DNA of 41,587 nt, from the NCBI GenBank assembly GCA_020051675.1, contig JAGVQN010000023.1, positions 1-41,587 on the forward strand, in the 5' to 3' direction. Below are positions 1 to 41,587 of the stretch, in pieces. The notes below the pieces were generated by a model, which was given only the letters and a program-made list of their open reading frames with translations, did no database searches and was not told where the DNA came from. A program made the translations under genes and the position numbers. Origin of the DNA: Candidatus Brocadiia bacterium (GTDB lineage: Bacteria; Planctomycetota; MHYJ01; JACQXL01; JACQZI01). Position 1 is the first letter of the stretch. Each line of letters opens with the position of its first letter.

Positions 1-3000
1 CGGATACGTGTTTATCTGGTAACTACCGTTGTGCGCCAGATAGACGTCTGTGCCCGCCGCTACCGGATTGTTCACCACCAGCTTACCGCGAATCTTGAAA
101 GGCAACGTTTCCCCTTCCGTTGCCAATGCCGCAGCTACTCCTATTTGCTTCACCCGCACCTTGACATCATCACGAATTAGATTCGGTATATTTATCCAGG
201 TATAAGTCCCCTGATTCCCCACGGTCTTAGCCGGTGTCGATGAAGTTATTTCTTTCCATTCCCCTATCCCTGAATTATCCCAATAATCCAACTGCACAGT
301 TGTTACATCGCCTGTTACCGTCCAAGTTATTGCCTCACTATTTCCTACCTTAAAGATACTATTACTGTCAGGATAATTCACCTGAATATTCCCTTTCACC
401 TTAATATCATAATCGCATTCATCATATACAGCCAGGTCGTTAACCATCCGAACCCTAACACGGAAAGTGGTGGTAATCGCATCAGGAACGGTTACATTCA
501 TTGTATAAGCACCGTTACCTGTGCCGATAACACCCGCTTCATTTCCGGCAAATGTCGTCCACGAGCCATCTCCTTTTGTCCACTGCGGATAAACTAAAAC
601 CACTCCGCCGGTTGAACCGGTTGTCGTCCAGGTAATCGCCTTGGTTTCTCCGACTTTCCAGGTCAATAAATCAGAATTAGGCGAATCCATATGATATTTA
701 CCGCGGACTTTAAATAAACCGCCCTGTGATGTTACATCTGTAATATTTACATCTGTTTTATCCGTTACCTTAATCCGTGCGGTGCCTGTCGTGGTTATCG
801 TTGAAATATTATCGTCTACGGTCCATCCGTTAAATTGCCATGTCGTTAATCCGCCAACAGCCTGATTATCATACGTCCTGTCCGGCGTCCCATCATCATT
901 ATAATCTATCTCAATCTTTACAGTGGTAACCGAGGTGGATTTTGTGCCGGTAATTACAGCCGTTGGCGAAGTGTCCCCTACGGCAAAGGTCTGACCTCCT
1001 GTCGGATACCCTAATGTTACACTTCCCTTTATAATAAAAGCGGTATTATTAGTATCGGAGATACCCTGCCAGCCATCCTGATTGGCAATCTGAATAAAAC
1101 ATTGTGATGACACGCGGTCCGGAACAGTCCAGACATAAGAATTATTTGTTCCGCTGATATTGGAAACATCTGTAGTAAAGCCTACTCCTGAATTATCCAT
1201 CTTATACCAGGTAACACCGTTATCCGTGCTAAAGGCAAGTTTAACCTTGTTAAAAGGCCCTGTTCCGCCCCATGCTTTCCAGGTAATCGTGGTTGTTACC
1301 GGAGTGCTCGGAGGAGGAAGATATTGCACTGCCGTCCCGCCTGTTGGAACCTGCACCTCCAGTTTTCCCCTAATCTGAAACACCCCTGAATCCGCATTAA
1401 CCAATGTCTCATCAACATCATTAGCCACCCTGACCACCACATTCTGCGCAATATTATCCGGTATTTTCCACGGGATAGATACGTTTTTGGCATTGGCAGA
1501 CCCGACATCAAAATTACTGGTAATTGTATTAGTAGTGACAAAATTATCTGTCGTATAAAAGACCTTGATTTTGGTAAGATTAGCGCCGGTTACCGTGCAG
1601 TTAATAAAAATATCATCATCAACCGTATACGGACTGCTGCCCGTAAGCGCTACATTACCAATCTCCCCCCTGATTTTAAAGGAAGCGTCGGAAAGGTCAA
1701 CTGTATCTCTTAACGGATCAGGAGGCAACGCGTCAGCTGCATTCACGATGCGCACCTTAATATTAGGAGCCGCGCCTGATAATTTCGCGTCAAGCGGAAT
1801 AGGCCAGGAATATGTCTGCGCACCATCCGTCCTGACATTGTTCACCAGAATATCATTGATATCGGAACCGAACTCGTCCGTGGAATACTTGATAGTGACG
1901 TTAAAATCGCCGACCTGTTCCCACTGGATATTTTCCGAAGTCCCTATCTTCCAAACCTCGGATGACAGATTCGGCCTGGTGACTATTACCTTTCCGCGTA
2001 TCTTGAAACTATTCGCGGAAAAACCGTTGATATTTATATCCGCCGTATTGGTCGCGGAAATGCGGACATTGGCGGAAACCGCGTCATTAGGCACGGGCCA
2101 ATAATATACATATGTCCCGGAAGAACCGCAGGGAGTAGTCACGATGGAATTCCACGGACCAGCCAAACCGTTAACGGAATAATATAATGTAACCTGCGAC
2201 ATTGGCCCGTTAACCGTCCAGGTAATCGGGAATTTCTCGGTTTGTTGCGCCGCATCCCATACCGTGAATACTTCATTTCCCGTATCAGGAGAAACCATGG
2301 TGATACCGCCTTTAATCTTAAACGGATTGGCTGAAATTGAATAGACATCATTCTTGAAATCCAGGCTGGCGTCTTCAACACGAATCTTTACCCGGTCGTT
2401 CGGGTCAGGAGTCAAATCCGAAGGAATCTGCCAGCTGACGCCGGTATTCGGATCAGATACGGTCGAATAGTTATTCCCATAAGGATTACCGGCAAACGCA
2501 ACCGTGGTTTCATATGTCCCGTTCTTATCCGTATCCTTTAGATAATAGAGGTTTACCGAGGTGATTACGCCCGTGGTCGTCCAGGTAATCGGCGTATTAT
2601 TACTAATCAGGTATTCTTCCCCGGAGAATTGTCCCGGATGGGTATTTGCCAGGTCTAACCTGCCGCGAATAATAAAGTTTGGAGGAGCCTCGGTTTCCGT
2701 TGATACCTCCGGGTCGTTAAAATCAGTAACCTTGATACGCGCCGTTAAAGTGGGAGTAATCAGGCGCGATATTGTCCAATCAATCCCGTCCACATCGCCG
2801 CTGACCGCTTTATTCGGGTTAATAGTAAAGGTCGCCGTAACTCCGCCATATGTGCCGATACACTCTATCTTTACATTAGTAATATTACCGGCCCTAGTCC
2901 AGGTAATCGGGCCGCTGGCATTGACATATCTGGGCTCGTTCACGGTGGGGTTATTTGCCACCAGTTTACCGCACAGCTTAAAATACTTGGAGGCATCGAT

Positions 3001-3930
3001 AATAGTTTCAGAATACGGCTGGGTTCCGCCTTCATCCGCCCTCAATGTCCTTAAACGCATCTTGACATCATAATTAGCGCCTAAAGTAGAGGTGGACGGA
3101 ATATTCCAGGCATACTGCGTGCCGGTAATAGGCTTGGCTATAAGTGTTTCCCCACCTGTAAAATCACTCCTGTCCCATTCAAAGACCAACGGATTGGTAT
3201 CACCTGTCGGTCCGGTATTGGTCCAGTCAAGAATCTTCTGGGTTCCCACCACCCACTTCAAGCTACTCCATATAGCCGTGCCGGTATCAATCGTTAATTT
3301 ACACCTAACGACAAATCCGCCTGAAACATTGACCACGGTCGGTTCGCCTGTTTCAAATATCTTAATCTTCCCTCCGGGCGCAATATCCGCTGCCGCAGGA
3401 GTCCATGGTTCTATTCCGTCATTACCGGTTCCGGTTGCGACATTGTATTCATCACCGTTAAAAAGGCCTGATTTTGAATATTGAATCGTGACAGCCCCGA
3501 CGCCGCCGGTTGAAGACCATTCAATATCATAAGAAGTTCCGACATACCATTTGGTTGTAGCGCTTGGAGTCAAGACCGAAATCGTTTTAGCCGCCAGGCT
3601 GGTTATGCTGAAATAATAATCAGAATCGTCCGTCACCCCGGTATCGCCATCTTTAGTCACCCTGATTTTACAATAATTCGAAGGAGAGTTCGGGACATAC
3701 CATGAAAGAGCCGTGCCGATTGGCTGAGCTGTGCTGATTGCATTCCAGGTCGGGATAGCTTCATTGGCATTAATCGTATATGAAATAACAACGTTTGCCC
3801 CGCCAATATTACCAATCGCCGTCCAGGTAATATTGTGCGTAGTCCCAACTGTCCAGGGCGGCGGGTCACTGCCTAATCCGTCTCCGTTAGGCTCTGATAC
3901 GACGATTTTAGCGTCCGCGCATCTTACCTG
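1..3930 (-). repeat. Tandem Ig-like domains in the giant CDS, about 12 copies of ~300-340 nt
   Basis: Recurring minus-strand 'xITWTxxGNI' motif (plus-strand 'gtccaggtaatcg') near 326, 631, 950, 1270, 1600, 1921, 2215, 2578, 2896, 3220, 3515 and 3821. Confidence 0.7.
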
Positions 3931-6900
3931 ATCCAGCTGGCAGGTATCCAACCCGCTGGAAAAAAGGAACGCCTTGAAATAAAAAGTCCCTGAACCGAAT
4001 TGCGTATAAAACTGGCTGATATTCGTGTCAACTTCATTCTTTGTATTAGTCTCGGCTGGGTAACCGGCGCCTGTCTGCAATGTCCATTGTGTCCCGTTAT
4101 GATAATACCAGTTGGTGCTACTGGCGGCAATCTGGTATTCCACGCCGCTATTGGTAGTGGTAATAACCGTATCGGAAAATCCGGCCAATCCGCTATATGG
4201 GCCCCATCCGGTGATATTAGCCACGGTCGGCGCGTCATAAGGATAATAATTGCCTGTAACCGTAACCGTCTCCATGGCCGGTGAATATCTCGGTGCACCT
4301 GTATTAAAAATAGCCTTATATTGGAAATACTTACCTGCCTCAGTCGTGTAATCGGCGAAACCGGATACGGCATAATTACATTTAGTAATCGTCTCGGTCA
4401 GAGCGGTACTATCATCATAATAAGTATTCTTAGTTCCATCCGGTCCGACAAAATCCGCACCTATTCCAATTACATCAGGCTTGTCAAAATTACCGTTATT
4501 ATCTGAAGACCGCACCTGGAATCTCAGCCCGAGTTGTCCGTGTTTATAATGCGCTTTTACTTCCGTCTCTGAGATGGCAATGTTATGGAGTGCCGCCTCA
4601 TCAATCTGTCCCTTAAATCCCCAGAGATATTCCTCATCTGAACCAACCCAGAGGTCGTTAGAGGTGTTATAGTTTACATCGCCGGCGGTGCCAATCGGAC
4701 TTCCCGCCACCCCATCTACGTAAACAATACACTGACTGCCATTATAAACCCCGACAACATGATGCCATTTGTCATCTGTCACCGAAGCCGGACCCCAGGC
4801 CGGTGGGTCAGGAATCGATACCCCGTCCGTGGAAACCCAAAAATATGGCCGATAATCCTGGGTCGTTGAATTATAAGCAATACCCAGATTAAATTCTAAC
4901 GCGGGATTAACACCTCGGGCAACAATGGTCTGTTGCACCAGCGACCCTGTTTTAACCCAAGCCTCTACGGTTAACTTATCCGTCCAGACCGTATCTGGCT
5001 TATCAGGCACGACGGCATAATCATCCACCCCGTCAAATTTACCGGCATAACCGCCGAATTTATAGTTGCCCGGACTACTATCAAAACCAGCCCCGTTTTG
5101 AGGTTGAAGCGTCATGCCGGACCCCGAAGAATCGTTCCAATTATTATTCATATACCAGAGACCCACGAGCCCGGTTGCCTGTTTCAACTCATCGCCGTAA
5201 AACTCATCTTCACCCCAGGCGAGTGTTTCCCATTTAACCGTCGGGGTGCCCGCCACCGAAATAACCGGCGAGATATAATCACCCTGACTGCGATAGCCAA
5301 TCGGTGTATTCTTATAAATAGCGACATCGTCCAGCCGTCCCTTAAAGCTCTTGCCTATAATCACCGGTTCGGTAGATGGTTTGACAACAAATGACCTCAG
5401 AGTTGAATTCTCTTTGTTACCATTAACCGCTATCTCCATCGTGTTACCGTCAAATCCAGCCACAATATGATACCATGTTCCGGCCGTCCAAGTAACCGTC
5501 TGTGAGGAGATACTATAATAAGGGGTCGTTCCGTAGCGGAAGATATCGCAGTCGTCCAATACCAGCCCTGCTTCATCCGCCTCGTAACCGCAACCGATAT
5601 AAAGTCCGTCCGCATCGCTCGTCATTGCCCAGGCCATCGCATAGTTATCGTTAAATGCCTTGCCTAAAGAGCCCAGACTGGCAGTGCTGCCATCATAGAC
5701 CTTGGTCCAGGACGAACCATCAAAAGACCAAAGATTGGCATATGCGTAACTGCCGGTTCGGGGACGACCGGAAGAGGAATAGAGTTTGTTATTAAAGACC
5801 TCTAAATCATAGACATAGTAATCGCCGGCCGTGGTCAGGTTTTTAGAGATAGTCCAGTTTGTCCCGTTAGAACTCGCCCAGATATCGGCCTGCCCTGTTC
5901 CGGCACCGCCCGTGCCGGCATAAAGTTTAGTGCCATAGGCACAGAGTGAATAGGCATAATAATAAATCGGGGCAGCACCCGTGAAATCTGTGCCTACGGC
6001 TGTTCCACCTGCCGCGAGTGACCACCCCACCCCGGCTTCATAACAAAATATATCGGCATCACCAAGACTCGCGCCGGTTCCACAATATAATTTGTCATTA
6101 AATACGGCCATTGAATTGACATATTCATAAATAGCCGCACCGGTGTTGCCAATATCGTTGGCGGTGAGTCTGGTTCCCCGAACATAGGACCAGTTACCGA
6201 GAACCGTATAGTCACCGTTTAATTCCACCACATCCGCATCACCGGCGGTCGCCCCGAGCCCGATATATAGTCTCCCGTCATAGACACACATAGACTGGAT
6301 ATACTCATAAACAGCGCCATCCGCATCGTTTTTGACCCCATCCGCAAAATCACCGATGTCATTGGTGGTCGTTGCTGTCCCCATTGCGTAATCCCAATTA
6401 GTCCCGTCATAAACCAGGACATCCGCATCGCCGGCCGTTAGCCCCATCCCGACATATAACTTATCATTATAGACGGCCATACATCTGACATATTCATAAA
6501 CAGACCTGACCGTTGGTTTGGCGGGTGCCCCGGCCGTCGTGCCGCCGGTCTTGGAGTAAAAAGCCGTATCCTCTTTCCAGGAAACGCCGTCATAGACAAA
6601 GATGGCGGCATCACCGGCCCCGATACCCGTCCCGGCATAGACCTTATCCTTATAAACCGCCATCGCGGTAACGGACTCCCAGCCGTTGGTAGCTCCACCC
6701 GGAGTGAGGTCGTCAAATGCCTTATCATAGGACCAGGAAGGAGCCGGTGGCGAGTTGTTATAAAGGATGAAATCTAATTTACCGTTTGCCGCATTAAACC
6801 GCAGTTCATAACCCTTCTTTTTCTGGACCACAGACATATGGGCGGGCGCGCCCGCCTGAAAGGTATCAGTAAACCTGACCCAGGACTCTATCCCTAACGA

Positions 6901-8700
6901 ATATTTCAGGAGTGTATCTGTGGTATGGGTTACATTGATATAATCATCTACGCCGTCTAAGGCTACGGCGCCTGAGAACTGACCGCCGCCCGGAATAATC
7001 GTCGCACCATTCTTCAGATTGCCCCAATCTGCCTTTGTGCCGGCCGAGGGCGTGCCTGAAGCCGCATCAGTAACCGTAATCCCACCGGTGGCGCTATCCA
7101 ATGGCCATAAGGCAACGATATTATCTGCGGATACATTACGAGCTTCACTGGCATTATAAGTCGGCAGTAGCCGGACAAAATCCGTATTCCAAATAGTCTG
7201 ATTAAACACACCTGTTGCCTCGAATTCTGATTGAGCATCATCCTTATTATCCGCCGCCGAACCATTGACCGTTACATCATATAATTTGGGAGAGAAGGCA
7301 TTAGAGCCGGTTTGCAGGTAGACCCGATACTGAAGGTATCTATTCGCATCCGGTATCTCGCCTCCAAAGGTAACGGTGCCCGGCAGGGCAACCGAGGTGT
7401 AATATGAATTAGATGTCCCATCCGACCCGACAAAAGGTATGGCTCCTTCATCCGGCGGTGTGGAAGTAGCAAATGAGCGTGCCTGGAACCTGAGATCTGT
7501 CCCGTATTGATAATGAGCGCTCATCTCCTCGCTACTGAGCACCCGTCCATATATCGCGACTTCATCCATCTGTCCCTGAAAATTAGTGGTCAGAGTCGTG
7601 CTGACCGGTAGAGCCATATAAAGGAGATAGGCATTGGTCATATTCCAACTATTATCAGAACTTCCCTGTGTCGTCCTGTCGCCGGCCTGTCCATCCACAT
7701 AAATCGCCACATCTGAAGTATCCCTGAAGGCAATGATATGGTGCCATTTGCCGTCATTAACAGCCTGGTTAGAGACCGCATCGGTATAAACGGTTTCCAA
7801 GCCATCCGGACCGGTCCAGGGGGCAATCAGGCGGAAATATGCCTTACCAAATCCATTTATACCCAATTCCCAGCCATAATAATCGGTCGCGTCATCACGG
7901 CCTTTTTGAATAATCGTTCTGTCAATAATCCCGACGGCTGGTTTTAGCCAGCATTCTACGGTAAAATTGCCTGTGCCGAAATCAAGGTCGTTACTATCAT
8001 TTACTGAAACATAATCAGCCGCGGCGCCCGGGAAATTGCCGCCATTATTAAACTTCTGGGCGGTATTATTACTGGCCGCACCGGAAGGAGTTCCGGTATC
8101 AGTAGAGGCATCAACCGTAGAGTTATCAACCCAATCACCATTCATATGCCAGATTGCCTTGAGGTCTGATGTAGTATTGGCAATTTCAGCCCGGCCATCG
8201 TTCCAGGTAAGTCCGGTCCAGTTTGGTGTGCCGGTGCCATCAAAGACGCGTGAGGTAAAAGTCCCGGTCGTGGTCGTAAAACCGCCGTTAGGCAAACGAA
8301 CTAAACGAAGATAATCAGGGTCGGCATAAGCGAGGGTATTACTAAAGGCGTAACCGGTCTGGGTAAAACCACGAGGGGCAGAATTATCGTATTTATCGTG
8401 TGTGGTCGTGGCGGTTTGCTGCTTGAGCCGTGCCACGCCGCCGACAAATTCTATCTTAGCCGAATCAAAGGTGTAATCTTCCGGAGGAACGGTTCCCGGC
8501 GCGGCCAGGTCCCAGGTTTGGGAAGCCGCGTAGATAAGAAGAACCGAAACAACGATAATCGTAACAGAAAGAAGAAGCGGACGCAGGATACGGCCCAGGC
8601 GGCCGCGCGGTGTAGAGTGTGGAGCGTTAAGAGTAGAGTGCTCACACCACTTCGTATCTTCCGTTGTTCCGTCTACTTGCTTGTCTTTATTATCGTTCAT
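1..8700 (-). CDS. Giant single-pass membrane/surface protein (>=2,900 aa, C-terminus beyond left edge): short cytoplasmic N-terminus, TM helix, LamG-like domains, kelch-like repeats, then about 12 Ig-like ~105-aa repeats
   Basis: Start ATG at 8698-8700 (MNDNKDKQVDGTTEDTKW...LGRILRPLLLSVTIIVVSVLLIYAASQTWDLAAPG). The same codon register still gives sensible protein at the left edge (AAGTDVYLAHNGSYQINTYP). No stops found in the many 60-nt lines spot-checked in this register. LamG-type motifs (KWHHVVGVYNGSQCIVYVDGVAGSPIG) and Ig-like motif (FKIRGKL..NP...ITWTxxGNI) were read by hand. Confidence 0.85.
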   Translation of the reverse strand, partial: MNDNKDKQVDGTTEDTKWCEHSTLNAPHSTPRGRLGRILRPLLLSVTIIVVSVLLIYAASQTWDLAAPGTVPPEDYTFDSAKIEFVGGVARLKQQTATTTHDKYDNSAPRGFTQTGYAFSNTLAYADPDYLRLVRLPNGGFTTTTGTFTSRVFDGTGTPNWTGLTWNDGRAEIANTTSDLKAIWHMNGDWVDNSTVDASTDTGTPSGAASNNTAQKFNNGGNFPGAAADYVSVNDSNDLDFGTGNFTVECWLKPAVGIIDRTIIQKGRDDATDYYGWELGINGFGKAYFRLIAPWTGPDGLETVYTDAVSNQAVNDGKWHHIIAFRDTSDVAIYVDGQAGDRTTQGSSDNSWNMTNAYLLYMALPVSTTLTTNFQGQMDEVAIYGRVLSSEEMSAHYQYGTDLRFQARSFATSTPPDEGAIPFVGSDGTSNSYYTSVALPGTVTFGGEIPDANRYLQYRVYLQTGSNAFSPKLYDVTVNGSAADNKDDAQSEFEATGVFNQTIWNTDFVRLLPTYNASEARNVSADNIVALWPLDSATGGITVTDAASGTPSAGTKADWGNLKNGATIIPGGGQFSGAVALDGVDDYINVTHTTDTLLKYSLGIESWVRFTDTFQAGAPAHMSVVQKKKGYELRFNAANGKLDFILYNNSPPAPSWSYDKAFDDLTPGGATNGWESVTAMAVYKDKVYAGTGIGAGDAAIFVYDGVSWKEDTAFYSKTGGTTAGAPAKPTVRSVYEYVRCMAVYNDKLYVGMGLTAGDADVLVYDGTNWDYAMGTATTTNDIGDFADGVKNDADGAVYEYIQSMCVYDGRLYIGLGATAGDADVVELNGDYTVLGNWSYVRGTRLTANDIGNTGAAIYEYVNSMAVFNDKLYCGTGASLGDADIFCYEAGVGWSLAAGGTAVGTDFTGAAPIYYYAYSLCAYGTKLYAGTGGAGTGQADIWASSNGTNWTISKNLTTAGDYYVYDLEVFNNKLYSSSGRPRTGSYAYANLWSFDGSSWTKVYDGSTASLGSLGKAFNDNYAMAWAMTSDADGLYIGCGYEADEAGLVLDDCDIFRYGTTPYYSISSQTVTWTAGTWYHIVAGFDGNTMEIAVNGNKENSTLRSFVVKPSTEPVIIGKSFKGRLDDVAIYKNTPIGYRSQGDYISPVISVAGTPTVKWETLAWGEDEFYGDELKQATGLVGLWYMNNNWNDSSGSGMTLQPQNGAGFDSSPGNYKFGGYAGKFDGVDDYAVVPDKPDTVWTDKLTVEAWVKTGSLVQQTIVARGVNPALEFNLGIAYNSTTQDYRPYFWVSTDGVSIPDPPAWGPASVTDDKWHHVVGVYNGSQCIVYVDGVAGSPIGTAGDVNYNTSNDLWVGSDEEYLWGFKGQIDEAALHNIAISETEVKAHYKHGQLGLRFQVRSSDNNGNFDKPDVIGIGADFVGPDGTKNTYYDDSTALTETITKCNYAVSGFADYTTEAGKYFQYKAIFNTGAPRYSPAMETVTVTGNYYPYDAPTVANITGWGPYSGLAGFSDTVITTTNSGVEYQIAASSTNWYYHNGTQWTLQTGAGYPAETNTKNEVDTNISQFYTQFGSGTFYFKAFLFSSGLDTCQLDQVRCADAKIVVSEPNGDGLGSDPPPWTVGTTHNITWTAIGNIGGANVVISYTINANEAIPTWNAISTAQPIGTALSWYVPNSPSNYCKIRVTKDGDTGVTDDSDYYFSITSLAAKTISVLTPSATTKWYVGTSYDIEWSSTGGVGAVTIQYSKSGLFNGDEYNVATGTGNDGIEPWTPAAADIAPGGKIKIFETGEPTVVNVSGGFVVRCKLTIDTGTAIWSSLKWVVGTQKILDWTNTGPTGDTNPLVFEWDRSDFTGGETLIAKPITGTQYAWNIPSTSTLGANYDVKMRLRTLRADEGGTQPYSETIIDASKYFKLCGKLVANNPTVNEPRYVNASGPITWTRAGNITNVKIECIGTYGGVTATFTINPNKAVSGDVDGIDWTISRLITPTLTARIKVTDFNDPEVSTETEAPPNFIIRGRLDLANTHPGQFSGEEYLISNNTPITWTTTGVITSVNLYYLKDTDKNGTYETTVAFAGNPYGNNYSTVSDPNTGVSWQIPSDLTPDPNDRVKIRVEDASLDFKNDVYSISANPFKIKGGITMVSPDTGNEVFTVWDAAQQTEKFPITWTVNGPMSQVTLYYSVNGLAGPWNSIVTTPCGSSGTYVYYWPVPNDAVSANVRISATNTADININGFSANSFKIRGKVIVTRPNLSSEVWKIGTSENIQWEQVGDFNVTIKYSTDEFGSDINDILVNNVRTDGAQTYSWPIPLDAKLSGAAPNIKVRIVNAADALPPDPLRDTVDLSDASFKIRGEIGNVALTGSSPYTVDDDIFINCTVTGANLTKIKVFYTTDNFVTTNTITSNFDVGSANAKNVSIPWKIPDNIAQNVVVRVANDVDETLVNADSGVFQIRGKLEVQVPTGGTAVQYLPPPSTPVTTTITWKAWGGTGPFNKVKLAFSTDNGVTWYKMDNSGVGFTTDVSNISGTNNSYVWTVPDRVSSQCFIQIANQDGWQGISDTNNTAFIIKGSVTLGYPTGGQTFAVGDTSPTAVITGTKSTSVTTVKIEIDYNDDGTPDRTYDNQAVGGLTTWQFNGWTVDDNISTITTTGTARIKVTDKTDVNITDVTSQGGLFKVRGKYHMDSPNSDLLTWKVGETKAITWTTTGSTGGVVLVYPQWTKGDGSWTTFAGNEAGVIGTGNGAYTMNVTVPDAITTTFRVRVRMVNDLAVYDECDYDIKVKGNIQVNYPDSNSIFKVGNSEAITWTVTGDVTTVQLDYWDNSGIGEWKEITSSTPAKTVGNQGTYTWINIPNLIRDDVKVRVKQIGVAAALATEGETLPFKIRGKLVVNNPVAAGTDVYLAHNGSYQINTYP
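5600..6760 (-). repeat. Kelch/galactose-oxidase-like repeats inside the giant CDS, about 60 aa period
   Basis: Repeated VYNDKLYVGMGLTAGDADVLVYDGTNW / VYDGRLYIGLGATAGDADVVELNGDY / VFNDKLYCGTGASLGDADIFCYEAG. Confidence 0.7.
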
Positions 8701-8730
8701 TTCCAGTCTCCATCTGTGGAATCTGTGGCT

Positions 8731-8946
8731 TTACCCCGCGATAGCCAATACCTTTCTAAAATCCTTATCCAGATGCTCCAACATCTTCTGAATCGCATCA
8801 ACCTCTTCCTCCTTGAAATACCTCGCCCCGCAGGAGGGGCAACCGAATGCCGGGACGCCTTCCAGCGCCAGCTGGTATCCATGCCGGTTAATGGTATACC
8901 GGGATTTAATCTCCGCTATTTCATGGCCGCAATTTGAACATTTCAT
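8731..8946 (-). CDS. YgiT/MqsA-type zinc-finger protein
   Basis: MKCSNCGHEIAEIKSRY...LEGVPAFGCPSCGARYFKEEEVDAIQKMLEHL: two CxxCG pairs in the YgiT-type spacing; no HTH domain. Confidence 0.8.
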   Translation of the reverse strand: MKCSNCGHEIAEIKSRYTINRHGYQLALEGVPAFGCPSCGARYFKEEEVDAIQKMLEHLDKDFRKVLAIAG

Positions 8947-8966
8947 AAATCACCTCCTCTTTTTTC

Positions 8967-9021
8967 GCCACGAAGGCACTAAGACACTAATTAATTCTTC
9001 GTGCCTTTGTGTCTTAGTGGC
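8967..9021. repeat. Imperfect inverted repeat (gccacgaaggcactaagacacta / gtgcctttgtgtcttagtggc)
   Basis: Arms read directly; part of a larger set of 'cacgaa/cacaga' degenerate intergenic repeats (8967-9200). Confidence 0.7.
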
Positions 9022-9371
9022 TAACTTATATAGCAAATACCGTGCCAACTGCAGAGCAATCTGCCACAGAGACACAGAGAACACAGAGGAAACACCTGAA
9101 TATCATTTTAATCAACATTTAAGCCCATCAATCACTATTTATATCTATTAATCTGTGTTTAAATCCGTGTAATCTGTGTAACCTGCCTCGCCGTCAGGTG
9201 GGTCTGTGGCTGGTTTTGTTACGATAGGGTAACATCCCATTACCAAAAGGTGCTTACCCCTTATTACGTTACATAACGGTAACATTTCCGATAAATTACG
9301 GTAAAAGTCCGTATTTTTCCGTAACTCATTACTCCATGATTTATAAATAGTTATGTAAAGTTGCTAGGTAA

Positions 9372-10208
9372 ATGTTCACTCATCCCCGTGTTATATACTA
9401 TAGAAGGCTTTTAAATACCAACATTTTTTCCGATAATATAATCATGACCGGTTCGGTTAACCTTTTACTGGAAAAGGCTCAGAACATCAAACCATCGGAA
9501 GTATTTTCATACGAAACACAAGATTTTAGAATTCTTTATGAGCGCGAATATTGGGCACACCAAGAGACTAAAAGAGGACTCCAAAAAGCCAAAGACCATA
9601 TTGAATATCTGGAAACCAAGATTCAAAAACTAGAAGGTGATATTGCCTATCTTAAGAAATTATTCTTTGATAAAAAGACAGAAGTTAATCAAAAGCCCGC
9701 TACAGAGACTAACCCGACTGCAGGCGCCAAACCGCACGGCGCTCAGACAGGCCATCCAGCGCATCATCGGAAGATTCCTTGGCATTTACCGACTCAAGAT
9801 GTGATTCATTCTCTCCAAGAAAAAGATTGTTTTTGCTCGGACTGTGGCTTACCTTTAGTAACTTTAGAAGCAGAAGAAATTTCATATGAGGTTACCACGG
9901 AAACTCGCTACATTTTGCTGAGACACCGCCGGGGAAAATATAAGAAAACCTGTCAATGTTCTCACCCGATTGTAACAGCGCCTGGACCGGTCAAACTCCT
10001 GCCCAAAGGGCTATATAGCGCGGATTTTTGGATTCAGGTGTTACTGGATAAATACGCTTATAGCATGCCGCTAAGCAGACAAATCTGTCGGATGCAATCG
10101 GCCGGAGTAAATATATCTAATGGCGTGCTGACCGACGGCTTATCGCGTTTGTCACCGATGTTAAAACCGTTATATGACCTGATGACCGGACGGCAAAATT
10201 GCCTTTGA
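9372..10208 (+). pseudogene. IS66 transposase (TnpC), N-terminal part before frameshift
   Basis: Coiled-coil N-terminus, zinc-binding CFCSDCG..., ends PMLKPLYDLMTGRQNCL*. Likely true start is MTGSVNLLLEKAQ near 9444. Confidence 0.8.
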
Positions 10209-11058
10209 AAAACTGGTACATGCAGATGAAACCGGCTGGTGGAATTGGGCTGGCCAATATTATTTAGAAAGCCCTGGGAAGAAGCCTCAACAGTGGCTCT
10301 GGGGATTCTTCTCTCAATTATATCATATCTTTGTGATTGACCCCAGCCGTGGGGCAAAAGTAATCAAAAAGACATTGGGGCAAGGTCCCGAACAAACCAT
10401 CATTCCAACCATATTTTGTGACCGTTATCGAGCATATCAGACCTGTGGTAATACATTAGCTTTTTGTTGGGCGCATGTGAGGCGGGATTTTATAAAACTT
10501 AAAACGAAATACCCAACCGATAATCTTATATCTACTTGGGCAAATACATGGATAAGTTTAATCGGGGACATGTATGCTCTGAATAAGTTACGTCTGGCTC
10601 ATTTGAGAGACCCGCCAATGTTTGAAGCGTTTCAAAAGCAGCTACAAGAAGTGCTGGAGAAAATGCGGAATCTAATGAATCCAGATGTCTATCGGACAAA
10701 GATTCATTTGGCACAGATTAAGAGTATGCGGCATCATTGGTCCGGTTTGACTCTATTTATCAGCGACCCGGAGATTCCCTTAGACAATAATTTGGCTGAA
10801 CGTGCTCTGCGTACTCCGGTGGTAGGTAGGAAAAACTTCTATGGCAATCATTCCGACAGGGCGGCTGAATCTACGGCTATATTTTACTCGGTGATAGCCA
10901 CCTGCAAATTACATAAAATTGAGCCTAAGAAATTCCTGAAACGCTATTTAACGACGTATACGCTAAAAGAATCCCATGCTTTAACCCAAGAACAAATGGA
11001 ATCTTTTCTCCCTCATAAATATGCCCGGATTTATCCAGAAGATATAATCAAATCCTAA
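10195..11058 (+). pseudogene. IS66 transposase (TnpC), C-terminal part in the shifted frame
   Basis: Reading resumes as KIAFEKLVHADETGWWNWAGQYYLESPG... and continues through LDNNLAERALRTPVVGRKNFYGNHSDRAAESTAIFYSVIATCKLHKIEP, typical IS66 DDE C-terminus. Confidence 0.85.
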
Positions 11059-11126
11059 GATTTCCATACGGTCATCAGTGAACATTTACGTTGCTAGCGT
11101 AGAAGGTTAACTGTACAACATACGTC

Positions 11127-11151
11127 GGGGGGCGGGAGGGTGGGGAGGGGG
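11127..11151 (+). other. G-quadruplex-type G-tract
   Basis: GGGGGGCGGGAGGGTGGGGAGGGGG fits G3+N1-7 x4. Confidence 0.75.
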
Positions 11152-11156
11152 CAGCC

Positions 11157-11486
11157 TCACCCCCACCTCCATATCCCGCCACCCCAGCTACGTGATACAG
11201 CCACCCCAGTTAGTCCATATACCCACCCCGATTAGACCATACACTCACCCTAGTTAGTCTATACACTCACCCCCATTAGTCTATATACCCACCCCAGTTA
11301 GTCCATACACTCACCCTCATTAGTCTATATACCCACCCCGATTAGTCCATACACTCACCCCCATTAGTCTATACACCCACCCCAGTTAGTCCATACAGCC
11401 ACCCTCATTAGACCATACACCCACCCCAGATACGTAATGCACCCACCCCGGTTAGACCATGCCCCCACCCCGGCTACGTAATATAC
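11157..11486. repeat. Noncoding tandem array, exact 22-bp period, about 15 units, consensus YCACCCCRRTTAGTCYATAYAC
   Basis: Units start at 11179, 11201, 11223, 11245, 11267, 11289, 11311, 11333, 11355, 11377, 11399, 11421, 11443 and 11465, plus a degenerate unit at 11157. A 22-bp period with TAG/TAA content puts stops in every frame. Confidence 0.95.
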
Positions 11487-11516
11487 CCACCCCTACGGGC
11501 GGTTGGCACCACCACC

Positions 11517-11544
11517 CCCGCATATAAATTAAATTATGTGCGGG
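11517..11544 (+). terminator. Possible intrinsic terminator after the 22-bp array
   Basis: CCCGCATATAA-attaaa-TTATGTGCGGG stem with one mismatch followed by TTATTTTTC. Confidence 0.45.
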
Positions 11545-11706
11545 TTATTTTTCTTGCAGTAGAGGAAAGTATAAACACGAATGATACGAATAAAACCCGC
11601 ACCTCATGGTGGTGCGTGGATAAACATTTAAATACCGTATGAATAATCAGGGATAGGGGATTCGGAGCAGAAGAATAAAAATTTACATAGAAATTAAATA
11701 TTTCAC

Positions 11707-11735
11707 TTGACCCCGTTAGAGATATGTGATATACT
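11707..11735 (+). promoter_or_regulatory. Sigma70-like promoter
   Basis: TTGACC (11707-11712), 17-bp spacer, TATACT (11730-11735). Confidence 0.55.
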
Positions 11736-11792
11736 ATTATTAGAAACGACGGTCCTTATTAGAAATATTGAAAGTAAAATCTCTAACGGGGT
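11710..11792. repeat. 14-bp inverted repeat ACCCCGTTAGAGAT ... ATCTCTAACGGGGT
   Basis: Left arm 11710-11723, right arm 11779-11792, perfect. Confidence 0.9.
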
Positions 11793-11820
11793 TGACAGAA
11801 CCTCTTTTTTAGGGTAAATT
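11792..11820 (+). promoter_or_regulatory. Second sigma70-like promoter upstream of the pilin cluster
   Basis: TTGACA (11792-11797), 17-bp spacer, TAAATT (11815-11820); pilin ORF starts at 11843. Confidence 0.45.
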
Positions 11821-11842
11821 AATAGTGGAATAAGTTATAAGG

Positions 11843-12247
11843 GTGCGATTTAATATGTCAAATAAAAATAATCTAAACGGCTTCACATTAATGGAACTCA
11901 CTTTAGCCATTGTGATTTTGACCATCGGCATTATGTCGCTCATGGCAACCATCTTGCCGGCAATGAAACTGGAAGAAACATCAAGAAGTTTTGATATCGC
12001 CAAATCCGCGGCGGCCAATAAACTGGAAGAAATCGCCGGATATGATTTTAACAGCATCTGCACCGTATTCAGCGGGACTAATTTCGCGGCAGGCGAACTG
12101 GGGGACACCGCCGGTTATATCAGCATCGACAACTCAAATACGGAATTGCTTGATATAACCGTAACAATCAGCTGGTCAAGCACGGCTTTTCAAAACACCC
12201 CTTTAAGTTTACAGATGAAAACAATGCTCACGAGGTCAGACCAATGA
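11843..12247 (+). CDS. Type IV pilin-like / pseudopilin (GspI/PilV-like)
   Basis: Prepilin motif NGFTLMELTLAIVILTIGIMSLMATILPAM. Confidence 0.85.
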   Translation: MRFNMSNKNNLNGFTLMELTLAIVILTIGIMSLMATILPAMKLEETSRSFDIAKSAAANKLEEIAGYDFNSICTVFSGTNFAAGELGDTAGYISIDNSNTELLDITVTISWSSTAFQNTPLSLQMKTMLTRSDQ

Positions 12248-13044
12248 TTATGAATAAAACACGGAAATCCCCTAACTTGAGATTGCCGCGCCCCGTTGGG
12301 GCTCGTCCCGATGTCCATCGGGGCGAGGGAACAAAGAGACCGAAGCAATCTCAAGGTTTTACTTTAATGGAACTGGTTATCACCATGTCAATCCTGGCAT
12401 TAATATTAACCCTGATATTATCCATGTTTATGAAAACCCAGGAAAGTTTCGACTTCTCCAGCAACAAAGCGTGGCTCGAAACGCGCGCTTCATCGCTGAT
12501 AGACCGCATGACCCAATACCTGCCGGAATGTAAAATAGTTTCCGCTCCCGTCACCGGCACCCACCACGGCTCTATTACCATCCAGGTGCCTGTCCTGGTA
12601 ACCGGCACTTACTGGTCTGCGGATGGCAGCTCCATTAACTGGGGAGCAAAGGACCAGCTGGGCTGGACATTAACATACCAGTATGTCGTTTCAAAAACTA
12701 TTTCGGAAACCGCAACCGGTTTTGATTATAACGGCGACGGCGACCTTGGCGAATCATATGATTCGGGTGAAATCCAGATGGTCTTCAAAGATTCAGTCGG
12801 CACGGTGCAAAACACCTACTCCATAGGAAACGATATCGTAACTGTCCATACTAATTGGGAAAACGATTTAGACGGCGACGGCGCTCTTGACCCCATCTTC
12901 TACCGCGTCAACCAATCCGGAACAGAAAGCACCATTAACGGAAACAGGATTATCGTCAATTTCTTTATGATTACCATAGACGGAAAAGGACGGGTTATAT
13001 TCATGCATAAAAAAGAATCCCGAACATTAAGGAATCCGCAATGA
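12244..13044 (+). CDS. Prepilin-like protein (GspJ/PilW-like)
   Basis: QGFTLMELVITMSILALILTLILSMFMKTQESF; ATGA overlap with the preceding gene; DxDGD motifs. Confidence 0.85.
   Translation: MIMNKTRKSPNLRLPRPVGARPDVHRGEGTKRPKQSQGFTLMELVITMSILALILTLILSMFMKTQESFDFSSNKAWLETRASSLIDRMTQYLPECKIVSAPVTGTHHGSITIQVPVLVTGTYWSADGSSINWGAKDQLGWTLTYQYVVSKTISETATGFDYNGDGDLGESYDSGEIQMVFKDSVGTVQNTYSIGNDIVTVHTNWENDLDGDGALDPIFYRVNQSGTESTINGNRIIVNFFMITIDGKGRVIFMHKKESRTLRNPQ
12276..12355. repeat. Palindromic repeat element inside the pilin leader
   Basis: CTTGAGATTGC (12276-12286) ... GCAATCTCAAG (12345-12355) perfect inverted arms, internal palindrome CCCGATGTCCATCGGG (12307-12322). Confidence 0.9.
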
Positions 13045-14369
13045 TGAAAAAGAATAAAGGCTCTGCGTTATTTACCTCGCTGGTCGTCATTATCATGGTT
13101 TTGGGGCTGGTGCTTGCTTATTTCGGGCTGGCTATCTCCCAGAATAAGCAAACCATGCAAGGCGCACAGGTAAGCAATGTAAAACAGATTGCCAATGCCG
13201 GCCTGGAAATGGCGCGCCTGGCGCTCCTTACCGGCCATGCCGATAAATGGGATGATGAACTGACGACAAGCCATAATAATGAATTATCCTATAATCCCAA
13301 TGATACGCCGGTTAACGCCGGTACAAATCCCGCTCTCTTCCAATGGGCGCGGGATATCAGCTATAACGACGGCCGTTACTGGGTTATTATTTACGATAAC
13401 AACGATGGCGACGGCAACCTCTTCACGGATAAAGACGATAAAGTAAACGTCAAGGTGAAGAGCTTTATTTCCGCCTCAACCATAAATCCCGCCATACCGA
13501 CCGAAAGCATAATAATCGCTATGCTGCGCTACAAGCCGCCCCTTTACCAGCCAAATGCGGCAATCGTCTCGGGCGGCGATATGAAAATAAGCGGCAACCC
13601 TGAAATATTAGGCGCTAACGGAACCGTTATAGTCAACGGCAATATCGATATCGGAGGCAATTCAACCATCGCCCAGGATGTCATTGCGACCGGTGAAATC
13701 AATATAACCGGCATCCCGTCAATCGGCGGCGACCAGCAGGAATTCGCACCCCCGCCGGATATCCCCCCGATAACCCCGTCCGATTACTATTCCTACCGCG
13801 ACTACCGCCTTGCTTCAAACGGCAAAGTCTATGACACCTCGGAAACAATGGTCTGGGATACCATCGCTTCCGGCGCATACCAGGGCTGGTTATATGACGG
13901 CGCGGGCAAATGGACCTTAAATGGCGATTCAGCGGCAAATCATACATATTATATAGAAGGCAATGTAAAGATTTCCGGCAATCCCGGCTCGGCCGAAATC
14001 CCCTGGCGCACGACATTGATTATAACCGGTTATCTTGATATCTCCGGCAGCCCCAAAATAGCCCCGAATGAACCGGGAACTTTGTATATCGTAGGGAAAG
14101 ATGTCAAAATAAGCGGCGCCAATTACCAGCAGACCGAACAGGCATTGATTGCCGCCCATGAACAGGTTAATATCTCCGGAACATCTTCTTACCTGGGCTC
14201 AATACTCGCGGAAGATGCCGAAGATATTTGCAGCCTGGTTACCAGCAAAAGCGAGCTCTCCATGGATATCAGCGGCAATCCGACCGTGACTTATAACGGC
14301 TCTTTAACCACCATACTAAAAGCAGGCGACCCGGTAGTAATAATACTTGGAAGAAAAGATGAGAAATAG
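13041..14369 (+). CDS. PilX-like minor pilin with beta-helical (bactofilin-like) C-terminal part
   Basis: N-terminal KNKGSALFTSLVVIIMVLGLVLAYFGLAISQ; repeated ISGNPxI / VNGNIDIGGN motifs. Confidence 0.7.
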   Translation: MMKKNKGSALFTSLVVIIMVLGLVLAYFGLAISQNKQTMQGAQVSNVKQIANAGLEMARLALLTGHADKWDDELTTSHNNELSYNPNDTPVNAGTNPALFQWARDISYNDGRYWVIIYDNNDGDGNLFTDKDDKVNVKVKSFISASTINPAIPTESIIIAMLRYKPPLYQPNAAIVSGGDMKISGNPEILGANGTVIVNGNIDIGGNSTIAQDVIATGEINITGIPSIGGDQQEFAPPPDIPPITPSDYYSYRDYRLASNGKVYDTSETMVWDTIASGAYQGWLYDGAGKWTLNGDSAANHTYYIEGNVKISGNPGSAEIPWRTTLIITGYLDISGSPKIAPNEPGTLYIVGKDVKISGANYQQTEQALIAAHEQVNISGTSSYLGSILAEDAEDICSLVTSKSELSMDISGNPTVTYNGSLTTILKAGDPVVIILGRKDEK

Positions 14370-14453
14370 TAAACACGAAGACACGGAAGAACACCACGAA
14401 AACACGAAACGGAAGGCATAAAAAACGGAAAGAATAGAGACGGAAACATAGAA

Positions 14454-14825
14454 ATGGGTAATTATAAATTTGAGGAGATAACCAGTAAAATTATAGGGGC
14501 CGCCGTCAATGTCCATAAGACGTTAAAATCTGGATTGCCTGAGAATATATACCAACGGGCATTAAAAATAGAATTACGGAATCAAAAAGTAGCTGTAGAA
14601 ACGGAGAAGGAAATAAAAATATACTACGAAGGCGAAAAAGTTGGCACGCAAAGATTGGATTTGGTTGTAAACAATATGGTGATTGTTGAATTAAAAGCCA
14701 TAAAAGGATTGGAAGACATAAATAAAGCCCAATTATTATCTTATTTGAAAGCAAGCGGATTAAAAATAGGATTATTATTAAACTTCGGAAAACCGGTATT
14801 GGAAATAAAAAGATTAGTAATGTGA
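14454..14825 (+). CDS. GxxExxY protein (PDDEXK_3 nuclease-fold family)
   Basis: EEITSKIIGAAVNVHKTLKSGLPENIYQRALKIELR...YYEGEKVGTQRLDLVVNNMVIVELKAI: characteristic GLPENIY variant and the RxDLVV...VELK core. Confidence 0.88.
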   Translation: MGNYKFEEITSKIIGAAVNVHKTLKSGLPENIYQRALKIELRNQKVAVETEKEIKIYYEGEKVGTQRLDLVVNNMVIVELKAIKGLEDINKAQLLSYLKASGLKIGLLLNFGKPVLEIKRLVM

Positions 14826-14920
14826 TACACGAAAACACAGAATTGCTGCTCGAAGACACGGAATTTTTCGTGCTTTCGTGTATTAAGTTTCGTGCTTTCG
14901 TGTAACGGAAAGGAGAATAT

Positions 14921-16252
14921 ATGATAAACAACACGCCACTTAGAACGGGGGAGCGGGGCGCGGCACTTTTCATTTCTCTAATCGTCCTCTTCATGGTTCT
15001 GGCTATTTCGGTTTCTTACTCGGAACTCACGTTTACCCAAAACAAAGCGGTCAACAGCGCGATTAACTACGCCACCGCCTCGGAAACCGTCATGGCAGGC
15101 TTTGACATGACCAGGGTGGTTTTAGGAACAGGCCACTCCAACGGCTGGGATGACGAGCTGGTTACCAGTAATAATAACAAAGCTACTTATTCCGAAGGCG
15201 ATGCCCCACTCACAGTCGGAACATCAACCGCCGGATTCCAGTGGGCGCGTAAAATAGCCTATGAAAATGGGTGGTTTGTTACCGAGATTATAGATAATAA
15301 TGACGGGGACGGCGACCTCCTGAATGATTTTGACAGTAAAGTAATTATAAAAGTCACCTCCCAGCTTCCGGATGGCTCAATCAGCGAAGTGCAATCACTT
15401 GTGCGTTACCTGCCTCCGGTTTACGAGCCGGATACGGCTATCGTAACCAACGGCACACTCCAGCTTGACGGCAACGCCACGATTACCGGAACCAACGGGA
15501 CCATCTATGCCAATGATGACGTTGAAATAAAAGGAGCGGCAGTGGTTTTGCAGGATGTCTATTCAACCGGCACGGTTACCGGAGATGAAAAAGTCGGCGG
15601 GACGTGTTACGAAGGCGCCGCGCCCACGGACGTCCCGGGAATCACCCCGTCCGACTATGCCAACCTCATGGATTATCGCATGGCAAGCGACGGCAAGATA
15701 TACACCGCGGCAGGCGCTTTGGTCGGCAATGCCGCTGCCGGGCAGGTGCTGGGCTGGGATTTCATCACCGCCGGAGGCAAAAACGAATGGAAATATAACG
15801 CCGCCGCCTGCAACAACGGAACTTTTTACGTTGAAGGCGCGAGAGATGTTGATATCGCCGGCTCGCCGGGCAGTATCGCCGTTCCCTGGCAATTAACGCT
15901 CCTGGCAACGGGAAATGTCAAAATCACCGGCTCGCCGGTAATGACGCCGGATGAAACCGGGGTATGTATCATGGCGGGAAAGGATATATCCTGCGCCGGT
16001 AATCTTACGGTTCTTGATGGCGTGGTCGGCTGCCACGAGCAAATGGAAATAGCCGGTTCAGTTAACATCCAGGGAAACCTTGTCATTGAAGACGCAACCG
16101 ATTCCGTAGGAAGCCTGGTAACCCTTAAACCAAATGCCTTTGACGTCGCCATCGGCGGTTCAGCCATTATTAATTATAACGGAGGCTTGACCACCTTCCT
16201 GGAAGCCGGCGACCCGTGTCTTGTAATAATGGGCTTAAAAATAATAAGATGA
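14921..16252 (+). CDS. PilX-like minor pilin, tandem paralogue of 13041..14369
   Basis: GAALFISLIVLFMVLAISVSYSEL; shared TGHxxxWDDELxTSxNN...FQWARxIxYxxG...DNNDGDGxL with the upstream paralogue. Confidence 0.75.
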   Translation: MINNTPLRTGERGAALFISLIVLFMVLAISVSYSELTFTQNKAVNSAINYATASETVMAGFDMTRVVLGTGHSNGWDDELVTSNNNKATYSEGDAPLTVGTSTAGFQWARKIAYENGWFVTEIIDNNDGDGDLLNDFDSKVIIKVTSQLPDGSISEVQSLVRYLPPVYEPDTAIVTNGTLQLDGNATITGTNGTIYANDDVEIKGAAVVLQDVYSTGTVTGDEKVGGTCYEGAAPTDVPGITPSDYANLMDYRMASDGKIYTAAGALVGNAAAGQVLGWDFITAGGKNEWKYNAAACNNGTFYVEGARDVDIAGSPGSIAVPWQLTLLATGNVKITGSPVMTPDETGVCIMAGKDISCAGNLTVLDGVVGCHEQMEIAGSVNIQGNLVIEDATDSVGSLVTLKPNAFDVAIGGSAIINYNGGLTTFLEAGDPCLVIMGLKIIR

Positions 16253-17772
16253 GAAACAAAATTCATTTGTCAGTTGTTAGTTGTCAGTTGTTAGTTGTCA
16301 GCTGTTTGTTGTTAACAGGATTGTTAGCATTTGCATATATCGTCCCGTTGTCCGCGGATACCGTGACCTTAAAAAACGGCTCAACACTGGAAGGCATCGT
16401 CGTTTCGGAAGACGAAGAATCCATCATCCTTGATGCGGATGATATGAAAATGACCATTAAAAAGAAGGATATCGAATCCATTACCAAATCCGAATATATA
16501 CCGCCTTCGGAAAGCTATAAACCGCCCGAGGTAAAACCAAAAAACCCACTCCCCGCTGAGATTAATCCCGTAAAGCCTATTACACCCTCAGACTCAACAA
16601 AACCTGATTTCTCTTCAGATTCCGGCGCAAACAACATATCCGGAATCGCCTTAAGCGATGAGGGCAAGACTCCTGAACAAATAGAGATAAACAATCTCTT
16701 GAGGAAACTCGTCGATAAGAACGAAAAAGAACCATGGAAAATATCGCCTGAATTAACCGAAAAAGGAAAAAGCGATACCGCCTACCTAATATCACTGATG
16801 GCCTTACCTTCAAACGACGCCAATATTAGACGCTGGATTATTTACTCCCTGGGGCAGATAATGCAAAGCAGCAGTCCCGCCTTGGCGGAAACCGCAGCAG
16901 CGTCGGGAGAAAAACCCACAGACAATGAACAAATCATCAATGCGCTCAAATTGGTATTATCCGACCCGGATGAAATAATCCGCTCTGCGGCAGTGGAAGC
17001 GCTCGGTCATTTTAAGGCACCTGAAAAAACAGCGTATTTAAAACCTGCCTCGCCGGCAGGCAGGGAGGAAAAAGATGTTTTAGGACAGCTTAAAAACCTG
17101 ATGAAATCAATTATGGAAACGGATACTTCTGTTTCCGTCCGTTTCCAGGCGATTAACAACCTCGCCGCCTGGTATGATTTTTCCGCGATTCCGCCTTTAA
17201 TTAAAGCGCTCGGCAATGAGGACGGCACAATCCGTTCGGCCGCTTCAGACGCGCTGGTAAAATTCATCAACCTGCCAGAAGAAGAGCAAGCAAAATACAC
17301 AAACCCGCCTGCCGCCGAGGCAAGAATCACTTATGATATCATCCCGATGCTCCTGCCAAAGCTAAGGGAGGATAAATTGCTCATCCGCAAGGAAATACTG
17401 GCTATTCTGGGTAAGGTAAAGGATAAACGCGCCTTTGACACTTTAAAGCAATTGATTGCCGACCGAGACCCGGAAATCAGGATGCTCGCCGTGGTTGCTT
17501 TGGGAAGCATGGTGGATAAAGAGACCGTTGATGTATTGCTTGATATGATGGAAAACGACCCTGATAAAACAACCAGGATACAAATACTGCAGGTATTGCA
17601 AACCCTTAAGATGCAAGAAACAATACCGCGCATTATAGAACTCCTCAAAGACCCTGATAAAGAAATCCGCTATTCCGCCTCGCGGGCATTGCGGCAAATC
17701 ACCGGCAAGGCGCTGGGCGCCACCTATGAATTATGGAAAGACTGGTGGGATAAGCTTCAGGGGATTAAGTAA
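16249..17772 (+). CDS. Exported HEAT/PBS-lyase-repeat protein
   Basis: ATGA overlap with the previous gene; signal-like LSVVSCQLLVVSCLLLTGLLAFAYIVPLSA; multiple HEAT-like units (DPEIRMLAVVALGSMVDKETVDVLLDMMENDPDKTTRIQILQVLQTL). Confidence 0.85.
   Translation: MRNKIHLSVVSCQLLVVSCLLLTGLLAFAYIVPLSADTVTLKNGSTLEGIVVSEDEESIILDADDMKMTIKKKDIESITKSEYIPPSESYKPPEVKPKNPLPAEINPVKPITPSDSTKPDFSSDSGANNISGIALSDEGKTPEQIEINNLLRKLVDKNEKEPWKISPELTEKGKSDTAYLISLMALPSNDANIRRWIIYSLGQIMQSSSPALAETAAASGEKPTDNEQIINALKLVLSDPDEIIRSAAVEALGHFKAPEKTAYLKPASPAGREEKDVLGQLKNLMKSIMETDTSVSVRFQAINNLAAWYDFSAIPPLIKALGNEDGTIRSAASDALVKFINLPEEEQAKYTNPPAAEARITYDIIPMLLPKLREDKLLIRKEILAILGKVKDKRAFDTLKQLIADRDPEIRMLAVVALGSMVDKETVDVLLDMMENDPDKTTRIQILQVLQTLKMQETIPRIIELLKDPDKEIRYSASRALRQITGKALGATYELWKDWWDKLQGIK
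17039..17070. repeat. Same 'cctgcctcgccggcaggcaggg' element inside the HEAT-repeat CDS
   Basis: aaacctgcctcgccggcaggcagggagg, encodes KPASPAGREE in a different frame from the 36222 copy. Confidence 0.75.
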
Positions 17773-17948
17773 AGATTAACACTCCGCTTGTGAATCCTGA
17801 CAAATCGTGTTATGGGTTTAGCTCAATTATTCGGAGGTGATTTAATACCTGTATGAACGGTTCACACTGGTAGTTGAACGGTTGAACGCATGCGTGGAAA
17901 GGGTCACCGCATGCGGGGTTAATTATTCATAATGGGATCCCGAATCCC

Positions 17949-17965
17949 GTCCCGCAAAGCGGGAC
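17949..17965. terminator. Perfect hairpin in the convergent intergenic region (repeat element or terminator)
   Basis: GTCCCGC-AAA-GCGGGAC; no strong T-run after it. Confidence 0.4.
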
Positions 17966-18035
17966 GTGGTCGGGGGGACAGAAAGAAAAGTTATTATGGG
18001 TTATGTTCCGCGAAAGGACGATGATTTATTTAATC

Positions 18036-19040
18036 TCAGAACTCGTGCATGACGGCGATGGTCGTGCTTTCCCAGCCCAATAAAGTCATTTTTGAAGCCA
18101 TGAAATAAGCTATTACCAAACGGACCATCACCTGACGCGCGCCGGTCGGCCCGATAATCTGCACCTCAAACCCATGCGGAAACCCGGTCCCCGTCTGGTC
18201 AGCTATGGCGAATTTGGGAACGGTAACGGGAACCGTAAAAGTGGCAGTCTTATTCCAGGAAATACTGCTTGAACCGAATCCTAAAAGTCCGATTACGCTA
18301 TCGCTCCTCTCTTTTTGCATTACGTATAACGCGTTAGGGTCATCGTCAATATTATCATCATCGTCGTCGTCAATATCGTCGGTATCATATTCATAAAAAG
18401 CCGTATCTGGCGTATTGCGCGGAAGCCAGTAATAAGTGATGCCGCGTTCGTTATACAAAGCATTGGCTATTGTCTGGCGCGAAATCACCGCGGACATCGC
18501 CGTTATCTGCTCGTAATCTGCGAATTCCTTGCTCTGCCACCTTACCAGGCGCAGGCTGGAGGACCTGCCGCCAAAAGAGTTATTGTTGGGCGAAAGGTAA
18601 TAATACACCATCCGGTAAATATTCACCCTGCGTAGCGTACTGCCTATGGTCGTGCTGAAAGGGGTCATTTCCTGTATGAATAATAACGCGTTGCCGGTCC
18701 GGGTGACCGTGGTATCCAACCGGAAAGTGCCGGTTGAATCCACCTTAGGTAAAAGAGTCCCGGTAAGCACCGGATAGGCCGCTTCAATCTGCAACCTGCC
18801 CTGGTAAGCCACCCCAATCGAATTATTTTCATAAATCATGCGCGACTGGGTCACGTCCAGGTTAATCCGGTCTATCGCCTTCTGTCCCCATTCGGTCATG
18901 AATGAAGTGCCCTGCATAAGCTCGCTTGATGAGTTGATAGAAGAAATCAATTCAAAAGAAGCGATCATAACCATGGAAAACAAAGTAAGCACTATCATTA
19001 CTTCCAGCAACGTGAAGCCGCTTATTTTATTATGCTTCAT
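18036..19040 (-). CDS. Prepilin-like protein (GspJ/PilW-like)
   Basis: MKHNKISGFTLLEVMIVLTLFSMVMIASFELISS. Confidence 0.85.
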   Translation of the reverse strand: MKHNKISGFTLLEVMIVLTLFSMVMIASFELISSINSSSELMQGTSFMTEWGQKAIDRINLDVTQSRMIYENNSIGVAYQGRLQIEAAYPVLTGTLLPKVDSTGTFRLDTTVTRTGNALLFIQEMTPFSTTIGSTLRRVNIYRMVYYYLSPNNNSFGGRSSSLRLVRWQSKEFADYEQITAMSAVISRQTIANALYNERGITYYWLPRNTPDTAFYEYDTDDIDDDDDDNIDDDPNALYVMQKERSDSVIGLLGFGSSSISWNKTATFTVPVTVPKFAIADQTGTGFPHGFEVQIIGPTGARQVMVRLVIAYFMASKMTLLGWESTTIAVMHEF

Positions 19041-19056
19041 ACTTAGTTGATACGTT

Positions 19057-22000
19057 TCAACGGTTAATAAATATCCTCTGCCGGTGGTAAGAATAATGCC
19101 TCATCTGATTAAGGCGATACGCCTCCAGCCTGAGAATATAACTGCCCTCAGGGAAAATATCTAAATCGGAAACATCCCAGTCATAGCCTTCATTTGCGCC
19201 GGCATTTACATCCGTAATCCATAAACCCTGATTAGGGATGCCCAAGGTTGCCGCGGAATTATCCGCGACATGTTTCCAGGTATCACCGTTATCATCTGAA
19301 TAAAGCAGGACATACCGCAAATCAGCCTCTGTCTCGGCAAAACCATCCGCGTAAGCCGAGGTATATTTCTGCCCGTCCCATCTTTTCCATTCTATTGACC
19401 AGGTGATGGAAATCGCGGACGGGTCATTAAGCTCGGTGGCAACATTCGGCGTTTCCAGTTCTACCCGTGGAAGCTGGACAATCCGGCTGGGTGTGCCGGT
19501 CAATCCGCAGGTCAGGAAACTGTGCACTAAACTGACAACCGCGTAACGCCCGATAAATGCCGAACCGCTTTCCACGGTTTTATCCAGTCCGTTCACCACG
19601 ATAAACGCGTTTGAAGCCGCCGGATTGGCAAGCATGATAAGCGAGCTTCCCTGCCAGGTCCCGCCATCCTGATGCCCGTAAAGCTGTGTATTTACCGTTG
19701 CGGTGCAACGAAGATTTGAATATTCGGTAATGCTGAATTCCGTGGGGGCCGCTCCCCAGTCATTATCCAACCTGAACGGGCGGCTGATAGGAGCGCTTGA
19801 AGGCATGGGGAAATTATAACCATTAGCCATAATCGTCCCGTCTGCGGTTATCGTGCCGGTCGTGCCGTCACGGCCAGTATGGCGGAAAGTGGAAGTGGTC
19901 GTCCCGATATTAAAGAATGAGGTGCAGCCATAAGCCTGTGTCCGGCGGACGCAAGCCAGCCCGGAAAAGGTCGTTCCCCGGTTAAGCCATTTGGCGCTTG
20001 CCGCCGTAATATCCTGCCGGCGGATGCGGACAAAGGTGTTTGCCCCGCTGCCGCTGGTTAAGTTCCCGTTTGCCGTCCACTGGGCGGAGTAAACTCCGTC
20101 CGGATAATTCTCGCCCAGCCAGGGCATTCCCCACCAATACGGAGTAGTGCTTTCCCTGATATATTTAACGCCGCCGGTCTGGTCCGTGGTAATTGATTGC
20201 TCGTTACGCGTGCCGGTCCCCCCGTCAAACGGCTTGCGCGAGGTCGGGATACTGTTGGTAAATCCGTTGGCAGAGTCATACCCGATTTCATTGCCTATAC
20301 CCATATAATAATAAGACCATCCAGTAATGCTGGTATAAACACAATTCGCTCCGGTCAGCGCCGTCCTGATAAACTGGAAATACCTGGGCACATCTATTTC
20401 CATCCGGTCTCCGCCGACGACGCCGCCACCGTGCCAGCCGTCGTCGCTATCGGCGCTTCCATTCACCAGGGTAGAGCTGATACCGGGCCATTCGCTGATA
20501 GTATTAACGGTCGCATCCCGCAGGTTATCAAAATACCAGTTATAACCGTTATACGCGCGGACATCGGAATAAGGGCAATGGCGCGGGTCGCCCTGGAATT
20601 GGTAGCGCTCGCTAAAGGGAACATTGGCAATACTATTCGTCCGCCAGATATAGGTGGAAGAAAGGTTCGGCGGTTTGTTCTTGGCGGGCCAGACCGTGCC
20701 GGCAGTCAGGTCGTCATTTATCCGCGTCTGGATTTCGATTGTCCCGGTCGCGGGATTCCCTAATTCACGGACTAAAGCGGCGTTAGTTACCGTAACAATC
20801 CAGCGTGCGGTATTTTTAGGAACGGTTGAACAACGCAGGAACGGAAGGCTGCTGTTACCCTGTAATCCATATATATAACCGCTTGAAGCGGAATAAACCA
20901 AAGCGCCTCCCGCGCCAACATTATAAGGGTTAGTAGCGGTCATCACAGTCCATGAATTTCCGGAGATGGAATAACGCCAGAATGCGGTGTTTCCGGCGCC
21001 CTGGAAGGCATAGATAAAATCGCCTGACCCCGGATAAACCAACGCGCCGCCGCTGATAGCGCCTGTGCCGACATTACCCGGAGCATTAGTCATTGCCACC
21101 CAGGCATTTCCGAAAATGGAATAGCGCCAAAAGGCATTGGTCGCAGCTCCGCGGAAAGCATAAATAAAATCACCGCCGGTGGAAACTAGGGCCCCGCCTG
21201 AACCGACAGTAGCCGGGGCAACCGCCATAGCGGTCCATGTATTTCCTGAAATAGAATAGCGCCAGAAAGTATTTGTCGTGGCTCCGCGGAAGGCATAGAT
21301 AAAACCGGCGGTAGAAGTGCATGCCAGCGCACCGCCATCACCAACCGTAGCAGGAGCATCCGCACATGCTGTCCAGGAATCTTCAGTATAATACTTAAAG
21401 GTTGCCTGAGTGTTTCCCCTAAGGGCATAAATACGGCCGTTTGAAGAGACATAAACCAAGGCGCCGCCTGCTCCAACATTCGCGCCGTAATTCGCCTTTC
21501 CGACCCAGGAGTTGCCGGATATAGAATACCGCGATAAAACCTGGCTATTTCCTCCCCTCAAAGCATAAATAAAATCTCCTCCTGTGGAAGCCAAAGCGCC
21601 GCCTGCGGCAATAGTGCTCGGCGAATTCGCCATTACATCCCATAAATTGGTCGTATTAGTAAGATTCTGACTAAAATTATTTGCCGCTTCAACCGGGCAG
21701 GGAATATAATCCATCCCGTATAACCGGCGGTTAGTATCCAACCCGCCATTCTCTCCAGAGTACGGCGTCCTTAAAGGCGTAAAATAAAGCTTGACGACAG
21801 TCTGATCATTACCCGCATCATAACTGGTCGTCGCATACATCTTATTCATGGAAGAGCCTGTCCCGGTGGTCGTCGGCGCCGGAGAAATCACCGTATAAGC
21901 ATCGGCAATATTATTAACCGGGTTCTGGTCGGTTCCGCCTTCAATGCAGGAAATCGACATATCAGTTGCCGTGGTCAGGTTCATATTGGGAATCACCAGG

Positions 22001-23292
22001 CTGATACAGGTTGCCGTGGTCATAAAATTATTACCGCCTATGGAAGGGTCCTTGAGATACGCATAAACACGGAGTTTCAAATCGTCCGTAAGATTATAGC
22101 GTATTTGCTGCGGGTGAGTCACCGCGCGCCACTGCGGGTAAGCCGCCGGGTCTTTTGCCGCATCGGAATAATTGCGGATAGAAGGCATCGGAATCAACTC
22201 GCCGTGCAGATTGATAAAAAGAGAATTACGGTAATTGGTCGGATTAAGAATCATATCATCCAAAAGAAGGCGGTAAGTCAGGTCGCCTTCTGCTTCCTGC
22301 CCTGCCGCCAGGCGGTTGTTATATAAAGCCAGTTCATCCGGGTAACGCATGGCATGATTATACTGGTCTGCCAGGGCATAAGGATAAGGATTGCTTGTTG
22401 CATTGTAATCGTTGGTCGTGGTGCCGTCGATATTCACCCGCGCCTTGACATTGCCCGGAACATAATACTGGTTGACCGCCGAGCCTGAAGGCATGCTTCC
22501 CGGGTAAAAATAGGCGTAGTTAATATCAGCGTTTGAATCAACCGCATCGTTGAAAAACGGCTTGTATTCCTGGTCGCGCCCGTAAGCGGCTTTGGTCACC
22601 CAATGGCGGCGGAATTCCATTCCCGGATTGCGCGACTCCATATCGCTCAGGGCATTCTCAATAAACGGGGTCAGGTACGCCAGATACACCCACCAGCCGG
22701 GAATATTTTCCACGCCAAGCATATAAACATCGTATACCTGGGTAGTCGGGTCGGTATCGCCGCTGGTTGAAACGACCGAGGTTATATCCGCCATAATCGT
22801 GGCATCGTTCTGACCCGTTTCCGTCTTAAATATTTTCACCGTGACAATCCGGACATTGGAGGCTTCAAACGAGGCAAACTTCCTGACCGTAATGCGCCTG
22901 GCGTAATACCACCGGCCGGAAGTCCAGGTATTACCGCTTAAGATATGGTCCGGATTAGAAACAGTTGAATCAATTGTAAGAATAGGATTTGTCCCGACGC
23001 CGTCATCAAATATATCCAGGGTTGAAGCGCCGCCGGCAGATTCATTCGCTTCGGCATAGCCGCGCAACTCGCTTATGATTGAGATGGCTTTCTGGATGGC
23101 AAAAGAACGGTCCTGGGTCGCGCTTATGGATACATTCATCGTTCCGAAAAAACTGACTGAAGCGGTAATGGCAATCGCCAAAACCATTATGGCAATCATC
23201 AGCTCAATAATGGTAAAACCGTTTAACCTGTTGAAGATTATCTTTTTATCTGCGGATAATGCTGTCGTATCGCTTACCTCATTTAACCTCAT
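19057..23292 (-). CDS. Giant prepilin-like protein (1,411 aa) with internal kelch-like repeats
   Basis: Prepilin motif NGFTIIELMIAIMVLAIAITASVSFFGTMN near N-terminus; about six repeats of GGALVSTGGDFIYAFRGAATNAFWRYSISGNTWTAM. Confidence 0.85.
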   Translation of the reverse strand: MRLNEVSDTTALSADKKIIFNRLNGFTIIELMIAIMVLAIAITASVSFFGTMNVSISATQDRSFAIQKAISIISELRGYAEANESAGGASTLDIFDDGVGTNPILTIDSTVSNPDHILSGNTWTSGRWYYARRITVRKFASFEASNVRIVTVKIFKTETGQNDATIMADITSVVSTSGDTDPTTQVYDVYMLGVENIPGWWVYLAYLTPFIENALSDMESRNPGMEFRRHWVTKAAYGRDQEYKPFFNDAVDSNADINYAYFYPGSMPSGSAVNQYYVPGNVKARVNIDGTTTNDYNATSNPYPYALADQYNHAMRYPDELALYNNRLAAGQEAEGDLTYRLLLDDMILNPTNYRNSLFINLHGELIPMPSIRNYSDAAKDPAAYPQWRAVTHPQQIRYNLTDDLKLRVYAYLKDPSIGGNNFMTTATCISLVIPNMNLTTATDMSISCIEGGTDQNPVNNIADAYTVISPAPTTTGTGSSMNKMYATTSYDAGNDQTVVKLYFTPLRTPYSGENGGLDTNRRLYGMDYIPCPVEAANNFSQNLTNTTNLWDVMANSPSTIAAGGALASTGGDFIYALRGGNSQVLSRYSISGNSWVGKANYGANVGAGGALVYVSSNGRIYALRGNTQATFKYYTEDSWTACADAPATVGDGGALACTSTAGFIYAFRGATTNTFWRYSISGNTWTAMAVAPATVGSGGALVSTGGDFIYAFRGAATNAFWRYSIFGNAWVAMTNAPGNVGTGAISGGALVYPGSGDFIYAFQGAGNTAFWRYSISGNSWTVMTATNPYNVGAGGALVYSASSGYIYGLQGNSSLPFLRCSTVPKNTARWIVTVTNAALVRELGNPATGTIEIQTRINDDLTAGTVWPAKNKPPNLSSTYIWRTNSIANVPFSERYQFQGDPRHCPYSDVRAYNGYNWYFDNLRDATVNTISEWPGISSTLVNGSADSDDGWHGGGVVGGDRMEIDVPRYFQFIRTALTGANCVYTSITGWSYYYMGIGNEIGYDSANGFTNSIPTSRKPFDGGTGTRNEQSITTDQTGGVKYIRESTTPYWWGMPWLGENYPDGVYSAQWTANGNLTSGSGANTFVRIRRQDITAASAKWLNRGTTFSGLACVRRTQAYGCTSFFNIGTTTSTFRHTGRDGTTGTITADGTIMANGYNFPMPSSAPISRPFRLDNDWGAAPTEFSITEYSNLRCTATVNTQLYGHQDGGTWQGSSLIMLANPAASNAFIVVNGLDKTVESGSAFIGRYAVVSLVHSFLTCGLTGTPSRIVQLPRVELETPNVATELNDPSAISITWSIEWKRWDGQKYTSAYADGFAETEADLRYVLLYSDDNGDTWKHVADNSAATLGIPNQGLWITDVNAGANEGYDWDVSDLDIFPEGSYILRLEAYRLNQMRHYSYHRQRIFINR
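20815..21635 (-). repeat. Kelch-like repeats in the giant prepilin, about 6 units of ~132-150 nt
   Basis: Recurrent 'ggcatagataaaa' class motif near 21008, 21158, 21290, 21425 and 21562 with matching protein repeats. Confidence 0.8.
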
Positions 23293-24421
23293 AAATTCCT
23301 TTAGCCAGACGATACTGTCCGGTATATATGGCTATCTGCGAAATGACATTTGCGTCATAATCTATTTCGGAAATATCGCCGGTTGATTCGATATTCACCT
23401 GGTCAAGAGCGACCACCGAACCGTTGATAATGGAAGGCGCATGCTGGTGGTAATGACCCTTGCAATAAATGATGCCGTTATATGCTGACCCGCTGTTGGC
23501 GGCAATGGTCATATTACCGGTAATATAAAAAATGCCAGTGCCTTTCAAAGGATGGTCGGAATTAAAAGTGGCATTTCCTTCAAAAAAGACTATTTTGTAA
23601 TCGGGAATCGGGTCGGGCAAATCATCCACCGAATCAACAGAATAATCGGCAATGGACTTAAGTTCGGCCTCGGTCATTCCAAAAACATTAATGGTTGAAG
23701 TATTATAAGGAGTAAGCGCTGAGGTTGCACCAAGCGTTCCGGTTACCGTAGCATTAGGATTAATATTGGGCGTTCCGGAACCGGAAGGATAAATTATGCC
23801 GAACTTATTTCCCCCCTCAATCTTAACATTATTTCCGATAACTGTCTGTCCCGGATCACCCGCGCAAAGCGCCGCCTGGCCGGGTAAAACCATGCTCACC
23901 CGCCGGATTTCAGTCGCCAGCTTTATAGAACCCACCATATAGTTGGGCCAGGTATTATACGCCAATGAAGGATTCTTTTTTGCATATATTATACCCTGCG
24001 ATTCAATATACCATAATGTCCCGTTACTTAAACCGCGCTGTGTTGAAATATCGGAAACGATTGTCTTGGAAACGACATACATTCCGTAAAGATCACGGTT
24101 TTGGGCAACTTCAATCTCTCTTACTAAACCGGCATCAGAATCATCCGTTTCATTAATAACCGGCGTATGGTCCATATCCCGTTGCGGGGCAAATGTCGTC
24201 ACTGGCTGGCCGGTCTGCCGGCGAAACCAGGAAAGCGTATCTAATATGCCTGCCTTGGCAATCGACGTGGTCTGACCGTAATATTCCAAATGCGAATCAA
24301 GGATAAGCATGCTATTCATAAGCATGTTCATGCCGGCAGTAATAGCGGCGACTAAGACCATCATGGTAAGCATCGTCCAGATTAATATAGAGCCTTTTTG
24401 CGCTTGCTTATTTTTATTCAT
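23279..24421 (-). CDS. PilX-like minor pilin, first gene of the minus-strand cluster
   Basis: KGSILIWTMLTMMVLVAAITAGMNMLMNSM N-terminal helix; overlaps the downstream giant prepilin by 14 bp; NGTLWYIESQGIIY and ITGNMTIAANS motifs. Confidence 0.7.
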   Translation of the reverse strand: MNKNKQAQKGSILIWTMLTMMVLVAAITAGMNMLMNSMLILDSHLEYYGQTTSIAKAGILDTLSWFRRQTGQPVTTFAPQRDMDHTPVINETDDSDAGLVREIEVAQNRDLYGMYVVSKTIVSDISTQRGLSNGTLWYIESQGIIYAKKNPSLAYNTWPNYMVGSIKLATEIRRVSMVLPGQAALCAGDPGQTVIGNNVKIEGGNKFGIIYPSGSGTPNINPNATVTGTLGATSALTPYNTSTINVFGMTEAELKSIADYSVDSVDDLPDPIPDYKIVFFEGNATFNSDHPLKGTGIFYITGNMTIAANSGSAYNGIIYCKGHYHQHAPSIINGSVVALDQVNIESTGDISEIDYDANVISQIAIYTGQYRLAKGIYEVK

Positions 24422-24524
24422 ATATTTATTGCTGTTATTACTACTATCATTCTCTCTCCACCTATAGTTTACCCCATAAATATCGTTTTGTCAACATCTT
24501 TTTTAAATATACCTATATATTTTT

Positions 24525-25418
24525 TCATCGCCCGGAACATTCGAAACGAGCCAAATCAACCGCTGTTTTTATGGTAGGATTGTCTCCGCAGACCGGGCAA
24601 TTGTCAGATGGGCGGATATCCACTATCCTGAAGTTCATTGCAAGCAAATCAAAGACAAGCAGGCGGTTAATAAGAAGTTTTCCCCCTCCCCACTCCCCTC
24701 CCACATTGGGGAGTGGTTGGGGGAGGGTAATCAGCTTTATCGCCTCGGTCGCCTGGATAAGGCCTCCGATACCGGCAACCGTATTAAGTATCCCGGCTTC
24801 ACTGCAGGTCTGGATAGCGCCGGCCGGCGGCGGCTCCGGAAACACACATCTGTAACAAGCTGAGCGATTCCCGATTGGTTTTTTATTGCTCACTGTTCCT
24901 TGCTCATTGCTCATTTTCGGCACAACCGTCATTACCTGCCCTCCGTACCTCAATACTCCCCCATGGATAAAGGGCTTGCCGGAAATCACGCAGGCATCGT
25001 TAATTAAGTACTTGGCGGCGAAATTATCCGTCCCGTCTACTATCACATCATAAGCACTGATTATCTTACATATATTATCCGCCTTTAACCTAAACGGAAA
25101 TGTTTCTATATCAATCTTCGGATTAAGCTCTTTCAGCCTTTCAGTTGCGGATTCAACCTTGGGCCTGCCGATATTTTGCTCCTTATGGACAATCTGTCTG
25201 GGGAGATTAGAAAGCTCCACGGCATCCGGGTCGGCGATGCCGAGTTTACCGACGCCGGCCCCGGCGAGGTATGTCATGGCAGGCGAACCCAGCCCGCCCG
25301 CGCCGGCAATTAACACTTTTGCGCGGCTCAATTTTTCCTGCGCGTCCCTGCCGAAATTCGGCAGGCGCATGTGGCGGCTGAACTGTTCCAGATACTCTGC
25401 TGAAAAACTCATATGCAA
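24525..25418 (-). CDS. ThiF/MoeB/HesA-family adenylyltransferase
   Basis: FGRDAQEKLSRAKVLIAGAGGLGSPAMTYLAGAGVGKLGIADPDAVELSNLPRQIVH; CYRCVFPEPPPAGAIQTCSEAGILNTVAG; CPVCG. Confidence 0.93.
   Translation of the reverse strand: MHMSFSAEYLEQFSRHMRLPNFGRDAQEKLSRAKVLIAGAGGLGSPAMTYLAGAGVGKLGIADPDAVELSNLPRQIVHKEQNIGRPKVESATERLKELNPKIDIETFPFRLKADNICKIISAYDVIVDGTDNFAAKYLINDACVISGKPFIHGGVLRYGGQVMTVVPKMSNEQGTVSNKKPIGNRSACYRCVFPEPPPAGAIQTCSEAGILNTVAGIGGLIQATEAIKLITLPQPLPNVGGEWGGGKLLINRLLVFDLLAMNFRIVDIRPSDNCPVCGDNPTIKTAVDLARFECSGR
24682..24727. repeat. GC-rich palindromic repeat inside the ThiF/MoeB CDS
   Basis: ccccctccccactcccctcccacattggggagtggttgggggaggg. Confidence 0.8.
24885..24914. repeat. 'gagcaatgagcaaggaacagtgagcaat' repeat inside the ThiF/MoeB CDS
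   Basis: Minus strand ATGAGCAATGAGCAAGGAACAGTGAGCAAT, encodes MSNEQGTVSN. Confidence 0.75.
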
Positions 25419-25544
25419 ACAGATTACATAATATAATAAAAGCGGTCAAGAAATAGGTAAAAGCCAGATAACCGCAGAGTATACTGATTAAACTGAACAA
25501 ATATCAGCGTGAAATATTATATGTAAAGGCTTCAAACGAGATGA

Positions 25545-26252
25545 TTAGCTTTTAAGTTTCAGACGGCTCGCATCACGGAAGATGCCCTGGATGACCGAAC
25601 GTCCGTCCAGTTCCATCACCCGGGCGCTGATAAGAACCGGGATAATCTTCCCGTCTTTTCGGATTACCTCCGCCGGCCTTAATTCGGAAACCGCCCCCTG
25701 GCGGACATGATCCTTGAAAAATGAACGATAGAAGTCCTGTTTAGCTGGCGGATGAAGTTTGATAAAACTCATCCCGATAATCTCCTTACGCGGGCGCCTG
25801 ATTAATTCTTCCGCTTTCTCGTTGCAGTCAATCAGCACACCGGTTATGGTATCCGCCACAAAAATGGCGTCGCCGGCTTGATGAAATAGTTTTTTGTAGC
25901 GCTGTTCAGATTCTTTCAGGGTTTTATATGCCTGCCCGAAAATGCGGGGCGCCGGATCGATCCTGCCCTTTAAGTGGAGTTTCTTAATCATGTGGTAGAC
26001 CCGCTGGGAGGGAGTGCCTTTTGCCACCTCGTAAACGAAATGGTCGCTCACCCGTAATATCTTAGCCAGGGAAGACAAGCGTTCCACCCGCGGCACCGGG
26101 TGTTTGCCGACCTTAAAATCATGGAAGTTTTTGACATCCATATCCCAGCGCCGGGCAATCCACCGGTCGGGAACCGTCGCGCCTAATATCAGGCGGATGA
26201 ACTGGTAGAGATTGGAAAACCGGGGAGGAGCGGTTGGTTTTCTTTTAGGCAT
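25545..26252 (-). CDS. Regulator with N-terminal HTH-like region and C-terminal PAS domain
   Basis: RWDMDVKNFHDFKVGKHPVPRVERLSSLAKILRVSDHFVYEVAKG (XRE-like) then EQRYKKLFHQAGDAIFVADTITGVLIDCNEKAEELIRRPRKEIIG (PAS). Confidence 0.75.
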   Translation of the reverse strand: MPKRKPTAPPRFSNLYQFIRLILGATVPDRWIARRWDMDVKNFHDFKVGKHPVPRVERLSSLAKILRVSDHFVYEVAKGTPSQRVYHMIKKLHLKGRIDPAPRIFGQAYKTLKESEQRYKKLFHQAGDAIFVADTITGVLIDCNEKAEELIRRPRKEIIGMSFIKLHPPAKQDFYRSFFKDHVRQGAVSELRPAEVIRKDGKIIPVLISARVMELDGRSVIQGIFRDASRLKLKS

Positions 26253-26529
26253 AATTGCTTCTCCTTTACTGATTTTACCAGGCTTTTAATGTATTATCGG
26301 CAAATCCGGCGCCAAGCTGAAACAGGAACGGCAAAAGGAGCACGGAATAACACACGGAGCAGTGGATACCCACGATAATCTGTCGTGGGAATGCGCCAGT
26401 CTCACCCCTACCCAACACCTAAACACAGGCGGTTTTATATTGACTTTGAGTTATTTTCAAGATAATACTACTTAACTAAAACCGGTTTTAAGGCGTGCGC
26501 CTATAGCGGATACCCCGCACTTTTGAAAT

Positions 26530-26602
26530 GCTCCCGTAGTTCAACTGGATAGAGCACTGGCTTCCGAAGCCAGCAATACAGGTTCGAGTCCTGTCGGGAG
26601 TA
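26530..26602 (+). tRNA. tRNA-Arg (anticodon CCG)
   Basis: Cloverleaf read by hand: acceptor GCTCCCG/CGGGAGT, anticodon stem-loop CTGGC-TTCCGAA-GCCAG, T arm CAGGTTCGAGTCCTG. Confidence 0.93.
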
Positions 26603-26630
26603 ATAAAAAAATACCGGATAAAACGTAAAA

Positions 26631-28973
26631 ATGAGATTTAAGATTTACTGTTTTTGCCTGTCTACTATCTGCTTAATGCTCTCTGCTATTGTTTCTATTG
26701 CCCAGGAAAAGCCCCCGGAAAACGGTAAGGCGCCGAAGGAAACCGAACTAAGCGCCTACATTAACTATAAAAAGTTCACAATAGTTAAAGAAGAGCCTTT
26801 CATTGTCGCCTTTGAGGATGTCCTTGCCTACCTGCCGGACCGGACTATTAAGGCGGATTACCTGATTGCCTGGCGCTACGGAAAAGCAGAGGACAAAACC
26901 GATTTCCCTTTTGATGAAATCTACTGCGAGGGAAACATCCAGATAACCATAGAAAAAGATACCATTCGCGCGGATCGGGCTTATTACAATATTAAAAACG
27001 GACAGGGCATCATAAAGAATATCGAATGGCGCACGGTCCTGACGGATGAAAAAGGAAATGTCTCGTCCAACAGCCTTCCGGTGGTAATCCGCTCAGCTGA
27101 AATCATCCAGACCAGCCAGAATGTTTTTAAGGCGTATAAAGCATCTGTAACCACCTGCCCTCACGGTAAGCCGCATTATGATTTCTTTGCCTGGAAAGTG
27201 GTTTTCACCAAGGTGGGCACGAGTAAAGCGATAAGCCTGTACCACGTAATTCCCCGGTACGAAGGCATCCCATTTTTTTACATACCGTATATGTATAAAG
27301 TAATCGGCAACGAACCGATAATCCGTTCGTTACGCGGTGAACGCAACACCCGCTTCGGGTTCACCAGCATTATTGAACTGGGGGTTAATATTAACAAATA
27401 CGAGCTTGATGAAAACGGAGCCCCGGTAAAAGATAAAAACGGATTCTACATACCAAAGCGCTGGGGAGATTTGACGCTTGAAAACGATTATTACAGGAAG
27501 CGCGGCCTTGCCTGGAGGCCGGAACTTGAATACAAATGGGATAACTACTACGGAAAAATCGGCGGGTTTTATATAAGGGATAAGGGCCCTGACCCGAACA
27601 ACGCCTATGACCGCCAGTTCCTGCCCATGGAGGAAGAAAGGCGATGGCGCGTGAATGTTTTTAACCGACATTATGATTTTATGGGAGTCCCGGGATTACG
27701 ATATGATGTGGAATATTCCGGCATGAGCGACCGCAATGTCCTGCTGGAATATTTTGAGAAAGAAGCCAGAGAGGATAAGGAACAGGAAACTTACGGATAC
27801 CTGCGCTGGACAAAGGAAAACGCGGGGTTGACGCTTCTGGAACGCCCGCGCATAAACGATTTCCAGACGCAAACCGAATACCTGCCCCGGGTCCAGGCGC
27901 AGCTCTTTAAAATATCCAAGGATGTTTTCCTGCCCCTTTATTTTTCTTCCTTTAATGAGCTGTCAAATATCAGGCGCCGGTTTGACGAAATCAATCCTAG
28001 CTCGGATATGCTCCGCCTGATAAGGTTCGACAGCCTGAACGAATTATCAACCTCTTTCGGGCTGGCGTTCGTCAATTTCACGCCTTTTGCTTCCAGCAGA
28101 TTCACCACTTATGAAAACGGCGCCCTGGAAGAAGGCTATACGGACCGTTTCATCGGTTCGCAGGGGTTAAGAGCCTTCAGCCAATTCCACCGCTTCATTA
28201 ACACCAAGTCTCCAAAATTCGGAATAGACAAAATACATCATTTGCTCTCGCTTGACATCCGATATAGTAACAATATGGTCGTAAGCGACAAACCCGCGGA
28301 ACTGATTCAATACGATAATACGGATAAGCTGGATTATTTTTCCGAGTACTATCTGGAAATCCGTAACAGGTTCGAAACCGGCTCCGAAGAAAAATATTTC
28401 CAGTTTATGGAACTCGGGATAGCGGCGGAATATTATCCCAGAGCCGAAAGGGATACGGTCAGCGAAAAATACTCCAATTACCTTTACCCGATGAACTGGA
28501 TTACCTTATCGCCGGAAAACCCGGCCGCAGCCGCGCCGGCTTTTCCCAAACGGCATCTTTCAAATATCAACATGGATTTGACCTTAACCCCCAGAGCGAT
28601 ATTTTCCGTGAATTCATCAGCCGAGTATAATACTTACGAAAAACTGGTTGAGGTAATGAACAGCGCGTTGAATATTACGCCCTACCCGGAATGGAACCTG
28701 GGGCTTTTCCACCATTACCTCAGAGACCAGACAAACACAGTCGGTTTTTCCCTGTCCTGCAGCCCGATTGATAAATGGTGGCTTAAAATATCCGAGCAAT
28801 ACGATTTTGAATCCAATAAGTTTAATACAATCTCGTACAACCTCCAGCGCGATTTGCATGAGTTTTTGCTGGAATTCGGAATAGTCCGCGATACGGGAAA
28901 AGACGAGTTTATGTTTTACGTCAATATAAACCCGAAAGGGCTGTTCAAACGGAAAATAGGTTTTTCTTATTAA
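26631..28973 (+). CDS. lptD: LPS-assembly protein LptD (OstA-like)
   Basis: Signal peptide; OstA-type FDEIYCEGNIQITIEKDTIRADRAYYNIKNGQGII; long beta-rich C-terminus ending in aromatic residues (KIGFSY). Confidence 0.75.
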   Translation: MRFKIYCFCLSTICLMLSAIVSIAQEKPPENGKAPKETELSAYINYKKFTIVKEEPFIVAFEDVLAYLPDRTIKADYLIAWRYGKAEDKTDFPFDEIYCEGNIQITIEKDTIRADRAYYNIKNGQGIIKNIEWRTVLTDEKGNVSSNSLPVVIRSAEIIQTSQNVFKAYKASVTTCPHGKPHYDFFAWKVVFTKVGTSKAISLYHVIPRYEGIPFFYIPYMYKVIGNEPIIRSLRGERNTRFGFTSIIELGVNINKYELDENGAPVKDKNGFYIPKRWGDLTLENDYYRKRGLAWRPELEYKWDNYYGKIGGFYIRDKGPDPNNAYDRQFLPMEEERRWRVNVFNRHYDFMGVPGLRYDVEYSGMSDRNVLLEYFEKEAREDKEQETYGYLRWTKENAGLTLLERPRINDFQTQTEYLPRVQAQLFKISKDVFLPLYFSSFNELSNIRRRFDEINPSSDMLRLIRFDSLNELSTSFGLAFVNFTPFASSRFTTYENGALEEGYTDRFIGSQGLRAFSQFHRFINTKSPKFGIDKIHHLLSLDIRYSNNMVVSDKPAELIQYDNTDKLDYFSEYYLEIRNRFETGSEEKYFQFMELGIAAEYYPRAERDTVSEKYSNYLYPMNWITLSPENPAAAAPAFPKRHLSNINMDLTLTPRAIFSVNSSAEYNTYEKLVEVMNSALNITPYPEWNLGLFHHYLRDQTNTVGFSLSCSPIDKWWLKISEQYDFESNKFNTISYNLQRDLHEFLLEFGIVRDTGKDEFMFYVNINPKGLFKRKIGFSY

Positions 28974-29000
28974 AGGATTTTTATCAATAAAGGACGGCTT

Positions 29001-30293
29001 ATGAAATTAACGATTATCGGAAGCGGCCATGTGGGACTCGTAACCGGACTATGCTTCGCCAGAAAAGGATACCGGGTGCTTTGCGTTGATAATGACAAGA
29101 AAAAAATATCACTCCTTAAAAAAGGCATCGTCCCTTTTTATGAACCGGGGCTGGATAAAATGCTCAAGGAAAGCATGCGTAAAAAGCGCATTGCATTTTC
29201 CGCATCGGTCAAGGAAGGCGTTAATCACGCTGAGGTGTTGTTTATCGCCGTCGGTACGCCATTGGGAGACGACGGTTCGGCAGACCTTTCTTATATAGAA
29301 AATGTATGCCGGGGAATCGCCCGGTCTTTGAAAACTTACCGGGTTATCGTGGAAAAAAGCACCGTTCCTGTCCGGACCGGCGAAAGAATGAAACGATTGA
29401 TAAAAAAATATTCCGGCGGAACCTGTTTTGATATCGTCTCAAACCCGGAATTCCTGCAGGAAGGAAGAGCCTTCCAAACCACACTTTACCCGGATAGGAT
29501 TGTCATCGGCGTGGAATCCAAAAAAGCCGAACGAATAATGCGGAAGTTATACGCCCGGTTTAAAGCGCCGATAATCGTAACCGATTTAGCCAGCGCCGAG
29601 TTAATCAAGCACGCTTCCAATTCTTTCCTGGCATTGAAAATTTCTTATATCAATGCGGTGGCCCGAGTATGCGAATTAAGCGGCGCCGACATCACGCAGG
29701 TGGCCTACGGCATCGGATTGGATAAACGAATCGGGCGGGACTTCCTGAAAGCCGGGTTGGGATACGGCGGTTATTGCCTGCCGAAAGATGTGGCAGCTTT
29801 TGCGTATATTTCAGAACATCTGGGGCATAAATTTAACCTGCTCCATGAAATACAGAAGATAAATCTGGGGCAACGAAACCTGTTTATCAAAAAGGCGGAA
29901 AAAGCCTTGGGCTCGCTAAAGGGGAAAAAAGTGGCGCTCTGGGGGCTTTCTTTCAAGCCCGATACGGATGATATCCGGGAATCGCCTGCCGTGGCAATTG
30001 CATACCGTCTGGTGAAGCTGGGCGCAAAAGTGCAAGCCTATGACCCTAAAGTGAAACCGTCTAAAATCCCTTCCCTTAAAAATAGGATGAAATTCTGCGC
30101 CTCGCCTTATGAAGCGGTTAAAGAAGCGCACGGACTCTTGATTGCCACGGATTGGAAAGAGTTCAAAAGAATCGATTTTAAGCATGTAAAAAAAGAAATG
30201 TTACGCCCTATTATTATAGACGGACGGAATATGTTTGACCCGGCAAAGATGAAAAAATCAGGATTTGTCTACCACGGAATCGGAAGGTCCTAA
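29001..30293 (+). CDS. UDP-glucose/GDP-mannose 6-dehydrogenase family
   Basis: MKLTIIGSGHVGLVTGLCFARKGYRVLCVDND; VEKSTVPVRTGERM; NPEFLQEGRA; GYGGYCLPKDVAAF; LSFKPDTDDIRESPA. Confidence 0.95.
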   Translation: MKLTIIGSGHVGLVTGLCFARKGYRVLCVDNDKKKISLLKKGIVPFYEPGLDKMLKESMRKKRIAFSASVKEGVNHAEVLFIAVGTPLGDDGSADLSYIENVCRGIARSLKTYRVIVEKSTVPVRTGERMKRLIKKYSGGTCFDIVSNPEFLQEGRAFQTTLYPDRIVIGVESKKAERIMRKLYARFKAPIIVTDLASAELIKHASNSFLALKISYINAVARVCELSGADITQVAYGIGLDKRIGRDFLKAGLGYGGYCLPKDVAAFAYISEHLGHKFNLLHEIQKINLGQRNLFIKKAEKALGSLKGKKVALWGLSFKPDTDDIRESPAVAIAYRLVKLGAKVQAYDPKVKPSKIPSLKNRMKFCASPYEAVKEAHGLLIATDWKEFKRIDFKHVKKEMLRPIIIDGRNMFDPAKMKKSGFVYHGIGRS

Positions 30294-30313
30294 AAACATA
30301 AGGAGATTAAAAG

Positions 30314-30793
30314 ATGAGCAAAGTAATCTACGCCGGTTCATTTGACCCGGTAACCAAGGGACACCTTGATGTTATCGAACGCGGAAGCAAGATTTTCTCT
30401 GAGCTGATCGTGGCGGTGGCGGATAACCTTTCGAAACCGCCTCTGTTTACCAAAGATGAACGAAAAATGATGATAGAAAGCGGCGTGAAAAAATACAAAA
30501 ACGTCAGCGTTGATTCGTTTGAAGGGCTTTTGATAGATTATGTCCGTAAGCAAAAAACAAATATCATATTACGAGGCATCCGGACAATGTCGGATTTTGA
30601 ATATGAATTCCAGATGGCGCTCACCAACCGGGCAATCGCGCCGGATATCGAAACCGTTTTTGTCATGACCTGCGAAAAGTTTTCTTACATCAGTTCCAGG
30701 CTTCTTAAGGAAGCGGCCTTCTTGGGCGCGGATATTTCAAAATTCGTTACGCCGGAAGTTTCAGTCGCATTGAATAAAAAAATAATTAAATAG
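30314..30793 (+). CDS. coaD: Phosphopantetheine adenylyltransferase
   Basis: YAGSFDPVTKGHLDVIERGSKIF; LRGIRTMSDFEYEFQMALTNRAI; YISSRLLKEAAFLG. Confidence 0.97.
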   Translation: MSKVIYAGSFDPVTKGHLDVIERGSKIFSELIVAVADNLSKPPLFTKDERKMMIESGVKKYKNVSVDSFEGLLIDYVRKQKTNIILRGIRTMSDFEYEFQMALTNRAIAPDIETVFVMTCEKFSYISSRLLKEAAFLGADISKFVTPEVSVALNKKIIK

Positions 30794-30799
30794 AGGAGG

Positions 30800-31288
30800 A
30801 TGCCTATGGCGCCTATTTTCCTTATCGGATTGAACCGGTTTGACACTAATAAAATAGTGTTTGATTCTAAAGTAATCGAACAGGTAAACCCGCACCGGTT
30901 TGAAATGAGGCTGTTGGACGGAATCCTTCTTTTTAAACCGGAGGAATGTTTGGCGGTGGCTTATAAAGACAGCCGAGCCGATGAATTCTGGGTGCGCGGC
31001 CATATCCCCGGACGGCCTCTTATGCCAGGCGTATTAATGATAGAAGCGGCCGCCCAGCTAGCCAGCTTCTATTATAAAATGACGGAAGGTAAAAACGACC
31101 AGAGATTTTTGGGTTTCGGCGGGGTCAATGACGTTAAATTCCGCCATACGGTTATACCGGGAGATAAACTTATTATCCTTGGGAAGTGCCTTGAAATGCG
31201 CGCCCAGAGGCGTATTATATTTGCCAGCCAAGGTGTGGTAAACGGTAAACTTGCATTCGAAGCGACTATTATCGGGATGGCCGTGTAA
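30800..31288 (+). CDS. FabZ-like beta-hydroxyacyl-ACP dehydratase
   Basis: WVRGHIPGRPLMPGVLMIEAAAQLASFY...FGGVNDVKFRHTVIPGDKL. Confidence 0.9.
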   Translation: MPMAPIFLIGLNRFDTNKIVFDSKVIEQVNPHRFEMRLLDGILLFKPEECLAVAYKDSRADEFWVRGHIPGRPLMPGVLMIEAAAQLASFYYKMTEGKNDQRFLGFGGVNDVKFRHTVIPGDKLIILGKCLEMRAQRRIIFASQGVVNGKLAFEATIIGMAV

Positions 31289-31349
31289 TAAACACGTAAC
31301 AACGCATTCAACCTTGGCACGGTTTAAAGAAAAAGCTTTTTTGCTTTAA

Positions 31350-32447
31350 TTATTCTTCTTCAACGGGAAGCAATTCACCACTCGAGCCATCGATATCAGC
31401 TTCAGGAGGAGAACCATTCTCTTTTTTGGCTTCCGTTTTTTGCTCCTTGGCTTCCGCAGGCTCCACCTCAAAAGAATCGCCTTTCTTGGCTTTTTCTATC
31501 GCAGCCTGTATTGCTGTTTCGGCGGGAAGATCTTTGCTCTCTTTACGCAAGTCTTCCAGTTGCGCGACAGTTTCTTTTCTATTAGACTCATCGTTTCTGT
31601 CGCCTGCCATATATTTTCTCGTAATCTCTTTCAGCCTGAGATTCAGCGGTTCATTCAACCCGTTAAGCTCTTTCTCCGCAGCGACAAACACCTCATAGCC
31701 GCGCCAGTTATTGTTTTTAATGATCTGGTTTAATTCCTTAATCATTTCGGCTTTGTTTTCTTTTTCTTTATGTTTTTTCACTTTATCCCATCTTTTACTC
31801 AAATCCTTCTTGCTCTCTTCAGTTTTCTGCTCTGCCCTTTCAAAAGCATCAAGTATCATACTGCTTGGTGACGAAATCGACAGTTTTTCCATGAGATTAC
31901 CGTATTTATCAAGTATAACGGCAACGCCGCTTTTGCTTAACCTGTTGTTCTTATAAAACTCGCCTATTTTCTCGTCTGTGATTTCCCCCTTTTTATTCAC
32001 CTCGACAAACACATTGGCAAAAACCGCTTTTTCTTCGGAATATTTCAACAACTCCTTGTCGTAATTCGGAGGAAACTTTTCTTTCTCGGAAAAATAAAAG
32101 TATATATACAGGGGCTTTTTTTCTTTTTGTCTTAAATTGGATGATTCGTCAAACTTATTTGTTTTCCATTTAATGCCTACTTCATCAACTGTTGAACCAC
32201 TGGAAGAAGATGATGATGAAGACGAATTGTTTTGCTGCTCCTGCTTTTTGTTAACCCATTCTTCTATCTTTTTCTTCGTTTTCTCTGCCCGTTTCTGCGC
32301 CGGATTCTTTTGCTGGTTTGGAGGGGGCGCCTTCCCCTCTGCTAAAACAATAGCCGGAATTGGACCCAACCCTAAAATAAAGCAAATTACAAGCCCGCAT
32401 AATGTGTATCTGGACATCTTAGTTCCTCCTGTTTTAAATAAATACAA
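31350..32447 (-). CDS. Secreted protein with thioredoxin-like segment and charged coiled-coil tail
   Basis: Signal peptide; EKKPLYIYFYFSEKEKFPPNYDKELLKYSEEKAVFANVFVEVNKKGE; Lys/Glu-rich C-terminus. Confidence 0.5.
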   Translation of the reverse strand: MYLFKTGGTKMSRYTLCGLVICFILGLGPIPAIVLAEGKAPPPNQQKNPAQKRAEKTKKKIEEWVNKKQEQQNNSSSSSSSSSGSTVDEVGIKWKTNKFDESSNLRQKEKKPLYIYFYFSEKEKFPPNYDKELLKYSEEKAVFANVFVEVNKKGEITDEKIGEFYKNNRLSKSGVAVILDKYGNLMEKLSISSPSSMILDAFERAEQKTEESKKDLSKRWDKVKKHKEKENKAEMIKELNQIIKNNNWRGYEVFVAAEKELNGLNEPLNLRLKEITRKYMAGDRNDESNRKETVAQLEDLRKESKDLPAETAIQAAIEKAKKGDSFEVEPAEAKEQKTEAKKENGSPPEADIDGSSGELLPVEEE

Positions 32448-32487
32448 TCCTTATATAACCCCATTATAACAGAGAAGTTGCGCAAAA

Positions 32488-33252
32488 TCAAGTTCCTTTT
32501 CTTAATCTTATCCATAATGATTTATCCAGCGTCATCAGCGATTGCATCGTGGTAACCGTCTTTTCGATATCATAAATCACCCTTCTATGAATAACTGTGG
32601 CCCCGTCAAAAATAGCGTAACATGCCCGCGGGTCGCCGTCACGCGGCTGCCCGACCGAACCAGGATTAATCAGCGTCTTGGTGCCCAACAACAAAGGATA
32701 TGTTTCATAATTCTGCCATTCCGGATGGACCAGATAAAAATCAGATGTGCAAACATAAGGAATATGGGTATGCCCGACAAACCCGATGGTCTCCACCAGC
32801 TCAAAATTATATTTAAGAGACATTTTTACCTCGGGCGTCAGATTGAAAAAATCATCCTTCTTAATAACGTATTCATCGATCTCTCCGCGCGGAGAACCGT
32901 GCGTGTAAATAATGCCGTCTTTTTTATATTCGTATTGCAAGCTGTCAAAGAAATGTTTTACCTGCGGATGCCTTTTGTTGTAATTTATGACTTCCTTGGT
33001 CCAGTTAATGGCCCTTTGGGCGGTCGGATTAAAGTTTGTTTTATCCTTGAAAAGGGCCAATTCATGGTTGCCGTAAATATTAATCACATTGTTTTCAAGC
33101 GATTTAACAATGCACTCAACCGGATTAGGCCCGTAACCGACCAGGTCGCCAAGGGAAATTATTTCGGTAATCCCCTGGGCTTTGATATCGTCCAAAACCG
33201 CCGTAAAGGCTTCTAAATTGGAATGAACGTCGGCAATAATGGCTTGTAGCAT
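32488..33252 (-). CDS. Metallophosphoesterase (YfcE/Icc-like)
   Basis: IADVHSNLEAFTAVLDDI; SLGDLVGYGPNP; GNHELAL; GFVGHTHIP; NPGSVGQPRDGDPRACYAIFD. Confidence 0.93.
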   Translation of the reverse strand: MLQAIIADVHSNLEAFTAVLDDIKAQGITEIISLGDLVGYGPNPVECIVKSLENNVINIYGNHELALFKDKTNFNPTAQRAINWTKEVINYNKRHPQVKHFFDSLQYEYKKDGIIYTHGSPRGEIDEYVIKKDDFFNLTPEVKMSLKYNFELVETIGFVGHTHIPYVCTSDFYLVHPEWQNYETYPLLLGTKTLINPGSVGQPRDGDPRACYAIFDGATVIHRRVIYDIEKTVTTMQSLMTLDKSLWIRLRKGT

Positions 33253-33315
33253 AACGCGAAGGCACGAAACTAATAACGCGAAAGCACCCCAAAAGTATAC
33301 GGGGCGATTCCATTT

Positions 33316-34653
33316 TTACTTCCAAACATTCTTTAAGTAAGAAGGGATGGCCGAAGCTTCTCTCGGGCCGACCATTACCTGCCAGCCTGATTCCGCTTCC
33401 AGCTTGCCGCTTAAGACCGCGATATAACCGGGAATAATCAGTTTTTTATGTTTTACCTGGTCCGCTACTTTACAATCATTAAGCGCCTTGGAAATTATTT
33501 TCTCATTCAATTTATCAGCCGCAAAAGCGGTCAAAACAGACATTCCTTCCGTATTGACAACCACGATATAACTCGGGATCTTGCTTCCCTCAACTTCCGG
33601 CTGCATGGTAAAATAGGTCAGAGAAAAATTAGTGGTCACTAAAACAGGCGATTGTTCGTTAACATTGCCAACCGTATATATTTTCGCTTCTACCTGTATC
33701 GGTTTCTGCGGATCTGTGTAAATATTTTGCCTGATGCTGACCAGCGGCAATCCCTGCCACAGGGAGGCCTCCGGCATAACCACAACGCCGGCATACTTGG
33801 CAATAAAAGTTCCCACAAAAATAACGGATTGGTACGCATCGCCGGCCGGCGCAAACACGATGACCGGAAAACCAAACGGGCGGAACGCCTTCTTTAAAGC
33901 CAACCGCCTGATTTGCGTAATATCAGAAAGTAATTTAGCCGGCTCCGTGCTGCCTGGATTTATGACCAGTTCTTTCACGCCTAAAGCGGCGATCTTCGGC
34001 GTCAGCTCCGCCAGTTCGTCAAGGTTCTTGCCGGCAACCCCCAATGGGCAATTATATTTCTTGGCAAGTTCCGCCATTGCCTGGTAATTTTCCGCATTCG
34101 CCCCGTAAAGCAACGGGCGCCTATCCGCGCATAACTTGGCTCCGGCTTCCATCACCGCCGGATTCACGCTGGACAAAATAAGCGAAAGCTTTGAATTCGC
34201 CGCGACTGTTTTTACCGCCTCGGCAAATTTATTCGCATCGCTGCTTTTATCCGTTACGGCAATAAGTTCAAACCGAACCTTCTTGCCGACGCGGTCGAAT
34301 TCCATGGCATTAATGCTTTTAACTTTTGCCGCTATATCGGAAACCGGTAAATTATCCGCAATCGCAACGGCCAAGCCGGGCTGATGATAAAATGTCTGCT
34401 CGTGCCTGAAAAGAACTGTTTCATTCCCGATCTCAACCTTGTTATCGCCGCTACCTATGGTCACCAGCTGGATCGGAGGCGCTGATGCGTTATCCAAAGC
34501 CGATTTGGCTTGGGCTGAAACATCAGGGCATTTATCCAGAGAAGTCTTCTTGCCGGCTAAAGCCATCGCAAAAGCCAGGCATGTCGGAACACCGCATTTA
34601 CCGCAGTTTGTCTTGGGTAAAAGCTTATAGATATCTAATCCTGTTAATGCCAT
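33316..34653 (-). CDS. acsC: Corrinoid iron-sulfur protein large subunit (CO dehydrogenase/acetyl-CoA synthase gamma subunit)
   Basis: TGLDIYKLLPKTNCGKCGVPTCLAFAMALAGKKTSLDKCPDVS [4Fe-4S] motif; TIM-barrel-like core; C-terminal GYIAVLSGKLEAESGWQVMVGPREASAIPSYLK. Confidence 0.92.
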   Translation of the reverse strand: MALTGLDIYKLLPKTNCGKCGVPTCLAFAMALAGKKTSLDKCPDVSAQAKSALDNASAPPIQLVTIGSGDNKVEIGNETVLFRHEQTFYHQPGLAVAIADNLPVSDIAAKVKSINAMEFDRVGKKVRFELIAVTDKSSDANKFAEAVKTVAANSKLSLILSSVNPAVMEAGAKLCADRRPLLYGANAENYQAMAELAKKYNCPLGVAGKNLDELAELTPKIAALGVKELVINPGSTEPAKLLSDITQIRRLALKKAFRPFGFPVIVFAPAGDAYQSVIFVGTFIAKYAGVVVMPEASLWQGLPLVSIRQNIYTDPQKPIQVEAKIYTVGNVNEQSPVLVTTNFSLTYFTMQPEVEGSKIPSYIVVVNTEGMSVLTAFAADKLNEKIISKALNDCKVADQVKHKKLIIPGYIAVLSGKLEAESGWQVMVGPREASAIPSYLKNVWK

Positions 34654-34883
34654 AATCCACCCGCTCCTTTCTGTTAATCAATTAACCCGTTAGTTCAAAC
34701 TATATAACCATAGGCAAAATCCGTCAAGAAAATTACTACCTACTAACCTCAATATTATTTCCTACAGTAAGGACTATCGCCCTATAATACAAGAAAAAAC
34801 ACTAATTAAAACCATTTTTCTTGACCCTTTTGCTGAGCTTCGGTTATACTAACCAAACTAACAATAGCAAGCTTGATATTATT

Positions 34884-35468
34884 ATGATTGAAATAAGATT
34901 CCACGGACGAGGCGGACAGGGAGCGGTGGTTGCCTCGGAAATACTCGCCAACGCGTTTTTCTTCGAAGATAATTCAGTCCAAACATTCCCGGAATTCGGC
35001 GTGGAACGCCGCGGCGCTCCGGTAGCCGCTTATTTAAGGATTGATAAATCACAGGTCCTGGTCCGTTGCAAGATATACGAGCCGGACCATATCATTGTCC
35101 TTGACCCGACACTGCTTAACGCGGTTGATGTCACTGTCGGATTAAAGCCCGGCGGCTGGATTCTGGTTAACAGCAATCATAAACCTGATGAATTGGGATT
35201 CCCCTCTAAATTCCGCGTGGCAACCATAGACGCAACCAGCCTGGCGATAAAATACCACCTGGGACCGAGGACTTCCCCTATCGTCAACACCGCCATACTC
35301 GGGGCGTTTTCCAATATCAGCCAATTCATGCCGATTAAAGTATCAATGAAAAGTATCTGCGGCGCCATTAAGAAAAAAGTCCCGATTCAAAGGGAAAATA
35401 ATATCAAAGCCGCCAAAGAAGCTTATAACATGGTGATAATTGATAAGGAACTATGCAAAGCAAAATAA
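34884..35468 (+). CDS. porG: Pyruvate/2-oxoacid:ferredoxin oxidoreductase gamma subunit
   Basis: [53 protein letters not shown]. Confidence 0.93.
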
Positions 35469-37159
35469 AAGTTATTCCGACGACCCTAAAGGTTAAAGAC
35501 CTTCCGCCGACCGCCATTTCTATGTCCAATATGCTCTTTAATAAAACCGGCTCCTGGCGTAATTATAAACCTGTCTATGATGAAAAACTGCCGCCCTGCA
35601 ACGCAACCTGCCCGTCAGGCGAAAAGATACAGGGCTATCTCTACCTCGTAAAGAATAACAAATTTGCCGAGGCATGGCAGCTCATCAAACAGGATAATCC
35701 ACTGCCGGCCGTCTGCGGGCGCGTCTGCTTCCACCCATGCGAAGTGGAATGCAACCGCAACGATTATGACGAGTCTGTCGGAATCCATAATGTCGAACGC
35801 CTTATCGGCGATTACGGACTCAGGCATAATTTGCGTGTCAAAATAGGGATTAAAAAGAAACAGCAAATCGCTATTATCGGCGGCGGACCGGCCGGAATAT
35901 CTGCGGCTTATCACCTCGCACGGATGGGTTATAAGCCGACTATATTCGAAGCGGAAAGGCAACTGGGCGGCATGCTCCAATATGGAATCCCCTCTTACCG
36001 CCTGCCTAAAAACATATTGCAAAAAGAAATAAATTCCATCATAAAAATGGGCGTGAAGGTAAAAACCGGAATGCGCGTCGGCAAGAACCTCTTTATCGAA
36101 GAACTCGCCAAGAAATACCATGCCGTCCTCATCGCCACCGGAGCATATAAGGAAAGAAACCTCGATATCCCTGGAGAGGAAGCACGCGGCGTAATCGGCG
36201 CGCTCGATTTCCTGCATGAAGCAAACCTGCCTCGCCGGCAGGCGGGTTCCGGGAAAAAGCCCACAATATCCAAAGACGTCGTTATCATCGGAGGCGGCAA
36301 CGCGGCAATGGACGCGGCCAGGAGCGCCTTAAGAATGGGCGCTCATCCAAAGGTCATCTACCGCCGGACCAGGAACGAAATGCCCGCCATCCCGGATGAA
36401 ATACGCGATACCGAAGAGGAAAAAATAGATTTCATCTTCTTGGCCGCCCCGGTAAAAGTAATCACTAAAAACAATAAAACTGTCGCGCTAGAATGTATCA
36501 GGATGAAACTCGGTTCAGCCGATTCTTCCGGGCGCCGTAAACCCATCCCGGTTAAAGGCTCCAACTTCCGTATAAAAACCGGCACCATCATAAAAGCCAT
36601 CGGTGAATCTCCCGAAACAAGCTTTATCCCGGCAAGTCTCCTTAAAGACAATCTGGTCTGCACAGATAAATGGGGAATGACCGCACAAAACAATATATTC
36701 GCGGCGGGCGATGCAGTTACCGGTCCGAAAACGGTTGTGGAAGCCATCGGCGCTGGCAAACGCTCCGCACAGGCAATTGATAAATACGTAAGAACCGGGA
36801 AAGTTACGCATACGGAAATACCAGAAGTAAAACCCGTCCGGTTTGAACAGCTCAACACTGCTTATTTCGAACACGCCCCGCGCGTTTCGATGCCCCACCT
36901 CGAATTCAAGCAGCGGGTTAAGAGCACCAAAGAGGTGTATCTCGGCTACAAGCCCAATGAAGCCATAACCGAATCAGATCGCTGTTTTAGCTGCGGAGTC
37001 TGTAACTTCTGCGATAACTGCTGGGTCTTCTGCCCGGATATGGCCGTAATAAAGAAGAAGAATAAATACGAATTCAATTACGATTACTGCAAAGGATGCG
37101 GCATCTGCGCCTCTGAATGCCCGCACAACGTAATTTCATTAGTGGAAGAAAAGAAATGA
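35453..37159 (+). CDS. GltD-like FAD/NAD(P) oxidoreductase fused to a C-terminal 2[4Fe-4S] PorD-like ferredoxin
   Basis: CPSGEKIQGYL, VCGRVCFHPCEVECNR, IIGGGPAGISAAYHLARMGY, VIIGGGNAAMDAARSALRMGA; C-terminal CFSCGVCNFCDNCWVFCP...YCKGCGICASECPHNVISL. Confidence 0.93.
   Translation: MQSKIKVIPTTLKVKDLPPTAISMSNMLFNKTGSWRNYKPVYDEKLPPCNATCPSGEKIQGYLYLVKNNKFAEAWQLIKQDNPLPAVCGRVCFHPCEVECNRNDYDESVGIHNVERLIGDYGLRHNLRVKIGIKKKQQIAIIGGGPAGISAAYHLARMGYKPTIFEAERQLGGMLQYGIPSYRLPKNILQKEINSIIKMGVKVKTGMRVGKNLFIEELAKKYHAVLIATGAYKERNLDIPGEEARGVIGALDFLHEANLPRRQAGSGKKPTISKDVVIIGGGNAAMDAARSALRMGAHPKVIYRRTRNEMPAIPDEIRDTEEEKIDFIFLAAPVKVITKNNKTVALECIRMKLGSADSSGRRKPIPVKGSNFRIKTGTIIKAIGESPETSFIPASLLKDNLVCTDKWGMTAQNNIFAAGDAVTGPKTVVEAIGAGKRSAQAIDKYVRTGKVTHTEIPEVKPVRFEQLNTAYFEHAPRVSMPHLEFKQRVKSTKEVYLGYKPNEAITESDRCFSCGVCNFCDNCWVFCPDMAVIKKKNKYEFNYDYCKGCGICASECPHNVISLVEEKK
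36222..36253. repeat. Palindromic 'cctgcctcgccggcaggcggg' element inside the GltD-like CDS
   Basis: gcaaacctgcctcgccggcaggcgggttccgg, encodes ANLPRRQAGS. Confidence 0.75.
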
Positions 37160-38313
37160 AAGAAGTAACCACCGGTAATCACGCGGTATCTTACGGCGCG
37201 ATGTTAAGCCGTGCGCAGGTAATCGCGGCATACCCGATTACCCCGCAGACCCAAATCGTGGAGTTACTCTCCAATTTCTGCGCCACAGGCAAGCTTAAAG
37301 CCAAGTTCCTTAAAGTGGAATCGGAACACTCAGTCATGGCGGCTTCTATCGGCGCATCCCTTGCCGGAGCGCGCGCCTTTACCGCCACCAGCGGACAGGG
37401 ACTCGCCTTAATGCACGAAATGATTCACTGGGCGGCTAACGGACGTCTCCCCATCGTCATGGCGGATGTCAACCGCTCCATGGCGCCGGGCTGGTCTATC
37501 TGGACCGACCAGAACGATTCGCTTTCCCAGCGCGATACCGGCTGGATACAGCTCTATTGCGAATCTTCCCAGGAAGTAACCGACAGCATCATCCAGGGAT
37601 TCAAAATCGCCGAAAAGGTCTACCTGCCGGTAATGGTCATCCTGGATGCATTTGTGCTGTCGCATACTTCGGAAGTGATAGATTTACCGGATATCAAACT
37701 GGTGGATAAATACCTGCCGCCCTTTAAAGCCCGCGATATGATGGACATGAAAAACCCGCGCGCCTTCGGCGGATTGGTCACGCCGGATTTTAACTTCGAA
37801 CTGAAATATAAAATACAGGAAGCCATGAACCAGACAATTCCGGTTGCCAAATGGGCGGACCGCGAATTCAAGCGTATTCTCGGCCGCTCCTACGGAATCA
37901 TCGAAGCCTATAAATGCGAAAAAGCCGATACGATTCTGGTCACTTCCGGTACGATTACCTCGACCAGCCGTTACGTAATAAACCAGTTGCACGCCCAGGG
38001 TAAAAAGAACGTCGGGATATTGAAAATTAGGATGTTCCGCCCCTTCCCGGCAAAAGAAGTCGTTGCGGTATTAAGCAAAGCCAAAAAGGTCGCCGTAATA
38101 GACCGCAATATCGGCTACGGAGTCGGCGGCATATTCTGCCAGGAAGTCAAAGCCGCTTTCGGGAATGAAAAGAAACACCCGGAATTCTTTAACTTCATTA
38201 CCGGCATCGGTGGGCGCGACGTTACCCCCAAGGATATCCAAGGAATTATTGATTATACCGAAACCCATAAAAAGCCCAAAGAGGATATTATCTGGGTAGG
38301 TCTAAGGAAATAA
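37156..38313 (+). CDS. porA: Pyruvate:ferredoxin oxidoreductase alpha subunit
   Basis: TTGNHAVSYGAMLSRAQVIAAYPITPQTQIVELLSNF; ESEHSVMAASIGASLAGARAFTATSGQGLALMHE; ATGA overlap with upstream CDS. Confidence 0.95.
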   Translation: MKEVTTGNHAVSYGAMLSRAQVIAAYPITPQTQIVELLSNFCATGKLKAKFLKVESEHSVMAASIGASLAGARAFTATSGQGLALMHEMIHWAANGRLPIVMADVNRSMAPGWSIWTDQNDSLSQRDTGWIQLYCESSQEVTDSIIQGFKIAEKVYLPVMVILDAFVLSHTSEVIDLPDIKLVDKYLPPFKARDMMDMKNPRAFGGLVTPDFNFELKYKIQEAMNQTIPVAKWADREFKRILGRSYGIIEAYKCEKADTILVTSGTITSTSRYVINQLHAQGKKNVGILKIRMFRPFPAKEVVAVLSKAKKVAVIDRNIGYGVGGIFCQEVKAAFGNEKKHPEFFNFITGIGGRDVTPKDIQGIIDYTETHKKPKEDIIWVGLRK

Positions 38314-38316
38314 ATT

Positions 38317-39198
38317 ATGCGGAATGAAATACCGTTAGAAGAAAACCTGAATTCAGGGCATCTGGCATGTCCCGGCTGCGGCGGCTCTCTTTCCATGCGC
38401 CTTGCCTTAAAAGCGCTCGGCAGGAAAACATATCTGGTCCTGACCGCCTGCTGCTGGTCGATTATAGACGGTCCCTTCCCCTATTCCGCGGTTAAAATAC
38501 CATTGATGCATACGGCGTTTGAAACCGCCGGCTCGGCAGCCTCCGGCATACGAGCGGCGCTTGATATACTCGGCAAAAAAGATATCACCGTCATGGCATG
38601 GGCAGGCGACGGCGGCACGTTTGATATCGGGATACAGGCTCTTTCCGGCGCCGCGGAACGCAACGAGGATTTTATCTACTCCTGTTATGATAACGAGGCA
38701 TACATGAATACCGGCATCCAGCGCTCTTCAGGCACGCCCTGGGGCGCCTGGACCACAACCACCCCGGAAAGCAAAGGTGAGCAGAAAAAGAAAATCATGG
38801 AAATCATGGCCGCGCACCGGATTCCTTACGCCGCCACACTTTCTCCGGCTTATCCGGAAGATTTTATCAGGAAATACAAGAAAGCCAAATCAATCAAAGG
38901 CACTAAGTTCATGCACATACTTTCTCCCTGCCCGCCCGGATGGAAGACATCGTCAGAGCAATCAATGAAGCTCTCGCGGATGGCGGTTGAAAGCGGAGTC
39001 TTCCCGCTCTATGAAATAGAAAACGGGACAAAGTATACATTGAACAATCCGACCGCGGACTTTAAAATCAAGCCGATTAACGAATACATCTCGATGCAAG
39101 GGCGCTTCAGGCATCTCAACAAAGAGCAGATTAAGTTCATGCAGGAAAACGTCACCTCCGAATGGCAGCGGCTATTGCGCAAACTTAAATACGCTTAA
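38317..39198 (+). CDS. porB: Pyruvate:ferredoxin oxidoreductase beta subunit
   Basis: LACPGCGGSLSMRLALKALG; MAWAGDGGTFDIGIQALSGAAERNEDFIYSCYDNEAYMNTGIQRSSGTPWGAWTTTTP (TPP-binding motif). Confidence 0.96.
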   Translation: MRNEIPLEENLNSGHLACPGCGGSLSMRLALKALGRKTYLVLTACCWSIIDGPFPYSAVKIPLMHTAFETAGSAASGIRAALDILGKKDITVMAWAGDGGTFDIGIQALSGAAERNEDFIYSCYDNEAYMNTGIQRSSGTPWGAWTTTTPESKGEQKKKIMEIMAAHRIPYAATLSPAYPEDFIRKYKKAKSIKGTKFMHILSPCPPGWKTSSEQSMKLSRMAVESGVFPLYEIENGTKYTLNNPTADFKIKPINEYISMQGRFRHLNKEQIKFMQENVTSEWQRLLRKLKYA

Positions 39199-39339
39199 TT
39201 AAGTTCCCTAACCTATAACTCTTCAACCTCTAACCTGTAACCACTTTAAACATTGACTCTTCCCACGGGAAAAGTAGAATATCAAATTAAGGATATCGGC
39301 AAGGCGTCTCCGGAATTATGATTAGAGAAAGGAGAAAAA

Positions 39340-39858
39340 ATGACCGAATTAGTGCCGGTTGAAAAGATAGAAAATAAAATATTACAGATAAGAGGTAAAA
39401 AAGTTATGCTTGATAGTGACCTGGCAAAACTATATGAGGTTCCGACTAAAGCCTTGAATCAAGCTGTAAAAAGAAATATAAAACGGTTCCCCGATGATTT
39501 TATGTTACGACTGACCAAAAACGAGAAAGATAAACTGGTCACAAATTGTGACCACCTTAAAGCATTGAAGTTTTCGCCACAATTGCCCTATGTTTTTACA
39601 GAACAAGGAGTAGCGATGTTATCCAGCGTTTTAAATAGCGAACGAGCCGTTATGGTAAATATTCAGATAATGCGTGCTTTTGTCAGCTTAAAAAGAGAAA
39701 TCTTAACTTATACCGCCTTAAAACGAAAGCTTGAGTCAATGGAAAAGAAGTATGATGTGCAATTCAAGGTGGTATTTGAAGCTATCAAACAGTTAATGGT
39801 ACCGCTTAAGGATGCGGAAGAAAAACCTAAGCCAAGAATCGGGTTTCATAGGAGTTAA
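39340..39858 (+). CDS. ORF6N-domain protein
   Basis: IENKILQIRGKKVMLDSDLAKLYEVPTKALNQAVKRNIKRFPDDFMLRLTKNE; YVFTEQGVAMLSSVLNSERAVMVNIQIMRAFV. Confidence 0.93.
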   Translation: MTELVPVEKIENKILQIRGKKVMLDSDLAKLYEVPTKALNQAVKRNIKRFPDDFMLRLTKNEKDKLVTNCDHLKALKFSPQLPYVFTEQGVAMLSSVLNSERAVMVNIQIMRAFVSLKREILTYTALKRKLESMEKKYDVQFKVVFEAIKQLMVPLKDAEEKPKPRIGFHRS

Positions 39859-39920
39859 TCCGCGGGAAATATAAAATATCAGGTAAGGCGTTCCTGGAAT
39901 TATCAGAAAGGAAAATTAAG

Positions 39921-40367
39921 ATGAAAAAGAAAAAACAAAGATATATTGAACCTTGGTATGCTGTTAAGTGCCTTTTTCAGAATCCAGAAACAAAAACAGG
40001 TCCCCGTCAGCGATATGAGGAAAGAATCATTTTAGTAAAATCAAATAACTTTCCAAACGCGTTAAAAAAGGCAGATAGAGAAGCAAAAAAATATGCGAAA
40101 GATTCTAGCAATTGCAAGTATGTCGGGAGAATCTGCGATTTTCATTTGTTTGACAATTATGTTGGAGACCTTACTGAAATATATTCAGAAATTAGAAGGA
40201 GCAATTTAAGCCCAAAGGAATATATCGCTAAATATTATCCGGAAGACAGACTGGATGATTGTGAAAAAGACGGCTTAACACATAGATGGTATAATAAAGA
40301 TAACAAAAACAGCGCTTGCTATGAGTGTAATGTTGTTAAACCAGGCAGATTATGGGAAGAAGAATAG
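39921..40367 (+). CDS. Hypothetical protein, DUF4288-like N-terminal region
   Basis: EPWYAVKCLFQNPE...RYEERIILVKSNNFPNALKKADREAKKYAKD. Confidence 0.6.
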   Translation: MKKKKQRYIEPWYAVKCLFQNPETKTGPRQRYEERIILVKSNNFPNALKKADREAKKYAKDSSNCKYVGRICDFHLFDNYVGDLTEIYSEIRRSNLSPKEYIAKYYPEDRLDDCEKDGLTHRWYNKDNKNSACYECNVVKPGRLWEEE

Positions 40368-40395
40368 TGCTTTTCTGGGTAGTTCTGTCGATATC

Positions 40396-40473
40396 AGTAT
40401 AAAAAATACTGCCTCAAGTATACAAGATACTGATTCAAGTATAAGAAATACTTCTCTCAGTATAAACGATACC
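40396..40473. repeat. Four AGTATNNNNNATACY dyads at exact 21-bp spacing
   Basis: Starts at 40396, 40417, 40438 and 40459: AGTATAAAAAATACT, AGTATACAAGATACT, AGTATAAGAAATACT, AGTATAAACGATACC. Confidence 0.9.
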
Positions 40474-40484
40474 GAAGGGAGGGA

Positions 40485-41150
40485 ATGGCTATGAAAAGAG
40501 ATTATATCCCTGAAAGGGATGCTACATTTGATGAATGGCTTGCCAAATTCACTGGCTATGTATCGGCTCATTATGCGGAATTGGGCTTATCCGCTACGGA
40601 CAAGGATAATCTGGTTGCCGCTAATAACGATTGGAAAGCGAGCTTTTCCGCTCATCTAACGGCAAAGAACGCGGCCCGCGGCGCAAAGGCAACCAAAAAT
40701 AACAAGCGAAAAACGGCTGAATCGCTTGCCAGGAATCTTGCCCAACGGGCGACTGTTTATCCAGGGATAACAAATGACCGCCGCGCATCAATGGGCCTAA
40801 CGGTTCCGGATACCAATCCTACCCCGACCGCGCCGGAATATGTGGCAACTTTAAACCCGCCCCTTTTAGTTCTGGACTGGTCAGGACGCGGGCAGGTGGT
40901 GATTCATTTCGGAGTCAATCCGGAAAATGAAAAGGAGAATTCCAAGCCAAAGGATATTGCCGGCGTTAAGATATGGTATCGTATAGAGACTGGGGTGTGG
41001 ACATTTTTGGCGGACGATACCAACAGTCCTTATACGCATCAATTATCCATAACTGAGCCGGCGACTGTGGAATACAAGGCGCAGTGGTTTGATAAAAAGA
41101 TGCGCACCGGTCCTTTTGGCCAGACGGCTAAATGCGTTGTTACTCCGTAG
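40485..41150 (+). CDS. Hypothetical protein, possible Fn3/Ig-like C-terminal half
   Basis: Open 221-aa ORF with RBS-like gaaggga upstream; KIWYRIETGVWTFLADDTNSPYTHQLSITEPATVEYKAQWFDKK. Confidence 0.65.
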   Translation: MAMKRDYIPERDATFDEWLAKFTGYVSAHYAELGLSATDKDNLVAANNDWKASFSAHLTAKNAARGAKATKNNKRKTAESLARNLAQRATVYPGITNDRRASMGLTVPDTNPTPTAPEYVATLNPPLLVLDWSGRGQVVIHFGVNPENEKENSKPKDIAGVKIWYRIETGVWTFLADDTNSPYTHQLSITEPATVEYKAQWFDKKMRTGPFGQTAKCVVTP

Positions 41151-41349
41151 TCCTAATCAGAACGGTTAGTCGTGGATGGTAGGCGAACCCTACAACCCGT
41201 GAAATGCCGCTAGTTATAAAAACCTGCCGCAAGATAGGCATGGGCTGGAAAATATCATTAGACTGTCCCATCAATAATTAATTTCCAAAGAGAGATCTTA
41301 AATACTTCTTGTTTAACTTCTTTTCTTGATGCTTACGGAACAATAATCT

Positions 41350-41587
41350 CTACTTTTGAGAAATAACAAGCATCTCAAAATCCCCTGTCGTCAGCTTGTC
41401 GTTTCTTGAGTACGCCCCGAGCTTGGCGCCGAAAATATCGATTTTTTTATACCCCAACGTCTTTAAAAGCCATGTGAGTTCACTTGGCACATAGTAGCGC
41501 TCGTTACAGGTTAATTCCTTTTTAGTTCCCGCATCGTCCTCGAACACGACGGTGTTGTGGTCCCGGAACGTCATCAGATCGAAAGAA
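41350..41587 (-). CDS. C-terminal fragment of a probable SAM-dependent methyltransferase (N-terminus off right edge)
   Basis: Frame stays open to the edge (...SFDLMTFRDHNTVVFEDDAGTKKELTCNERYYVPSELTWLLKTLGYKKIDIFGAKLGAYSRNDKLTTGDFEMLVISQK). Confidence 0.55.
   Translation of the reverse strand, partial: SFDLMTFRDHNTVVFEDDAGTKKELTCNERYYVPSELTWLLKTLGYKKIDIFGAKLGAYSRNDKLTTGDFEMLVISQK

What the first reader, a model, noticed from the sequence alone, without database searches (positions are those of the whole stretch)
12244..12370. Palindromic repeat element translated as an extended prepilin leader
The pilin 12244..13044 has a 38-aa leader before GFTLMEL, of which LRLPRPVGARPDVHRGEGTKRPKQSQ is encoded by an 80-bp repeat with perfect 11-bp inverted ends and an internal CCCGATGTCCATCGGG palindrome. 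Both ATG candidates (12244, 12250) lie before the repeat, and the next ATG is inside the conserved GFTLME motif, so the element is apparently translated and then removed by prepilin peptidase. The leader would tolerate such an insertion.
Basis: partly seen in the sequence, partly recalled or inferred. Interest (0 to 1): 0.65.

Follow-up and report, generated by a model that had tools for sequence, protein, structure and literature searches.

The report
Palindromic DNA repeat in pilin leader
A mobile-looking palindromic DNA repeat has inserted in frame into the start of a bacterial pilin gene, in the short leader that is normally cut off the protein, and related bacteria show the same thing in other pilin genes; such throw-away leaders look like a safe place for this kind of DNA to land.

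Summary
Window 12276-12355 is an 80-bp element with perfect 11-bp inverted ends and two internal stem-loops. It supplies 26 of the 38 leader residues of a class III prepilin. Related, mostly intergenic copies lie elsewhere in the genome and in its order. The orthologue in the only congener has the same start site but a 10-residue leader (MIKSKTKCRG^FTL), so the window gene gained a net 84 nt in frame. No start codon lies between the element's inner palindrome and the cleavage site, so a functional prepilin requires translation of most of the element. Cleavage is inferred, but the genome encodes a prepilin peptidase.

Two further prepilin leaders in these two species carry palindromic inserts absent from the orthologue. 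Across 131 prepilins of the order, leaders hold 18 GC-rich palindromes (shuffles: mean 3.7, maximum 9), while mature parts show little or no excess. One leader in another family carries the same repeat unit. Other genes (MurF, PyrD, ThpR, SRP54, ThiF) also carry in-frame palindromic inserts.

The kind is known: intragenic REP/RPE "coding palindromes". What appears new is repeated, enriched residence in a cleaved leader, which also proves that an N-terminal REP lies inside the reading frame. Mobiliser and organism name remain unknown.

The parts
12276..12355 (+). palindromic repeat element (REP-dimer-like), translated as LRLPRPVGARPDVHRGEGTKRPKQSQ
12276..12286 (+). left 11-bp terminal inverted repeat CTTGAGATTGC
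12345..12355 (+). right 11-bp terminal inverted repeat GCAATCTCAAG; its last G is the first base of the cleavage-site Gly codon
12290..12302 (+). inner stem-loop 1 (GCCCC-GTT-GGGGC)
12303..12326 (+). inner stem-loop 2, containing CCCGATGTCCATCGGG (12307-12322); stands where relatives of the element have CAATGACnGTCATTG
12244..13044 (+). class III prepilin gene (N_methyl PF07963, residues 34-58); start at 12244 overlaps the stop of the upstream prepilin gene and is conserved in the congener
12355..12360 (+). predicted prepilin peptidase cleavage site Gly^Phe (GGT TTT)
   Evidence: position inferred from the motif
11858..12247 (+). upstream prepilin gene of the same operon, short leader MSNKNNLNG^FTLMEL, no insert
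18036..19040 (-). prepilin gene with short leader MKHNKISG^FTLLEV; its congeneric orthologue carries a palindromic insert at this position (reciprocal case)
24690..24716 (-). in-frame palindromic insert CCACTCCCCAATGTGGGAGGGGAGTGG in a ThiF-family gene (24525-25418), absent from the congener
17044..17064 (+). in-frame palindromic insert CCTGCCTCGCCGGCAGGCAGG (PASPAGR) in a HEAT-repeat gene, absent from the congener
11710..11792 (+). second, different palindromic element (14-bp inverted ends ACCCCGTTAGAGAT/ATCTCTAACGGGGT) just upstream of the pilin operon; the same end sequence terminates 9 prepilin leaders in the order

Best explanation
The 80-bp segment is a member of an order-specific family of REP-dimer-like palindromic repeats built on the unit GTCATTGCGAG-[stem-loop]-GCAATCTC. 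It entered the 5' end of this prepilin gene after the lineage split from its sister species. [Shown: family homology; absence from the orthologue; net +84 nt in frame.] Because it lies between the conserved start codon and the prepilin motif, most of it must be translated whenever a functional prepilin is made. [Follows from the sequence.] It lengthens the cytoplasmic, positively charged leader from about 10 to 38 residues and raises its net charge from +4 to +8. Prepilin peptidase then cuts after Gly38, so the mature pilin is unchanged. [Inferred: peptidase gene present, processing not measured.] Insertion is probably untargeted or weakly targeted. Prepilin leaders, being disposable, tolerant of length and free of a fold, keep inserts that purifying selection removes from most other coding positions. 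[Supported by the excess of palindromes in leaders but not in mature parts; exact cause not shown.] How the element moves is unknown.
For: The congeneric orthologue lacks the element, with an identical start-site context. Related elements in G000, G001, G003, G004, G006 and G007 share CTCGCAATGACNGTCATTGCGAG, with none in the genomes of the class and phylum outside the order; alignment of 11 copies. No start codon lies downstream of the inner palindrome. Mature-region dN 0.113 and dS 0.689 indicate a conserved gene. A prepilin peptidase is present, C48:406-777, E 2e-18. Prepilin C101:14373 has leader MMKLKRKNALRCPSWRQG against MIKLKQKDG in G001; a G001 prepilin has MKYNKISGQLRQRRPASPKRGERVEAG against MKHNKISG in the window. 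The three inserts each add about +4 net charge. Over 131 prepilins, leaders hold 18 palindromes (shuffle mean 3.7, max 9) and mature parts 51 (mean 39.9); at arms of 7 bp or more, 9 against 0.9 and 10 against 9.2. A leader in another family (G006:C212) carries the same unit, GTCATTGCGAG...GAAGCAATCTC. Inserts in conserved genes keep frame; one frame-changing candidate was found.
Against: No protein or processing data. The genome is a 57% complete metagenome assembly with no reads to check. No target-site duplication is resolvable (sister species too diverged; 84 nt gained against 80 bp of element). No transposase is linked to the family. The window copy is a chimera: its centre differs from all relatives, so it is not a clean recent copy. 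Four of the 13 palindrome-bearing leaders are in one genome (G004) and look related; without G004 the excess remains (13 against 3.1), but the arms-7 result weakens (5 against 0.7, max 4). Prepilin leaders are generally variable, so weak constraint alone may explain the pattern.
Confidence: 0.78

Rival explanations
1. The element is kept because it is useful: a stable mRNA hairpin 32 nt after the start codon of the second pilin gene tunes translation or mRNA decay and so sets the ratio of the two pilins; the encoded residues are a by-product.
For: Very stable fold, -41.2 kcal/mol; position between two pilin genes whose stop and start overlap; REPs are known to act on mRNA (general knowledge; PMC3733652).
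Against: Absent from the congener's orthologous operon; inserts in other leaders have unrelated sequences and strengths; similar inserts lie deep inside enzymes, where no such role is expected.
Confidence: 0.1
2. The element is not translated: ribosomes initiate downstream or hop over it, as in the byp elements of Magnusiomyces mitochondria.
For: Untranslated palindromic inserts are known in yeast mitochondria (cited in PMC6649704); many N-terminal REPs are thought to be misannotated extragenic ones (PMC3733652).
Against: No ATG, GTG or TTG between the inner palindrome and the prepilin motif; the next ATG lies inside GFTLME and would destroy the signal; inserts in conserved genes are almost all multiples of three with open frames, which hopping would not require.
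Confidence: 0.05
3. Assembly artefact or dead gene: the repeat was joined in by the assembler, or the gene is already a pseudogene.
For: Fragmented 57% complete assembly; repeats invite mis-assembly.
Against: The copy is unique in sequence and differs from every other copy, so it is not a collapsed repeat; the frame is intact through 266 codons with dN/dS about 0.16; the same phenomenon recurs in independent genomes.
Confidence: 0.04
4. The palindrome arose in place by template switching during replication and is not a dispersed element.
For: No target-site duplication and no linked transposase found; palindromes of many sequences occur in the genome.
Against: End to end the segment aligns with dispersed copies in several genomes, and CCCGATGTCCATCGGG recurs 10-45 times per genome in some relatives and 0 times in others, which requires copying of a particular sequence.
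Confidence: 0.03

Closest known systems
Rickettsia palindromic elements (RPE) and Wolbachia palindromic elements, 'protein-coding palindromes' (Ogata/Claverie; reviewed in PMC2229807 and PMC10969869)
   Same: Palindromic repeats inserted in frame into unrelated, conserved protein genes, translated and tolerated; lineage-specific families; transposase unknown.
   Different: Different hosts and no known sequence relation; shorter (80 bp against 105-150 bp); here residence in a proteolytically removed leader is recurrent and enriched, which I did not find described for RPE in the papers searched.
CGTC-tagged REP superfamily (PMC3733652)
   Same: Family relatives carry an NGTC head followed by a stem starting AT; dimers in head-to-head order; found inside ORFs, dimers encoding 20-30 aa; not linked to RAYT genes.
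   Different: The unit holds an additional variable inner stem-loop; the window copy has lost the GTC heads, replaced by CCCGATGTCCATCGGG; membership by consensus was not tested against their models.
REPINs with RAYT transposases (PMC3116915)
   Same: Two REP-like units in inverted orientation that fold into one hairpin structure.
   Different: No Y1_Tnp gene is flanked by the unit in any of eight genomes searched; about ten head-joined dimers in 1.2 Mb rather than hundreds; copies enter genes.
Coding palindromes of Nematomorpha mitochondria (PMC6649704)
   Same: Stable inverted repeats within reading frames.
   Different: Those are long perfect repeats maintained in place; these are short dispersed repeats.

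Membership tests
Intragenic coding palindromic repeat (RPE-like class) | palindromic repeat in frame within a conserved protein gene and absent from orthologues | tested here: met
Intragenic coding palindromic repeat (RPE-like class) | other copies in unrelated genes and in intergenic DNA | tested here: met
   related units are intergenic; same unit in the G006:C212 leader; its inner palindrome in MurF and ThpR
Intragenic coding palindromic repeat (RPE-like class) | insert is translated in vivo | not testable with these tools
   only forced by start-codon position
Rickettsia RPE families proper | sequence homology to RPE-1 to RPE-10 | not tested
   no RPE models on hand
REPIN/RAYT | inverted REP doublet folding as a hairpin | tested here: met
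REPIN/RAYT | RAYT (Y1_Tnp) gene flanked by the same REP | tested here: not met
   13 Y1_Tnp loci from eight genomes searched, none with GTCATTGCGAG in the flanks; own genome only 57% complete
CGTC-tagged REP | CGTC tetranucleotide at one end of the unit | tested here: inconclusive
   family relatives have NGTCATTGCGAG at the dimer junction; window copy lacks it
MITE | terminal inverted repeats | tested here: met
   11 bp, 100%
MITE | target-site duplication | tested here: inconclusive
   none visible; congener too diverged
MITE | autonomous element with the same ends | tested here: inconclusive
   only Y1_Tnp transposases were searched; the nearby IS66 was not compared end to end
Class III prepilin | G^F[TS]LxE motif plus hydrophobic stretch | tested here: met
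   PF07963 E 1.1e-6, above cut-off

The most novel reading that the evidence does not exclude
Prepilin leaders in this bacterial order are a recurrent refuge, perhaps a preferred landing site, for several unrelated palindromic element families. The GTCATTGCGAG family, the CCCG...CGGG palindromes and the CCCGTTAGA...TCTAACGGG family all sit there, and in nine prepilins an element end (TCTAACGGGG) supplies the last leader residues, in most of them including the cleavage-site Gly. Mobile DNA thereby builds and lengthens a cleavable signal without touching the mature protein.
Probability: 0.5. Interest if true: 0.62.

Novelty: new variant of a known kind. Interest (0 to 1): 0.5.

Why it matters
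Surveys of intragenic REPs set aside many N-terminal cases because translation might start downstream (PMC3733652). A prepilin leader removes that doubt: the processing motif lies downstream and no start codon lies between it and the palindrome. The case therefore gives a clean, testable example of palindromic DNA that is translated and then discarded. It suggests that signal sequences removed from the mature protein are a safe harbour where mobile DNA survives inside genes. It also warns that long or odd prepilin leaders in metagenome genomes may be element-derived rather than functional.

Tried and rejected
Naming the organism: a genome-contig scan with the pilin found nothing and one with a PorA-like protein gave only 52-63% hits in many phyla, so the lineage is unnamed. 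RAYT linkage: looked for and not found; the C94 Y1_Tnp gene has its own flanking hairpins (CCCCGCCTGTAAAGGCGGGG) and no unit. Rfam: no family matches the element, only a tRNA elsewhere. A pattern for the element's right end within 30 nt of a prepilin motif, over all 23 held genomes of the class, found only the window; the G006:C212 case has a longer gap. Literature: no paper in the library holds the terms prepilin, palindromic, repeat, insertion, leader and REP sequences together, and sequence strings gave nothing relevant. The Fisher test of 3/6 prepilins against 8/227 other genes (p 0.0015) is not relied on, because several stretches were chosen for containing palindromes; the 131-prepilin set is the unbiased one.

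Full report
CHECK OF THE OBSERVATION. The window is contig C21 of a 1.2-Mb, 57% complete metagenome-assembled genome (G000). The pilin ORF 12244..13044 encodes MIMNKTRKSPN-LRLPRPVGARPDVHRGEGTKRPKQSQ-G^FTLMELVITM... and matches the prepilin motif PF07963. The element 12276-12355 has perfect 11-bp inverted ends and folds into a closed structure with two inner hairpins, far more stable than shuffles. Two of the three frames are open on each strand; the frame used is one of them. In-frame starts upstream of the prepilin motif are ATG 12244, ATG 12250 and two TTG codons in the element's left arm; none lies after the inner palindrome.

THE EMPTY SITE. The only congener held (G001, 97% complete) has the same operon. 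Sequence up to and including the start (ACGAGGTCAGACCAATGATTA) is identical, but its leader is MIKSKTKCRG^FTLTEL. The rest of the gene is 79% identical in protein. The window gene therefore has a net 84-nt (28-codon) gain. The 80-bp element accounts for all but 4 nt; divergence hides any target duplication. The mature part shows dN 0.113 and dS 0.689, so the gene is under constraint, though most of that history may predate the insertion.

THE FAMILY. Relatives of the element occur at C73 (two), C80, C69, C96, C29 and C55 of G000 and in G001, G003, G004, G006 and G007. Their common plan is AGATTGCCACG-[stem-loop]-CTCGCAATGACnGTCATTGCGAG-[stem-loop]-GACCGAAGCAATCT, that is, two inverted units GTCATTGCGAG...GCAATCT joined head to head. 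The window copy matches the left half of the C80/C96/G001-C22 type and the right half of the C73 type. Its centre CAATGACnGTCATTG is replaced by TCCCGATGTCCATCGGGG. The junction motif is present in six of nine genomes of the order and in none of the 90 other genomes of the class and phylum. The short palindrome CCCGATGTCCATCGGG is also dispersed on its own: 10 copies in G000, 45 in G005, 18 in G006, 14 in G007, 13 in G008, 6 in G003, none in G001, G002 or G004, one in the 90 more distant genomes, zero for the reversed control.

PALINDROMES INSIDE GENES. I compared 0.35 Mb of G000 with 1.23 Mb of G001 (233 reciprocal ORF pairs, 47,391 aligned residues). In-frame palindromic insertions relative to the orthologue lie in ThpR (KPACPDVHRGAG), PyrD (39 residues), SRP54 (18 residues), ThiF (window 24690-24716), a HEAT-repeat gene (window 17044-17064) and a few more. 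MurF in G000 carries one by inspection. In-frame matches in other genomes of the order include MnmE-, NuoF- and MutB-like genes (names are my reading). A search for frame-changing insertions in the same pairs gave one candidate. This in-frame bias argues for translation and against ribosome hopping.

PREPILIN LEADERS. Two more leaders in the two species carry inserts. G000 C101 has MMKLKRKNALRCPSWRQG^LTLIEL against MIKLKQKDG^LTLIEL in G001. G001 C1 has MKYNKISGQLRQRRPASPKRGERVEAG^LTLVEM against MKHNKISG^FTLLEV in the window. I then took all PF07963 hits in nine genomes of the order irrespective of palindromes (138 hits, 131 usable). Leaders measured from the nearest ATG (5,187 bp) hold 18 GC-rich palindromes in 13 genes; shuffles average 3.7 with a maximum of 9. 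Mature parts (51,636 bp) hold 51 against 39.9. With arms of at least 7 bp the figures are 9 against 0.9 and 10 against 9.2. In 12 of the 13 no start codon lies after the palindrome. Leaders with palindromes are 14-59 residues long; those without have a median of 9. G006:C212 carries a single copy of the same repeat unit (GTCATTGCGAG-ATTCCCGGCGCGGCGGGAA-ACGAAGCAATCTC) in its leader. Four G004 cases look related to each other; without them the excess stands at 13 against 3.1.

A SECOND FAMILY. Just upstream of the pilin operon, 11710-11792 is another element with ends ACCCCGTTAGAGAT/ATCTCTAACGGGGT. Five similar elements occur in the G001 sample. Nine prepilin leaders in G004, G006, G007 and G008 end at the cleavage site with TCTAACGGGG or a one-base variant (mostly Leu-Thr-Gly), and in G008:C172 both ends of the element lie within the leader. 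I treat this as a lead.

MECHANISM. The leader stays in the cytoplasm, is hydrophilic, varies in length and is cut off by prepilin peptidase (PMC10191384). A peptidase gene is present. The three inserts raise the leader's net charge by about 4 each, which fits the positive-inside rule. The simplest account is random insertion followed by survival where the product is unharmed. Mobilisation is unexplained: none of 13 Y1_Tnp loci from eight genomes is flanked by the unit, as reported for CGTC-REPs in general (PMC3733652).

COMPARISON AND NOVELTY. Intragenic palindromic repeats are known as RPE/WPE and as GTAG/CGTC REPs. The window element works like these. It is not a REPIN with a RAYT on the evidence here, and membership of the CGTC superfamily is open. 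What I did not find reported in the searchable library is recurrent residence in prepilin leaders, where the downstream processing motif settles the start-codon doubt that made earlier authors set aside N-terminal REPs. The finding is real, well supported, and a new variant of a known kind.

LIMITS.

Noticed in passing
window 11710-11792: A second palindromic element (ends ACCCCGTTAGAGAT/ATCTCTAACGGGGT) lies just upstream of the pilin operon; its end sequence TCTAACGGGG terminates nine prepilin leaders in related genomes at or next to the cleavage Gly.
   Followed up: partly
window 9363-11094: An IS66-family transposase split into two ORFs (9372-10208, 10333-11058), apparently broken, with 27-nt inverted flanks of 81% complementarity.
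   Followed up: partly
window 11179-11493: A 22-bp tandem repeat array of about 14 copies (CCACCCCAGTTAGTCCATACAC) between the IS66 element and the pilin operon.
   Followed up: no
L207:4236-4595 (G000 C79): PyrD fragment with a 39-residue in-frame insert made of several GC palindromes directly before the conserved IIGIGG motif.
   Followed up: partly
L120:1321-1440 (G000 C94): A lipoprotein-like signal peptide whose N-region contains GTCCCGACCGAAACGTCGGGG, which may be a Sec-type counterpart of the prepilin cases; no orthologue was found in the G001 sample.
   Followed up: partly
L396 (G007 C9:1547): A prepilin leader of 36 residues containing three separate GC palindromes.
   Followed up: no
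L120:132-656 (G000 C94): IS200/IS605-like TnpA gene flanked by near-identical hairpins CCCCGCCTGTAAAGGCGGGG and CCACGCCTGTAAAGGCGTGG.
   Followed up: no
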